A stretch of DNA of 64,000 nt from assembly GCF_000315915.1 (NCBI RefSeq), contig NC_020186.1, positions 1,364,001 through 1,428,000 on the forward strand, written 5' to 3'. The translations under genes were made by a program, and so were the position numbers. The notes under the pieces were generated by a model. It was not told the DNA's origin. It ran no database searches and was given only the letters and a program-made list of their open reading frames with translations. Source of the stretch: Henningerozyma blattae CBS 6284 (taxonomy: Eukaryota; Ascomycota; Saccharomycetes; Saccharomycetales; Saccharomycetaceae). This document shows, in pieces, positions 1-64,000 of this stretch. Every line of letters begins with the position of its first letter. Position 1 is the first letter of the stretch.

Positions 1-771
1 GTGAACTATCTAAAGAATTTATTTAAATAACAAAGCTAGCGCGTGAGTGGTGATAGTGTTGATTAATAAAAAAAAAAAAAAAACAACATAACTAATAAAT
101 AGATGAAATAATAATAATAGTAATAACAATCATCATCATCATCATTATCATCACCGTCGAACAACAAGGTTATGAGATGCTTGATTTTCTTATGAAAAAA
201 TTCCTTGAGATTTTTTTTTTTGAATAAAAATGATTGGATTAGAAGAATTTATAAAACTTTTGCCTAAAATGAATACAATGTAATGATCCTACGGAGTCTG
301 TATCTTTACTTACGTGAGTTGTTTTTTTTTTTTTTATGGATGTATGTGCCGTGTTCTTTTTAGGAAAGAGAGGATGCCCGGTGTACTGGTTTTTTATTTT
401 GTTAAGCATCCGAGGGTTGAGTTCAGGGTTTCGGAGTTTCAAGAATTGGGTTGTAATAGTTAGTGTGTTTATATTTAAGTGATTATCTATCATTCATATA
501 TAGTGAAAGTTAAATATAGGATAAACTTTAAAGTACATAGGTCTATATATAATATATACACATTTATTACACACGTACAGGTTAGTTAAGGAAAGAAAGG
601 AGATCAAGCAAAATGCATTTTTTCGAGTGAATTGAAGTTGTATTAAAATTAGTATTGACATCATAACGAAACATAAATAAAAAGAAAAAGGAAAAAAAGA
701 GTGTAATTTTGGGGAGAATGTAAGTGAGATATAGAAAATAATAATAAGAAGAAGAAGAAGAAGAATGAAGA
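1..771. other. Left-margin intergenic DNA, no gene seen
   Basis: This is AT-rich sequence with A runs, ATC/ATA triplet repeats and a GAA run just before the stop of the AP180 gene. The only longer open frame (239-493, minus strand) has low-complexity composition and no recognisable domain. I see no RNA gene. It probably holds the 3' flank of the AP180 gene and the flank of a gene outside the window. Confidence 0.5.
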
Positions 772-2814
772 TCAGATATCGATCAAGTTAGTACCTTGTG
801 GATTGTAGAAGGCGTTTTGTTGTGGTGGTTGAGTTTGTAGAGGTGGTTGAGTGAATTGCTGAGTTTGTGGGGAAGTAAATTGTTGTGTTTGTGGAGAGGC
901 GAATTGTTGTGTTTGTGGGGAGGCGAATTGGTGTGTTTGTGGAGAGGCGAATTGTTGAGTCTGTGTTGTTTGTAAAGAAAACTGTTGTGGTTGACCTTGT
1001 AATTGTTGGCCTTGTGGAGGTAATTGGATAGTGGCTTGTGGGTATTGTGGTGTAGTTTGTAATGTACCAGTAGATGAATAGTTTAATTGAGGTTGGTATT
1101 GGGCGGCGGCCACATTTGCGGCTGCAGCGGCGGCATTTTGTTGAGCCAGTTGGAGTTGGGCTTGTGCTTGTTGTGCTTGTAGTTGAGCTTGGGCTGCAGC
1201 TTGTTGTTGTGCTTGTAGTTGAGCTTGGGCTTGGGCTTGAGCTTGAGCTGCAGCTTCTGCTTGGGCTTCTGCTTGAGCACGAGCTTGGGCTTCCGCTTGA
1301 GCACGAGCTTGGGCTTCCGCTTGAGCACGAGCTTGGGCTTCTGCTTGAGCACGAGCTTGAGCCTCCGCTTGAGCACGAGCTTGGGCCTGTGCCTGAGCCT
1401 GTGCCTGAAATTGAGCTTGGGTTTGAACTTGATGAGCTTGTAATTGAGCCTGAGCCTGGGCCTGGGCATTCTGTTGAGCTTGCAATTGAGCATTCTGTTG
1501 AGCTTGTAATTGATTTTGAGCATCTTGGAAGGGGTTTCCAGTCAAGATTGGAGCCACCGGGGCAGCCACTGCGGTAGGTTGCAAGTTAAATGGATTTGGA
1601 GTAGTAGAAGGAGATGCAGTTGTTTGTGGCGTAGCAGTAAACAATCCAGTAGCATTGGTTCCGGCAATTTGAACAGGGGCATAAGCGATGCCTGTAGTGT
1701 TTGCGGTGACAGGGGCTGTTGAAGTTAAGAATGGGTTGGAAGTTGCAGTTTGTGAAGCAGGGGTGGTAGTGGCTGGGTTTTCGAATGTAAAAGTATCCTT
1801 TGCTTGTCCAAAAGGATTAGTATCATTAACGGTAGAAGTTAAATTTGGAGTGTTTCCTGGTTGAGGTAGAGTGGGAGACATCAAGACGGTTTGGTTTCTC
1901 AATTGTTCTTGAAGTACACGTTTCTGTTCTCTTACTTGATCCAATTTCTGTTGAGCCAAGGATTTTTCGCCGTTGGGTGAAGTGGTGGTGGCAGAATAGA
2001 TTGTGGATTCTTTATTGTTGGGAGGATTATTTTGTTCTTCTTTCAAATGGTCTTCCAAGGATCTAATCAATTTCGTTGTGATGTGTTTGATGACGGGGAT
2101 TCTTAGGCCTACGGATTTGCCGACTTTCAAATACTTGACTACGATTTCAGTCAAATCTACAAAGGTCTTGTACAGTTCCAGGGTTCTTTCTGCATCACGA
2201 TGGTTCAATTCGAAGAAAGATTCTAGCAGAGTGATGATACCTTCGTTCAAGGAGTTGTACAGTTGTAGCAAATCTTGGATCAATAGTTTGAAGGCGTACA
2301 TCAACAAATCATTGTTTAGATCCAGCTGGCTGTATTTGTTTTTGATCAGGGAGTTGATTTGGATCTCCAAGGAATCGACGTAATCGAGCAGGTCCAGTTT
2401 GGAGGCCGAGTTTATGATGGAGGTGATGGAAGCTCTGATGAAATCTATTCTGAAATTTTTGAATTCTTTTGCTCTTACGAGTAAGTATTGGTTGTACCTT
2501 TCGAGTGCTCTGACGTCGCCGGAGGAGAATTTGGAGGTGTTGATGCCGTTTAGGTTGAAGAAGTCTAGATTATTGGAAAGGTAGTCGAGAGTGATATCTT
2601 TTTCACCTTCTCTGATCAAGAGATGAGTGACGATGAGGGATTTGTAGACGACGGTCCAAGCCGAGTCTGAGATTCTGGAGTAGAGGGCTCTTATGATTTC
2701 GTGGAAATCTCTTGGATCGGTGGAGCCCATGAGGATTGGATCGATGTATTTTTGTTTAGGAGGGGCCATTTTGATCTTGGTGGCCCCTTTCACTAGTTTG
2801 ACGTAGGTAGTCAT
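772..2814 (-). CDS. YAP1801: AP180/CALM-type clathrin assembly protein (Yap1801/Yap1802)
   Basis: This 680-residue endocytic adaptor binds PtdIns(4,5)P2 and recruits clathrin and EH-domain proteins at the plasma membrane. The N-terminal ~280 residues form an ANTH domain that begins with the basic lipid-binding segment [17 protein letters not shown]. The linker holds four NPF motifs near residues 333, 359, 406 and 427, which are the EH-domain (Pan1/Ede1) ligands of this family. The extreme C-terminus, NLIDI, is a clathrin-box-like tail. Between them lie an Ala/Gln/Arg/Glu repeat tract (about residues 432-578) and QFASPQTQ repeats (about 610-652). I place the start at the ATG ending at 2814, because the open frame beyond it is a translated poly-C and TA microsatellite with no upstream ATG. 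S. cerevisiae also pairs YAP1801 with MPC2 and YAP1802 with MPC3. Which ohnolog this is cannot be decided here. Confidence 0.93.
853..965 (-). repeat. 24-bp minisatellite coding QFASPQTQ repeats
   Basis: Nearly five tandem 24-bp units lie in frame in the 3' part of the AP180 gene. Clear copies are at 877-900, 901-924 and 925-948, with one or two substitutions between them. Each unit codes for eight residues, so unit gain or loss keeps the frame. Confidence 0.85.
1271..1390 (-). repeat. 24-bp minisatellite coding AQARAQAE repeats
   Basis: Five tandem 24-bp units start at 1271, 1295, 1319, 1343 and 1367 and differ by only a few bases. They code for an eight-residue AQARAQAE unit inside a longer Ala/Gln tract. 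Several other frames stay open across the tract because the repeat unit lacks stops. Confidence 0.88.
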
Positions 2815-2819
2815 TGGGT

Positions 2820-2835
2820 GGGGGGGGGGGGGGGG
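2820..2835 (-). promoter_or_regulatory. Poly-C tract in the 5' leader of the AP180 gene
   Basis: A run of 16 G on the plus strand reads as 16 C on the coding strand, 6 to 21 nt upstream of the ATG, and so probably lies in the 5' UTR. A second such tract precedes POR1. Confidence 0.6.
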
Positions 2836-3833
2836 TGTTAGTGGTGATGGGGTGGGATTGATTGAGTTATGTATGAATGTTTGTATATATATATATACGT
2901 ATATATATATATATATGTATATACAATTGATGATGATATATTTGAAACCCAGCAAGGTGTATAATATCTAAGGGAATGCCGGGTGTAAACTGGAACACTC
3001 CCGAATGCAGCTCCTGGTCAAGGAGAGAGAGTCGCCGAGCGAGAAAGTGGAAGAAACATTGAGCGAAAAAAAATCAAAAAAACAATAGAGAAAAAAAGAG
3101 AGAGAGAGAGAGAGATAAAATTGATGGGAAAAGGAGGAAACAAAGCGATAAGAAAGTGAGGCGTCAGTGAATGAAAACGGTGATGGAAAAGCAGCCAATA
3201 GGAGGTGAGAGGAGTGTTGAGAGGAGTGTTGAGAGGAGTGTTGAGATTGATTATTTGAGATTGATTATTTGAGATTGATGAAGGGATGTAAGAAAGAAAG
3301 AGTTCGATTGAGGCAAGAGGTGTTGAGGGTGGGATTCGCTTGATATATATAGTTGGGCCGACTTGTTGTATGTATTTGTATAGCCTGGTGTGAGGCCAGT
3401 TCGAGTCTTGACATGTCGACGTTGGTGTGTCTGGTATTCGACGACTGCAAAAGCAATGCAAGAGCAATGCAAGAGACAATGACAATGNNNNNNNNNNNNN
3501 NNNNNNNTAATAGCAATAGCAATAGCAAAAGTAACTTACCGTCGGCTAACCGCCTCGCCCTCGTTTTGTCCATCGCCCCATCACAGATTACGTATTTCGT
3601 CACTGCATTTCGTCACTGCATTTCGCACGGTCGTCGGCCGTGACCGCTCCGGTTTCAGCGAGATCGCAATATAAAGGGCGAGATGCAAGAGTTGCAAAAG
3701 ATGTATATATATATATATATATACACATACACACCTACACATACACATCTACACTTGTTATCCAGATACAAAGAACCTTGTAACCTGCCAAGCAAGTCGT
3801 ACACTATAACTTCATATCTCCGCCCACACTCAC
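2836..3833. promoter_or_regulatory. Divergent promoter region YAP1801-MPC2, with assembly gap
   Basis: About 1 kb separates the two divergent starts. It holds TA microsatellites (about 2887-2925 and 3703-3722), an AG run near 3100, tandem GAGAGGAGTGTT units (about 3207-3245), GATTGATTATTTGA repeats (about 3246-3280) and a 20-base N gap at 3488-3507. The gap lies between CAATG/CAATAG-type hexamer repeats, so the true length is unknown. No third gene is convincing here. Confidence 0.6.
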
Positions 3834-4181
3834 ATGTCTGCCTTCGCCCGCTTTCTTAATAGCCCTACCGGCCCTAAAACTGTCCACTTCTGGGCCCCCA
3901 CTTTGAAATGGGGCTTGGTCGTTGCTGGTCTTTCCGATACACAAAGACCCGTCCACAAACTCAGCGGTACACAAAACCTGTCGTTGCTCGCCACCGGTCT
4001 GGTTTGGACCCGTTGGTCGTTTGTCATCAAGCCCAAGAATTACCTACTGGCTTCGGTCAACTTCTTTTTGACGCTGACTGCCGGGTACCAGATCTCACGT
4101 ATAGTACGTTTCCGCTCAGCAGAAGGTGACGACGCCAAGGGTATTTTGAAGTACATCATCGATGGGCAAACGAGCGAGTAG
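3834..4181 (+). CDS. MPC2: Mitochondrial pyruvate carrier subunit (Mpc2/Mpc3 type)
   Basis: This 115-residue inner-membrane protein forms the pyruvate carrier with Mpc1 and brings pyruvate into the matrix. The sequence opens with the family hallmark TGPKTVHFWAPTLKWGLV and continues with ISGxQNLS-like and TGLVWTRWSFVIKPKNY segments, matching the Mpc2/Mpc3 branch rather than Mpc1. Three hydrophobic stretches (about residues 20-35, 48-68 and 72-90) fit the three-helix topology. It is slightly shorter than the S. cerevisiae proteins (about 129-146 residues), mainly at the C-terminus. The start at 3834 leaves a short N-terminus before the conserved core. Adjacency to the AP180 gene mirrors YHR161C-YHR162W. 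Confidence 0.93.
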   Translation: MSAFARFLNSPTGPKTVHFWAPTLKWGLVVAGLSDTQRPVHKLSGTQNLSLLATGLVWTRWSFVIKPKNYLLASVNFFLTLTAGYQISRIVRFRSAEGDDAKGILKYIIDGQTSE

Positions 4182-4523
4182 CCGTGTCCAATGCAAGTGC
4201 AGTCGCAAGCTCGTGTGTATATATATATAGCCACCTCTGTAATTATTTTATATTCCTTCTACAATACTTACTATTCATAATTATTTGCACATACAATACA
4301 CGCTGTTATGTAATACATTCTTGCAAGTTGGTATTGCAGGTACCGGCCCGGGAAACACGCGGGAAACACGCGGGAAACACAAAACGCAAGGCTTCACTAC
4401 CCTTAAATCTCATAGTATTCAAATACAATTTTGGAAAACCAAATGGCAATGTACTAATTCCTTTCCCCTTCACACTGTCACGTGACATACCTGAATCTTG
4501 TCAACAAAAAAATTAATTAATTT
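4182..4523. other. 3' flank of MPC2 with short tandem repeat
   Basis: This stretch holds three tandem copies of a 12-bp unit (GGGAAACACGCG-like) at about 4345-4380 and a CACGTG E-box near 4480. It ends in the T-rich Pol III terminator of the tRNA-Gly gene on the minus strand. No coding gene is seen. Confidence 0.5.
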
Positions 4524-4594
4524 TGCGCAAGCCCGGAATCGAACCGGGGGCCCAACGATGGCAACGTTGGATTTTACCACTAAACCACTTGCGC
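4524..4594 (-). tRNA. tRNA-Gly (GCC anticodon)
   Basis: This 71-nt gene has a perfectly paired acceptor stem GCGCAAG/CTTGCGC with discriminator A, the D-arm GTGGTTTAGTGGTAAAA, anticodon GCC and the T-arm GGTTCGATTCC. There is no intron. A run of seven T follows within about 15 nt and serves as Pol III terminator. It lies 14 nt downstream of a tRNA-Ala gene on the same strand. Confidence 0.97.
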
Positions 4595-4608
4595 TTAAGA
4601 AAATTGAG

Positions 4609-4681
4609 TGGACGAGTCAGGAATCGAACCAGAGACCTCTTCCTTGCAAGGGAAGCGCGCTACCAACTACGCCACACGCCC
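4609..4681 (-). tRNA. tRNA-Ala (TGC anticodon)
   Basis: This 73-nt gene has acceptor GGGCGTG/CTCGTCC with the G3-U70 identity pair of alanine tRNAs, D-arm GGCGTAGTTGGTAGCGC, anticodon loop CTTGCAA (TGC) and T-loop TTCGATT. The U6-U67 mismatch also occurs in classical yeast tRNA-Ala. The T-stem TCTGG/CCTGA has an additional U-U mismatch at its centre. There is no intron, and the 14-nt spacer to tRNA-Gly has only a T4 run. Confidence 0.94.
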
Positions 4682-4935
4682 AGTGAATTTCTTGGAATTT
4701 GTGGTAGACGAGATCGACTTTATACTCATCTACAAGTTGCTAACTAGAAATTATCCCTGACTTAAGACATAAATTTATAGTTCTTTCATATAGTTGTATA
4801 GTTTAAAAACGAACAACAATTATATTCGTAAGTTCGAAGGATTAACTGGTGTCAAATAAGTTAATAAGATTGTTAAGTTCAGTTTTTGGTAGTTACTATT
4901 TAAGTGTATCGTACTCCTAAGTTAGTTTACAACAT
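4682..4935. other. Spacer between tRNA-Ala and solo LTR
   Basis: About 250 bp of AT-rich sequence lies upstream of the tRNA-Ala gene. It contains no gene. It could hold an older, unrecognisable LTR, since TGTGG occurs about 19 bp from the tRNA start, but I cannot define its ends. Confidence 0.35.
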
Positions 4936-5134
4936 TGTGACATAGTGATACTGTCAGTGCACTGCGTCAAGGGTTAGAATCTTACAAGCCCTAACTAAAT
5001 CAGAGACGTTTGCGTCAACATGTTGCGACGCGTAAACTCGCTTGTATATACTGAATAAGATAAGTAAGTTATAGTTATAAGAATAATCAGGGTTATAGTC
5101 ATCTGTAAAATACTAGCCAGACCACTATATAATA
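4936..5134 (+). mobile_element. Solo LTR, copy A (internally deleted)
   Basis: This segment aligns over its length with the reverse complement of 30231-30464. It starts TGTGACATAGTGATACTGTC and shares a core with the words AAATCAGAGACGTTTGCG, CAACATGTTGCGACGCG and ATAATCAGGGTTATAG. Relative to copy B it lacks about 35 bp after the TTGTATATA box. Both copies end in ATAATA, after which similarity stops. No matching target duplication remains. It is inferred to be the remnant of an LTR retrotransposon. Confidence 0.8.
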
Positions 5135-5401
5135 AAATTTGAATTAAGTAACCGTCACCAAGAGAAATTCAAGTAGCTCTTATTTTTTTAATTTATTCCA
5201 AATTCATGTACCCAAACACACATTTATATTATTTGTTTGAATAAGCAAATTTATATGTATAGGGATATGTAAATGTATAAATAAGGAAGTAGAAGTAAGA
5301 ATAAAAAAGAGAGAGAAAAAAAAAAAGAAAAAAAAATAAGAGAGAGAGAGAAAAAGAAAATAAGCAAGTATATGTATAAGTTAAGTATTGATTGAAGTAT
5401 C
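5135..5401. other. 3' flank of POR1, no gene seen
   Basis: This AT-rich stretch has a purine-rich GA/A tract (about 5300-5365) directly downstream of the POR1 stop. I see no gene in it. Confidence 0.5.
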
Positions 5402-6283
5402 CTAAGAAGTGAAAGATAAAGAGACACCCAATTGATGTACAGGTTCACTCAATTTCAAGACGTTGAAGGAAGTACCGAAACCCAAACTAATACCCTTTTG
5501 CAAAGTTTGTTTGTATGATAAAGCCAAAGCACCGTTATCGTTCAATTTAGCCTTAATTTGAGAAGTTGTATCTGGGTTATACTTGGTGGCAAATTCGATA
5601 TTAACAGATTGGTTTGAAGAAGAAGCAGTAGAACCAGAAGCAGCTGGGGCTGGATTGGAAGAAGTAGTGGCCTTAGCACCGACTTGTAAAATTGGAGAAA
5701 CTTTTTGGAAGAAAGAAACAGAAGTCAAATTCTTGTTATTGGTAGAACAAGTCAAAGTGTATTCCTTGGAATTGTAACCTAAAGCCAAGGCATAACGAGA
5801 CAAATTACCTTGAGAGATATCGTACCCGAATTCTGCACCAGCCACAATACCATCATGAGCAACAGTCAAATCACCTACAAAGACAGGAGATTTCAATAGA
5901 TCAAAAGAACCTTTGGCAGCAAAATATTGTTGAACAAACGACAAGTTCAATTTGGCGTTCTTGGAGATATTTGGAATCAAAGAAGTTTGCAACTCAGTCT
6001 TCAAACCTGGAGTCAATTCGGCCAATTCCAATTTTGTGGTTAAGTTATTACTGTTGGACCAAGATTGAGTCAAATTCAAACCAGAAGCCTTGTCGAAAAA
6101 CTTAGATTCAATCGAGGCGTTCAATGGAGCATCTTTGGCTGGTTGTTTAGCCTTGACATTGAATTTCACACCATTGGAAGCTGTAGTAGAGACCTCGACT
6201 TGAGCTACTTGGCTATGGTAAAAATCATTATTCAACAAACCGTTGATATCTTTAGAGATTCCTGAAAAGAATGGAGGGGCCAT
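5402..6283 (-). CDS. POR1: Mitochondrial outer-membrane porin (VDAC)
   Basis: This 293-residue beta-barrel forms the voltage-dependent anion channel that passes metabolites and nucleotides across the mitochondrial outer membrane. The N-terminal APPFFSGISKDINGLLNNDF helix region, the TQSWSNSNNLTTKLE and TPGLKTEL strands, GDLTVAHDGIVAGAEFGYD and the C-terminal LSEPVHQLGVSLSF strand all follow yeast Por1. It is about ten residues longer than S. cerevisiae Por1 because of a Pro/Ala/Ser-rich loop (SSNPAPAASGSTASSSNQ, about residues 212-229) between late strands. The start ATG at 6283 gives the conserved N-terminus. Divergent pairing with COX5 is ancestral (YNL055C near YNL052W; YIL114C near YIL111W). 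The two genes that lie between them in S. cerevisiae are absent. Confidence 0.95.
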   Translation of the reverse strand: MAPPFFSGISKDINGLLNNDFYHSQVAQVEVSTTASNGVKFNVKAKQPAKDAPLNASIESKFFDKASGLNLTQSWSNSNNLTTKLELAELTPGLKTELQTSLIPNISKNAKLNLSFVQQYFAAKGSFDLLKSPVFVGDLTVAHDGIVAGAEFGYDISQGNLSRYALALGYNSKEYTLTCSTNNKNLTSVSFFQKVSPILQVGAKATTSSNPAPAASGSTASSSNQSVNIEFATKYNPDTTSQIKAKLNDNGALALSYKQTLQKGISLGFGTSFNVLKLSEPVHQLGVSLSFTS

Positions 6284-6301
6284 TGTGAGATTATTATTAG
6301 T

Positions 6302-6315
6302 GGGGGGGGGGGGGG
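6302..6315 (-). promoter_or_regulatory. Poly-C tract in the 5' leader of POR1
   Basis: Fourteen consecutive G on the plus strand give a C14 run 19 to 32 nt upstream of the POR1 ATG. This resembles the C16 tract before the AP180 gene 3.5 kb away. Confidence 0.6.
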
Positions 6316-6872
6316 AGATTGGCGAAATGTAATGTGATGTGCTGTGCTGTGGTATGCTATGGTATACTGGCTACAAAGCGTAAGGAAACTAACAACAATA
6401 TCTTATGGAACTTGGATCTCCGTAAAATTATAATATAAATGCAAGTGTATACATATATTTGTATAAATACGAATGGTTTTCCCTATTACCTTGAACCATG
6501 CGGCTACTTATATACGTATGTCTTGGCTTGTAAACTAAATCCGGTGGCGCATCACGGGCCGACCGGGCCGGGGATCGAACGGCCGAGGGGTCACCCCACC
6601 GTGCCTGACGATTTTATCGGTTACGATGTCAGTTACGCCCGGACACGCTGCCGGACACTACGGCAGTTTAACGACTACTTAAAGGGCGTTGTGCCAGCCA
6701 GCCTTTCCAAGCTTATTATGATTGTTCCCATTGTTTCAATCGCCTACACGATCTCCAGGTTTCTAATAAAGTTTTAATATATTTTATTGATTCAAATATA
6801 TTAGCTGCATTATTATTGTTATTACCACTGTTTAATTGTTAATATTGCTCATATAAATATTATCCCCTCGCG
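6316..6872. promoter_or_regulatory. Divergent promoter POR1-COX5 with GC-rich core
   Basis: A GC-rich block at about 6540-6670 is rich in CCG/CGG words in otherwise AT-rich DNA. Two ATTGTT cores in Rox1-like contexts (6721-6726 and CCCATTGTTTC at 6727-6737) lie about 140-150 bp upstream of the COX5 ATG. Regulation by the hypoxic repressor is inference from motif match only. Confidence 0.45.
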
Positions 6873-7361
6873 ATGCCCGCCCTACCCTGCAAAACTCTTC
6901 TCGTGAACTCTTTACGTTCTTCTGCACGTGCTCCTTTACAAGCCTCATCTCGTCGTTGGGCTTCTGCTCCTGCTGTGTCAAAGGCCTTATTGGCTGATCT
7001 TCCTGCTCGTTGGGATGGATTACAAGAATCAGAACAAGATTCCATCTTGACAGCTTTGGCCGAACGTCAAAAACTGCCATGGTCACAACTTACGTCTCAA
7101 GAACAACAAGCTGCTTGGTACATTTCTTACGGTAGCTGGGGTCCACGTAGACCAGTGTTGGCTCGTGGTGATGCCACTTATATTGCCAGAGGTACTGTCA
7201 TTGGTCTTATCCTTTCATTAGCATTGTTTGCTGGAGTCCGTTCTTTGGCAGATGAAGATCCACGTACTATGACTAAAGAATGGCAATTGAAGTCAGATGA
7301 ATATTTGAAATCAAAGAACGCCAACCCATGGGGTGGTTACTCTCAAGTACAATCTAAATAG
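6873..7361 (+). CDS. COX5A: Cytochrome c oxidase subunit Va/Vb (Cox5)
   Basis: This 162-residue subunit of mitochondrial complex IV sits in the inner membrane and is the yeast counterpart of mammalian COX4. The first ~30 residues are Arg/Ser/Ala-rich without acids, a typical cleavable presequence. The mature part carries LPARWDGLQESEQDSI, LPWSQLTSQEQQAAWYIS and YGSWGPRRPV, followed by one membrane helix (about residues 108-126) and the ending NANPWGGYSQV. S. cerevisiae has two isoforms, aerobic COX5A and hypoxic COX5B, and the latter has an intron. No intron is needed here. Which isoform it corresponds to is not decidable from the protein. Gene order to COG5 follows YNL052W-YNL051W. Confidence 0.95.
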   Translation: MPALPCKTLLVNSLRSSARAPLQASSRRWASAPAVSKALLADLPARWDGLQESEQDSILTALAERQKLPWSQLTSQEQQAAWYISYGSWGPRRPVLARGDATYIARGTVIGLILSLALFAGVRSLADEDPRTMTKEWQLKSDEYLKSKNANPWGGYSQVQSK

Positions 7362-7603
7362 TTGTTGACCTTGTATGTTTTGCCACCATTATTATTATTA
7401 TTACTATAATAATTTATTATTTTTTATATTCCAAGGAAAAAAAAAAAAAGAAACCTTGTCACGTGCGCGCGAGCGCGCATTACGTATATAGATATATCTA
7501 TATAATATTTATATTTATTTATAACTTATATTTATTAAAGTAAATAATCCTTTAAGAGCTACTATATCAAATCTAGCACAAGACAGACAAAAGAAAAAAG
7601 AAA
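7362..7603. promoter_or_regulatory. COX5 3' end and COG5 promoter with E-box
   Basis: A CACGTG E-box (near 7461) followed by alternating GCGCGCGAGCGCGC sits in the middle of this 242-bp tandem intergenic space, downstream of an A-rich tract. It is a plausible Cbf1-type site for COG5. Confidence 0.45.
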
Positions 7604-8767
7604 ATGGCCAGTGACTTTTCAGATTTCGATTCGTTTCTAGAACCCAATTTCGATTCAATCCATTTCACTAACGAATTGTTGAAAATTACAAACACAAATG
7701 AAAATTCATTAGATATACAAACCTCTATTAAAAAAATCCATTACGATTATAATGAATTGGATACAAATTTCGACCAATTGATAAAAGAGCATTCCAAACA
7801 AATCATTGCCAAGATCCATTACAATAAACAATTGAAATCAATCATACAATCCAACTTGTCTGATTCAATCAATTTCCTAAATTTAAATTATAAAAGATTA
7901 CAAGACGATATTATCGTACCTTATGAAAAGGCTCAGAAATTACAACAAGTTCTTTCTAAGTTACATCAAACGATCATTCTTCTTAGAGATTCTCTGATAT
8001 ATATCCATCTGGTCCATAGAATTCATAATTTATTCCAATTCATCGATAATGAAAAAGATTTACCCCTAGACGTAGCGTTACAATTATCCTCATTACATTA
8101 TCAAATCATCATCTGTTTGAATGAAAATAAAAATTTGACTCCATTGAAATTAATTAAAAATTTAAACAATACCATAGTTACACCAAATAAATCGAAATTA
8201 TTGTCATATTTGTCGTTACAATTATCCAAAGAATGTTGGAATTTATCGAAATTACCCTTATCCTTGAATAAGATCGTCATTTCCAATCTATCGTTTGCCT
8301 TATTTAATTTATCTCCACATGAATTTATTACTACCATTCAAAAAATCATTTTAACTATAGTGACTCCAATATCTCAAAATTTAATTAAAACAATCAATTC
8401 TATTAAAAATTTCCCTCAAGAGTTTACTAAATGTGTAAAGATTAGTAATAACATTTATCAATTAGAAACCATCTTGGCAGACATAAAGTATAAAGATTCT
8501 AATTTATTACTAGAATATATGAATAACCCATTACGTATGGCAAAACCAAATTTACCAAAGACTATATATTGGAATACAATCTCTACAAACTTTAAAAAGG
8601 AATTTGAAATATCTGTAAATAGAGGTGGTCCAGTGGGGAAATCTTTAATGAAAAATAAAGAGTTTATTAAAGAGACAATAAAAAATTTAATGGTCGAATC
8701 TACAGGAGATGATGATTATAAAAAAAACTTGAATACAATGTTGAAATCAATATCAATTTTACAATGA
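7604..8767 (+). CDS. COG5: Conserved oligomeric Golgi complex subunit Cog5
   Basis: This 387-residue subunit of the COG tethering complex acts in retrograde transport within the Golgi. The N-terminus (DFSDFDSFLEPNFDSIHFTNELL) and the long, mostly helical body (residues ~40-200) with scattered coiled-coil character fit the fungal Cog5 family (403 residues in S. cerevisiae). No catalytic motif is expected. The gene follows COX5 on the same strand as in S. cerevisiae YNL052W-YNL051W, which supports the call. Its 3' end converges on the YNL050C-like gene with a 90-bp gap. Confidence 0.9.
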   Translation: MASDFSDFDSFLEPNFDSIHFTNELLKITNTNENSLDIQTSIKKIHYDYNELDTNFDQLIKEHSKQIIAKIHYNKQLKSIIQSNLSDSINFLNLNYKRLQDDIIVPYEKAQKLQQVLSKLHQTIILLRDSLIYIHLVHRIHNLFQFIDNEKDLPLDVALQLSSLHYQIIICLNENKNLTPLKLIKNLNNTIVTPNKSKLLSYLSLQLSKECWNLSKLPLSLNKIVISNLSFALFNLSPHEFITTIQKIILTIVTPISQNLIKTINSIKNFPQEFTKCVKISNNIYQLETILADIKYKDSNLLLEYMNNPLRMAKPNLPKTIYWNTISTNFKKEFEISVNRGGPVGKSLMKNKEFIKETIKNLMVESTGDDDYKKNLNTMLKSISILQ

Positions 8768-8857
8768 AAAAAATAAATAATATCTATACAAACCTATCTA
8801 TATATATATATATACTATGATACAATTACACTTTACTTATTTTTTTGGTTTGGGGTT

Positions 8858-9322
8858 TTAACCTTCTGTTCGGAAGATAGGTTTCATTTTTTTTTCATTC
8901 TTCCTCTTTAATTTCTTTATATTCTTTCTAATCTCTTTACGTTTCAATATATTCATTTGTGCCAATCGTTTAGCCTTTCTTTGCTTTTGGCCCATTCGAC
9001 GTTTTTTGATCCTTTTTAAATCTTGATTATTTTTTTCCACTTCATCATTATATCTCTTTAAATCTATGACTCGTCCATGATATTGCGCAAACATACTAAT
9101 TGGCTCTTCTTTATTATTAAAAATACTATCACCATCAATAGCTACTTGTTCAAATTCTTTTCTTTGTAATTTATTACATGTATATTTATAATATTCGATA
9201 GGTCGACTAATTTTAGTTTCTTCTACTATTTCTTCATTAAGTTGAACTTTAGTTAAATCGTTGGAAAATAAGGGAAACAGTTCAAACTCATTCACACTGG
9301 TATCATCATTATTATCCTCCAT
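8858..9322 (-). CDS. YNL050C-like small basic protein
   Basis: This is a 154-residue protein of unknown function. The first half is acidic (MEDNNDD, EEIVEETK). The C-terminal third is strongly basic and helical (KRIKKRRMGQKQRKAKRLAQ, then KKLKRKNEKKMKP), which suggests a nuclear or nucleolar location. Its place between COG5 and a YIL108W-like gene matches YNL050C, next to YNL051W in S. cerevisiae. The S. cerevisiae protein is clearly longer (about 270 residues) and its gene has an intron, while this one is a single exon from a good ATG. The identification rests mostly on gene order. Confidence 0.65.
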   Translation of the reverse strand: MEDNNDDTSVNEFELFPLFSNDLTKVQLNEEIVEETKISRPIEYYKYTCNKLQRKEFEQVAIDGDSIFNNKEEPISMFAQYHGRVIDLKRYNDEVEKNNQDLKRIKKRRMGQKQRKAKRLAQMNILKRKEIRKNIKKLKRKNEKKMKPIFRTEG

Positions 9323-9879
9323 ATTGGATTTACTTTATTTTACTTGACTTATCAAATTGTTAGCAATAAAATTTGATGCTTCATTATTTTTTTTTATATT
9401 GCGTGCGTGTGTTGTTAAACGCAAATTTTAAATAAAAAGATGTTATAATATTCATAAAAAAATAAAAAAAAAACCAAAAACAAGCAGTCTCATCTCAATA
9501 AGATCTCGTTTCACATTTAACATGTACAAGATATATAATATTTTATTTCTATATTTATTTTCTTTTGTATCTGTAATGGGTATTCCCATTACTTATTAAT
9601 TATGGTAGCGCCGCGCTCGAGATCTTGGAAATTTCTGTAAAAATATAGAGATTCAAATAGATGTCTAATCATCCGTTTCTTCGAGATTGAAAATAAAGAG
9701 AATATATAAAACAGGGTTATTTAAATTATATATCAGGGACTGAACTATAAAAAAAATGAAAATAAAAATCCAATTAAATAGCAATAAAACAAAAAAACAA
9801 AAAAAAATTATAAAAAATTATTAAATAAAAGCAATTGGTAATACCCTAAAGTTATATATCTCAAATCTGCTATCACCCA
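9323..9879. promoter_or_regulatory. Divergent intergenic region YNL050C-like / YIL108W-like
   Basis: This 557-bp region has poly(dA:dT) stretches and a CGCGCTCGAG segment near 9610. No RNA gene or ORF is recognised. Confidence 0.45.
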
Positions 9880-11952
9880 ATGACTCAAGATATAGAACTT
9901 TTCAATTTAGAGGATGGTATCCAATTAGTATCACCATGTATCATCGTTCATGGTCAAGTAGTTAAAAAAAATGGTGCATCTACTATTCAAATTCAACATC
10001 CACAATTACCACCATTAACATATCCAATTAATGAAACCCATTTCAAAGCCACCATTATGTTATCACCAGGGGAAAACCGTTTCACTTTTATTACCAACAC
10101 AAACGTATCTCGTGTCATTACATGTTTTTATTCACCGTTAACTCAAAACTTACCAATCCATTTATGTTTATTGTTAGCAAAGGATTCTCCAATGGTGTAC
10201 GATGCCCCTAAAACCCAGATCCAAAGAGAAAATGGGAACGGTCTCGATTTAGCTATTAAAAAATTAAGAGTAGGTGCTAGATTAATGCAAGCATTTACTA
10301 ATGAACAAATGTTAAGAAATGGGTTTGGTCAACGTACTTTTAGTTTTGTTGAAGAATATGCATGGGATACAACTTTCAAACAAAATGTAGCAATGAGAAA
10401 TACAGTTAAAATCCATATTTTACGTAGTGATAAAACTACTGCCGAAATTAGATCTCATAACGTAGCTCAACAAAACCCTAAGGCTTCTGATTCTGGAGCA
10501 TTATTTAGTTGGGCCATTGATGCTGTTAAGAATACTGATTGGTATAAGAATTCAGAACACCCAGTACAAGCTGCTTGTATGATAATGGATGCTCATTGGG
10601 ATGGTAAATTCATTACTGGTCATGCTGCTTTAGGTGGTGGTACTGCTGATGTTAAGATGGCTATATTTGGTTCACATGGTCTTTACTCTTGGCCAACATG
10701 TATTGAAGATTTGATCCCATATTATCAAGATGAAACTCGTACTTCATTAAATGAAGTGGCTAATGATAATGGTGAGTGTGGTACTCATTGGGAATGTTTA
10801 AATATTACTCTTGGTGCATTTCTTCATGAAATTGGCCATTCATTGGGCTCTCCGCATCAAGTCAATGGTATCATGCTAAGAGATTATGTTACATTAAATA
10901 GATCTTTCATGACTAAAGAAGCTTTTTCTGTAAGAACAAACTCATATGGTGCTGCACCACCTATTTTCCCAAAGGAGGAATGTACATGGAATCGTCTAGA
11001 TCTTCTACGTTATATTTATAAACCATCATGCACAGTTCCAACCGATTATTATGATCCTTCATTTATGAAACCACACAGATTATCTAATTATGGAGTTTCT
11101 GCACCAACTGTTTATCCATTAGGGAATAACTCTGCAAGAATTGTTTCCAAGACAGGTATTTACTGTCTTTCTGTTATTTACGATGATTTAGAAAGAGGTC
11201 ATATGGAATGGTTACCAAAATCTTTGGGAGGTGAAGGTCCAATCCGTGAATTAATTGTAAATTTGAAACAATTACAAGATTTATTACCAGCAGATCAAGT
11301 TGCAAAACATGGTAATGATTTTAGTGTTAGAATTATGGCTGTGAATTCAGATGATCAAAACATTTCAAACTTCCCTGAATTATTGAAAGTTAAGCAAATT
11401 TCCATGGATAAATATGGATTATCAAAAGGTGTTCTTGGTGTTAAATCTCCTATTTTAGGTGATCCAAACCGTGGTGAAGATATAGGTATTGTTCCAATCA
11501 GAATCAAAGACGTCATTGCTGTTAGAGTTTATCACGGTGGTGCTCTAGATGGTTTGAGATTCTATTACGGTAAAGATTCTGGCGCACAAGGTGGGAAGGC
11601 TCCAAGTATTCCACCTAGAACTTATATGAGCTCTGTATCAGACAAGATGAAGAATTTCTCAATTAGCGATAAATCACCAAGTGTATTATTTGGTAACCAA
11701 ACAAATAATTATTCGGATGTTAATTTAGAAAAGGGTGAAATCATAACTGGTTTCAATCTAAGAAAAGGTGTTTGGATTGATGCTATTCAAATTTTAACTT
11801 CTCATGGTAGAATCACGAGCATGTTTGGTAATGCAACTGGTGGTAGTGGTGGTGAATTGAACCCACCACAAGGCCAATACATCTTGGGTTTGTACGGTAG
11901 AGTCGGACAATGGGTTGATGCTATGGGTATCGTCTATGGTCACTCACCATAA
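9880..11952 (+). CDS. Putative zinc metalloprotease with C-terminal jacalin-like domain (YIL108W family)
   Basis: This 690-residue protein is the counterpart of S. cerevisiae YIL108W (about 696 residues), a putative metallopeptidase of unknown substrate. The zincin motif HEIGH lies at residues 316-320 in the context LGAFLHEIGHSLGSPH, giving H316, E317, H320 and a likely third ligand H326. The upstream AALGGGTADVKMAIFGSHGL and downstream MLRDYVTLNRSFM segments are typical of this fungal family. The last ~180 residues contain repeated glycine-rich hydrophobic units (ITGFNLRKGVWIDAIQ, GLYGRVGQWVDAMGIVY) that fit a jacalin-type lectin fold. There is no signal peptide, so the protein is probably cytosolic. 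It is followed by MOB1, as in the YIL108W-YIL106W order. Confidence 0.88.
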   Translation: MTQDIELFNLEDGIQLVSPCIIVHGQVVKKNGASTIQIQHPQLPPLTYPINETHFKATIMLSPGENRFTFITNTNVSRVITCFYSPLTQNLPIHLCLLLAKDSPMVYDAPKTQIQRENGNGLDLAIKKLRVGARLMQAFTNEQMLRNGFGQRTFSFVEEYAWDTTFKQNVAMRNTVKIHILRSDKTTAEIRSHNVAQQNPKASDSGALFSWAIDAVKNTDWYKNSEHPVQAACMIMDAHWDGKFITGHAALGGGTADVKMAIFGSHGLYSWPTCIEDLIPYYQDETRTSLNEVANDNGECGTHWECLNITLGAFLHEIGHSLGSPHQVNGIMLRDYVTLNRSFMTKEAFSVRTNSYGAAPPIFPKEECTWNRLDLLRYIYKPSCTVPTDYYDPSFMKPHRLSNYGVSAPTVYPLGNNSARIVSKTGIYCLSVIYDDLERGHMEWLPKSLGGEGPIRELIVNLKQLQDLLPADQVAKHGNDFSVRIMAVNSDDQNISNFPELLKVKQISMDKYGLSKGVLGVKSPILGDPNRGEDIGIVPIRIKDVIAVRVYHGGALDGLRFYYGKDSGAQGGKAPSIPPRTYMSSVSDKMKNFSISDKSPSVLFGNQTNNYSDVNLEKGEIITGFNLRKGVWIDAIQILTSHGRITSMFGNATGGSGGELNPPQGQYILGLYGRVGQWVDAMGIVYGHSP

Positions 11953-12364
11953 GTGAATGATGCTATTGAGAAAAATAAGTAAGAATCACTATCGTTATTT
12001 TTTTTTAATTTTGTCCTTATCGTCTTCATTTTATTAGATACCAAATTTTCTTCATTTTATAAAAATTTCATTGCTTTTTAAATCCTTTTAGCTATATAAA
12101 TAGTAGCAATCATTCAATATAAGTATACTGCAAAAATATTCAAAAAGCGTATTTATCTTCCCATCAATTTATTATACTAATTAGGCAATAGAACAACAAT
12201 TTAGACGAACGGGAAAATAATAAACACTCTTTGTGAATATGGGAAAAGCAGATATTTAATGTAAATAATTTTTTTGAATTGAAAAACAGTATAAAACCTG
12301 ATCTAAGAGATAATAGGATTCTCTTGATCAGGATATCAACTACTATTAACGTGATTAATTTATC
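11953..12364. promoter_or_regulatory. YIL108W-like 3' end and MOB1 promoter
   Basis: This is AT-rich spacer with a TATATAAAT box near 12093. Open frames on the minus strand here have no recognisable product. MOB1 exon 1 begins at its right edge. Confidence 0.45.
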
Positions 12365-13485
12365 ATGCCATTTTTCCAAAATTTGTATGTTCATTAGCTA
12401 TATTATTTTTTTAAATTCAAATACAAAAAAAAAAAAAAATTAACAAAAAAATTACAAAAAAATACAAAAATTACTAACACTTTATCAAACTTTAAGTTCA
12501 AAAAACCATACGTTCAATATTATTTTCCTTTGCCAATTTTTTTTTTTGAATTTAATGAATATCGTGTATCGATAGTAATTTAAATACTGGTCAAACAATT
12601 CGTTCTTCTAGAGGTTTCAAATGGAACAATACTCAAGAAGAGACCGGTATTTCTCAAGATCCACCAACCCCTCAGAATAATAAGAGCATTAGAACCCCAT
12701 TAAAAGTTCCTCCACATACACCTAATGGTAAACAAACACAACAAACACAATTCAATTCTCCTTTACAGTTAAAGCAACCGTTACAGCAGCCGCAACTACC
12801 CCATTTACATGGTCAACCTCAACAACCACAAATTGTTACCGACTACAATTATACACCAACTCATCAGAAACCATATATACAACCACCAGAAAATACTGTA
12901 GTATCATCACATCAGGATTTAAAGCATGTGGTAGAAATGACTTTAGGTTCTGATGGTGTCTTGAACCAAGCTGTGAAATTACCAAAAGGTGAAGATATTA
13001 ATGAATGGATGGCCCTACACTGTGTTGATTTCTACAATCAAATTAATATGTTGTATGGTGCTATAACAGAGTTTTGCTCACCACAATCATGCCCAAGAAT
13101 GATTGCTACAAACGAATATGAATATTTATGGAGTTTCCAAAAAAATGAACCACCTGTTTCAATACCATCCCCACAATATGTTGAAGCGCTAATGAGATGG
13201 TGTCAAAACCAATTTGATGATGAAGCTATTTTCCCATCAAAAATAACTGGTAGTTTCCCATCCAAATTCATTGAAAGATACGTCGTTCCAATGTTAAGAA
13301 GGCTGTTTAGAGTTTATGCTCATATATATTGTCATCATTTCAATGAGATTTTGGAACTGAACTTACAAACAGTTTTGAATACGAGTTTCAAGCATTTTTG
13401 TTTATTTGCACAAGAATTCCAATTATTGAAATCATCTGATTATGGTCCATTATTGGAATTAGTTGTGGAATTGAGAGATAAATAG
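12365..13485 (+). CDS. MOB1: Mob1, spliced (join 12365..12384, 12576..13485)
   Basis: This 309-residue activator of the NDR kinase Dbf2/Dbf20 acts in the mitotic exit network at spindle poles and bud neck. The body (exon 2) carries MTLGSDGVLNQAVKLPKGED, the zinc ligands in EFCSPQSCPRM and HIYCHHFNEI, and the ending LLELVVELRDK. The open frame of exon 2 has no upstream ATG. A 20-nt exon 1 coding MPFFQN plus two bases of F (12365-12384) is followed by GTATGT at 12385, branch site TACTAAC at 12472-12478 and TAG at 12573-12575. Joined, the N-terminus reads MPFFQNFNLNTGQTIRSSRG, the same length as in S. cerevisiae Mob1, whose first exon is also 20 nt as I recall. ALG11 follows. Confidence 0.92.
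12385..12575 (+). other. MOB1 spliceosomal intron
   Basis: This 191-nt intron has a perfect 5' splice site GTATGT and a perfect branch site TACTAAC (12472-12478). The 3' splice site is CGATAG at 12570-12575, about 98 nt beyond the branch adenosine. An earlier AAG at 12494-12496 gives the wrong frame. It interrupts codon 7 after its second base. Confidence 0.9.
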
Positions 13486-13941
13486 GTATTAAATAGAACG
13501 AACCGATAAAACAAGAAAGAAATAAAGAAAGAAATAAGCATATCTAAGTTTTGTACACTATTGCCCCTCACATACAACCATTAATAGTAATATCGAAAAT
13601 ATAATTTATAATATCCTATTTACATAATACCACCCAGCATTTTATTAATGTTGAATAATTTTTATAGCACAGACTAATTCAAATGTAATCTCCTTTTCTG
13701 TTATTCCTTTTTTTTTTTATTTTTTTTTTGTTAATTTTTAGTTTTCAGACATTTTCATTCCATTAAGCCATTCATTCTTGATTTGTTTTCAAGGCGAAAT
13801 TACCAAATTTAGAAGTTGCTCAAGCATTAAGGAACTTGACTTTTTTTTTTTGTAAGTTAAAAGGAACCCTCGAATTTTATTAGTGATAAAAAGAGAATAT
13901 ATACAAGTAAAATAAATTGTTTTAGTACTACCAGAAATAAA
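13486..13941. promoter_or_regulatory. MOB1 3' end and ALG11 promoter
   Basis: This 456-bp tandem intergenic space has long T runs and nothing else recognisable. Confidence 0.4.
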
Positions 13942-15597
13942 ATGTCCGTATCAATTTTATTATTGACCTGTATACTGGCAACATGTATAGCTTTGGTTCT
14001 TTATGGCAAGACTTTATTAGGTAAGATTTATTTGCATTGTTCAAGCCCTCCAAAGGATTTACTTACAATATTATCTACTAATAAGGTAATTGAATTAGGC
14101 ATAAAAAATGGACCAATTAGAAAAGAATTAATATTATCTAGTGCCAACCCATCAGTATTCAGCACTTACGAAAATCCAAATCAGATAATTATTCCGTCAA
14201 ATGTAATGGTATCAAAAGATTATGGAAAGAGGAAACTATTTGGATTCTTTCATCCATATTGTAACGCTGGTGGTGGTGGTGAGAAAGTATTATGGAAAGC
14301 TGTTGAATCTACATTAGCAGATGATGCAAAAAATGTTGTCGTTCTTTATACAGGTGACAGAGATTCTTCTCCAAATGAGATCTTAGCAAGCGTCATTAAG
14401 AGCTTTGATTATAAATTAGATGAAAAAAGAATTGTATTTATTTATTTGAAATACCGTTATTTAGTGGATAGTAAGACTTGGCCACATTTCACATTATTAG
14501 GTCAAGCTATTGGTTCGATGCTTTTAACATTAGAAGCTATTTTGCAGTGCCCCTGTGATATTTGGTGTGATACAATGGGATATCCATTTGGTTACCCAAT
14601 TGCAAGCATTTTATTGAAAGTTCCAATCGTTACCTATACACATTATCCAGTTATTTCTACTGATATGTTTAATAAATTGTCTGTTTCAATTAAAAGTCCC
14701 CTTGATATTAAAACAAGATTGAAATATTGCTATTGGAAACTATTTATGTTCTGGTATCAAAATGTTGGATCGTATGTAACCATTGCCACAACAAATTCTA
14801 CATGGACGAGCAACCATATTAGCCAGATCTGGACTAATATTAAAAATCATATACTTTATCCACCTTGTTCAACTGAAAAACTAATAATTCAAAATAAAAC
14901 TTGGGACAGAAAGAATCAAGCAGTAGTAATTGCACAATTTAGACCAGAAAAGAGACACCAATTAATTATTAAATCATATGGTAAAATATACCATCGATTA
15001 CTTGTTGAAGATGAATCCAAATTAAAAAATTACCCAATATTAATTTTGATCGGTTCAACTCGTTCTCAAGCTGACAGAGATTATGTCAAAAGTTTACAAG
15101 ATTTAGCTTACCATGAATTAAAAGTTCCTCAAAATAGAATCATTTTCCATACTGATTGCTCGTATACTGAAATGAAACGATATTTACAAGAATCATCATA
15201 CGGTATCAATGCTATGTGGAATGAACATTTTGGTATTGCTGTTGTTGAGTACGTTGCCTCTGGCTTAATTCCATTAGTTCATGCTTCAGCTGGTCCATTA
15301 TTAGATATTGTTGTCCCATGGGATAAAAGTAATCATTGCCAAGCTAATATAACTTCTGATGAAACCAGAACTGGTTATTTCTTTAAAAGTATTGAAGATC
15401 CTGACTATTATGATTCTCAGAAAGAGAAATCTAAAACCGATTACCCATCATTGGATGAAATATTACTAAATACATGTGAGCTTGATAATAAATCAAAGTA
15501 TGAGATATCAGAAAGAGGTAAAGAATGTGCATTGGAAAAATTTTCAGATGAAAAATTTAATATTAATTGGAAAAAATATGTCTTGGACGCTTTGTAA
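13942..15597 (+). CDS. ALG11: GDP-Man:Man3-4GlcNAc2-PP-dolichol alpha-1,2-mannosyltransferase Alg11
   Basis: This 551-residue ER enzyme adds the fourth and fifth mannose to the dolichol-linked oligosaccharide on the cytosolic face. An N-terminal membrane anchor (about residues 4-22) is followed by the GT4 glycosyltransferase core. FFHPYCNAGGGGEKVLWKAV is the N-terminal donor-domain signature. CPCDIWCDTMGYPFGYP and YTHYPVISTDM are typical of Alg11. In the C-terminal Rossmann domain QFRPEKRHQL and the E-x7-E element EHFGIAVVE (E428 and E436) are intact. Length matches S. cerevisiae (548). YNL048W is next to SLM2 in S. cerevisiae, as here. Confidence 0.96.
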   Translation: MSVSILLLTCILATCIALVLYGKTLLGKIYLHCSSPPKDLLTILSTNKVIELGIKNGPIRKELILSSANPSVFSTYENPNQIIIPSNVMVSKDYGKRKLFGFFHPYCNAGGGGEKVLWKAVESTLADDAKNVVVLYTGDRDSSPNEILASVIKSFDYKLDEKRIVFIYLKYRYLVDSKTWPHFTLLGQAIGSMLLTLEAILQCPCDIWCDTMGYPFGYPIASILLKVPIVTYTHYPVISTDMFNKLSVSIKSPLDIKTRLKYCYWKLFMFWYQNVGSYVTIATTNSTWTSNHISQIWTNIKNHILYPPCSTEKLIIQNKTWDRKNQAVVIAQFRPEKRHQLIIKSYGKIYHRLLVEDESKLKNYPILILIGSTRSQADRDYVKSLQDLAYHELKVPQNRIIFHTDCSYTEMKRYLQESSYGINAMWNEHFGIAVVEYVASGLIPLVHASAGPLLDIVVPWDKSNHCQANITSDETRTGYFFKSIEDPDYYDSQKEKSKTDYPSLDEILLNTCELDNKSKYEISERGKECALEKFSDEKFNINWKKYVLDAL

Positions 15598-15978
15598 TGT
15601 TGTTGTTTTTTTTAAACTTTTTCTATAATAAATACCTTAAGTAATATACTATGTAATTTTTCCCTCCTTTTTTTGCATTTTGTTTAACATTTTTAATGAT
15701 TTGTTTATAATTATTGCACATAGAGACAAAATTTTAAAGGTTTAAAAAAATAATTTAAAAAGAAGTAAATAAAAAAATCAAGAATGTAAATAATATTTAA
15801 CGAATAAATGTATATATAGATAAAACAAATGTAAAACAGTACTTAAAAGCGTAATGAATGGGAAAAAAATATCAAATGAATTCAAAAATAAAAAAAAAAT
15901 GAAATAAAAATCAATAATATTACAAAATAAGAGAAATAATAAAAGGAAAATGTAAAGTTTTAAAGAAAATAGAATAAT
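15598..15978. other. Convergent 3' region ALG11/SLM
   Basis: This is 381 bp of very AT-rich sequence between convergent genes, presumably 3' UTRs and polyadenylation signals. No gene is seen. Confidence 0.45.
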
Positions 15979-18171
15979 TTATTCGTTACGTGCCGTTGAC
16001 ACGTAAATTGCGGTAATATTTTTAGCCAAGTCATCTTCATCTTCATCTTCATCCTGATTTTCATCTTGATAATCGGGTGTTGGTAAATGACTATTTGAAT
16101 TATTATTTAAATTAAAGTTTGAAGTAGATGAGTTTTTTGTTGTTGTTTCTGATAAATTGATCGATCTTGAATTTGAACGTGATATGGCAATTGAATAAGA
16201 ACTTATGGAATTGGATGAATTAGATAGTCTTTTATTACTCTTTAAAGTATCTGTTGATTTTCTTGAAGTTGTCGGTAGATCAAGAGATTTTCTTGAATTT
16301 TCATTTGAATTTCTTAAAAGTTCATTTGATTTCCTTGGATTTCTTGGAAGATCCAAAGAATTTCTTGTAGTTATTACGTTATTTGGAATTATATTTAAAG
16401 CTGGGCTGGCAAATTCATTTGGCTTATTTACCAATATGGTATTTGAAGAAGAAGAATTTGAAACTTTCCCATCATTAACGTTCATGACGTTTGGTTTGAA
16501 ATTTGTATTTAAAGTTGTTAAAGTGGCAGATGACGAAGATGTAGGTAATTGACGTGATTTGATTAAACTCTTTACATATCTAGCCTTTTCAAATGGATCA
16601 GTATAAGAAGTTAATTTTTTAATATCATGGAACCATAGCATCATTACTTCATATGAATCAGCTTTTAAAATCCAATTATGACCTTTATTTATGATTGAAT
16701 TACTTGAATTTTTAGAATGAATCACAAATTTGTTACTATTTTGATTTTCAGCAGTGGAAGAATTTTTCTTGGAATGTTCAGTTACAGTTAATTCCATTAA
16801 AGGTATTGACATGATTGGAGTTAAATCATTATTTCTATCGTTTGATTTAAATTCATGTAAAAAATTTGGGGTTAAAATGAAAAATCCACGAGCATATGAT
16901 TTTAAAAATTTTGATTTTCTTTCCAAGAAATCAGAACGAATCACATAAGTCATTGGATTAAATTGATGTTTATATAAAATAGAATCCATAGATCTTTTTT
17001 TAATCTTGTTTGAAATCAAATTATCATTTCTTTCAATGAAATTATTCCATTCAAACTCAGGATCTTTATTAATAATAGTTTCGTCTAGTTTTTTAATTAA
17101 AGAATTGAAAATCAGGTTTGCCTTTGCAGTTAATAATGAAGCGTATCTAAATAAGACTGATTGAATTTCTTGCATAATGACTTTTTCTAATTGAGAAGCT
17201 GAAGATTGTAAATTTTGAAAAGCATTAAATAAATAATTTTCTTCATTTAATTGTCTTTCAATTTGTCTATCCAAGATGAATTTTGTTAAATAAGGATCTA
17301 ATTTAATAGAATTTTCAGAAGATAAACTTGTTGAAGAAGGGGATGTTGAAGTTGTTGAAGAATAATTATAGATATCTTTGATGGAATTATTAAATTTATT
17401 CAATTCATGTGAAGTCTTTGTAATTTCATTTGAACAATTATTTTTAAAATCTGAATGTAGGGATTTGATTTCTTTAATTTTGACCAATAAATCCTCTTTT
17501 AATTCGGTTAATCTTGGAATGACGTTATTTCTCAATTCTTTAGAAATCTTGGAGGCATGTGCTGCTGCGTTGTTATGATAATTATTCAAGATACCTGGTA
17601 AATCACTTATCGAACCATTACCTACGGGTAAGAATAAATCATCATTATTTGGTAGAGGTATTGAATTTGAAGCTAAATTTTCTCTCACAGAATCTTCATC
17701 GAAATGATCATCCTCATTATCTGAATCCATTAAATCCATACCATTATTATTAAAATTTAAAGATGGGAATTGAACTGCATTAGATAATCTAGCTTGTTGT
17801 CTAATAATTTCATCTTGAATTGAAGCCACTTCATTGAAATATATTATGATTGATTTAATAATTCTTCTCCAATTTTGAAATCTAATAACCAATACATCAG
17901 TTGGGTGAGCTTTGTAAGGCAATTGAATACTTAGTGGAGAACGTGGATCCATCTGCATATTTTTATTTTGAGTATGGTTATGATTATGATGAAGATGTTT
18001 TTGAAGTTTATGGTTTGGTGAGTGTTGAATATTAAAGTTGTGCATCAATTTATCATTATTTAAGATTGGGATTTTTTTAGTGGAAAGAATATGATGAGAT
18101 TCATTTGGGGCGGTGACAGTAGTGACAGTAGTGTTACTAGTAATGGGTTGTTCAATAGCAGTTGAAGGCAT
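15979..18171 (-). CDS. SLM1: PtdIns(4,5)P2-binding TORC2/calcineurin target Slm1/Slm2
   Basis: This 730-residue eisosome and plasma-membrane protein links PI(4,5)P2 and sphingolipid status to TORC2 and actin organisation. Residues ~90-385 form the helical F-BAR-like region, starting near TDVLVIRFQNWRRIIKSIII. A PH domain spans about residues 405-525 (SDFLERKSKFLKSYARGFFIL to WFHDIKKLTSY). The tail is Ser/Asn-rich, with DLPRNPRKS-type repeats (about 590-640) and an acidic stretch near the end. The last residues, NITAIYVSTARNE, resemble the family's C-terminal calcineurin-docking PxIxIT element but lack the leading proline. S. cerevisiae has two ohnologs (YIL105C, YNL047C), and this could correspond to either. 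Confidence 0.94.
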   Translation of the reverse strand: MPSTAIEQPITSNTTVTTVTAPNESHHILSTKKIPILNNDKLMHNFNIQHSPNHKLQKHLHHNHNHTQNKNMQMDPRSPLSIQLPYKAHPTDVLVIRFQNWRRIIKSIIIYFNEVASIQDEIIRQQARLSNAVQFPSLNFNNNGMDLMDSDNEDDHFDEDSVRENLASNSIPLPNNDDLFLPVGNGSISDLPGILNNYHNNAAAHASKISKELRNNVIPRLTELKEDLLVKIKEIKSLHSDFKNNCSNEITKTSHELNKFNNSIKDIYNYSSTTSTSPSSTSLSSENSIKLDPYLTKFILDRQIERQLNEENYLFNAFQNLQSSASQLEKVIMQEIQSVLFRYASLLTAKANLIFNSLIKKLDETIINKDPEFEWNNFIERNDNLISNKIKKRSMDSILYKHQFNPMTYVIRSDFLERKSKFLKSYARGFFILTPNFLHEFKSNDRNNDLTPIMSIPLMELTVTEHSKKNSSTAENQNSNKFVIHSKNSSNSIINKGHNWILKADSYEVMMLWFHDIKKLTSYTDPFEKARYVKSLIKSRQLPTSSSSATLTTLNTNFKPNVMNVNDGKVSNSSSSNTILVNKPNEFASPALNIIPNNVITTRNSLDLPRNPRKSNELLRNSNENSRKSLDLPTTSRKSTDTLKSNKRLSNSSNSISSYSIAISRSNSRSINLSETTTKNSSTSNFNLNNNSNSHLPTPDYQDENQDEDEDEDDLAKNITAIYVSTARNE

Positions 18172-18916
18172 ATTGAAACCAAAAAAAAAATTCTCGGTTT
18201 GATAAACAAGTAAGTAAATAAATAAAGAGGTAAATATATGATAGAGCTCAAGTTTGTTTTTTTTTAGTCGAAAAAAAATCTGTAAATCAAATAATTATAT
18301 ATAAACAAATACAATTACAAATACAATTACAAATACAATCATAAATATAAATAACAATGGGACAACAACAACATTAAATTTCAATTTCCTATTTTTGCTT
18401 ATTCCAAAAATAAAAAAAAAAAAGAAGACTTAGAATAGAAATGTTAATTAAACTTGAAATAAGCTAACTTCAGTAATCAAATCAATCCAATGAAAAAAGA
18501 AAAAAGAATCGTCGACCTCAATTAAGAATTCTCAAACAAATTTCCTTTTCTAATTAAATCGATTGTCAGGATGAGTTTAAATTTCTTTTTCAATTGGAAA
18601 AGGGAAAACAGTGAACGTAAAGGGAAATTAAAGCATACAAAGGGAAATTAAAGCACGAAAACACGAAAAGGGAAATTTGGCAAAAAATATCAAAAATATC
18701 AAAAAAAAAAATATCAAAAAAAAAAATATCAAAAAAAAAAAAGATTATCCGAGAATGTTCGCGGGTTCGAGACTTAACCGGAGTCCAATACGCGAAACGG
18801 CAATACGCGAAACGGCAACTGCGAGATATGATACAACTAGTTTAAGTCACTGGTAAACATTAATGAAACTGCAATTGCAAAGGTTGTATGTTGATGATAG
18901 ATGATAAGCACAAGTG
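18172..18916. promoter_or_regulatory. Divergent promoter upstream of SLM with four CRCGAAA boxes
   Basis: Four same-strand Swi4-type boxes are present: CACGAAA at 18654-18660 and 18662-18668, CGCGAAA at 18791-18797 and 18806-18812. The last two sit in a perfect 15-bp tandem repeat (18786-18800 and 18801-18815). An AAAGGGAAATTAAAGCA repeat lies at about 18619-18655, and TATCAAAAA repeats at about 18690-18740. The boxes suggest G1/S-regulated expression of a flanking gene, by inference. Confidence 0.5.
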
Positions 18917-19180
18917 ATGAACAAATCGATGAAGCGATGGAAATTGAAATTGCATAATCCAAAGAAACACAGAAAGCTCAAGTATAAACAGTTGTATTGC
19001 GAAGAAGATTTGGTAAAATTGATAATCATTTTGATACTGGTGATAATTATATTAGTATTGATAAAAGATATTATAAACAAGTTGGTAAATAATTTAATTG
19101 TCTTTAAATTGCTGCTAGCAAATGGGGGTGCAATTAATGTATTGGATTGGATAATCAATTTTGTAAGATACTTATATTAG
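18917..19180 (+). CDS. Small membrane protein, unidentified (position of YNL046W)
   Basis: This 87-residue ORF starts MNKSMKRWKLKLHNPKKHRK, a basic cytosolic segment. One strongly hydrophobic helix of Ile/Leu/Val follows (about residues 33-54), then a second, weaker hydrophobic part (about 60-84). I do not recognise the sequence. In S. cerevisiae the gene next to SLM2 on this side is YNL046W, an ER membrane protein of unknown function, so a shortened, diverged counterpart is possible. Gene order is the only support for that. It could also be a chance ORF, although it ends only 64 bp from the next gene and lies behind a promoter-like region. Confidence 0.4.
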   Translation: MNKSMKRWKLKLHNPKKHRKLKYKQLYCEEDLVKLIIILILVIIILVLIKDIINKLVNNLIVFKLLLANGGAINVLDWIINFVRYLY

Positions 19181-19244
19181 GCGTATATAGAAAACATTTT
19201 TTGTTTGTTTGTTTGTTTGTTTGTTTGTATGTTTGTATAGAATA

Positions 19245-19859
19245 TTATAAATTTGTCCTTCGTATTATTTCATTCAAGTCTATAGTCGTACTTTGACTAC
19301 GAGTGTGTGATCTACCACGAGAATAAGGGTGGTGTTTCCGTAGAGGTCCAGTGGGGGATTGTGCTGAAGCTGTGATGGTGGTGGGGGATTGAGTAGTATC
19401 TGGGATATACAATTTATTTAAACTTGGCAATGACAAGTTTCTCTTGTGTGCTTGCAAGGGTGATTGTTTGAACGAATCATAACCGTTTGTTGTTTGATTG
19501 ATTGTGATGGGGGTGAGAGTTTCATCTTCATCTTCGAGCCCAGTTTCATGAAGCGATAATTTTTGATTCAATTGAACTACACCTCTAGATCCAATCTTTG
19601 CTGGGGACGAAGTTCTTTTTGACACACGATTATTCTCTGGAGGGAACTTGTAAGGCTTGGGCGGAGGAGCAGTGGTTGTGGTGGGTGTGCAGCCATGCAT
19701 GAGTTTATAAATTTCCAAACTCTTGTTCAAGTTTTCCAATTTATAGAATTGTTGTTTTGTTCTTTCCTGTTCCAATTTGAATTCCAAACATTTCAGAATG
19801 GTTTGTTCAGAATAGGATGTGTTGAGTTCTTTACCAAACAGAATATTTAAAAGGTCCAT
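19245..19859 (-). CDS. Unidentified 204-residue protein with N-terminal coiled coil
   Basis: The N-terminal ~55 residues are helical and highly charged (EQTILKCLEFKLEQERTKQQ, then KLENLNKSLEIYKLM), a likely coiled coil or dimerisation segment. The rest is low-complexity and Ser/Thr/Pro-rich with basic patches and candidate SP/TP phosphorylation sites (RTSSPAK, SPTGPLRKHHPYSRGRSHTRS). I do not recognise a domain. In the ancestral order BOP3 (YNL042W) lies near here, but I cannot confirm identity from sequence. Codon use and length support a real gene. It converges on the small membrane ORF, 64 bp away. Confidence 0.6.
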   Translation of the reverse strand: MDLLNILFGKELNTSYSEQTILKCLEFKLEQERTKQQFYKLENLNKSLEIYKLMHGCTPTTTTAPPPKPYKFPPENNRVSKRTSSPAKIGSRGVVQLNQKLSLHETGLEDEDETLTPITINQTTNGYDSFKQSPLQAHKRNLSLPSLNKLYIPDTTQSPTTITASAQSPTGPLRKHHPYSRGRSHTRSQSTTIDLNEIIRRTNL

Positions 19860-20317
19860 TCCTGAGTGTTTGCTTTACTGAGTTGGGGTATGCATTTGGA
19901 ACAGTAGTTGTTGCAATTATGCATGTACATATATATATATATATATAAATATTTATGCACACTTTTTATTTTTTTCTGCAATGTGTAGAGAGAATGATGT
20001 TGTTTACGCAAATACCGGATCGGGTAAGACGATGATTATATTGGAAAAAGTGGAAAAAATGAAAAAATGAAGAATTGGGAAAAGAAAAAATGAAAAAAAC
20101 AAAATGTCGATTANNNNNNNNNNNNNNNNNNNNTATATGAAAAGTAGGAAAATAGAAAATAGAAGAATTGGAAAGAAAAATAGAAAAACAAAATAGTCGA
20201 TTAAACCAAGTAGCGCGCGAAGACGTAATAGTATATTATAATAGAATAAAAAAGTTTATATATATATATATATATATCTATATATGTATGTCTGTAAAAA
20301 GTGTCTGTGTAAGGAAC
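19860..20317. other. Intergenic region with collapsed tandem repeat and gap
   Basis: A TA microsatellite (about 19927-19946) is followed by GAAAAATGAAAAA-rich DNA. A 20-base N gap sits at 20114-20133. The words GAAGAATTGG and AAACAAAAT(A)GTCGATTA occur on both sides of it about 93 bp apart, so the gap falls inside a tandem duplication. A second TA run lies at about 20258-20277. No gene is seen. Confidence 0.55.
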
Positions 20318-20959
20318 CTAGCAAACCCCTTCTACATGGCCTCCCTCTACATGGTACAACATCCCGACTACTTCCACATCTGTTGAACCAATGACATCGG
20401 TGACGTAAGATTTGATCTTGGAAGTCTGGGACTTAACATTTTCCAATTCCAAAACACTTTGTAAATCTTTCTCCTTTATAGACGAGTTTTTAGCTAGAGT
20501 GGAATTTTTCAACTCATAAAATTCACTCAAGTTGCCGAAAAAATGAGGGTTTGCAGTGGCTTCATCGTGAGATGGTGGATCCAACTTGATTACTGCCTTG
20601 ATACCACCACAATCAGTATGACCCAAGATTATTACACGTTTCACTTTGAGAAGATTCACAGCGAATTCCAAAGTGGATAGAAAAGAGGAAGCGGATGATT
20701 TTGTGTCACAAAGATTACCGACGGAAGCATACACAAGTGCTTGTCCGGGCAAGAACCCAAGAGCCGATTCGTTATAACGAGAGTCGACACAGGTGATGAC
20801 AAATGACGAAGGCGATTGTCCCAAGGCCGTTTGCTCAGGAACAATGCCTGGATGTTGAGATTGGAAAGATGAGAGCCAGGTAGCGTTTTGTGCGGCTAAT
20901 TCGGCATGGATATGAGCTTGGGTATTAGAAGCAGAGTCTGAATGAGAAATGTCTGGCAT
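20318..20959 (-). CDS. NCE103: Beta-type carbonic anhydrase Nce103
   Basis: This 213-residue enzyme interconverts CO2 and bicarbonate and supplies bicarbonate to carboxylases under low CO2. Zinc ligands are C57, H114 and C117 in VITCVDSRYNE and ILGHTDCGGIKA, and the D59-R61 dyad of beta-class enzymes is intact. The family surface PGQALVYASVGNLC and the ending VGMLYHVEGG also fit. I chose the ATG at 20959. The frame is open for another 60 codons, but that part is a Phe/Leu-rich translation of the promoter and would misplace the enzyme. The length then matches S. cerevisiae Nce103 (221). YNL036W lies in the same ancestral block as its neighbours here. Confidence 0.94.
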   Translation of the reverse strand: MPDISHSDSASNTQAHIHAELAAQNATWLSSFQSQHPGIVPEQTALGQSPSSFVITCVDSRYNESALGFLPGQALVYASVGNLCDTKSSASSFLSTLEFAVNLLKVKRVIILGHTDCGGIKAVIKLDPPSHDEATANPHFFGNLSEFYELKNSTLAKNSSIKEKDLQSVLELENVKSQTSKIKSYVTDVIGSTDVEVVGMLYHVEGGHVEGVC

Positions 20960-22139
20960 AACGAAAGAGGTGTGGTGTAAGGAATGAAATGCGAGGTGTA
21001 CGGGTGAAGCGAATATTATTTTTATATGTTGGCGGCTAAATAGAAGAAAAAAGAAAAGAAAAAGATATATACAACTAATAAAACATACAGGATATAAACA
21101 GCATAGTATAGAATAGGGAAAAGAAAAGAAAAAAGACAAAGGACCATTGGACTAGTCTTTATATATACAATGGCAAACGGCAGATGACAAAAGATCGGCG
21201 GGAATTTAGGAAGGCAGTGTGTGCCGATCGCAGGTGTCAGGATGTATAGGGCCAGGCACAGCCAATAGCAAAGCAATGGCGTCACCGTGACCGAGCCGTG
21301 ACATCAGCGCGCGTCGGACAGGACAGAATGAATGTGCGGTGGACAGAGTCCGCCCGGACTGTCCGGGGCGATAGTGTCTGTTTAATTAATCGGACATTCC
21401 CGTAGAACGAGCCGCGCGCGTGGCGGGCTTTCGTTCTTTTTCTTTTCGTACGGCGCTAGCGGGGCGTGGCCAGACCAACGTGGCGGGCTGCAGCTGCAGC
21501 TTGTTGGCCAGGCGTCATCGATCGCCAAGGGCTGGCCACGTGGGCTGCACATGCAAGAGTGTTTGTCACGTGTACGCTGCGGGCCAGATCTGCCACGTGA
21601 TCTGGGCTCAGTGGCGGGGTCTTTTGGCGTACGGCTGAAAGGGTGTGGCGGTAGGTGTGGCGGGGTAGAGTGAAAAGGGAGTCTTGGGTTCGCAGGGCTC
21701 TGACTAGGGCTCTGTAGGGTTGTGTTAGGGTTGAGGCTGAGGCTGAGGACATTTTTGGGCACGTGGGTGAGGGGTAATTGCTAATTGTCTTGGTTTAGGG
21801 TCGTCAAGGGTTGTCGTTTATATCCATATATATGTGTGTGTGTGTGTGTTTATATATATATATATATATATATATTGTCTTCGGTTTTGGTAAAAGGAAA
21901 GAAAAACGGAACTTCACGTGGCAGGCATTACCCGGAGTCCCGTCCGTGCATCCGGGTAACACCTTTGATATATTCTCATCTCATCCAAGCGGTTCTATAC
22001 TGTAAAGGGGATAAGTAGGGAATAATAGTGAATGTATATATTTTTGCAAAAACAAAATATAATATCTATATAAATATATATACACATATACATATACATA
22101 TTTCTGGTTCACGCACCTCAAAGCATCACACCCCACACG
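20960..22139. promoter_or_regulatory. Divergent promoter NCE103-GID9: GC-rich island with E-boxes and paired Reb1 sites
   Basis: This 1.18-kb region is GC-rich from about 21240 to 21770. Five CACGTG boxes lie at 21537, 21567, 21594, 21760 and 21915. TTAGGGT (Tbf1-like) words lie at 21725 and 21796. TTACCCGGA (21928-21936) and TCCGGGTAA (21951-21959) form a perfect 9-bp inverted pair of Reb1-type sites. GT and TA microsatellites span about 21833-21874. ORFs in the GC-rich part have no protein-like features. Confidence 0.55.
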
Positions 22140-23654
22140 ATGATCAATAGTAAAGATATACTCTTGCATAAAGAACCAAACACTCTATTAAACGAGCCGT
22201 CGGTCGATTTCCATTTGATTTTAAACCAACAATTATTCAACATCCCGTTCAATCTCCTATTGAAGAACGAATCTATACTCTACAATACTCTAGAATCACA
22301 CCAATTACAAATAAAATCCATATCGCAAGAGATTTCAAAACTACTGCAAAAAAAGGAAAAACTCCCCTCCACCTTCGACAAACAAGTGGAGATCACCGCC
22401 GTGGATAAAATCACCTTGCTAATCAACACCGTCGATTCCATTGAAAAATCAATCAAATCAATCTATAATCATGATTTACAACTGATCCTCACTCTAAAGA
22501 AGCGTTACGAGTTTTTCAATAATTTGAAACTCGCCAAAGAAACAAGAAAGCAAAACGCCTTGATAGATTGGTATCAAAACTTAACCAATTTGCTCATAAC
22601 AGACTACTTGATTAGAAATTCCAACGGAACCCCGACTTCCAACAAAGGTATCAAGTTTTTCAATCAATTGCATAACGATCCAAATAATATCATTTCCACA
22701 CATTTGCTAGATTCAGACATTCTCATCACTTCAAATCAGATATCAAATTCTCTTTTGATAAACCATGACTTATCCTTGCTTATCAATTGGATCGAAACAA
22801 ATTCTCATCCACCTTTATCCAAATCGTTTAAAAACTTGATTTTCCAATCAAGATTCCAACAATTCATAGAACTCATCAAGCAAAACGATATTTCCAATGC
22901 AATACATTGTTATCAAATCCATTTGATCAACTTCATCGATGATCCAACCCATTTCAATAACGTGAAAGCCGCATCAGGCCTCTTAATCTTCTACCCCTTT
23001 TTAAAATCTTCGTTATCCTCTTCTAACGACTCAGCAATCACCAGCACAACATATTTTGATAGAATCTTTCATAAAAATTTGAAATCTAAATCACTTTCTT
23101 CTTCTTCTTCTTCTTCTTCTTCCACTATCTCGAATTTCCATAATTTCAAACTAAATAATAACGATTTATCCATCTATAAACATCTTTTGCATGATAATCG
23201 TTGGCTTCAATTGAATGATTTTTTCTTATCGGAATATTATTCCATTTACGGTATCTCCGTAAACGATCCCCTTTTGATTTACTTATCCCTTGGAATTTCT
23301 TCTTTGAAAACTAAAGAATGCTTAATCCATGGTTCCACTTCCACCTCTACAACACCTTCACAAGTCCAATCCTATATTAATGATAATGTTTTAAATAATA
23401 AATGTCCTGTTTGTAATAATGATTTCAAATCCATCGCGTCTCAATTACCTTTTGCTCATCATGATAATTCTATTTTATTCGATAATCCAATAATGTTACC
23501 CAATGGTAACATTTTCGATTCAAATAAATTAACTCAATTGACATCCCAGTTGAAAAGGCAAAACATTTATCATTTAAATGATGATCAAGTTTTGGATCCA
23601 ATAGAATTAAAAGTATTTAATAAAGATCAATTCGTTACAATGTATCCTACATAA
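22140..23654 (+). CDS. FYV10: GID/CTLH ubiquitin ligase subunit Gid9 (Fyv10)
   Basis: This 504-residue RING-like subunit of the GID E3 ligase pairs with Gid2 to degrade gluconeogenic enzymes such as Fbp1 after glucose return. An N-terminal helical region is followed by a LisH-like segment (about residues 140-175), a CTLH domain (about 209-265, LINWIETNSH...FQQFIELIKQ) and a CRA part. A degenerate RING begins with CPVC at about residue 421 and contains LPFAHHDNS and PIMLPNGNIFD, typical of Gid-type RINGs that lack a full zinc set. A Ser run (about 318-327) is coded by TTC repeats. The 3' end overlaps the BDP1 coding end by 8 bp in convergent orientation. It corresponds to YIL097W. Confidence 0.93.
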   Translation: MINSKDILLHKEPNTLLNEPSVDFHLILNQQLFNIPFNLLLKNESILYNTLESHQLQIKSISQEISKLLQKKEKLPSTFDKQVEITAVDKITLLINTVDSIEKSIKSIYNHDLQLILTLKKRYEFFNNLKLAKETRKQNALIDWYQNLTNLLITDYLIRNSNGTPTSNKGIKFFNQLHNDPNNIISTHLLDSDILITSNQISNSLLINHDLSLLINWIETNSHPPLSKSFKNLIFQSRFQQFIELIKQNDISNAIHCYQIHLINFIDDPTHFNNVKAASGLLIFYPFLKSSLSSSNDSAITSTTYFDRIFHKNLKSKSLSSSSSSSSSTISNFHNFKLNNNDLSIYKHLLHDNRWLQLNDFFLSEYYSIYGISVNDPLLIYLSLGISSLKTKECLIHGSTSTSTTPSQVQSYINDNVLNNKCPVCNNDFKSIASQLPFAHHDNSILFDNPIMLPNGNIFDSNKLTQLTSQLKRQNIYHLNDDQVLDPIELKVFNKDQFVTMYPT

Positions 23655-23674
23655 CATAAAGCATATCTTTCTTA

Positions 23675-23721
<47 letters not shown>

Positions 23722-25725
23722 ATTGAAATCACCTCTCATCCATCTATTCCTCTCCTTTTCATTTTGGGCTTCATCCAATTCTCTTTGTCTCTTGATATCA
23801 TCAATAGTACCCAAGACAACTTCCGTCTTACGATACACTTTCAAATCATTATTAAATAACCCACCAGCACCTTTCTTATACCCATCATCTTTCTTGATCC
23901 CACCATTATTTGCCATTTGATCTTCCATCTTGGAATTTAATTTGCTCTCTTCAATTTCTTTCAAATTCTTTTCATGTTCCAATTGTAATTCTTGAATTTT
24001 TGCATTAAATTCCTCCACTGTACCCATTTCTTTCCTTATATCATGACAATATTGTTCAAAATTAATTGGTAATCGATTCTTCAATGCTAATTCTATTAAT
24101 ATTGGATGATGCTTTTCTTCACTTAAAAATTTGGATTTAACTTGTTTACGACTACGATAGGGAAATAATTGTGCAATTAAATTGAAATCAATCCCCCACA
24201 TAGATAACGCCTTGTAAAACTTTATTAATTCTTCATTACTCCATGGTTCACTATATGTATTATTATTGGCATCTTTACGTCCATATGATGCACTATTATA
24301 AAGATTATTAAATGGATTTTCATCAATCACTTTCTTATGTTGATTCTCTAATCTAGCATTCTCATGTCGATCAATTTGTGTACTTTCATCATCAACAACC
24401 ATTTCACCATCTGCATTCAATTTTAATTGAACTCCCGCTTGAGTTTGAGGACGATCCTCCGGAACTTCACTATTCAATAATTCTTCAGCTACTCGTTTAC
24501 GTTCTTCCTTTTCTTTATCAATCTCTTCTTTATTTAATTCTTCTAAAGATTTAAATTCAAGTCTTGCACGACGACGATTCTCACGACGCTCTTTACGTTT
24601 TAATAATTTATTCTTATGAGCTTCTTTAGCTCTATCAAAATTCTCACTTATTGTACCAATGGGTAATGATGGTTTACATAAATCAGCCATCGTAAATGAT
24701 TCTTCGTCTAATATATATTTACTGGATTCACTAACTGGAACATGTTTGGGAATCTCATCAAGATTCTTGACAACATATTGTTCATATAAATTATCCGTTC
24801 GTTGAAATAACCCATCTTTTTGATTAGATTGTTGTTTTTGTTTGGGATTCACAACAGAGGTACTACCGGGCATCGGAATTCTAGTAGCAACACTAATACG
24901 ATGCGATGATGATCCAGATTTTTTAGATATCGATGAACGAACTGACATACGACGTCTTTTCATAGCTTGTAATGAGGAATCCTTTTCAGTAATACTATTA
25001 AATCTCATCTTATTCAATCGAACATTTGTCACTGAAGGTAATCGACTATTTCTTCTAGAGCCTAATGTTTCATTAGGTTCATCTTGATTAAAAGTTGGTT
25101 TGAAATTCGGCCGTAACCCTCCACTTAATGAATCTAATCTAGTAGATCTTCGACGATGTGATGTAATTGATGATCCACCAATAGAGTTTGATCTTGAACT
25201 TAAATTATCAATATCAGATGGTGGTTGACCTAATAATTTATGATGTGCTTGGAAAGGTCCAAGATGAACTTCTACACGTTTAGAAGAATTATTTAAAGAC
25301 GCTGATTTAGAGGTATCATTTACTTGAGTAGGCCCATCAAGCTCGTTATGATTCATAACAGGTTGTGTGTTTATGAATGAGACATCATCAGGTGCTTGAC
25401 TCTCTAGTTGTGTTTCAAAATGTTTATTATTTGACTTATTATTCGAATCTATTTGGTTCTTTAAATTACCGGAATCGTTCCCATGCTCAATTTGTGTAGG
25501 CCCATCAATTCGATCATTATTATTCAATGGTTCTTTTTCATTGGAAGTTCCGGACTCATTATCATCTTCATCATCATCATCATCATTATCATTATTTCTA
25601 TGATTTATTAAATTTGGAATTGAATTTATATTGGGTTTTTCAATAGATTTCACAGTAACAGCAACACGACGTTGTCTGATTTTCGGTATAAAACGTTTAC
25701 CACTTTTATTAACAACGTTACTCAT
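23647..25725 (-). CDS. BDP1: TFIIIB subunit Bdp1 (TFC5, B'')
   Basis: This 692-residue subunit of TFIIIB works with TBP and Brf1 to recruit RNA polymerase III. The opening MSNVVNKSGKRFIPKIRQRR is typical of fungal Bdp1. The N-terminal half is disordered, with repeated DGPTQ motifs and an acidic run. The conserved core includes KHVPVSESSKYILDEESFTM and a SANT/Myb domain at about residues 493-540 (EPWSNEELIKFYKALSMWG to RKQVKSKF), followed by the long-arm helix. The final ~20 residues (YIYIYIYIERERERE...) are translated from a TA/CT microsatellite and are surely not ancestral. The S. cerevisiae protein has 594 residues, the difference being mainly disordered parts. It matches YNL039W in the same ancestral block. 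Confidence 0.94.
23683..23721. repeat. (CT)n-(TA)n microsatellite inside the BDP1 C-terminal codons
   Basis: About 16 bp of CT repeats are followed by about 22 bp of TA repeats. They are read in the BDP1 frame as alternating Tyr/Ile and then Glu/Arg residues just before the stop. Confidence 0.9.
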
Positions 25726-25774
25726 TTATAATTGTAGAGAGTATTGATATTTTTAATTTTATTTCTTGTTTTTA

Positions 25775-25810
<36 letters not shown>

Positions 25811-26256
25811 ATTACAGAATATTAAAATAATGGAAGAATGAGAATATGTATACTTAATGAAATCAATCAACACACTCAATAAGGCAATCTATACAATTTG
25901 TAAATTGATTAAATATACTTGGTCTGGATTAATAAATATAAAATATATCGTATTAATATTTTAACTTGATGAGCCTAATTTTTAGAATTAAGTTATTAAC
26001 TTCCGTTCATTTCCCCCGGCACGCATCTATCTTTTACACTAAACTTTTTCAAACCTGACACGTAAAAAAAAAAATCAAAACTGTCACGTAAATCAAAATA
26101 CAAATACTGATAAAGTATAATAAAAAGAATAAAACAAAACAAGCACAATATTACTTAAAAAGTAAATAAAAAAAGAAAATAATTTCATAGTTTATAAAAT
26201 ATATTAAATTATATTGTTATACAAACTTATAATAGTATACAAACGGTAAAAATAAA
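25726..26256. promoter_or_regulatory. BDP1 promoter and 3' flank of WD40 gene
   Basis: An (ATT)n microsatellite lies at about 25778-25811. Paired TGACACGTAAA / TGTCACGTAAA words occur around 26055-26090. No gene is seen. Confidence 0.45.
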
Positions 26257-27468
26257 CTAATAAGGCTTGAAACGAGCTTTCTTTGAATGCTTGCTACTCT
26301 TCTTCTTACTCTTCTTACTCTTCTTTTCTTTCTTGTGAGATTTTTTGTGTTTTCCTTCTGAAACTCCTGGTTCGGTATTCTCTGTACCCATATCAACTTC
26401 AATATCATCATCATTCTCATTAATTTCATCCAAAACATTTAAACGTAAAGAATAATCGAAAAAATGTTCAGGTATTTTCAAAGATTTCGTAGTTGTATCA
26501 ATTTTCCAAAGTTTAACATTACCATCTTCACCACATGAGTACATATTACTAGGATCATTTGGATTAATAAATACATCTCTAATTACTTCATCACCATGTG
26601 CTTGTGGTATTATAATATTATTATCTTCAGCTAAATCAATTTTCTCATTATTAAATGGTGAAATCTTCAATTGACCTTTGCTTTCTTCGGTTTTACCTGT
26701 AGCAATATAGCCAGGATAAACATCAATAACGTAATTACAACCCCAATCGTTTCTGATATCACCAAATTCTATTGGCTTAGGTTCCTTTAATACTTCAGAT
26801 TTATCATTTAATTGATGAATTGCAAATGTTTCCATATGTGATAAAGTAAATATTCTTCTCGATGATAACCAACCGCATGAATGAATAGATGAATAATTAA
26901 TAACTTGGTGTAATGAATCTTCTTCTTCAGTTTCAGTCAAATCATAAATATTTGTGTATCCATCTGTAGAGCCACTCATTAGAACTTTAGAATCGTTTGG
27001 ATGAAATTTAATGTCTGTTATATCATCATGATGTGAGTCAACAAAAGATCTTATCGGAGTATCCCAACTTCTAATATCATATATATATAATTCTGCATCA
27101 ACACCACTTAACTCAGTCCCACATGCCATCATATTATGTAATGAATCTAAGGACAAAAAGGGCGAATTTTTTTCATTAGTTATTGTTTTTATACAATCAT
27201 TTGATTTCAAATCATATATTTTTACTGATTCATTTGTTGCTGTAACCATTAATGAACCACCATTGTAATTATTGTTTACAATTTCAAAATCATTTATTGA
27301 TGTTTCACCAATTTTAATCTTATCTTTGATTTGATTGGTTTTCCAATCTAAAATGCTAATTTCCCCATTACTCAAGCTAGTTAACAAACCATAGTTGTAC
27401 AACGGTTTAAACTTCAAACACCAATTGTTAGAGCCAAAAGATGTTAAATTGATTGGGATAACTGACAT
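26257..27468 (-). CDS. WD40-repeat nuclear protein (YNL035C / WDR89 family)
   Basis: This 403-residue beta-propeller protein of unknown function is the likely counterpart of YNL035C. WD-type blades are visible, for example DITDIKFHPNDSKVLMSGS followed by TDGYTNIYDL, and DVFINPNDPSNMYSCGEDGN followed by VKLWKID. The C-terminus is a very basic Lys/Ser tail (KKEKKSKKSKKKSSKHSKK), a probable nuclear localisation signal. The start MSVIPINLTSFG gives an ordinary N-terminal blade. It lies next to BDP1 and near NCE103 (YNL036W), in line with ancestral order. A TTACCCG (Reb1-type) word lies about 120 bp upstream, near 27588. Confidence 0.85.
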   Translation of the reverse strand: MSVIPINLTSFGSNNWCLKFKPLYNYGLLTSLSNGEISILDWKTNQIKDKIKIGETSINDFEIVNNNYNGGSLMVTATNESVKIYDLKSNDCIKTITNEKNSPFLSLDSLHNMMACGTELSGVDAELYIYDIRSWDTPIRSFVDSHHDDITDIKFHPNDSKVLMSGSTDGYTNIYDLTETEEEDSLHQVINYSSIHSCGWLSSRRIFTLSHMETFAIHQLNDKSEVLKEPKPIEFGDIRNDWGCNYVIDVYPGYIATGKTEESKGQLKISPFNNEKIDLAEDNNIIIPQAHGDEVIRDVFINPNDPSNMYSCGEDGNVKLWKIDTTTKSLKIPEHFFDYSLRLNVLDEINENDDDIEVDMGTENTEPGVSEGKHKKSHKKEKKSKKSKKKSSKHSKKARFKPY

Positions 27469-29206
27469 TCTTAGTCAGGAAGTTTAATCCAACAGAAACT
27501 ATCTATCTTAGATCTTTAAAGAGTTGTTTAATTTTTTTTTTATGTTCAGGAATTTTTTGGATGATATACTTGATGAATATTTACAATATTTACCCGGACT
27601 TAAATGTGATAAATGATATCTTTAGTGCATCTCTACATTAAATCCAATAAAAAGATATATTATTAGTTAATAAAGAATACATTTAATAAACATACATTAT
27701 GTTATACCTTTATGGATTGTAATTTCTACATACATTAATGCCAAAGTGTTGAGCGTAAAATATTACGTACTAAGTGATATTTTTATACAACCTGTATTTC
27801 TCGGAATATAAATAGAGCTCGTTTTTATATACTTCTTTAGTTTTATATACGTATTTACCCCGAGGAGGACAATTATAAGAACAGTTAATACCAAAAAGAT
27901 CGTACACAAAGCTGTAGCTTAATGCACGGTGGGTTATTACTCATATTAAGTTGTTATTAGTTTGTTGCTTAAAGCCACAATTATGACGACATCCAGTTTT
28001 TTTAGCATAAAGCTAGAGCTATGACATATTTATATTAGATAATGTCTTAGTATTTTTTGAGGTTTCAATTATTTAGATACACAAAAATTATCCAGGTAAT
28101 TAGAACTCGTGCATTAAATGTATATTATATAACCATATCTTACTCTCTTATTTTGTTCGAAACGTATACTATAAAGTAAGGTTAATAGAATTAAATAAAA
28201 TAACAATTTTAAGATAAATATTTTGCTGAGTTCAGTAAATACCACTACTAACAAGACCTAGAATTATTATGACCAAATCCAAAGCAGCAAGAGCCAAGCC
28301 TCACTAGGGCAAAATATATATATATATATATCAAAAATTTAGTGTAAAAAATGTGAATATTAAAGTAAAAATATTTACTTTATTTAAAGAAGAATAAAAT
28401 AATTCCCAGCTCTATGGGTAAATTGAATTCTCTGTTATTTTCAATAATAATTACAAGAAGGTCTTAAAATATATGAATGAGATAAGAAAGTGGAAAATAC
28501 CATAATAGAATTACTGGAATTGAAGAGAGGCTGGCATTATTAAATAATAAATTTTGATGTAATTTTGGATTACTTCTTTTACATACTCAATAAACATCTA
28601 TATTAATTTACAAAGTATATTCTTTATATAGTAAGTTAAAACAAGCTCTATTCATAAATGTTCTTTAACCTTAAAGAACATTTCCTTTTCTTTAACAAAT
28701 ACCTTAATTACGAACCATACCAGGCATGTGAAAATTAAACACTTAATAAAAATGTCTTTTTAAGAAATAAATAGAAAATAATTATATTATTTTCCAACAA
28801 GAATATGTAGTTGAGTATATTATAACAAGATAAGTAATGATGAAACTTAGGAGATAGTGACAAAACTACATAACCAAATATTTTAGAATTTAAATATTCT
28901 AGAAGTGTAAATCAATTTTCAGATGAGCTTAATGAAATAATCAAGCTCATAGATTGGCAAATAATCTGGATAATAAGCATTTTTAACATAATTAGGCTAA
29001 TTATGAGAACTGAGTCTTGAAATCCAAAAAATGAGAATAACAACGAGCCATATCAAGCAAGTATTATAAAATTGTGTGTGAGTGCTTACTGAATAGTACC
29101 ATTTTATCATTGTTATTTAATAGAAATTACCTACTCTTCTTCATCATGGAATTATCTAACAAGCTATAGATTTTTGCAAAACATTTTCCTGTTTTTTACG
29201 AAGTTC
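27469..29206. other. Gene-poor AT-rich DNA, left part of the 8.7-kb desert
   Basis: No gene is recognised. A Reb1-type TTACCCG near 27588 and a TATA repeat near 28315-28331 are the only clear short signals. All longer frames are interrupted. The region may hold decayed genes or retroelements, but I could not align any part to a known family. Confidence 0.5.
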
Positions 29207-29631
29207 TGTTGTAATACGAGACTGACAGGACAAGGATGGTGTTTCAGAGTTCGGATGGTAGTGAGATCAGTAGTTACAGGTTGTATTACACAAGATTATT
29301 GTATCTCCCCTTGGTCCTTCTCTACATAGTATATAATAGCATATTGATCTATACATGCTCCTTATATACATCTTTAGAGCTGGCCAGTTCTGGGCGCATA
29401 GTTACAAGATACGGTACACTCATTGAAACCTGGGTGTCATTCTTACTAATAGGTATCCTAGACAAACCAGAAGTAGGTACAGATTCAGTGGTTACAGTTG
29501 ATGTTCCACGCCTGCTGAATAGTTGTTTCTCAGCTGTGGTCAGCTGATCTGTCCTCTCTCGAGGCTTCTTTTGTACTGATTTCTTGTAAGTATTACGTGA
29601 AAGGCGACGGCGCTTAGACGGTTTTATAACA
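29207..29631. mobile_element. Candidate LTR beside tRNA-Pro (Ty3-sigma-like ends)
   Basis: The segment begins TGTTGTAATACG and ends TTTTATAACA, so its tips are near-perfect inverted repeats (TGTTGTAA / TTATAACA) like those of sigma LTRs. It stops 12 bp upstream of the tRNA-Pro gene at 29644, the spacing at which Ty3 inserts. A TATATAATA box lies near 29330. No clean target duplication is seen and I found no second copy, so this is a candidate only. Confidence 0.4.
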
Positions 29632-29643
29632 GTTTTCGTAAAA

Positions 29644-29732
29644 GGGCGTGTGGTCTAGTGGTATGATTCTCGCTTTGGGCTAATACAGCACGAATATGCG
29701 AGAGGCCCTGGGTTCAATTCCCAGCTCGCCCC
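29644..29732 (+). tRNA. tRNA-Pro (TGG anticodon) with 17-nt intron
   Basis: The acceptor stem is GGGCGTG/CTCGCCC with discriminator C. The D-arm is TGGTCTAGTGGTATGA, the anticodon stem TCTCGC/GCGAGA and the T-arm CTGGGTTCAATTCCCAG. A 17-nt intron (29680-29696) follows position 37, the canonical site. A T-rich terminator follows at 29733. Mature sequence and intron position agree with yeast tRNA-Pro(UGG). Confidence 0.96.
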
Positions 29733-30125
29733 TTTCTTTTAAATTTTTTTGGTGTAACAAATTTATGCTTTGCTACTCCCAGTAGTATATCTTTTTGACT
29801 GCTAGTTTAATACCAACTGTTTATTAAACTATACAACTATGTGCCTGAGCCTATGTAAGTTAAATAGTATTATTATTACGTTCCGATTTGTTCACTATAC
29901 ACTTCCATCTTTTGTATTTCGTCCTTTTTGTTTTCTGGTTCTTACCTCTTTGTTCTACCTTAACCCTCTAGTTTATTCTTTTAGCTTTAGATTCTTAAAT
30001 AGAATTTATGTTCATGATTCACTTACTTGTTAATCTACATGTTCATTCCGTTGTCACGTGATCCTGATTTATACACGTTACTACTAACGTAGATCACACT
30101 TCGTGACATTTTAACAAAAAGAAAA

Positions 30126-30214
30126 GGGGCGAGCTGGGAATTGAACCCAGGGCCTCTCGCATATTCGTGCTGTATTAACCCAAAGCGAGAATCATACCAC
30201 TAGACCACACGCCC
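30126..30214 (-). tRNA. tRNA-Pro (TGG anticodon) with 17-nt intron, second copy
   Basis: This differs from the copy at 29644-29732 at a single base, the first of the intron (T instead of C), and lies in opposite orientation. The two genes converge with 393 bp between them. The T-rich terminator is at the lower-coordinate side. A solo LTR begins 16 bp upstream of its 5' end. Confidence 0.96.
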
Positions 30215-30230
30215 TTTTATCACGTGTTTA

Positions 30231-30464
30231 TATTATGTAGTAATCTGGTTAGTATTTTACAGATGACTATAACCCTGATTATTCTCATAATTATAACTTA
30301 CTTATCTTATTCTGTGTAATTCTATATAGATGCCTCATGGGCATCGTTTTATATACAAGCGAGTTTACGCGTCGCAACATGTTGACGCAAACGTCTCTGA
30401 TTTAGTTAGGGCTTGTAAGCTCCTAACCCTGGACACAGTGTACTGACAGTATCACTATGCCACA
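30231..30464 (-). mobile_element. Solo LTR, copy B, inserted upstream of tRNA-Pro
   Basis: This 234-bp element matches copy A (4936-5134). On its own strand it runs TGTGGCATAGTG to ACATAATA. It is flanked by GTTTA on both sides (30226-30230 and 30465-30469), a 5-bp target duplication. The duplication begins 11 bp from the tRNA-Pro 5' end, the spacing of Ty3-type insertion at Pol III start sites. A ten-base TGCCTCATGG / CGATGCCCATGAGGCATC hairpin lies mid-element and is missing from copy A. Confidence 0.85.
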
Positions 30465-30469
30465 GTTTA

Positions 30470-31762
30470 TTTTAAAATAATATAGAACAGGTGTAGAAAT
30501 GGAAATATATATCAATAATTTTTCCCATCAGTAAATTATAATTTGCTAAGTACTCCAAGAAATGTAAATTGTTGAGAGAAGCTATAGTTTATTACAAATT
30601 TAGTGATTGAATGTTGTCTTACAGCAAACAAGTATGTACTCCAAAAATTAGATAGATGGAACTTTTGAAGGTCTTCCATGATAAGGGCCTTCGTCTAAAG
30701 GTTTAATCAATCTTTTTAGATATATTTAACTTTGTTAAATTAGAACTTACCATTCACTTTTAAAATTCATAGAACACTAAATATCAACTGGATAAGATGT
30801 TATGTATTATTATATTGCGGTAGCTGGTTGCGAGACATAAAGTTATGGATCTTATTTCAAGCTACAAGATGTTAATCCGATATTAACATGTACCTATGAA
30901 TTCGAAGAATTCAATATTTTACTCACTTGCAAAAAATCCTCATAGTTATCTAATTGTATGCATTAGTAACCTCCGCTTAAGAAACTGAAATTATTGTAGA
31001 TCTTAACGAAGTGTTATTATTTAAAGATATTATCAAAGGAAATGCTTAACTAATACAAACTTATAAACTTATAATCTTACGATCATGCAATCCAAGAATT
31101 GTTCCTTAGTTATTACAATTCATTTTAAAGTTTATATTATTATTCTTTGTGGGCATTAGGCTTGAGACGCTTAATCAAAAAATTAATCACGACATCATCA
31201 CTTAAGGAATTTTGGGTTAGTTATTACGATATCTATAGAAAGTGGATAGGTAGGATTCGATGATACAAGGAAGATAGTTCTTTTAATTATACCATAAACA
31301 TCAAGCTTGTGCACAAAAGTTCCCGCACAGATAGTTGGCTTTGACTTGGTAATAATTAACAACCACACTTTCATGGCCTCTCGAAAAGGTCAAAAACCAC
31401 TCTAAGGCTAGAACATAAAGGTTAGCAACTAAATTACCGATTCTTTCACGTTTGACTTTATATTTCACTCTCAAAGATTACAGAAGGCTGTGTAATTCAC
31501 CAGTGTATTTTCGTTCACTAGTTAAAAAAATGACAAACCTTAACTTCCGTAGTAGAGGATATCATGAAATACAAACAAAAAATAGATTAAAACAGAACAA
31601 TATTTACTACTAATAGAATTGATGCTACCATGTGTTATAGACCGACACCTAGCCAACAATAGTCTTTATTTAGTAACTTATTAATAGACATAAACAACAT
31701 CTCTGAGCTCCCAGTAACATCAGTTATACTTGTTTCACTAACCCTCCCCCATAAAAACAATT
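30470..31762. other. Gene-poor AT-rich DNA between LTR and integrase relic
   Basis: No intact gene, RNA gene or repeat is recognised. If the Ty3-like relic at 31763 was once a full element, reverse transcriptase and RNase H would have lain here, but I could not identify their motifs. Confidence 0.45.
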
Positions 31763-32041
31763 CTTTATAAAGTAAACACAATTACTACAATATCCCCTTA
31801 CCTCTATTAGCCCTCTAAGACAGTTGATATTCGGCCTTATTTGAAACGTTGTCTCCAATGTCAATTGATGAAAAAGTTGTCTTTTTAAAATGATGGAGAA
31901 TTGGAACCTTTTGACATTCCCCCCTCAAAGGTTGTTAGTTAGATTGATTTTATTACTGAAATCGTTATTTCACATACAAAATATACTATGATTATAGTCG
32001 TAGTGGATAAGTTCTCTAGAAGTGCGTACTTTATCCATACG
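31763..32041 (+). pseudogene. Ty3/gypsy-type integrase relic
   Basis: One frame reads, with stops at 31808, 31886 and 31940, a recognisable Ty3 integrase piece. It contains TTISPYLY-stop-P, where the TAG probably replaces the conserved Trp of YWP. Next come DIRPYLKRCLQCQLMKK (the C-x2-C-Q half of the HHCC zinc finger), GELEPFDIP, then IDFIT with the first catalytic Asp of the core, and MIIVVVDKFSRSAYFIHT. The match to Ty3 is essentially gap-free over about 90 codons. After a stop at 32042 the core is no longer recognisable, so the second and third catalytic acids are missing. It is non-functional. Confidence 0.85.
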
Positions 32042-32137
32042 TAAACTACTTTAGGCTCTTCTCTTCCTCCAGCTAATAGCACGTTTTAATGCTCAATACA
32101 AACTACTCTCTTTCAAATCGATTTTAGCTATATTTCT

Positions 32138-32728
32138 AATGAAACCTTGTTAGATATATGCAATGATTTATCTAACAATAATATATCAGCTGTTGATATA
32201 CCTAAAACATTTTAATCAATTTTGTTAAGAATCACTGATCTTCTGTTTCAATCACCAGATGATGTGGAGCTTATGACTAATGCAACTTAAATTCCAAAAG
32301 ATAACCAAACTAATGATTATGCCTATGTATTTGGTATCACTTATTTAACGGTAAAAAAGTATTTGAAAATTCAACACATATCACTGGATCCGGTTAAGAT
32401 CATAAATGTTGGCACTAATACTATGGAGTTACTATCATCATTCGAAAAAAATCGAACTATTAACATAGGATAGATCTAAGGATTCCTCTATGATACAGAC
32501 AGATAATCTAAGAAATTATCAGGCGCATATATCGATAGAATTTAAAACTTCAATAAAATTATTTCGATAATTGACTTTAATGTAGAAACTTGTGAAGAGT
32601 TTTGTGCCCAACAATATATTGATCCTATTCTTACTCGTACCTATAATTTTGAAATGTTTAATACCTTGCCTATGTTGATTATAACATCTTTGCTGGCCGA
32701 CTCTAGTACATTATCAAACTCCAATTAA
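32138..32728 (+). pseudogene. Decayed ORF of unknown origin
   Basis: The same frame as the integrase relic stays largely open for about 197 codons with only about six stops, fewer than expected in DNA this AT-rich. Segments such as DYAYVFGITYLTVKKYLKIQ and FNVETCEEFCAQQYIDPILT look protein-like. I recognise no family. It may be a further part of the retroelement, or an unrelated dead gene. Confidence 0.35.
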
Positions 32729-33425
32729 GGGAGCAAAGATGATGTAAACCTGTAGATCATTTGAATCCTTTGCAGTGAAGTTAATTTCAGTCAGACTTTA
32801 AACAATAATTCTGTTTACTAGCTAGTTATAAGTATAGAAACCTCCTACCCTCTTGGGTAGGAATAAGTAGTATATAAAGATATATAAAATACAAAAATTG
32901 TATGCAGACTAAAGGTTTGGTAATTTACACATTTTGGCTTGGACAAGAGTTGTCAATTCATCATCATCTACAGCTGAAAAAATGTTTTTTCATCCAAATA
33001 ACCTCATAAATGTTGCCTGGCTCTTAGGATTAGTATAACATGTAAATACTACATGTTATACTGAATTCGGTTAAAAACAATAATAACTATTTTTAGTTGA
33101 AGCTCATACGCTTAGTTGAAAGTTTATAGGTGAAATAAAGACTAATACTACGGTAGACTACGAGTTGGGTTGTAATATGTTGTAATAACGTAAAGGGTTG
33201 TCTTAATGATTATAAACTTGTGATATACTTAATTACTTTACAATCATCGCCCTCCAAGATGCCACTGTATCCCTTAAGTTCCGACAATAACCTCCACTAT
33301 AGCTTCTTTTGGAATATATTCCTTAGTTCACTCCTTTCTTGGTCGAAATATATTGATTTGTATAAGGTCTATTCAATAGCAACTAATAAAGGTTACAATT
33401 ATCTGTGGTAGATCCAGTTAGGGCA
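32729..33425. other. Gene-poor AT-rich DNA
   Basis: There is no recognisable gene. A CCTACCCTCTTGGGTAGG palindrome lies at about 32847-32864. The only longer frame (33220-33411) has no domain. Confidence 0.4.
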
Positions 33426-34050
33426 TGTGACCACGAGCTCGTGGGGTCACGTGGGAAGAAGCCAGACTTTGAGGCTTATACAGATGAATAAGTATGTAGC
33501 TTGAAAATGTGCACGGGAAGAATGTATTTCGAGAGAGGATAGCGTAATCTATCATCGGGTCTTAAGAGATACAGGAGTATCTAAGAAGACAAGAGATCTG
33601 AGATGATCTACAGGGCGAGCCTGTAGATATCAGATACAAGTTAGAAGTAGGTTAACTTCTGAGTTAACTCTACACGTGGGATGATAGGTAAATGTTGAGG
33701 TACGGTACTACCATCATCGGCAGAGACTATGCGGTAGGCGTAGTCTATGAATTGGGACTGCGGTTACAATTCTGCTCGTTAAGAGTATCTTCCAGAACGC
33801 CGGTTCTGATGAGAACATAATTGTTATGTCCAGGAAGCTTGTGTCTGACGAGACATAGGTCTTATATAACAGGAACGTTCTATGAAGATGGATATACAGA
33901 AAGAGTATTCTGTTTAACGAAACAACCAAATTTTATATTAATTCCTGACTGAATTCGAAAACCGGGTAATATATACATTTTATATAGCAAGAATTATATA
34001 ACTGACCGTAGAACAATCTACGACATTATCACATACAGCACGTGACCACA
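33426..34050. other. Hairpin-dense segment, candidate structured RNA or selfish element
   Basis: About 625 bp, less AT-rich than its surroundings, carry at least ten short perfect stem-loops in series. Stems of 9 bp are at 33606-33628 (ATCTACAGG/CCTGTAGAT) and 33724-33746 (AGACTATGC/GCGTAGTCT). Stems of 6 bp are at 33567-33582, 33643-33660, 33749-33772, 33793-33808, 33815-33829, 33896-33913 and 34007-34022. A 14-bp palindrome is at 33431-33444. The ends pair through GGTCACGTG (33445-33453) and CACGTGACC (34039-34047), and GTGACCAC occurs as a direct repeat at both edges. The edges also read TG...CA, so an unusual LTR is the main alternative. No coding frame is evident. Confidence 0.5.
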
Positions 34051-34069
34051 AATATTCTTTCAAAAAATA

Positions 34070-34143
34070 TGGTTCCTAGCGGGATCGAACCGCTGATCCC
34101 CGCGTTATTAGCACGATGCCTTAACCAACTGGGCCAAGGAACC
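34070..34143 (-). tRNA. tRNA-Ile (AAT anticodon)
   Basis: This 74-nt gene has acceptor GGTTCCT/AGGAACC, discriminator A, D-arm GGCCCAGTTGGTTAAGGC, anticodon loop with AAT (CGTGCTAATAACGCG) and T-arm AGCGGTTCGATCCCGCT. There is no intron. The hairpin-dense segment ends 20 bp from its 3' end. Confidence 0.97.
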
Positions 34144-36162
34144 ACTTTTTCTTGTTTTTTTTGAATAACTATACAGATGACTAATAGCATAGCATAATAA
34201 GCTTTATTCCATTAACAAACTGTAAATTTTCATAGAGAAAGTAATATTTTGATAAGATACCTGACCAAAAAGCGCAAGATATTTAAATTACTGGGATTCA
34301 AGAGAGTTAGACATTGTTATACAGTGTTTAAGATGTAAAGACGATTACTTTTATTTAAAAATATATAGAAAAATACTATAACTAAAATGAATATATTTCT
34401 TAAATAGTGTTTTTCTATATAAACAGAAAAACACATTTTAAACAATAAGTCACGTGATAAAAGTATTTTACCACTTAATAGAAAATGATATAATCATATT
34501 CCAGCATAAATATTTACCAAATTCATGCAGTTACTGCTGTAATATGATAACTAAACACTAGTTAATATTGTAAAACTGTCTACATTATTGAAAAGAAAAG
34601 TAATCTACTTTGCATGTACGAAACTGTTTCCCTAAATTCTAAGTTCCTAAAATTCTAATGGATCATTTTATAATATCTTAAATAAGTTAGAAGATAGTTC
34701 AAGAGAAATGCTTGGTTCTATGCATGAAACGATAGTTGATTTAACGATATGAAAATAGACCGTTGCATGATTGTGTGAAATTTTTTTAAAACACTTTGTA
34801 GGTGACGGTGGTGATATATTGCTAAGGAATATAAATCCAATAGTACCTATAACAACATTATCCAGAAGATATTGATATTCTAATATTAATTTAAATGCTG
34901 CAATATTGGTCTAGCAATAGATAATTAATACATTGGACATTATTTACTATTATCCAGAGAATAATAATACCTTTAATTCAGTAACAAAAGTAGACTTATT
35001 TTTTTTATGTTCTGTAAAATTGAAGATTTTTTATCAACTACTTATACCATCGATTGGCCCCTAAGACACTCTTACTATTTTCAATATCTTTGTTTAAATG
35101 GAAAAATTTGTATTCATTAAACAAGGCTACCTCTTATAGTCTACAATATTCAATGAACTATTATTACATTGAGATAATAGTACTACCTGAATATACTTTA
35201 ATCCAGTATTGCATAGCCCGAAACTCCTACTTGTAGAACAAGTTGTTCACAAGATCTTATAAGAGATTTTGCAATATGCGTTGCATCACTAGTGAATATG
35301 GTTGCCAGAAAAAAACATGTAACGTCACAATAAATATTAACCTGTGGTTCATCGTATTCAGATAAGATAATAAGAGATGATTAAACAGATCGTCTATTAT
35401 CACTGGAAATTTTAATGGACAAGCTTGGAATATTCCAAAACAGAACGATTAGTGTTTTTTGCAAGAAGTCTCTATTTCGACATACAGTAACATTTTATAA
35501 ATTCTACTTAAATTCTAGTGTATACCATTCTAACATCAATTAACCCTCCTAATCCAGCATATGTGGTCAAATATTTTTTTTATTTAAGATTACTTGTGAG
35601 AGCTGGGCCCCATTTCTAATTATTTTCTCCTTTTCCCGAAAAGTGAGAACTGTGAAAAACAAAATTGGAAAAACGAACTGCGGACCACATTGGACCAGAT
35701 TTGTTTCGTAAAGGGACCTTTAATTTAGGAACTTTCTTCATGGGTTGAATATTACAAAATCGTACTTGTAATTAAAATCGTAAATGTCTGTCACCGTTGA
35801 TAAGGTGAAAACATACGTAGTTACAATTAATTACCTTTTTTTTTACTAAGAGCTTTGAATACGCTCTTGAAGCAATTTGATTGGACAAATATCCTAAGTT
35901 CTGAAATTTCAAATTCGAGAAAAACAGATAATTAATTTAATAAACAGTTCAGGGGATTATATCAGCAATTACTGCCGGATTTCCTTTAATATATACTGTG
36001 ATACAAAAAGAATATTTATCCTCCAGTTTTGAGAACGATTATTTTACAGTTGGTTTTAAAAAAATAGGATTGTTATTAAAGCAGATAAAGGCCTACGGAT
36101 TCATACTACTCCTATCGCTAAAATACACAATACTACTGCATATTATATAAGCCTTTATTATA
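34144..36162. promoter_or_regulatory. Gene-poor DNA and PRK1 promoter region
   Basis: Two kilobases upstream of the kinase gene lack any recognisable gene. The part nearest the kinase (from about 35590) is less AT-rich and probably contains its promoter, with a possible TATA box ATTATATAA at about 36141. The short frame at 35054-35236 has no features of a real protein. Confidence 0.4.
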
Positions 36163-38316
36163 ATGAATCAGCCGCATATCAAAAATTATGATCCAGGTAC
36201 CAAACTGAATGTTGGTATCCACCAAGTTTCAATTATCAAATATCTAACCAGTGGTGGGTTTGCTCAAATTTACCAAGTGCAAGTTAACCCACCAAATCCT
36301 ATTAATGGTATGAATTTGGCTTGTCTAAAGAGAGTTATTGTACCTGAAAAATCAGGCTTAAATACCCTTCGAGCTGAAGTAGAGGCAATGCAGCTATTGA
36401 AAGGAAAACCTCATGTGGTAGGTTACATTGATTCTAATGCGGCTAGGTCGATTTCTAATGATGGCACCTATGAGGTTCTTCAGTTAATGGAATTTTGCCC
36501 AGGTGGTGGGCTAATTGATTTTATGAATACGAGATTACAGAATCGATTAAAAGAATTCGAAGTTTTAAATATCATGAATCAAGTTACACAAGGGATAGTT
36601 GCAATGCATTCGTTAAATCCTCCTTTAATTCATCGTGATATTAAAATTGAAAATGTACTGATATCAAGTAATGGTGAATATAAAGTTTGTGATTTTGGCT
36701 CTGTCTCTGGTATTATTAGGCCACCAAAGAATACCGAAGAATTTAACTTTGTCCAACAAGATATAATGAAAAATACTACTGCCCAATACAGATGTCCTGA
36801 AATGTTAGACTTATACCGTGGTCAACCAATAAATGAGAAGTCTGATATTTGGGCATTGGGTGTATTTCTTTATAAAATTTGCTATTATACTACGCCATTT
36901 GAAAATGGGGGTGAAAGAGCTATATTGCATGCAAGATATCAATACCCTCAATACCCAATGTATAGTTCAAGATTGAAAAATTTAATTCGAATGATGCTAA
37001 TGGAAAAACCTGAACAAAGACCAAATGTTTGCCAAGTCTTGGAGGAAGTTTCAAGTATGCAAGGTATCCCATGCCCATTACCAAATTTCTACTTACAAAG
37101 ACAACAGGCTACTCAATTAATGATGAATAACACAAATGGAAGTATTTATCCTATACCAACACAAAATACTATGATGAATCAAATGCCACCTCCGATGAAT
37201 ATGATGAATAACTCACAAATTGCAGCCCAACATAGTTCAAATATGATGCCACAATCAATACCACAACCATTATATACTAATTATAGTAACAATTCCATGA
37301 ATGCGAACATGAATATGAGCCCCAATTATGCTTACCCAACTAGTCCAATAATGTCTCAAGGACTTTTCACTGGGCCTACTCTGCATCACAATTTAACATC
37401 TCCTATTTCACAGCCAAAATCCAAATCTGAGAATACAACTGGTAACGATGATCCATTTGCCAAATTAAAAGATCAAGCATTATTTAATAAAGTCAATGCT
37501 AATAATACTAATACAAGCGTTAATGACCATAGCTTCAATATGTACAGCACCAAGCAACAAAACATGGCTAATAACTTTAATAATAACAACAGTAATAATA
37601 TGAATCCATTAATGAAACAAAGAAGTGATAGAACTAGAATTTTTGACATGCCTCAAAATAAGACACCTGCTATGACTCAAAATTCTGTTAATTATTTGTT
37701 ACCTGGACACTCATCCGAACAGTCTATTAGAAAAAGTACATCCTCTACTTCACTACGTAATATTCAAAATGGTGGTAATCAAGTTTTATCTCAAATTATG
37801 TTTAATAATAATAAGACTGGCGAGAGAACATCGAGTACTAGTAGCGTATCTGCTCCTTCATTATCTAAAAACATGGTTCCTTATATACCACCCAATTCAT
37901 TTACTTCAACAAACAATGCAATGGTATTCAGAGAAAATGAATCATCAAAAGCATCTATTAAATTGCGTGTACAAAATTTATTAAAAACATCTAATAGTGG
38001 GAATAATGATAATTCTTTGAGAAGAACCACTTCTGATACACAAAATGGAAGCCAATCTAATAATTCTTTAAGAAAAGTAAACACTCATCAGGTTGATTCT
38101 AACTATACAACTTCTGAGAAGAAAAAGGCTCCAAAACCACCTCCAAAGCCTGATTATTTAAGACCAAAGAAACCGCCCAAACCTGCCAATTTACAAGGTA
38201 TGAAATTTATGAAAAGTGAAAATGTTGAACAAGAAATCAAAGAAAGGAAAGAAAATAGTAAGAAGCAGTTGCAAAAAATGGAAGTTGATTTTTCTCAACG
38301 TTATCCTAGCGTTTAG
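36163..38316 (+). CDS. PRK1: Actin-regulating Ser/Thr kinase Prk1/Ark1 (NAK family)
   Basis: This 717-residue kinase phosphorylates LxxQxTG motifs in Pan1, Sla1 and other endocytic coat proteins and so disassembles actin patches. The kinase domain spans about residues 20-300. It contains the Gly loop SGGFAQIYQV, the catalytic loop HRDIKIENVL (from residue 157), DFGSVSG (from 177) and TTAQYRCPEMLDLY in the activation segment, as in the NAK family. A long Asn/Met-rich disordered region follows. Near the C-terminus the proline-rich KAPKPPPKPDYLRPKKPPKP (about residues 654-673) is the expected Abp1 SH3 ligand. Neighbour LYS12 makes YIL095W (PRK1) the natural assignment, but ARK1 (YNL020C) is its ohnolog. 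Confidence 0.93.
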   Translation: MNQPHIKNYDPGTKLNVGIHQVSIIKYLTSGGFAQIYQVQVNPPNPINGMNLACLKRVIVPEKSGLNTLRAEVEAMQLLKGKPHVVGYIDSNAARSISNDGTYEVLQLMEFCPGGGLIDFMNTRLQNRLKEFEVLNIMNQVTQGIVAMHSLNPPLIHRDIKIENVLISSNGEYKVCDFGSVSGIIRPPKNTEEFNFVQQDIMKNTTAQYRCPEMLDLYRGQPINEKSDIWALGVFLYKICYYTTPFENGGERAILHARYQYPQYPMYSSRLKNLIRMMLMEKPEQRPNVCQVLEEVSSMQGIPCPLPNFYLQRQQATQLMMNNTNGSIYPIPTQNTMMNQMPPPMNMMNNSQIAAQHSSNMMPQSIPQPLYTNYSNNSMNANMNMSPNYAYPTSPIMSQGLFTGPTLHHNLTSPISQPKSKSENTTGNDDPFAKLKDQALFNKVNANNTNTSVNDHSFNMYSTKQQNMANNFNNNNSNNMNPLMKQRSDRTRIFDMPQNKTPAMTQNSVNYLLPGHSSEQSIRKSTSSTSLRNIQNGGNQVLSQIMFNNNKTGERTSSTSSVSAPSLSKNMVPYIPPNSFTSTNNAMVFRENESSKASIKLRVQNLLKTSNSGNNDNSLRRTTSDTQNGSQSNNSLRKVNTHQVDSNYTTSEKKKAPKPPPKPDYLRPKKPPKPANLQGMKFMKSENVEQEIKERKENSKKQLQKMEVDFSQRYPSV

Positions 38317-38868
38317 CTGAATGCACTAACATAATTAATTAGAAGACATACCCTACTTTTTTTTAAACATGGCTATTTACTTATCATCACATATAATATA
38401 AATGGAAGCATGTTCGAAACTAACTACTATAGCTTGTTGTTAGGTTTTATTCCTTCATTTATTCAAATACTTTCTTAACATTCATAATAGAACTGCAACT
38501 CTCTTTCATGTATTAGTATTTTATACTTTCTCTTTTTATGTACATTAATTATCCCGTATCCGATTATGAACATCATACCAAACTTAATTTACTTAAAGCC
38601 ATTTATTACTATTAATATGCACATGCTTATTTCAATTCCATTTAATTCAATCTGATTCAATTACTTGCATTTGTTTTTTTTATTATTTTTGTTTTTTTTT
38701 TTTAATATATCTTTCCTTCATTAAATTGATAGTACTATTCAAATATATAGTCTTAACTACTCTTTTTACTTTCCTTTGAGGCGTATTTAATATAAGAATA
38801 TTCTACAGATAAGCGTTATTGCTGTGCTATATTTATGAGATGGAAAATTATAAGTTAACTAATATAGT
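38317..38868. other. Convergent 3' region PRK1/LYS12
   Basis: This is 552 bp of AT-rich sequence between convergent genes. No gene, tRNA or repeat is recognised. Confidence 0.45.
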
Positions 38869-40017
<1,149 letters not shown>

Positions 40018-40159
40018 TTAGGCTTAATTAGTATGAAGGCTTATCCTTTCACAGAACCGAATAAAGTTCAATCTTGAAGAAACATTCTTGTTATTTCAAA
40101 ATTGAAGTTTTATCAGTATATATCATGCATTATATATAAGCTAATTTGGACTTCAACAT

Positions 40160-40166
40160 TGACTCA
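40160..40166. promoter_or_regulatory. Gcn4-type site TGACTCA upstream of LYS12
   Basis: A perfect 7-bp Gcn4 element lies about 180 bp upstream of the LYS12 ATG in the divergent LYS12-FAP1 promoter. General amino-acid control of LYS12 is inferred. Confidence 0.65.
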
Positions 40167-40232
40167 TCACTCATTGAAGTTCTTTCATAGTGTAACGACA
40201 ATTTTATTTGAATAAATTTCTGTCTTTTGATT

Positions 40233-40241
40233 TCCACTGGA
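40233..40241. promoter_or_regulatory. Lys14-type site TCCACTGGA upstream of LYS12
   Basis: This matches the TCCRNYGGA element bound by Lys14, the lysine-pathway activator. It lies about 255 bp upstream of the LYS12 ATG and 67 bp from the Gcn4 site, so lysine-specific feedback control is likely. Confidence 0.6.
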
Positions 40242-40508
40242 AAATGTCTCTACTTTATATCTCGGGGGTGATACTAGTTTCAAACCGCAGGAAATTTTTC
40301 TAGCGTAGGTCATCAAGAGTAGATACTGTTCCAATAGTGAAAAGAATGGTAATTGGCTAGAAAATAGAAATTTAATAGTATAGCTAAATACTAGATCTAG
40401 CAAGACATTTTAATAACAGCCTCGATATAGAAAAATTGTTTAGAAATAATTTTTATAATTGAGTGATTAATATAGCTGTTTAAGAAAGGAAAGAAAAGTT
40501 ATTACTTC

Positions 40509-43496
40509 ATGGTTCAAGATAAAGAACAAGAGCAAGATCAAGAAACGATTAACAAACAGCAAAGCTCTAATGGAAAACTATTTAAAGGACATTCTCTAGT
40601 TCTCGAGTTTTCAGATGATGATGCAAGTGACAGCGGATCTGACAACAATAGTGACCTTAGCAGGGATGAAGATGAGAGTGACGTCGATACAGATAATGAG
40701 TATGAGGAAGATTTAATGTATTACGAACGTGCCGTTCGTGAAATTGCTAAAGGTGATTCGTATCAATGCATGATATGTACTGTAGAAATGGACCATACTT
40801 GTAAAATGTATGCTTGTCGTCATTGTTACAGAGTTTTTGATTATGATTGTATTCGTGAATGGGCATTAAAATCCACTCAAAAAACTGTGGATAAAACATG
40901 GAAATGTCCCAATTGTTATCACAGTAGTAAGAAAGTTCCACTAAAGGATAGACCTACATGTTGGTGTGGCAAAGTTGTGAACCCAGATCCAAACCCCCTA
41001 GATCCAAACTCATGTGGCCAGACATGTAATGCGAATATTTGCCCACATAAATGTTTGAAACAGTGCCACTTAGGCTCTCACCCTGAATGCACTCAGTTAT
41101 TAAAAATTACATGTAGATGTGGTAGAGAAACTAAAGATATTTATTGCCATGAATCTAGAAGACAAAAAAGTATTTTTCATTGTGATCAAGAGTGTGGGTT
41201 AACTTTGCCATGCGGTATTCATAAATGCAGGAGGAAATGCCATTCTGGACTGTGTGGATCGTGCCCTGAACTCTTAATCGATGAGAATGTTTCAGGGAAA
41301 ATAAAATGTTATTGTGGCTTACATTCTTTGAAAGAAATGAATTGTAAGGATGTTGCATTCCCATCATCTGGGAAAATATCCCGAAATCAAGAAGATAAGG
41401 AATGGGTGGGTATTTTTGATTGTAAAGAGATGAGATCTGTTTCCTATACATGTAATGAACATGTGTTTGTTGAAGGTTGTATTGCACCACCTACTCTTCC
41501 ATCTACCGTTGTATGCCCATTCTCGCCTAATTTATTAAAGACATGCCCATGCGGAAAGACTGCTTTACAAGATATGGATTGTGAAAGAACAAAATGTACC
41601 GATCCAATACCGACTTGTGATAACGTATGTAATAAAATATTGAAGTGTGGAAAACATAGATGCCCTTTTACATGCCATACTGGAAAATGTATGGACCCAT
41701 GCATTCAAATTGATAAAATGGATTGTGCCTGTGAAAGAAGAACGTTCCTTGTCCCCTGTCAATTTAAAGGAAAACCAGTTTGCAAATTTAAATGTGAATC
41801 CTTAATGTCATGCCGCCGTCATAGATGTATGGAATATTGCTGTTCTGGTAGACCTTATGCAGAAAGACGGAAGAAAACAATACTTAGATCAAGTGATCGA
41901 AATGATGAAACTTTGGTTGAAGCAGAACATGTATGTTTGAAAGACTGTAACTTGAAATTATCATGTGGTATACATACCTGCCAGCGTAAATGCCATCCTG
42001 GCCCATGTCCACCATGTCTAGAGAGTGATTCTAATGACCTTGTATGCCCATGTGGTAAGACTGTCATTCCTGCACCAGTCCGTTGTGGTACAACTTTACC
42101 ACCATGTAAATACCCATGCATTAAAGTTATAAGAGGAGAATCAGACTGCGGACATAAACCAATGCCACACTCTTGCCATTCATTAGATCAGCCATGCCCC
42201 GTTTGCACAGCGCCGGTATTTAAGCCTTGCAAATGTGGTAAAAAAGATAAAGTAAGAACTATGTGTTTTCAAGAAGATGTTTCATGTGGTTTACCTTGTG
42301 GCTTACCATTAAAGGACTGCTATCATAAATGTCAAAAGAGATGCCATTTACCTGGTGAATGCCAAAATACATGTATTCAAATTTGTAATGCAAAGAGAAG
42401 CAATTGCAGCCATGGATGCACTCAACGGTGCCATAAAAATGCACCTTGCCCTGATATACCATGTACCGTACCTGTTACTGTAGTGTGTGATTGTGGTAGA
42501 CGAAAATTAGTGAAACCATGCAGCTCTACATCGACTATTGATAGTGTTACAATCACAAGCCATTTAGAATGTGATGAAGAATGTATGCTGCTGTTGAGGA
42601 GAATGGAGTTAAAAGCAGCATTTGGTATTGTGAATGGTTTGGGTGACGATAAAACAAGTGTAGCAATTGAAAGAATTCAAAACCGCATATCTGTCGCTAA
42701 AGCATATGAAGAATTAGAATTACCATTTGTAGAGGCAGTACTAACAGTTTATGCAAAACAACCAAAATGGTGTAGCCAAATAGAAGGTATCCTAAATAAA
42801 TTCATGGATGAAAAATTAAAATCTTCCTTACATTTCAAGCATATGAAAGCACCACAACGGTCCTTTGTTCATAATTTGGCTGATGCATATAAGATCTATA
42901 GTGAATCACAAGATCCTGAGCCAGTACGTTCGGTTTTTGTTAAAAAATTAACTAATGGTACAAGTTCCAAACCAATCTTAACTCTAGAAGAAGCTTTGCC
43001 ATTATACGAGTCTTTCAAAGAAGTTCAGAAAGAGAAAAAGAAGCAAGAATATGAAGCACGAACTCATAAAACACTTATTAATGTAGAAGCTGAGACCCAA
43101 ACTCAACAGAGTGCTACCAAATACAATGGGTTTTTGATCAAAAATCTTGTGAAAGGAACAACTGAAGAAGATTTAGAACGTATATTTGGTGAATCATTAA
43201 AACCAACACTAGTTAAAGATCCTCAATATCTTGTTATGGATGAAAGCCATCATGGGTTCATTTGTCCAGCTGATTATGCCGAAATTTCTATTAATGTCGA
43301 ACGTGATATGGAACAACTAATCGGATTCTTTGACAGTTTGTGCAAAGAACATTTCATTGGAGATATCGTTGAATTATGCAATATAGATGAAGCATTGTTA
43401 CAAGAAAATGTAGATTTGGAAGATTCTGAAGAAGAAAAATTAACCAGTCCAGAGGTTGAAAATGATTCAGATATTCATGACTCTCCTAAAAATTAG
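40509..43496 (+). CDS. FAP1: NFX1-family zinc-finger protein Fap1 (FKBP12-associated)
   Basis: This 995-residue protein binds the FK506-binding protein Fpr1 in S. cerevisiae and confers rapamycin resistance when overexpressed. An acidic N-terminus (DDDASDSGSDNNSDLSRDED) is followed by an RING-CH-like domain at about residues 87-137 (CMICTVEMDHTCKMYACRHC to WKCPNC). Some ten Cys/His-rich NFX1-type fingers then run from about 150 to 690 (for example CGIHKCRRKCHSGLCGSC, CGKHRCPFTCHTGKC). The C-terminal third includes an R3H-like region (about 740-815) and a charged tail. The fold implies nucleic-acid binding and possible ubiquitin ligase activity. S. cerevisiae Fap1 is 965 residues (YNL023C). 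Confidence 0.95.
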   Translation: MVQDKEQEQDQETINKQQSSNGKLFKGHSLVLEFSDDDASDSGSDNNSDLSRDEDESDVDTDNEYEEDLMYYERAVREIAKGDSYQCMICTVEMDHTCKMYACRHCYRVFDYDCIREWALKSTQKTVDKTWKCPNCYHSSKKVPLKDRPTCWCGKVVNPDPNPLDPNSCGQTCNANICPHKCLKQCHLGSHPECTQLLKITCRCGRETKDIYCHESRRQKSIFHCDQECGLTLPCGIHKCRRKCHSGLCGSCPELLIDENVSGKIKCYCGLHSLKEMNCKDVAFPSSGKISRNQEDKEWVGIFDCKEMRSVSYTCNEHVFVEGCIAPPTLPSTVVCPFSPNLLKTCPCGKTALQDMDCERTKCTDPIPTCDNVCNKILKCGKHRCPFTCHTGKCMDPCIQIDKMDCACERRTFLVPCQFKGKPVCKFKCESLMSCRRHRCMEYCCSGRPYAERRKKTILRSSDRNDETLVEAEHVCLKDCNLKLSCGIHTCQRKCHPGPCPPCLESDSNDLVCPCGKTVIPAPVRCGTTLPPCKYPCIKVIRGESDCGHKPMPHSCHSLDQPCPVCTAPVFKPCKCGKKDKVRTMCFQEDVSCGLPCGLPLKDCYHKCQKRCHLPGECQNTCIQICNAKRSNCSHGCTQRCHKNAPCPDIPCTVPVTVVCDCGRRKLVKPCSSTSTIDSVTITSHLECDEECMLLLRRMELKAAFGIVNGLGDDKTSVAIERIQNRISVAKAYEELELPFVEAVLTVYAKQPKWCSQIEGILNKFMDEKLKSSLHFKHMKAPQRSFVHNLADAYKIYSESQDPEPVRSVFVKKLTNGTSSKPILTLEEALPLYESFKEVQKEKKKQEYEARTHKTLINVEAETQTQQSATKYNGFLIKNLVKGTTEEDLERIFGESLKPTLVKDPQYLVMDESHHGFICPADYAEISINVERDMEQLIGFFDSLCKEHFIGDIVELCNIDEALLQENVDLEDSEEEKLTSPEVENDSDIHDSPKN

Positions 43497-44778
43497 ATAT
43501 ATTTTGAGTGTATCCTACACACATTTTGAATTGACACACTATCTTGTCGTTTCCCATAATACTACATCTGACTATTTGCATGTCTTCTTCTTACCCTTTT
43601 TTTTTTTTTTTTCGTTTTTTATGTTTTTTATTTTATTTTTTTTTATGTCTTTTCATACCATTTTAATTAATAATTATATAAGCATATTAATAAGATGATA
43701 ATATCAATTTTAGAATGGAAGCAATACATTGCTATTCTGTTTTTTTTTTTAATTTAATACATAACAAAGGGCTTGTTTTGGAAACAGTAATGATTTAGAG
43801 ATGTTGGCTAAGTTTTATGTCTAAAAGTATAATCTAATAACCATAAGATTTTGAAAACAAACAATTATAGATAACCATTAGATCATCTGTGTAATGAATT
43901 TACCTTTAATAACATTTAATTGGTAGCCAAGTTGTCAGTAAAATGATAATAGAATAAACATCAAAGGATTTAGCGAATAGACTTTTAGATTTAACAATTA
44001 CATAGTAATGTTGTCTATCAAAAGATTAGAGTTCCGTGTGTTTAACCAAAAATCAACTTATAGAAGAATTAAAAATTCTATAGAACGATTGAGTCAATGT
44101 GTTTTACAAAAAATACTAGATATGCGATAACTTACTAGCAGCATTACCGTAACATCAACACAGATTACCCTTAATACTATTAGAATGAAAGAATAGGCTA
44201 TTGTTGAATATTATCCAGACTCTAGAGTTTTAGCTCTCAACATTCCATGAGATTTAAAAAGGCAAAAGCTTTTTCTGAACATTTAGCATCTAAGACGTTC
44301 CTATTTTTTAAATTTTACTCATTATGCTTGCTACTAAAAACTACCATATATCAACATGGAATACCTAGTTTTAAGGATTACTGATCTTTATACATCGTTA
44401 AAAGATATTTTGTAATACTAACTTGAAGATTTTGTAAAATATAAAGGTGTTTATAAAATATATTTTGTCTTTTTATACTTTCTGGGTTTCTTAACGTATA
44501 GTAAAATATATTTTAAGTAGATATAATAAAGACACTAAAAGTCTGATGAATATTTTAATGAATATAAAGGTTAAGTTAAATAAATATAGAGAGATAAAGA
44601 TCATGTAATTATTTACAGGCTAAACTAGTACAAGGTTTTAAAGAATTTAATGCAATAATTATGCTAAATTTCCTCAAGCGAATTAAACATTACAGTTGAA
44701 GAAAATCTTCTGGTTTATTGGCTATCATTAAAAATATCTAATACTTATATTATCAATTAATGAGCTTCAAATAGATAT
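43497..44778. other. Convergent intergenic region FAP1/RSM25, no gene seen
   Basis: This is 1.28 kb of AT-rich DNA, unusually long for a convergent space in this window. All frames are interrupted and no tRNA or snoRNA boxes stand out. T runs near 43600-43640 and 43740-43752 probably belong to the FAP1 3' flank. It may contain a lost gene. Confidence 0.4.
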
Positions 44779-45579
44779 TTAGTTCGTAGTTTCAGGTTCC
44801 GCTTCTAATATATCGCCAGTATTAAACTCATCTTCTTTACCTTCTAATGAGTCTGTCTTCCATGAAACAGATTCTTTTGATCTCTTAGCTTCATTAATTT
44901 CTGTTTCTTTAATAGCTTCCACCTTCCAACTATCTATCATTTCTTGTTCCTTTTCAATACCAAATTCAATAGTAGTTGAACCAAAGACTGCGCCAAACAT
45001 TTCAGATTCTTCTTGGGCAACTTGTTCTTGAATTTCTTCTGCCATTCTCAGCCTATAGAACTCAAATCTTGCTTGGTTATAGGCATCAATTAATTTTCTA
45101 TGCTCTTTAGTTTTTAAGAGGAACAGGGTCCTTTGAACTACACTTTCACCATCAAGCGGTTTTCCAAGTTGAAGTAATCTTGACCAATCATAGGTCACTT
45201 CACCGTGATTCTCCATTACAATTTTAGGTCTTGTTAATTCCCAGGGATGTTGTTCATAAAATAGTTTTCTAAGTTTATCCTCAATATAAGTCAATTTAGG
45301 AATCTTATACAAAGAGCTGACTGCATTTTTTTTATCAATTGAATTAGCTCTCGTCTTGTATAATCCAGTGGTTCTATTTAAATAATCTTTCAAAGGCTTA
45401 AACTCTACAGTACGTTTATTTGTAGAAGGATTTATAAACTTCGGTTCACGTGTGAATTTTTTTGAGGGTGGTGTAGCTGCAACAACATCATACCATACTG
45501 GAGGTTTTTTGATCATACCAGCTTGAAGGTATGCAGAGGTTCGTTCTAGCACGTTCACAGCGTTCTGTTGAATTTTCAT
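44779..45579 (-). CDS. RSM25: Mitochondrial small ribosomal subunit protein Rsm25 (mS23)
   Basis: This 266-residue protein of the mitoribosomal small subunit has a conserved N-terminus, MKIQQNAVNVLERTSAYLQA, which acts in targeting. The core motifs WYDVVAATPPSKKFTREPKF, IPKLTYIEDKLRKLFYEQHP followed by WELTRPK, TYDWSRLLQLGKPLDGESVV and QRTLFLLKTKEHRKLIDAYN agree with yeast Rsm25 (264 residues). A predicted helix (MAEEIQEQVAQEESEMFGA) precedes an acidic tail. Between FAP1 and UTP25 it matches YIL093C, with YIL092W missing. Confidence 0.95.
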   Translation of the reverse strand: MKIQQNAVNVLERTSAYLQAGMIKKPPVWYDVVAATPPSKKFTREPKFINPSTNKRTVEFKPLKDYLNRTTGLYKTRANSIDKKNAVSSLYKIPKLTYIEDKLRKLFYEQHPWELTRPKIVMENHGEVTYDWSRLLQLGKPLDGESVVQRTLFLLKTKEHRKLIDAYNQARFEFYRLRMAEEIQEQVAQEESEMFGAVFGSTTIEFGIEKEQEMIDSWKVEAIKETEINEAKRSKESVSWKTDSLEGKEDEFNTGDILEAEPETTN

Positions 45580-46054
45580 CTTACTTTGATAACATACAAT
45601 AAATTATGCATAAACAACTATTAAAAGTTAAATTGAATAGTCTTTAAATTTTTAAATATGTACAACTCTTGTTTGTTCTTCCTTTTTCTCTATTATGCCC
45701 ACCTTATTTTTTTTATCATTTGTCTATTTCGGATCTTTCTCATACTCTTAAAAAATTACGATAGTGAAATACTAATAGAAAATTACACGCCGAAAGATAA
45801 CCCATATAATAGTAATCATAAGACATGATTAAATAGTTTTCTCTCACGTTATATAGTTTAATATTCATAATATATCTAAAGAAAATTTTTAAAAGTTTAC
45901 CATTGAATTATTCCTATTTAATTTAAGTTGTAAAAAAGAACTAATAATTATAACTTTCAGTAGTTTGAAACAAGAAGCAAACATTTTTCTATTATACACA
46001 TCTTGTAGTATTATTTAAACAATAATCAGTCGGTTAAAATTACAATATAATTGT
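45580..46054. promoter_or_regulatory. RSM25 promoter and UTP25 3' flank
   Basis: This 475-bp tandem spacer on the minus strand is AT-rich. No RNA gene is recognised. Confidence 0.4.
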
Positions 46055-48214
46055 TTATTTAAATTCATACGTCTCATTTTGACCATGAGTTAATACTGCA
46101 GCTCTTTTAGTACCCATTATTCTCTCTAAAGCCAACCCATCTAATTTGCTATATATTGTTCGAACATTTGAAATATTTATATCAGTATTACCAGTAAATG
46201 CGTTTTTCCCAATATATCTTACTACCTCGTTATAGAACTCTGGATTAGTTGGTGCTTTGTAGAAGACTATGTTCTTTACCCCTTTAATTTCATAACGTCT
46301 AAAATGATGCAATCTTTCGGTGTACAAAAGAACTTTAACACGCCGTTGTTGGAATAATGCTCTATTAGAGTTAACTTGCTTTTGATCCGAATATTCATTA
46401 ATATCACCAAATAGTATAGTCGTCTTTTCCTTTAAATAATTTCTGACTCTAACATAGTCTGTATAATCTGTAATGTATATCAACATACCATCCTCATAAC
46501 TTGTAGATTTAGTTATACTTTGAACAATAACACTGGTAAAATATTTAAAACGATAATCGGGTTCATCTACAATAGAGCCGCCTATAATATCAAATCTGTG
46601 GAACATTTGCTTCACTCTTAAACCTAACTGACCAATACTAGATTCATTAGGTGTGATCATTTTATGATTCTTCCATCTTCCTGACCAATTCTGACACTTC
46701 CCATTCAAAAAGAAATTTGCTGAAGGCGAAATATACTTTGTGAAGATCATTGTTTGTCTAAATAACTTTGCTTGATCATTGATATACCACATTTTAATTC
46801 TGCTAAAATCGGTATCATGTTGTTCTTTTGGAATCTTATTAATATGTTCAAATATACTGGTAACATGTGAAATATTTTGAAATTCCATGGAATGTAATTG
46901 ATCAATGATCATAAGCTCAATGGAAGATAAGAAATCATCTTGTCTCTTCTTTTTGTCAGTATTTTCAAGTATCATATGTAAACCCAAGGGAGAACAAACA
47001 ATAATATCTGACTGATAGAAATTACTATACAATTTAATAGCCTTTCTGGTAAATTTTATACCTAAAACAAAATAATCATTAGAGTTCCCCTTAAAAACAG
47101 CTTGGAAAGACTTTGGTTTGGATGCTGGAAGCAAAGATTCTTCATAAAATTGATCTCTGAACTTGCTTTTTTTATCAATTTGATCAATACCAGATTTCTT
47201 TATAATTTCATTCACAATAGAATAACCTGCATCTCTAGTTGGGGCAACAATTAGAACTTTAGGTCTAGTGAAACCTTGATCAAGAAATTCAGCATCTGGA
47301 TTGTCTTGCACTTTTGAATTATTTTTTAGAATACGGTCTCTAGTTTTATATATGTGATTCAAAACATGTAAGCAGTACAAGCTTCTATATTCTTCTTCAT
47401 CTTTCCCATAATTGCCATATTCATAAAGAATATCTTTATATTGAAACATTGGATCGACTAGTTCTTTTTGAATAGTTGTTAAATTGTTAACTGCAGGATC
47501 TAACAAGTCATTATTAATCTTTAATCTTTTTTTTAAAGCGTAAGAGTGAATACTGGATTTTAAAACAGGTGATTTAACTTTTGTTTGTTCATCTTCAAGA
47601 ATTCGTGGTTCTGAATAGATACTTGATTCATACTCATTAATTTTGTACTTTATAGAACGGTATTTAATTTGTTTATTTTTAAAAGCATCTGCAAATTTAT
47701 TGGTAAATTGCTCAGTTGGCTGATTAAAGTGTGAGTCAAAAGGATCAGACTTATTATCACTTTCATCATCACTTTCTCCTGCATTATCGTCGTTATTTTC
47801 CCCTTCTTCTTCATCATCTTTTATTGACAATAGGTTGTTTTCGATTTCTTGTTCTTCTGTTTCAAATTTTTCATCCTCATCCAAATCTTCATCAGTTAAA
47901 TGCTCTTCTTTAGAAGTTTCGTTGAGATTATCTCTCATTTTTGGTTCTTTGTGCTCACTTTTTAAAATTGTCACAAGGGCATCGTAAACCTGTTTTTTCT
48001 TTTCTAGATCTTCTGTGACTTCTGCTTCCTTATCAATAGAAGTATTTGAAACATCTTCATCTGAACTTTCATCTTCAATTGTTTCTTTTACAATCCGGGT
48101 ATCTTCTGTTTTAAATCTCTTAGCACCGCTCGACTTCTTGATACTTCTCTTTTGGCTTCTTCCTCTTTTACCGTATCCTTCCGAATAATTATTTTGTGGT
48201 TTAAAACCTGACAT
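46055..48214 (-). CDS. UTP25: U3 snoRNP / SSU processome protein Utp25
   Basis: This 719-residue nucleolar protein is needed for 18S rRNA maturation. It is a divergent DEAD-box-like helicase family member (DUF1253) whose catalytic motifs are degenerate. The N-terminus is basic ([20 protein letters not shown]) and then highly acidic, as in other Utp25 proteins. The helicase-like part contains [20 protein letters not shown] (motif I-like), [16 protein letters not shown], the degenerate box [16 protein letters not shown], and C-terminal [19 protein letters not shown] with [10 protein letters not shown]. The first ATG is at 48214; the frame upstream offers only a TTG. S. cerevisiae Utp25 is 721 residues (YIL091C). 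Confidence 0.95.
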
Positions 48215-48744
48215 TTTAACCCTGATTTTCAAATTTGTTGATGTAAAAAGATAATATAATAATCACATTAAAGAAATTTTTGTTTTTTAAGTCAATTATA
48301 ACAGAATGCTATTGAAACTTTTTACCGCTCTCTCTTTGTAGAGAAAGCTCATCACTAAAATTTTTCAAAAACACGGATCACATGAAAAGTGTACAAAAAA
48401 AAAAATCAATTTTCCATAATAAGCATTTTGGCGCTGGGAAATGAAACAATGACGCAATGAGACTTCAGAGATCGTCATAAATGAACCTTAAGTAAAGTGA
48501 TATATATAAAATTATTTCACGATCGACAATCCAAGATACTTTACCGAGCTTTCCTTTAAACTGTAAGGATATCCTGAAACAGCTTGGTAATTTAAAGAGG
48601 AAAAACTTTTCCTTTGAAGTAAGAATTGATATAACTTCACCATTCGAGCTAAAACTAAGATTATTATATCTACAACAAAAAAACAAACAAATAAAGAAAA
48701 ATTCATTAGTCTACACATTTTACCAAATTTTGATTCCATTGCAA
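48215..48744. promoter_or_regulatory. Divergent promoter UTP25-ICE2
   Basis: This 530-bp region is AT-rich with a TGATATATATAAA (TATA-type) word near 48497. No gene is seen; the short minus-strand frames here are not convincing. Confidence 0.4.
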
Positions 48745-50226
48745 ATGTCACAAGTGCTTAAAAATCTTGGAGAAAGTACAAGATTCTTTTTTGCAGGCAT
48801 ATACTTACTATCGGTATTGATGACGGTTCCGATTGCCTTTCAACTTGGGGGACTTCAGTGTGGGCTTGCATTTACATTGACGTTATTTAGTTCTTATTTT
48901 ATTACAACTACACTAAATGCAATAGCAAGAAAACTAAGATGGCAACGATTTATTGCTTGGACTAACTTTCTATATTATTTTCAAAATTTCAATATAATAG
49001 GCATTTTACATATATTCCTTTCATTATTTTCACATACTGAATTATCCATATCAATGAGTGATGAAAATCCTTCTATGGAGACAATTACTTCTATATTAAA
49101 GAATAATGATACATATCCATCCAAGACAATATCATTTATTTATAAATATTTCTTTTATTATGCGATGCCTCGATGGAAATTTTGTCTTTCATATTCCACT
49201 CCCTTATTTGCTTTAGTGGAAGGGTTTTTCACAATCTTGGCTATTCAAGTTATTGGTGAAACAAATATATGGTTAACTACAGTTAAAAATTCAAGTATAT
49301 GGATTATCTTATCATTAATAATGTCAAGTAGTATGGTTACAACATCAATATATTATATCTATAAAATATATGTGACTCCACTTTGGCACCTTTCAAATCA
49401 AGTGGCTTCATTATTAAGTTTTACATTTTCATTAGTTGGAGGTGTAGCCATATATGGAATTGTAAGTCATCGTGGTTCAGTAGTGGAAAGTTCTTTATTC
49501 TTTGCATATATTGTATGTTGTATATATGAAATTTCTCCCATTATGGCTACTACTGCCATGGATGATATATTTGATACATTAAAGGAAAGTTGGCAAATTC
49601 ATCAAAGGAATTTTTTTATCAGTGATAATTTATTAATTTATTATTATAATTCTTTAATCAAGAATGTAGATGAGTTTATTAAATTGAAAATTATTAAATT
49701 AACTACCAAGGATAATTTTTCTAATAAATTTAATTCTCTATTATTCCAATGCGTTAAAATTTCCAAGAAATCATTTAAATTCATATTAAAATTATCCAAA
49801 AGATTTACATTAGGTATACCATCATCAATTTATGAATTATATTCAATAACATTAAAAATGGCATCTGAATCGATATCACCTGTAATTCTAGTAAATCTTT
49901 GCTATAGAGTATTAATATTTTATGCAGCCACTAGAATAATTCCTGCTTTAGAAAGTAGAAGTAATGGATTTTCTAATAATAATATTAAGACTAAATCAAA
50001 CAGCAAATTTATGAAAGTATTGTATTGGTATAGTCCATGTATTTTAATTGCCATGTATACCAATTTAATTTTACAATATTCAGGTGAATTGAAGAGTGAA
50101 TTTAAATTGTGGAACAATTCCAACAATAATGAGGTAGTTGTTGATTCATGGAGATTTTGGAATTGGTGTAATATCTTTTGGACCATTACACTTTATGGAA
50201 GTGAATTAATTGGAGGTAGGAAATGA
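48745..50226 (+). CDS. ICE2: ER membrane protein Ice2
   Basis: This 493-residue polytopic ER protein helps keep cortical ER tethered and channels neutral lipid from lipid droplets to membrane synthesis. About eight hydrophobic segments are visible, starting at residues ~12-32. Family segments include GGLQCGLAFTLTLFSSYFIT, LVEGFFTILAIQVIGETNIW, HRGSVVESSLFFAYIVCCIY and the C-terminal YWYSPCILIAMYTNLILQYS with SWRFWNWCNIFW, all closely matching S. cerevisiae Ice2 (491). The ATG at 48745 is used, since the few codons upstream begin with TTG. YIL091C-YIL090W order is conserved. Confidence 0.95.
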   Translation: MSQVLKNLGESTRFFFAGIYLLSVLMTVPIAFQLGGLQCGLAFTLTLFSSYFITTTLNAIARKLRWQRFIAWTNFLYYFQNFNIIGILHIFLSLFSHTELSISMSDENPSMETITSILKNNDTYPSKTISFIYKYFFYYAMPRWKFCLSYSTPLFALVEGFFTILAIQVIGETNIWLTTVKNSSIWIILSLIMSSSMVTTSIYYIYKIYVTPLWHLSNQVASLLSFTFSLVGGVAIYGIVSHRGSVVESSLFFAYIVCCIYEISPIMATTAMDDIFDTLKESWQIHQRNFFISDNLLIYYYNSLIKNVDEFIKLKIIKLTTKDNFSNKFNSLLFQCVKISKKSFKFILKLSKRFTLGIPSSIYELYSITLKMASESISPVILVNLCYRVLIFYAATRIIPALESRSNGFSNNNIKTKSNSKFMKVLYWYSPCILIAMYTNLILQYSGELKSEFKLWNNSNNNEVVVDSWRFWNWCNIFWTITLYGSELIGGRK

Positions 50227-50419
50227 TATCACCTTATAATTTACACAAGCTTTCAGAAAAATAGATTATCATCTAGTTGTACTATCTCTATATATTATTA
50301 TTAATGCATTTTTCTTTTTTAAAAATATCATCAAAATTTATAAAGTTAAAAGATTTGTTTAACAAATTACAATTTTTTGTAAAGATAAAAATAAATTTCG
50401 AAAAAAAAAAATAAAAATT

Positions 50420-50512
50420 TTAAGATTCAGAAATTGAAGCAAGTCTCTTCCCATGCTATTATTTTTAGCTCAGAGCTTGACTCTATGTTGCATAGTTATT
50501 TCATCATTAAAA
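50420..50512 (-). ncRNA. snR66: C/D box snoRNA, snR66-like (guides 25S Um2417)
   Basis: On the minus strand box C ATGATGA is at 50507-50501, box D' CTGA at 50473-50470 and box D CTGA at 50430-50427. The guide immediately upstream of D' contains AGAGTCAAGCT, complementary to the conserved 25S rRNA segment AGCUUGACUCU. The base five nucleotides from D' pairs with the U corresponding to U2417, the snR66 target. In S. cerevisiae snR66 lies beside NME1 near SSN8, as here. Ends are approximate. Confidence 0.85.
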
Positions 50513-50703
50513 AAAAGTACTAATTTTTTTTCTTTTTCGATTATTTTTATTACAATTACAAAATATTGTAATACTCTACTGAGTAAAAACAAACAAAATG
50601 GCAATGTTTAATTCAGTTTGGCACCTTTGAAAATGCAAAAGAAACTAGTTCTAAGAACTAATCTTCAAACTGTTTTTATTAAAAAAAATAAAAAAAAAAA
50701 TTT

Positions 50704-51038
50704 GGAATCCATGAACCAAGAATAGTAAGCTCCATTGGGTTACCATAATTTTCATAAAAAAAACTACAGCAATCGTCATAACTATGGTTTGAGATGTACA
50801 GAAAACACCTCCTTACCGAAAATACACTAAATTTCTCAGAAGGAAATCTAGGATAGGAAAAAATATAATAAATTATATTTTTTAATGAGTTGATTTAAAC
50901 ATTTTAAAATTTTTAAATCTCATTACGTTTTCCGCATATAGACTGGTGGGAGACTTTCGACCCAAAGCATGGTATGAGTTTTAATAAATAAAACCCTTTT
51001 GTAAGCTTCGATTAGTGACGATTCTTTGGTTATGGATT
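50704..51038 (-). ncRNA. NME1: RNase MRP RNA
   Basis: This is the RNA subunit (about 335 nt; 340 in S. cerevisiae) of RNase MRP, which cleaves pre-rRNA at A3 and some mRNAs. The 5' end AATCCATAACCAAAGAATCG continues with CACTAATCGAAGCTTACAAA and matches yeast NME1. It pairs with the 3' end ATTCTTGGTTCATGGATT to form helix P1. GGTCGAAAGTCTCCCACC is the CR-I part of the catalytic P4 helix. GAGAA in TTCTGAGAAATTTAG fits the GARAR loop of the specificity domain. A TATATA box lies about 30 bp upstream near 51065-51075. It lies 5' of an snR66-like snoRNA on the same strand. Confidence 0.92.
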
Positions 51039-51341
51039 GGTTCTTTTTCACAAAAGTTAGAAAATATATAAGTAAAAAATGTAATCTTCTCTTATTTTTT
51101 TACGGATATGTATTTGGTATTTATACTTTTTTTTCTTTCTTTTTTCTTCTTTTTTTTCCACAACAGATCTTGCGAAAAAAAAAAAAAAAAAAAAAAAATT
51201 AAGGGCCGGGTAAGATTGAAATATTAATAGGTCATAACCTAGTGGAGTAATTTGATTTATTTAATAAAGTACATTCTTCAACTATATTCCCATTATTGCC
51301 TTTGCAAAAGTCATTGAAGTATACTAAAGTAATTACCTGAT
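51039..51341. promoter_or_regulatory. Divergent promoter NME1-SSN8
   Basis: This 303-bp region has a long A run (about 51175-51198) next to CCGGGTAA (Reb1-type, about 51206-51213). It is a typical nucleosome-free arrangement serving SSN8 and possibly NME1. Confidence 0.5.
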
Positions 51342-52367
51342 ATGTCCGGTAGTTATTGGACATCTACCCAACGATCGAAATGGCAATTTACAAGACAATC
51401 GTTAGCTCGAGAACGAGCATGTCTTTGGAATACAGAATTACAACAATACCCTAATGGGTTGAATGTCATCATGGATACACCTTCCAAGAGGGATAATAAT
51501 AACAATACGACAAATAGTAACGGACATCAAATATATGCCAAGAATATACCTATAGCAGCACGAGATTTACATTGGTCTAAGGATTATAATTTGAGGATTT
51601 ATAGTTATTTTTTAATAATGAAATTGGGACGTCGACTTAATATTCGTCAATGTGCATTAGCGACAGCTCAAATATATATGGCTCGATTTCTATTAAAAGT
51701 CTCTGTAAGAGAGATCAATTTATTTCTATTAGTCACCACATGTGTTTATTTATCATGTAAAGTGGAAGAATGTCCTCAATATATCCGTACACTGGTTAGC
51801 GAAGCAAGATCTCTTTGGCCTGAATATATCCCACCTGATCCGACAAAAGTGACAGAGTTTGAATTTTATTTGATTGAAGAATTGGATAGTTATTTGATAG
51901 TTCATCATCCCTATAATTCTATGGAAGAGATCATCAAGTGTCTTAAACAAGAACCTTATAATTTAAAATTGAATAATGAAGACATTCAAAATTGTTGGAG
52001 TCTGATCAATGATAGTTACATAATCAATGAAGTACATCTGTTATATTCACCTCATATCATTGCTGTGTCATGTCTTTTCATAACGATCTGTCTTCGTAAT
52101 GTCAAGAGTATTAATAATTATAATAATATGAATAGTGGGGTGAATGAAGATTCTCGTAATAATACGAATAGTAATATGGAGATTAATAAGAAGAAACAAG
52201 AAATCTTTAATCGATTCTTGGCTGAATCACAAATCAATTTGGAAGAAGTGATGGATACGATCCAGCAAACGATCACGTTATATGAACATTGGGAATCATA
52301 CCAAGAAGTATGGATCAAGTTTCTTTTGCATGCATTATATTTACGAAACCCTACTAAAATGAATTAA
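51342..52367 (+). CDS. SSN8: Cyclin C, Mediator kinase-module subunit Ssn8 (Srb11)
   Basis: This 341-residue cyclin partners Cdk8/Ssn3 in the Mediator CDK module and represses stress and glucose-regulated genes. The N-terminus MSGSYWTSTQRSKWQFTRQS is diagnostic of fungal cyclin C. The cyclin box spans about residues 80-185 (IYSYFLIMKLGRRLNIRQCA, VREINLFLLVTTCVYLSCKV, EECPQYIRTL), followed by a second cyclin fold with an Asn-rich insertion (about 255-285). S. cerevisiae Ssn8 is 323 residues. It corresponds to YNL025C. Confidence 0.95.
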   Translation: MSGSYWTSTQRSKWQFTRQSLARERACLWNTELQQYPNGLNVIMDTPSKRDNNNNTTNSNGHQIYAKNIPIAARDLHWSKDYNLRIYSYFLIMKLGRRLNIRQCALATAQIYMARFLLKVSVREINLFLLVTTCVYLSCKVEECPQYIRTLVSEARSLWPEYIPPDPTKVTEFEFYLIEELDSYLIVHHPYNSMEEIIKCLKQEPYNLKLNNEDIQNCWSLINDSYIINEVHLLYSPHIIAVSCLFITICLRNVKSINNYNNMNSGVNEDSRNNTNSNMEINKKKQEIFNRFLAESQINLEEVMDTIQQTITLYEHWESYQEVWIKFLLHALYLRNPTKMN

Positions 52368-52608
52368 CGATGTGTTATGATTTCAATTTTAATTTTAATC
52401 TTAATTTTTTTGAATAAACGATTATATATAGATAAAAATATTTAATATATATATAAATAAAAATAATAATAAGTGTACTATTTAAAACGTAGATAAAAGT
52501 ACCATTAAAGAGACCCAAGTGATAGAAAATATATGAAAATAAAAAACCCCAAAATAATTCTGAAAAGAAATTTTTTAAAAAAATGATAAAGAGCTCACGC
52601 ACCTGCGC
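52368..52608. other. Convergent 3' region SSN8/H3
   Basis: This is AT-rich 3' flank shared by SSN8 and the histone H3 gene. No gene is seen. Confidence 0.45.
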
Positions 52609-54314
<1,706 letters not shown>

Positions 54315-54624
54315 TTCGACGGGAAAAGGACTTTCAATTCGAATCACTGTATTTTCCATGTATTTTTTCTACTTTATTTTTATATTTTTATTCATTGGGT
54401 TTTTTTTTCGGTCTACTCTTTACTTAACTTAGAAATTAATTACAAAATTCTAGTACAAATAAAAATTCATTTATTCTATAAATACGTTTATACGCGTTGT
54501 TTTTAATTAATTCTATATATATATATTTTTTACTTTTTTCATAGTTTCTAATAAAAAAAATAAATTTACAAAAAATATGAATTCGCAAACACTTTTGCTT
54601 TTATATGCTTATGAAATGCTATGC
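54315..54624. other. Convergent 3' region H4/KTR
   Basis: This 310-bp AT-rich stretch has T runs and a TATATATAT tract near 54515. No gene is seen. Confidence 0.45.
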
Positions 54625-56292
54625 TTACGTCTCGGCCTCGCCGAGCTTAAGCCCCAGATTCGCCCAAGAATCTTCTTGTTGCTTGTATTTCAAAAAATCC
54701 TTCTTGACTTGTTTAAATCGTTTCTCACCATTCACTTTCCCCGTCCATTCCCCATCCAATTCGAAATTATATTCATCTTTATCAAAATAAATCATCCCGA
54801 TCCATTTTTCAAAACATTGATACGAAGAATCCTCCACATCAATCTTGTTAGGGCAGCGGCATCGACACCCACTACCAAACTCGTTGGATCGATCGTATTG
54901 CCAATCGGGGCTATTCACTTTTCTGGAGAATCTCTCTTCTTTATGCTTGTAAGGTAATTGACCTTTATACTTGTTACCATCCCCTTCATAATTTCTAGGG
55001 CAATGATGTAGATTAGAATGTCTATATCCAATATCTCGGAAATAATGAACATCATGCAAATTTAATGTCATGCCTAACCCTAACGAATGCACAGGTGCAT
55101 CCCCCCATCTTTCTTTCCAAAACCCTCCGCTTTCTTCCAAATATTGGAAATATCCATTATAAATATCATTATCAAATACATCCACTCTAGCGATTTCAAA
55201 ATTACTCCAAAAATGGCACATGTTATATTCTTCATCATTGAATTTATCCTCCACAATCGGTAATTTAGATTTAGACTTGCGTACTAAATATTCAATCCCA
55301 TCATTATCATCAGGATCAAACTCAATAAGATGGTCCACTGAAATCATCTCACTAAACTTATCATCAATCTCTTCTTCAAAATTGATCCAATCGTTTAATC
55401 CTTCATTACTATGCTCCTCCACAAATTCGTCATCCAAGATCTTGTACGACCTTGTGAATAGTTTCCATAACGATCCCACAATCAAATTATTAGAATTGAT
55501 ATAGGATCTAGTATATCGGAACAAATTGGGGACAGTCCAATATAATTCAGGAATTACAATGGTAAATCCATATTTCTTATTATGTCGTTGCATTTCATAA
55601 AATGGATCATATGTTAAATCACAGAAAAATTCCACATCGGGTTCAATTCTCCAATACCATTCACGTTTTTGTACTAAGGGATGCTTATAAAATAATCCAG
55701 AATAAAATCGACACATCTTGTGATATGATTCCAACCCACCGTACATCACTGAACGATCATTTTGATCTTGAATGTATTGTTTAAATTCAAAGGAATTACG
55801 GACATCTTCAGGAAATTCCCAATTCAATTCGTCAATAGTACCAAATTCGACTGTAGAGTTTGTAAGATCCATAATCTTGTCTTTATATTCTTGGGTAAAT
55901 TCCACATCATTTAAAAATACATATGGATAATTATACCATTGATTGAAATGTTGTTCAAGACTAGTCATGGTTCTTTTAACACCTTCAAATTCTTCATTTC
56001 TGGTCAATATGACAAAACTTGCATTCATCTTGGTATATTCGGGATCATTCAAATATTCATCCACATCTAAACATCCTCTATGGAAGGGGAAATCTCTTTT
56101 GGAGGGGAAATCAAACCCTGCATATGTAGTTACTTGATTATATGTGTTATATTCTATACTTAATGTATCTTTCATAACAATCCCTGTAATTACCAATGCT
56201 ACGATTACAAGGACGAAAGTCCCACCACAATTATCCATAAATTCTTCAATCAAATATCTGATATGTCTAACTATTCGTTTTCTTCTAAACAT
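54625..56292 (-). CDS. KTR5: KTR-family (GT15) mannosyltransferase, Ktr5/Ktr7
   Basis: This 555-residue Golgi type II membrane protein is a putative alpha-1,2-mannosyltransferase for N- and O-linked mannan. A short basic cytosolic tail precedes one membrane anchor (about residues 23-42, GGTFVLVIVALVITGIVMKD). The luminal GT15 domain contains NASFVILTRNEEFEGVKRTM, YPYVFLNDVEFTQEYK, MCRFYSGLFYKHPLVQKREW, YWRIEPDVEFFCDLTYDPF (with the family acidic residues), CHFWSNFEIARVDVFD and GDAPVHSLGLGMTL. The C-terminal CRCRCPNKIDVEDSSYQCF Cys cluster is typical of the Ktr5/Ktr7 branch. YNL029C and YIL085C are ohnologs and both lie in this ancestral block, so the exact name is uncertain. Confidence 0.93.
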   Translation of the reverse strand: MFRRKRIVRHIRYLIEEFMDNCGGTFVLVIVALVITGIVMKDTLSIEYNTYNQVTTYAGFDFPSKRDFPFHRGCLDVDEYLNDPEYTKMNASFVILTRNEEFEGVKRTMTSLEQHFNQWYNYPYVFLNDVEFTQEYKDKIMDLTNSTVEFGTIDELNWEFPEDVRNSFEFKQYIQDQNDRSVMYGGLESYHKMCRFYSGLFYKHPLVQKREWYWRIEPDVEFFCDLTYDPFYEMQRHNKKYGFTIVIPELYWTVPNLFRYTRSYINSNNLIVGSLWKLFTRSYKILDDEFVEEHSNEGLNDWINFEEEIDDKFSEMISVDHLIEFDPDDNDGIEYLVRKSKSKLPIVEDKFNDEEYNMCHFWSNFEIARVDVFDNDIYNGYFQYLEESGGFWKERWGDAPVHSLGLGMTLNLHDVHYFRDIGYRHSNLHHCPRNYEGDGNKYKGQLPYKHKEERFSRKVNSPDWQYDRSNEFGSGCRCRCPNKIDVEDSSYQCFEKWIGMIYFDKDEYNFELDGEWTGKVNGEKRFKQVKKDFLKYKQQEDSWANLGLKLGEAET

Positions 56293-56652
56293 ATTGTCCT
56301 TTTTTTTTTTTTCTTTTTATATTACAATGGGATGATTGAGGGAGTTTCACTTTCACACAACCCTTTGATCTTGATTATTTTACAAATTTATAACAAAAAA
56401 AAATAATAATACAAATATTTGATCCCTAATAATTTTTAAACTTTTAAATTTTCTGTGAAGATAAATTACTTAGTAATTAAATATTAAATTCATAATTTTT
56501 CCTATACACGTAAATTTCATTGGCATCTAGTTTTTTCGAGTTTTTCAATACACGAAAAAATGGTAATGAAAATTATCAAAATGTGATGTGTGTAAAAATT
56601 TCAAAGCCTCGGAGTATCTTATCCAAAAAAGGTAACAAATCAAAGCATTGAA
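56293..56652. promoter_or_regulatory. KTR promoter and SDS3 3' flank
   Basis: This 360-bp AT-rich spacer on the minus strand has T-rich tracts just upstream of the KTR ATG. No gene is seen. Confidence 0.4.
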
Positions 56653-57896
56653 TCATGTCAAAGAGCATCGCTTGTTAAAAAAATATAACATACCCATATA
56701 TATATATATATATATATATTTAAATCTATTTAAACTTTCGCCAAGTGCCAAATCATCATCTCTTTGTTTTTTCACTTTGAAAGGCGCAGGTGATTTCCCA
56801 GTATAACGTCTTATCATCGCTATATCTTCTGTAACTTCGTCATGTGTCAATGAATTCAATGGAGGTGAAATTTTGATTATGGCTTTTTTATTTTTTAAAT
56901 CTTTTTCTCTTTTATTTGAATACGTACATCTTTAAAGAGCAAGTTATGTAATTCATTTTTGATAGAAGATCGTGGGACTAATTCTGAATTTGTAATATCA
57001 AATAATTCTTTACAAAGAGATTCTGGTTTTTCTAAGAATTCTTTTAAATGAGATAATTCTGACGATTTTAACTCTGTTTCCTTTGCAGTTGTAGCGGCTG
57101 TGGTAGTAGATGTGGTGCCCCCCTCATCTTCCTCTGACAGTGCCTCTCTTCTTGTATATTTAAGTTTTTTATTTCGTGTGACACGTCTCCTATGTATACC
57201 ATTATTAATAGTACTATGAGATTCAGTTTCCATTTCATAACTAGAACTTTTGGGACTCGTTATACTCTTGATCGATAGATTGGAGCCACTTCTTGATCCA
57301 TTTGTATATTCTGCCTCTACCCCATTATTCAATTGACCTCTCGTAATTGGTTTATTTATATCTCTCCCCTTGGAATAATTCGTAGACAATTCTAAAAATG
57401 GCTCAAAATTTAAATGTTGATTTTTTTTATTAAGCAATTGATAATTTTCATTTTCAATTTTCAATTCTTGAATTTTCCTCTTGTATTTCTCAATTAATTT
57501 ATTTTGGCATATATTTTCAATCATTCCATATTCATTATTGATACTATTAATTTCTTCAATATAATCATTTGTCTTGGATTCAAAAATGTAATCCTGGTAT
57601 AATCTTAACCTAATTAAATCATAATCACGACCTTCTTTCAAATCTTCCATCTTATTGAAATAGTCGATACTAGTTTTCCCTTTTTCGACATTTAATGGAT
57701 CACCTTCTTCATTTTCACCATTAATAGGATTTATTTCTTTATTATTTTGAATAGCATACAAATCGTTTTGAAGAACACGAATTTTCCTCTCATATTCAAC
57801 ATCTTTATTCTTATAAAAATAATCTTCATATACATTTAACATATTTATTAAACTCCGACGTTTTAATTCACTACGCGTCAATTGATTACTAGCCAT
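56653..57896 (-). CDS. SDS3: Rpd3L/Sin3 histone deacetylase subunit Sds3, interrupted by a frameshift
   Basis: Sds3 bridges Sin3 and Rpd3 in the large histone deacetylase complex. The main frame (56895-57896, 333 residues) has the N-terminal coiled-coil region (KRRSLINMLNVYEDYFYKNK, EGRDYDLIRLRLYQDYIFES). It then reaches a premature stop after IQIKEKKI. The conserved C-terminus, LTHDEVTEDIAMIRRYTGKS then PAPF, is found immediately downstream in another frame (56653-56859). The frames would join if one A were added to an A5 run (plus strand 56902-56906), so this is a single-base deletion or a homopolymer sequencing error. Beyond PAPFKVKK the frame runs on through a TA microsatellite (YIYIYIY). 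I chose the ATG at 57896. It corresponds to YIL084C, next to KTR7. Confidence 0.87.
56695..56720. repeat. TA microsatellite in the SDS3 3' coding end
   Basis: About 24 bp of TA repeats are translated as alternating Tyr and Ile near the end of the second SDS3 frame. Confidence 0.85.
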
Positions 57897-58546
57897 GACC
57901 AAATTGTATTTTGAATAAATCTCTTGTAATATCACTCTTTAATAAACTAATTGCTTTGCAATATCAAAAAAATTCATTCTGTTTCAAATCCATTTACATT
58001 TACGTGTATGTATGTATATGTATATATATATATATACATGTTTATCATTTTTAACACACAAAACTTCTTAACATCCGAAATCATCTTTACAAATGTTGAA
58101 ATTAAGGGCGGTAAACGATATCATTACCGGGTTTTTCAAACAGTAAATAAATCGGGCTAGTCATCTTTCAGGGTTTGCTTTTAGGTCTATTTAAGGTTTT
58201 TTCGAAAAACCCTATTTTCGAATTGAAAAGAAAAATTTCAATAATTTTATATATCATGAAAAAAATAGGAAACAATGGAGGAATTTTTCATCTTATTTCC
58301 GCGGAACAAAGAAAAATCGCCTAAAATTCCATTATCAAATCTGAATTCCGAGAAAAAAATATATTCTTCCAAGTAAAGCTTGAAAAATGCAAATACGTAA
58401 TAATATGTAAAGATCTAATGCGTAAAAGATTTATATTTTGAATCCTAACAGGAAAATACGTGGCAAAGTTTGTTTCAAAGAGTTTTAAGTGACAAGCGTG
58501 GAATGTTTTTAATGAAGAGAAACGAAAAAGGGAAGAACAATCGATC
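57897..58546. promoter_or_regulatory. Divergent promoter SDS3-TRM12
   Basis: This 650-bp region has a TATG/TA microsatellite (about 58005-58036) and a CATTACCGGGTTTTTC word near 58123. No gene is seen; a minus-strand frame at 58321-58632 overlaps TRM12 and is not convincing. Confidence 0.45.
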
Positions 58547-59899
58547 ATGCTGGAATTAATTATTAGTGACCCAAAATATATTAAGCCAATTAAAACGGAT
58601 CTAGAGAAACATGGCTTATTTGCCAAGCCCATCTATCGAGATCCTACATTGCCCAATAAATCAGTTATTAGAACCACGATTCACGATTCCGTGGACGATG
58701 CTAATTTCCAAATAATTTCTCAATACTCTTCAAATTTCGAAATTCGTGATTATTATTTAAATGACAACTCAACTGACGTTTCAAAATCACCTATAATCAA
58801 TTTTACTGAAAATTTTCTTTCTACAGAAAATTATAAGAATCTTTTAACCAGAAATGGGTTAAGTATTACCAAGCTTATAGAGCAATTACCCATCAGATAT
58901 ACGATTTACCCACCACTTTTACTATTCAATAATTCTCATCAGAAATCATTCTTGTTTGATGATTGGCAATTATTATTTAAACAAAAGATAGAAAATGTTA
59001 CAAATAATACTACTGTTCAAGATGAATATTTCCAAGAATTGTTAAGAATTTTATTTCCTCAATTGACTCATGTAGCCATTAATAAGCCAATTATCGAATC
59101 AGATGTCATGAGACGACCATTCAATATTCAACCATTATATGGAGAATTAATCTCTAAAGATTTGCAATTGCTTGACAACGATCAATTATGGGACCATCCA
59201 ACAAGTCATGATTTCGAAAACACATTATGGTGTCATACAATTCAAAATGGGATTCATCAATATTGGGCTCCTATTTTCACCATGTTTAGTCGAGGCAATA
59301 TAAAGGAGAAGAAAAGAATCTTAGATAGCTATCCGGAAATTGAAGGCAATGACGTGGTTGATTTGTACAGTGGGATCGGGTATTTCACTCTCAGTTATTT
59401 ACAAAGGAAAGCAAGAAATGTATTTTGTTTTGAATTAAACCCTTGGAGTGTGGAAGGATTGAAGAGGGGAGCAATCAGAAATAAGTTCCCATGGGTTTCA
59501 ACAAGACAATTACAGGCATTGAACACTCAAACTTGTTATATCTATAATATGAATAATGAGGCAAGTATTGAAATCATCCGTGAATTGTTTCCCACAAATA
59601 AAAGACAAGAATTGAAATTGAGACATATCAACTTGGGTCTTTTGCCTTCAAGCAAACAAGGTTGGAAATTGGCCATTGAATTGTTCAACTGGCAGCAAGG
59701 CTGCCGGACTACTACTCTACACATTCATGAAAATGTTTCAACCGCAGCTCTACAAGATGGGACATTTGTCGAAGGCACAATCGATCAATTAAGATCGATC
59801 GATACTAATCACGAATATACTCCTGTCCATGTTGAGAAGATCAAGACATTTGCTCCGGACGTCTGGCATGTCTGTTTCGACGTAAATGTCACCAAATAG
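58547..59899 (+). CDS. TRM12: tRNA wybutosine-synthesising aminocarboxypropyltransferase Trm12 (Tyw2)
   Basis: This 450-residue enzyme transfers the alpha-amino-alpha-carboxypropyl group of S-adenosylmethionine to imidazoguanosine-37 of tRNA-Phe. The C-terminal class-I fold shows NDVVDLYSGIGYFTLSYLQR (SAM motif I, Asp at residue 270), FCFELNPWSVEGLKRGAIRN (motif II) and TTLHIHENVS (motif IV region). WCHTIQNGIHQYWAPIFTMF upstream is characteristic of Tyw2. S. cerevisiae Trm12 is 462 residues. In S. cerevisiae the gene is YML005W on another chromosome, so its place between SDS3 and CRZ1 is a rearranged context. Confidence 0.93.
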   Translation: MLELIISDPKYIKPIKTDLEKHGLFAKPIYRDPTLPNKSVIRTTIHDSVDDANFQIISQYSSNFEIRDYYLNDNSTDVSKSPIINFTENFLSTENYKNLLTRNGLSITKLIEQLPIRYTIYPPLLLFNNSHQKSFLFDDWQLLFKQKIENVTNNTTVQDEYFQELLRILFPQLTHVAINKPIIESDVMRRPFNIQPLYGELISKDLQLLDNDQLWDHPTSHDFENTLWCHTIQNGIHQYWAPIFTMFSRGNIKEKKRILDSYPEIEGNDVVDLYSGIGYFTLSYLQRKARNVFCFELNPWSVEGLKRGAIRNKFPWVSTRQLQALNTQTCYIYNMNNEASIEIIRELFPTNKRQELKLRHINLGLLPSSKQGWKLAIELFNWQQGCRTTTLHIHENVSTAALQDGTFVEGTIDQLRSIDTNHEYTPVHVEKIKTFAPDVWHVCFDVNVTK

Positions 59900-61040
59900 T
59901 CCCTTTTATTGTTGTAGGCATTGTTGATAATCTTTCCTTCCTGGTAGAAGGACTCGGCTTGCCAAAAGACATATTCCTCTTGTGCCACACGGTTCCGTTG
60001 GGCAATGCTTGCTACTGGCTGATCTAAGTAAAGCTAAGCCCAGTTGCCAAGGTCACTGCTGGTGATCTAAGCATCGACAACAACATACCAAGCCACAGAA
60101 TCAACTTTTCACGTCGAATTCTAAGGCGCAGCAGCCAATAATGACTCCAGTAAAGCCTAAGCCTAAGCCTAATTCTACAAACAGCCATTGCCAAGTGGGC
60201 TATAATGGCAGTGCCTATTCCAGGGATATATTTCGATACCTCTACTGTACCATCACTGTCAGTATGGTATTATCATTATTGCCATCACTTTACAATTGGC
60301 TCTAGGTGAAAAATTTCATGAAATATTTTGATTGTTTGTGACTGTAATGCGATGTCCCGGGTAACAAACGGCTTACAATCTTCTCCGTGATTTGTCTCGG
60401 CATGTATGGTTTCTCTTTTTATTTTTTTGGCCTTTTTTTAATTTTCAGTTTCGGCATTTTCTCACAATGAGCCGGCAAATAAAATTTCTTCCGCATCTCT
60501 ATGGGCATCCTTATTACTCGAGCTTATTATCGTAATTGTAATTGTAATTGTAATTATGGATATTGGTTGAAACAGAACAGTCTTTTGATGACCCTGCAAA
60601 ACTAATATAATGCCAATATTTTATGTCATCTCTACTTGTTTAAATTCTATTATATTATTATTGCATTTCTTTTCCATACTTCATGGTATACGTTTAAGCA
60701 TAATCTACATCGCATAATCTTCGCCTTTTTTCTACAATTGACTCAATCCGATCATATATTTCAAATAAAAAAAAAATAAATACGTCAATAAAGCGAGATA
60801 CAAACATATCTATATATATATAAATATAGATAAATAGAAATAAGAAACGACGTTATATTTGTAGCTTTTTGCTTTACAGTTGCTTTTGCTATTGCTTTTG
60901 TTCATTGTGACTATACAAGGTAGGGTTTTTTCGGAGAATATCAAACTCATCTAGCGCATTTATACTTAACATTTGCAGATAAATATTTGAATAGTTTTGT
61001 TTTGCTATTATTATTTTTTTTTTTTTTGTGAAACACTCTA
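59900..61040. promoter_or_regulatory. TRM12 3' end and CRZ1 upstream region
   Basis: This 1.14-kb region begins less AT-rich (59900-60240), with CTAAGC/GCCTAAGCCTAA repeats (about 60150-60170). It contains CCGGGTAAC (Reb1-type, near 60357) and GTAATT repeats (about 60534-60558), then T-rich DNA up to the CRZ1 ATG. The long leader suggests complex control of CRZ1. The less AT-rich part could hide an RNA gene, but I recognise none. Confidence 0.45.
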
Positions 61041-63329
61041 ATGTCACAAGAATTTCAATATATGGAGGACACCTCTAATATCACCCCAACTAATGATAGT
61101 TTTAATATAACAAGAGACACCGCTAATAGCAGCTTACAGGGTGGTAACTTCACCACAACAAATAATATTGAAAATTTAATGTCCGATATATATTCGGAAC
61201 CTGAAATGTTAGATGATCAGAATAAATATAATAAAAATGGGAATTTAAACAATAGTATAAGGACTACTCCGAAATTAAATATCTACAATTCAAATAATAT
61301 CACACTCAACAGTCAGCCGAACATAACTATGAATGAAACTAGACAATCTGATATAAATGATTATTTGAATTTAGGTAATACTCCACCAAGGCAAAATAGC
61401 AATAATACCTCTACTATGTCTAACTCTTATAACAATTTAAATCCCAACACGATTCCACATTCAGATAGTCAAACAAGTCACAGCCATTTGAGAAATTCAA
61501 ATTTGGCTTTATCACCAAATGTATCATATCTAAGTCCAAGTGGTGACGAAGAATTCGATGATTTATTAAGTTTACACTCGGCTACTTCTTCTAATATCTT
61601 ATTACCGATGAATCCCAACGGTTATAAATTCGTATCGAATATAGATGATTTGAATAATTTCTTGGATCAAACAAATCAAAATTATGATTTTGAATTGAAT
61701 CATTCAAAAGAGCAATCAAATATTTCATCTGATAATGCTACTAATAATAGTAAATCTGCCACAATTGATAATTTCTTTGCAAGTTTAGATATTGAATCCA
61801 TCAATTTACAGCCACAAAATAATGGGTTAAATTTTTCCACTCATTCACATGCTATAGACATTCCCTTAGACAATAATAAACAATCAATTAAGCCACAACA
61901 AATAACTGTTCCACCAATAATATCAGTGCAAGAGTTTAGAAACAATGATGAGAATGATCAAAACATGCAAGATGATGAATTCGGTAATAGCAATAAAAGT
62001 TTTAATAATAGTATTCAAAATCCAAATTCAACGTTTAATGATTCCTCGGAATTAGTTAATAATATTATCTTACCATCTTCGATACCACATGATAGTTATC
62101 TGATAAATGGTTCTGCGGTTCAAATCACAACACCGCCAATCCAATCATCTACTTTTATGGATTCTCCAAATTATAATAAACAACAAAATCAGAGTCTATT
62201 GTCACCTACTGAAAATTGTAATTCCACAATCCAAATTGCCAAGAATAATGAGAAAGATAAACAAATTCATGAAGATATGAGAATGGCAAGAATAGGTAGA
62301 AGAAGAAGAATATCCTCGGGTGGTGGGCATAATCGTTCAAGAGGTTCTTCTGTGACTTCATCTGTGAGAAGTGTTTCCCCAGAAAATGGTCATATTATAA
62401 TGCATACTTGTACATTTAGTAAATCAAGATCAAGATCGACAAGTATGTCAAGAGAAAAATTGTTGAAAATGGCAGACTTATTACCAGAAGATACCAACTC
62501 GAATCATTCTACTGATAATAATAATCAAAAAAATCTATCGTCGAATTTTAATAATAATCCCAATCCATTCCCAGATTTTAATACCCCAACTATTAAAATA
62601 GAAACTCCATCTTACGATATACCAACTTCAAATGGAATGGATATGGGAGATCTGAATAACAATATTCAGAAAGGGTCAATGGATACTATTGAAATAACTT
62701 CATATAATAATGGGCCATCTGATATGATAATGGGAGCTAACTACAGTAATTTAGCTAATGTAACTTTTGGTGAATCTGATATGGACCAACGACAAACTGA
62801 CAGTATTAATAATCCATCTCAAAATAATACGCCAGTCTCTAAGACATCTTCTCCAGAAATATTGTCACAATCATTAAATAATATTCAGTCACAAACTATT
62901 GATGTAGAATCTCATCTACGAGAGGGTGAAACTTTACAAAATTTAACAGGTACTACAAAAAAAAGGTTATCACAAAAAAATCCAGCTATTTATGCGTGCG
63001 AATTATGTGATAAGAAGTTTACAAGACCTTATAACTTGAAATCACATTTAAGAACCCATACAAATGAACGACCCTTTATATGTTCAATCTGTAATAAAGC
63101 ATTTGCAAGACAACATGATAGAAAGAGGCATGAAGATCTTCATACTGGTAAAAAGAGATATATTTGTGGTGGTAAGCTGAAAAATGGTACTAGCTGGGGT
63201 TGTGGTAAGAAATTTGCAAGAAGTGATGCATTGGGTAGACATTTTAAAACTGAAAGTGGTAAGAGATGCATTGCTCCGTTGTATGAAGAAGCAACTCATG
63301 AGAGAGGAGTCATTGATGTTAATCTTTAG
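61041..63329 (+). CDS. CRZ1: Calcineurin-regulated C2H2 transcription factor Crz1
   Basis: This 762-residue activator enters the nucleus when dephosphorylated by calcineurin and drives calcium and cell-wall stress genes. A long Asn/Ser-rich N-terminal region carries PIISVQ (about residues 292-297), matching the calcineurin-docking PxIxIT site of S. cerevisiae Crz1 (PIISIQ). A Ser/Arg-rich regulatory part ([13 protein letters not shown], about 460-475) follows. Two classical C2H2 fingers start at about residues 653 and 681 ([40 protein letters not shown]). A third, atypical finger follows ([20 protein letters not shown] then [10 protein letters not shown]). S. cerevisiae Crz1 is 678 residues (YNL027W), and the next gene is SAM50 in both. 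Confidence 0.95.
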
Positions 63330-63722
63330 AATGGGCAATATCGATTTTTTTTCCTTTTTTTAATTTTTTTTTTTTTTTTTTTTTCTACAAAAAAATATAT
63401 ATGAATATTATTAGTTGTACTATTAAATCTCATTTTTTATAATTTTTTGTATAATCTATACAAGAATTATTATATATTAAAAATCACCTTCTATATTTTT
63501 CAACTTTTGTCTTTTATTTAAAACTACTGACACTTCTCAAGATATTTTGTAGATCTCATCTCCGAGACTTTCCCACACATCCAAAAGCACTTTCCGATCT
63601 AATAAATTTAACCTCTTAATTAAAAGGATGAAGCCTAATATTTCGATAAAAGTATTCTAAGAAGTATCTATATATAAGATAACAAAACTAAACATTGTTA
63701 ATAATAATACAATAAATTAGTG
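63330..63722. promoter_or_regulatory. CRZ1 3' end and SAM50 promoter
   Basis: This 393-bp AT-rich tandem spacer has a T18-like run near 63366. No gene is seen. Confidence 0.4.
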
Positions 63723-64000
63723 ATGGATAAGGATGATGATTTTTTAGATAGTTTTGAAAATAATTTATCAAATCAATCAAATGATATTATAAAAAATACT
63801 AACAATTGGCAAGAAGTGGATGAAAAAACACTTCAAAGACAAATTGAATTAAATCAATATTTCTCTCGTAATCCTACTTCACTAATTCAGCTTAATTCAT
63901 TAACATCAAATAATCAAACTATTAGGCCAAGTATTTTAAGACAATATGTTCATTCTACTATTTCCAATGCTAAAAGTTTTGATGAGTTGTATAATGGGTT
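63723..64000 (+). CDS. SAM50: Mitochondrial outer-membrane beta-barrel assembly protein Sam50, 5' part only
   Basis: The first 92 codons are present and the gene runs off the window. The opening is acidic and Asn-rich, followed by TIRPSILRQYVHSTISNAKS and FDELYNG, which match the start of the POTRA region of yeast Sam50 (PSVLQAYLDDTI in S. cerevisiae). The barrel itself lies outside. Sam50 (Omp85 family) inserts beta-barrels such as the porin coded at 5.4 kb. Order CRZ1-SAM50 equals YNL027W-YNL026W, which supports the call. Confidence 0.82.
   Translation, partial: MDKDDDFLDSFENNLSNQSNDIIKNTNNWQEVDEKTLQRQIELNQYFSRNPTSLIQLNSLTSNNQTIRPSILRQYVHSTISNAKSFDELYNG

Follow-up and report, generated by a model that had tools for sequence, protein, structure and literature searches.

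A hairpin-rich island in the yeast Henningerozyma blattae is a solo LTR located just downstream of a tRNA-Ile gene

The hairpin-rich island at positions 33426-34050 of the window (the whole stretch of 64,000 nucleotides from the Henningerozyma blattae CBS 6284 genome that was analysed) is a solo LTR of a yeast retrotransposon and not an RNA gene. The LTR, designated A here, occupies 622 bp of the + strand (TGTGGTAGAT...ATCTACGACA, 33404..34025, with edges set by aligning copies) and is flanked by the target-site duplication TTATC on its left (33399..33403) and on its right (34026..34030). It is read as a solo LTR because TG...CA ends, 5-bp duplications and dispersed copies are the marks of insertion by a retroviral-type integrase. 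The solo LTRs of Saccharomyces Ty1-Ty4 are alike in their TG...CA ends and in their tRNA-gene neighbourhood; Ty elements are also known for 5-bp target duplications, and their solo LTRs far outnumber full elements. We consider it highly probable that a retrotransposon inserted 43 bp beyond the 3′ end of a tRNA-Ile gene and that recombination between its two LTRs later removed the interior, leaving the solo LTR. It also seems reasonably likely that two budding-yeast LTR families (A/B and C), whose LTRs are not recognisably related, integrate just downstream of tRNA genes, with Ty3-like and Ty1-like families of the same genome integrating upstream, and hence that different integrases find docking sites of their own upstream and downstream of each tRNA gene.

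Edges, copies and surroundings of the element

The original prediction placed the edges of the element at 33426 and 34050 and closed it with a terminal inverted repeat, whereas the copies place the repeated unit at 33404-34025. The right arm of that repeat (CACGTGACC, 34039..34047, + strand), which is found between the LTR and the tRNA gene, and the second GTGACCAC therefore lie in the flank. The quoted motifs themselves are present, with GGTCACGTG at 33445, CACGTGACC at 34039, the direct repeat GTGACCAC at 33427 and 34042, and the palindrome CCACGAGCTCGTGG at 33431. However, since CACGTGACC is outside the LTR and only GGTCACGTG is inside it, this pair does not define the element, and the 14-bp palindrome, which is exact in just one of the 13 A copies, was rejected as a feature of the LTR. 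The suggestion of an unusual LTR with TG...CA edges was right as to the kind of element, its true edges being 33404 and 34025 and its duplication TTATC. The first 10 bp of the LTR (33404..33413, + strand) are complementary to the last 10 bp (34016..34025, + strand) save one base, as read directly from the sequence, and the TG...CA ends hold, with a changed end in some copies (L010, L018, L024 and L027).

A BLAST search of the 14.04-Mb genome returned 29 rows, two of which are one copy, giving 28 copies or fragments including the one in the window; the further copies with target duplications that the original prediction proposed to look for do exist. Exact 5-bp duplications, each of different sequence, accompany 7 of the 20 separate copies with both ends recognisable (the window copy, L012, L016, L019a, L023, L026 and L033), as tallied by eye and with duplicated loci counted once (L009 duplicates the window locus, L030 duplicates L029 and L031 duplicates L027). 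Among the 13 copies without an exact duplication, L024 and L027 show a 5-bp duplication if an altered dinucleotide at the LTR end is accepted, four of the five positions agree in L014 and L025, and the remaining nine have no convincing duplication. The copies fall into two subfamilies. Subfamily A includes 13 long copies that are 91.9-96.6% identical to the window copy (among them the duplicate L009, as well as L013, which is cut at its 5′ end), and the members of subfamily B are 80.0-93.1% identical to L024. The 3′ part of the LTR (33676..34025, + strand, the last 350 bp) is common to A and B at 85% identity, the match spanning positions 273-622 of A, while the 5′ part (33404..33675, + strand) is specific to A, only one 28-bp stretch being matched before position 273. 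Weak fragments that were found only with the B query (C8:743.7k, C3:156.6k and C1:2445.9k) were left out.

Searches for reverse transcriptase (RT) and integrase (24, 19 and 29 matches) revealed no A/B LTR pair around gag-pol among the matches listed, and for A/B neither an interior nor a primer-binding site or polypurine tract was detected. Of the signs by which the original prediction would have recognised an ordinary LTR, dispersed copies and 5-bp duplications were thus observed, but an adjoining retrotransposon interior was not. Five A/B matches have RT or integrase matches no further than approximately 4 kb away, but in no case do A/B LTRs form a pair around one: C6:470575 has a fragment of an E-type copia RT behind it, C1:2018121 has a gypsy element across a tRNA gene, C1:1677175 is a fragment beside a gypsy RT, and C3:1030706 and C3:9725 have integrase matches 3-4 kb away. 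A same-strand pair on C5, approximately 4.5 kb apart (L019), was rejected as a full element, as it consists of one A and one B LTR with a tRNA gene and C and E LTRs between them. A pattern made of the LTR end and TGG gave two matches (one in the control), one of which is the L028 copy, and likewise led to no full element. In L010 and L017, approximately 35 bp following the LTR are identical, and a 30-bp search with up to 3 mismatches detected only these two places and gave no full element; this common flank may be a remnant of the interior or the product of a recombination. In addition, 43 nt close to the 3′ end of the A LTR match an LTR-like piece that follows a truncated copia RT in L082 (score 49, compared with 30 for the best of 500 shuffles), which may be a hint of a link between the A LTR and copia; the B LTR scored 32 against the LTR-like piece in L082, the same as its best shuffle (32).

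The part of the window that surrounds the island (27468-36163) is gene-poor and filled with retroelement pieces around tRNA genes. A weak remnant of another A/B LTR (profile positions 54-185, nhmmer E 4.9e-8) lies inverted at 33251..33384 (- strand), an LTR-like stretch common to L036 and L057 is found at 32746-33055, and pieces resembling L042, L048 and L045 are present at 29207-29497, 28512-28793 and 27747-27901, respectively. Elsewhere in the window, a protein with a Myb_DNA-bind_7 domain is encoded at 23650-25725 (- strand), which we take to resemble Bdp1 of TFIIIB, a part of the Pol III machinery, and the genes for snR66 snoRNA (50416-50519) and RNase MRP RNA (50709-51036) are close together on the same strand (-). 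The window also encodes a Fap1-like protein, which among named hits is most similar to Naumovozyma dairenensis (62%), followed by others, with 52% to T. phaffii.

Hairpins and fold of the LTR

The abundance of hairpins in the island and its fold are not due to chance. The series of tight hairpins in the original prediction was borne out: the island (33426-34050) has eight perfect non-overlapping hairpins (stem of at least 6, loop of 3-6), whereas 500 dinucleotide shuffles have 0.62 on average and never more than 4. As anticipated there, its folding energy is also below that of all 20 shuffles on both strands (z -8.7 on the + strand and -6.6 on the - strand). For the exact LTR (33404-34025), z values of -6.4 and -5.7 were obtained and none of 60 shuffles was lower on either strand, and 18 other 622-bp slices of the window, folded on the + strand only, ranged from -3.1 to +2.0. 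The base composition is indeed unlike the surroundings (40.5% GC in 33426-34050 versus 30.9% in the 3 kb on either side). The absence of a coding frame and of a recognised RNA likewise stands, considering that no ORF of at least 120 aa was found within the island, that the longest stop-free stretch within the LTR is 72 codons, and that a search of the island against Rfam gave no family at gathering score; at E values up to 5, the matches besides the neighbouring tRNA were all sub-threshold.

The eight hairpins, all on the + strand, were compared between the copies. The hairpin at 33567..33582 (stem 6, loop 4) has all of its pairs intact in 8 of the 13 A copies and in one of the 9 B copies, that at 33606..33628 (stem 9, loop 5) in 12 of 13 A and none of 9 B copies, and that at 33651..33668 (stem 7, loop 4) in 11 of 13 A and none of 9 B copies, with at most one pair missing in 8 of the 9. 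The hairpin at 33793..33808 (stem 6, loop 4; 11 of 13 A copies) is the only one that is fully paired in most B copies (7 of 9). It is followed by hairpins at 33815..33829 (stem 6, loop 3; 12/13 A and 1/9 B), 33896..33913 (stem 6, loop 6; 3/13 A and 0/8 B), 33970..33986 (stem 6, loop 5; 5/13 A and 0/8 B), and 34007..34022, which overlaps the LTR end (stem 6, loop 4; 8/13 A and 0/9 B). All 13 A copies fold below all of their 25 shuffles (z -3.4 to -8.1), and the fold of the B copies is weak, with z from -0.4 to -4.3 and energies below every one of the 25 shuffles in only 3 of the 9. Among the other LTR families, C folds no better than its shuffles (z -0.6 on either strand), and folding is clearly better for D (-5.0 on the minus strand) and E (-3.1 and -4.2).

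Between the window copy and B, changes were found in 113 of 971 stem cells versus 238 of 1085 unpaired cells, and among A copies in 131 of 2827 stem cells versus 160 of 2604 unpaired cells. The compensatory changes that the original prediction had proposed to look for in homologues were not supported, as double changes in stems were not above the permuted control either in the half common to A and B (14, where permutation gave 6.9 on average, sd 3.3, max 20; the pair is kept in 4 of the 14) or among B copies (27 versus 16.0, sd 4.8, max 33; 16 paired). Pairs surviving a double change went mostly from GC to AT, and C-to-T decay on both strands would give a similar result. The fold is best read as a property of the A LTR, probably of the A LTR RNA, and selection on it is suggested; the hairpins may represent the folded LTR part of the element's own RNA and not a host RNA. 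The structure of Ty3 genomic RNA has been mapped, and therefore folded RNA of an LTR element is, as such, already known, so far as the part of that study drawn on here extends (PMC11381356).

LTR families on the two sides of tRNA genes

The LTR in the window faces the 3′ end of a tRNA-Ile gene (anticodon aat; 34069..34144, - strand, Rfam match 34070-34143) at a distance of 43 bp. Based on Rfam tRNA calls on the flanks, a tRNA gene is present within 1 kb of 22 of the 25 separate A/B copies (the duplicated loci L009, L030 and L031 being left out), and the other three (L021, L027 and L034) have no tRNA gene in the flanks examined. The LTR is on the 3′ side of the tRNA gene in 21 of these 22 copies and on the 5′ side in one (L017), for which the binomial p of 1.1e-5 overstates independence, since neighbouring loci carry common duplicated stretches (such as the tRNA-Thr gene and C LTR of L016 and L018, 98%) and the copies may therefore not all be independent. 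Both orientations occur. The gap between the LTR and the tRNA gene is 42-121 bp in the 11 copies without an intervening C LTR, and in the 10 copies with one, the gap minus the length of C, a subtraction that assumes the later arrival of C there, is 10-175 bp in nine and 449 bp in L028.

The C LTR (353 bp) was sampled as the best 20 of 44 rows matching the L024 copy (105 candidates, 40 scored), including the query's own locus (L066). All 20 sampled copies lie past the 3′ end of the closest tRNA gene, at distances of 1-67 bp for 19 of them and of 369 bp for the other; 12 are in the tRNA sense and 8 antisense, and an exact 5-bp duplication is present in six. Genome-wide, 78 C 3′ ends were detected with at most 2 mismatches, compared with none for the reversed pattern. 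Comparison of the LTR matches listed with the RT and integrase matches revealed no interior for C. A C LTR in L038 was examined as the 3′ LTR of a copia element and ruled out, a tRNA-Ala gene being approximately 18 bp past it. A possible place for a full C element is marked by C3:746745 and C3:753646, C 3′ ends that share a strand and are separated by 6.9 kb, with no RT match among those listed there.

The sides taken by D and E were scored only near C. In the sampled C loci, all 10 D LTRs lie on the 5′ side of the tRNA gene (eight at 12-28 bp, the others at 445 and 539 bp), as do all nine E pieces, which come from eight of these loci (63-935 bp); short pieces outside these counts (D in L071 and L084, and E in L067, two pieces, and L082, one piece) are by eye also on the 5′ side. 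A 711-aa frame that contains integrase and is adjacent to gypsy RT matches ends 11 bp before D, which is for this reason a Ty3-type LTR, and E LTRs, which are situated behind copia RT frames, are probably of the Ty1 type. D and E are clustered at the same tRNA genes as A/B and C but, unlike them, on the 5′ side, and they have a gypsy frame adjoining (D) or copia RT frames in front (E). The window offers one case of each: a C LTR at 29753..30108 (+ strand) that is flanked by two convergent tRNA genes, whose 3′ ends are 20 and 17 bp away from it, an E LTR at 34289..34506 (- strand), 144 bp away on the 5′ side of the tRNA-Ile gene, and a D LTR in two pieces at 4700-4934, which is separated by 18 bp from the 5′ end of a tRNA-Ala gene, all of which fit the side pattern of their families. 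Between them, the LTR families of the genome seem to partition the upstream and downstream sides of tRNA genes.

Alternative explanations and known systems

A fold far below that of shuffles, along with stems that differ less than unpaired sites do when the window copy is compared with B, might be expected of a conserved structured non-coding RNA gene, one of the readings first offered; yet the sequence is a dispersed repeat whose copies carry target-site duplications, the fold belongs to the LTR, no Rfam family reaches gathering score and covariation is little, and such a gene was ruled out as next to impossible. The idea of a hairpin-rich selfish element is correct only insofar as a retrotransposon LTR is meant. 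The 10-bp inverted ends and the 5-bp duplications were also weighed for a MITE-like DNA transposon, that is, a non-autonomous element that has a folded body between short terminal inverted repeats and is moved by some transposase. Its inverted ends are near-perfect, its fold is strong and an RT-bearing interior was not found for A/B among the matches listed, but the combination of TG...CA ends, 5-bp duplications and a Pol III gene neighbourhood is made of LTR traits, which are common to D with its adjoining gypsy pol frame, and we therefore regard a MITE-like origin as very improbable.

Accepting the island as a solo LTR, the downstream bias could be a matter of survival and not of targeting, if 5′-side insertions were lost or overwritten by D and E. 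Only surviving copies are visible, and the 5′ side is occupied by these two families; however, D and E show that the 5′ side tolerates insertions, and C is confined to a 1-67 bp band in 19 of the 20 sampled copies, which makes this explanation unlikely, albeit worth some weight.

The textbook example of integration upstream of Pol III genes is provided by the retrotransposons of yeast. Insertion of Ty1-Ty4 upstream of these genes, as described in the part of a 2018 review drawn on here (PMC5911963), differs from the position of A/B and C downstream of tRNA genes. The same part of the review confines downstream-of-tRNA insertion to dictyostelids, as opposed to S. cerevisiae (PMC5911963). Among the elements of that group, Skipper-2 is an LTR element that inserts 7-136 bp downstream of tRNA genes, again according to a partial view of its source (PMC5006619); A/B and C resemble it in this placement, whereas Skipper-2 belongs to an amoeba, is of the Ty3/gypsy type with a diverged chromodomain and has a known interior, A/B and C being known from LTRs alone. 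TRE3 of Dictyostelium, found 40-150 bp downstream of tRNA genes in the portion of the review used (PMC5911963), is a non-LTR element in the orientation of the tRNA, unlike A/B and C, which occur in both orientations. An extra peak of Ty1/Ty2 prediction downstream of tRNA starts was given by one method and is ascribed to low resolution in the part consulted of the corresponding report (PMC10347736). Among the open-access papers listed by literature searches, titles and abstract openings mentioned no LTR elements downstream of yeast tRNA genes. Provisionally, downstream-of-tRNA targeting by yeast LTR elements would thus be new, and the LTR itself is ordinary.

With regard to the mechanism of such targeting, the integrase may be led downstream of tRNA genes by the Pol III machinery, either by Pol III near the terminator or by TFIIIC over box B. 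Tethering of the integrase to Pol III or TFIIIC is an inference from the analogous cases of Ty1, Ty3 and TRE3, as these are treated in the portion of the review drawn on (PMC5911963).

The recognition of the hairpin island as an ordinary LTR spares others the chase after a false RNA gene. If the division of sides is true, the presence of upstream and downstream families at the same tRNA genes would make the Pol III and TFIIIC surfaces that are read by integrases testable.
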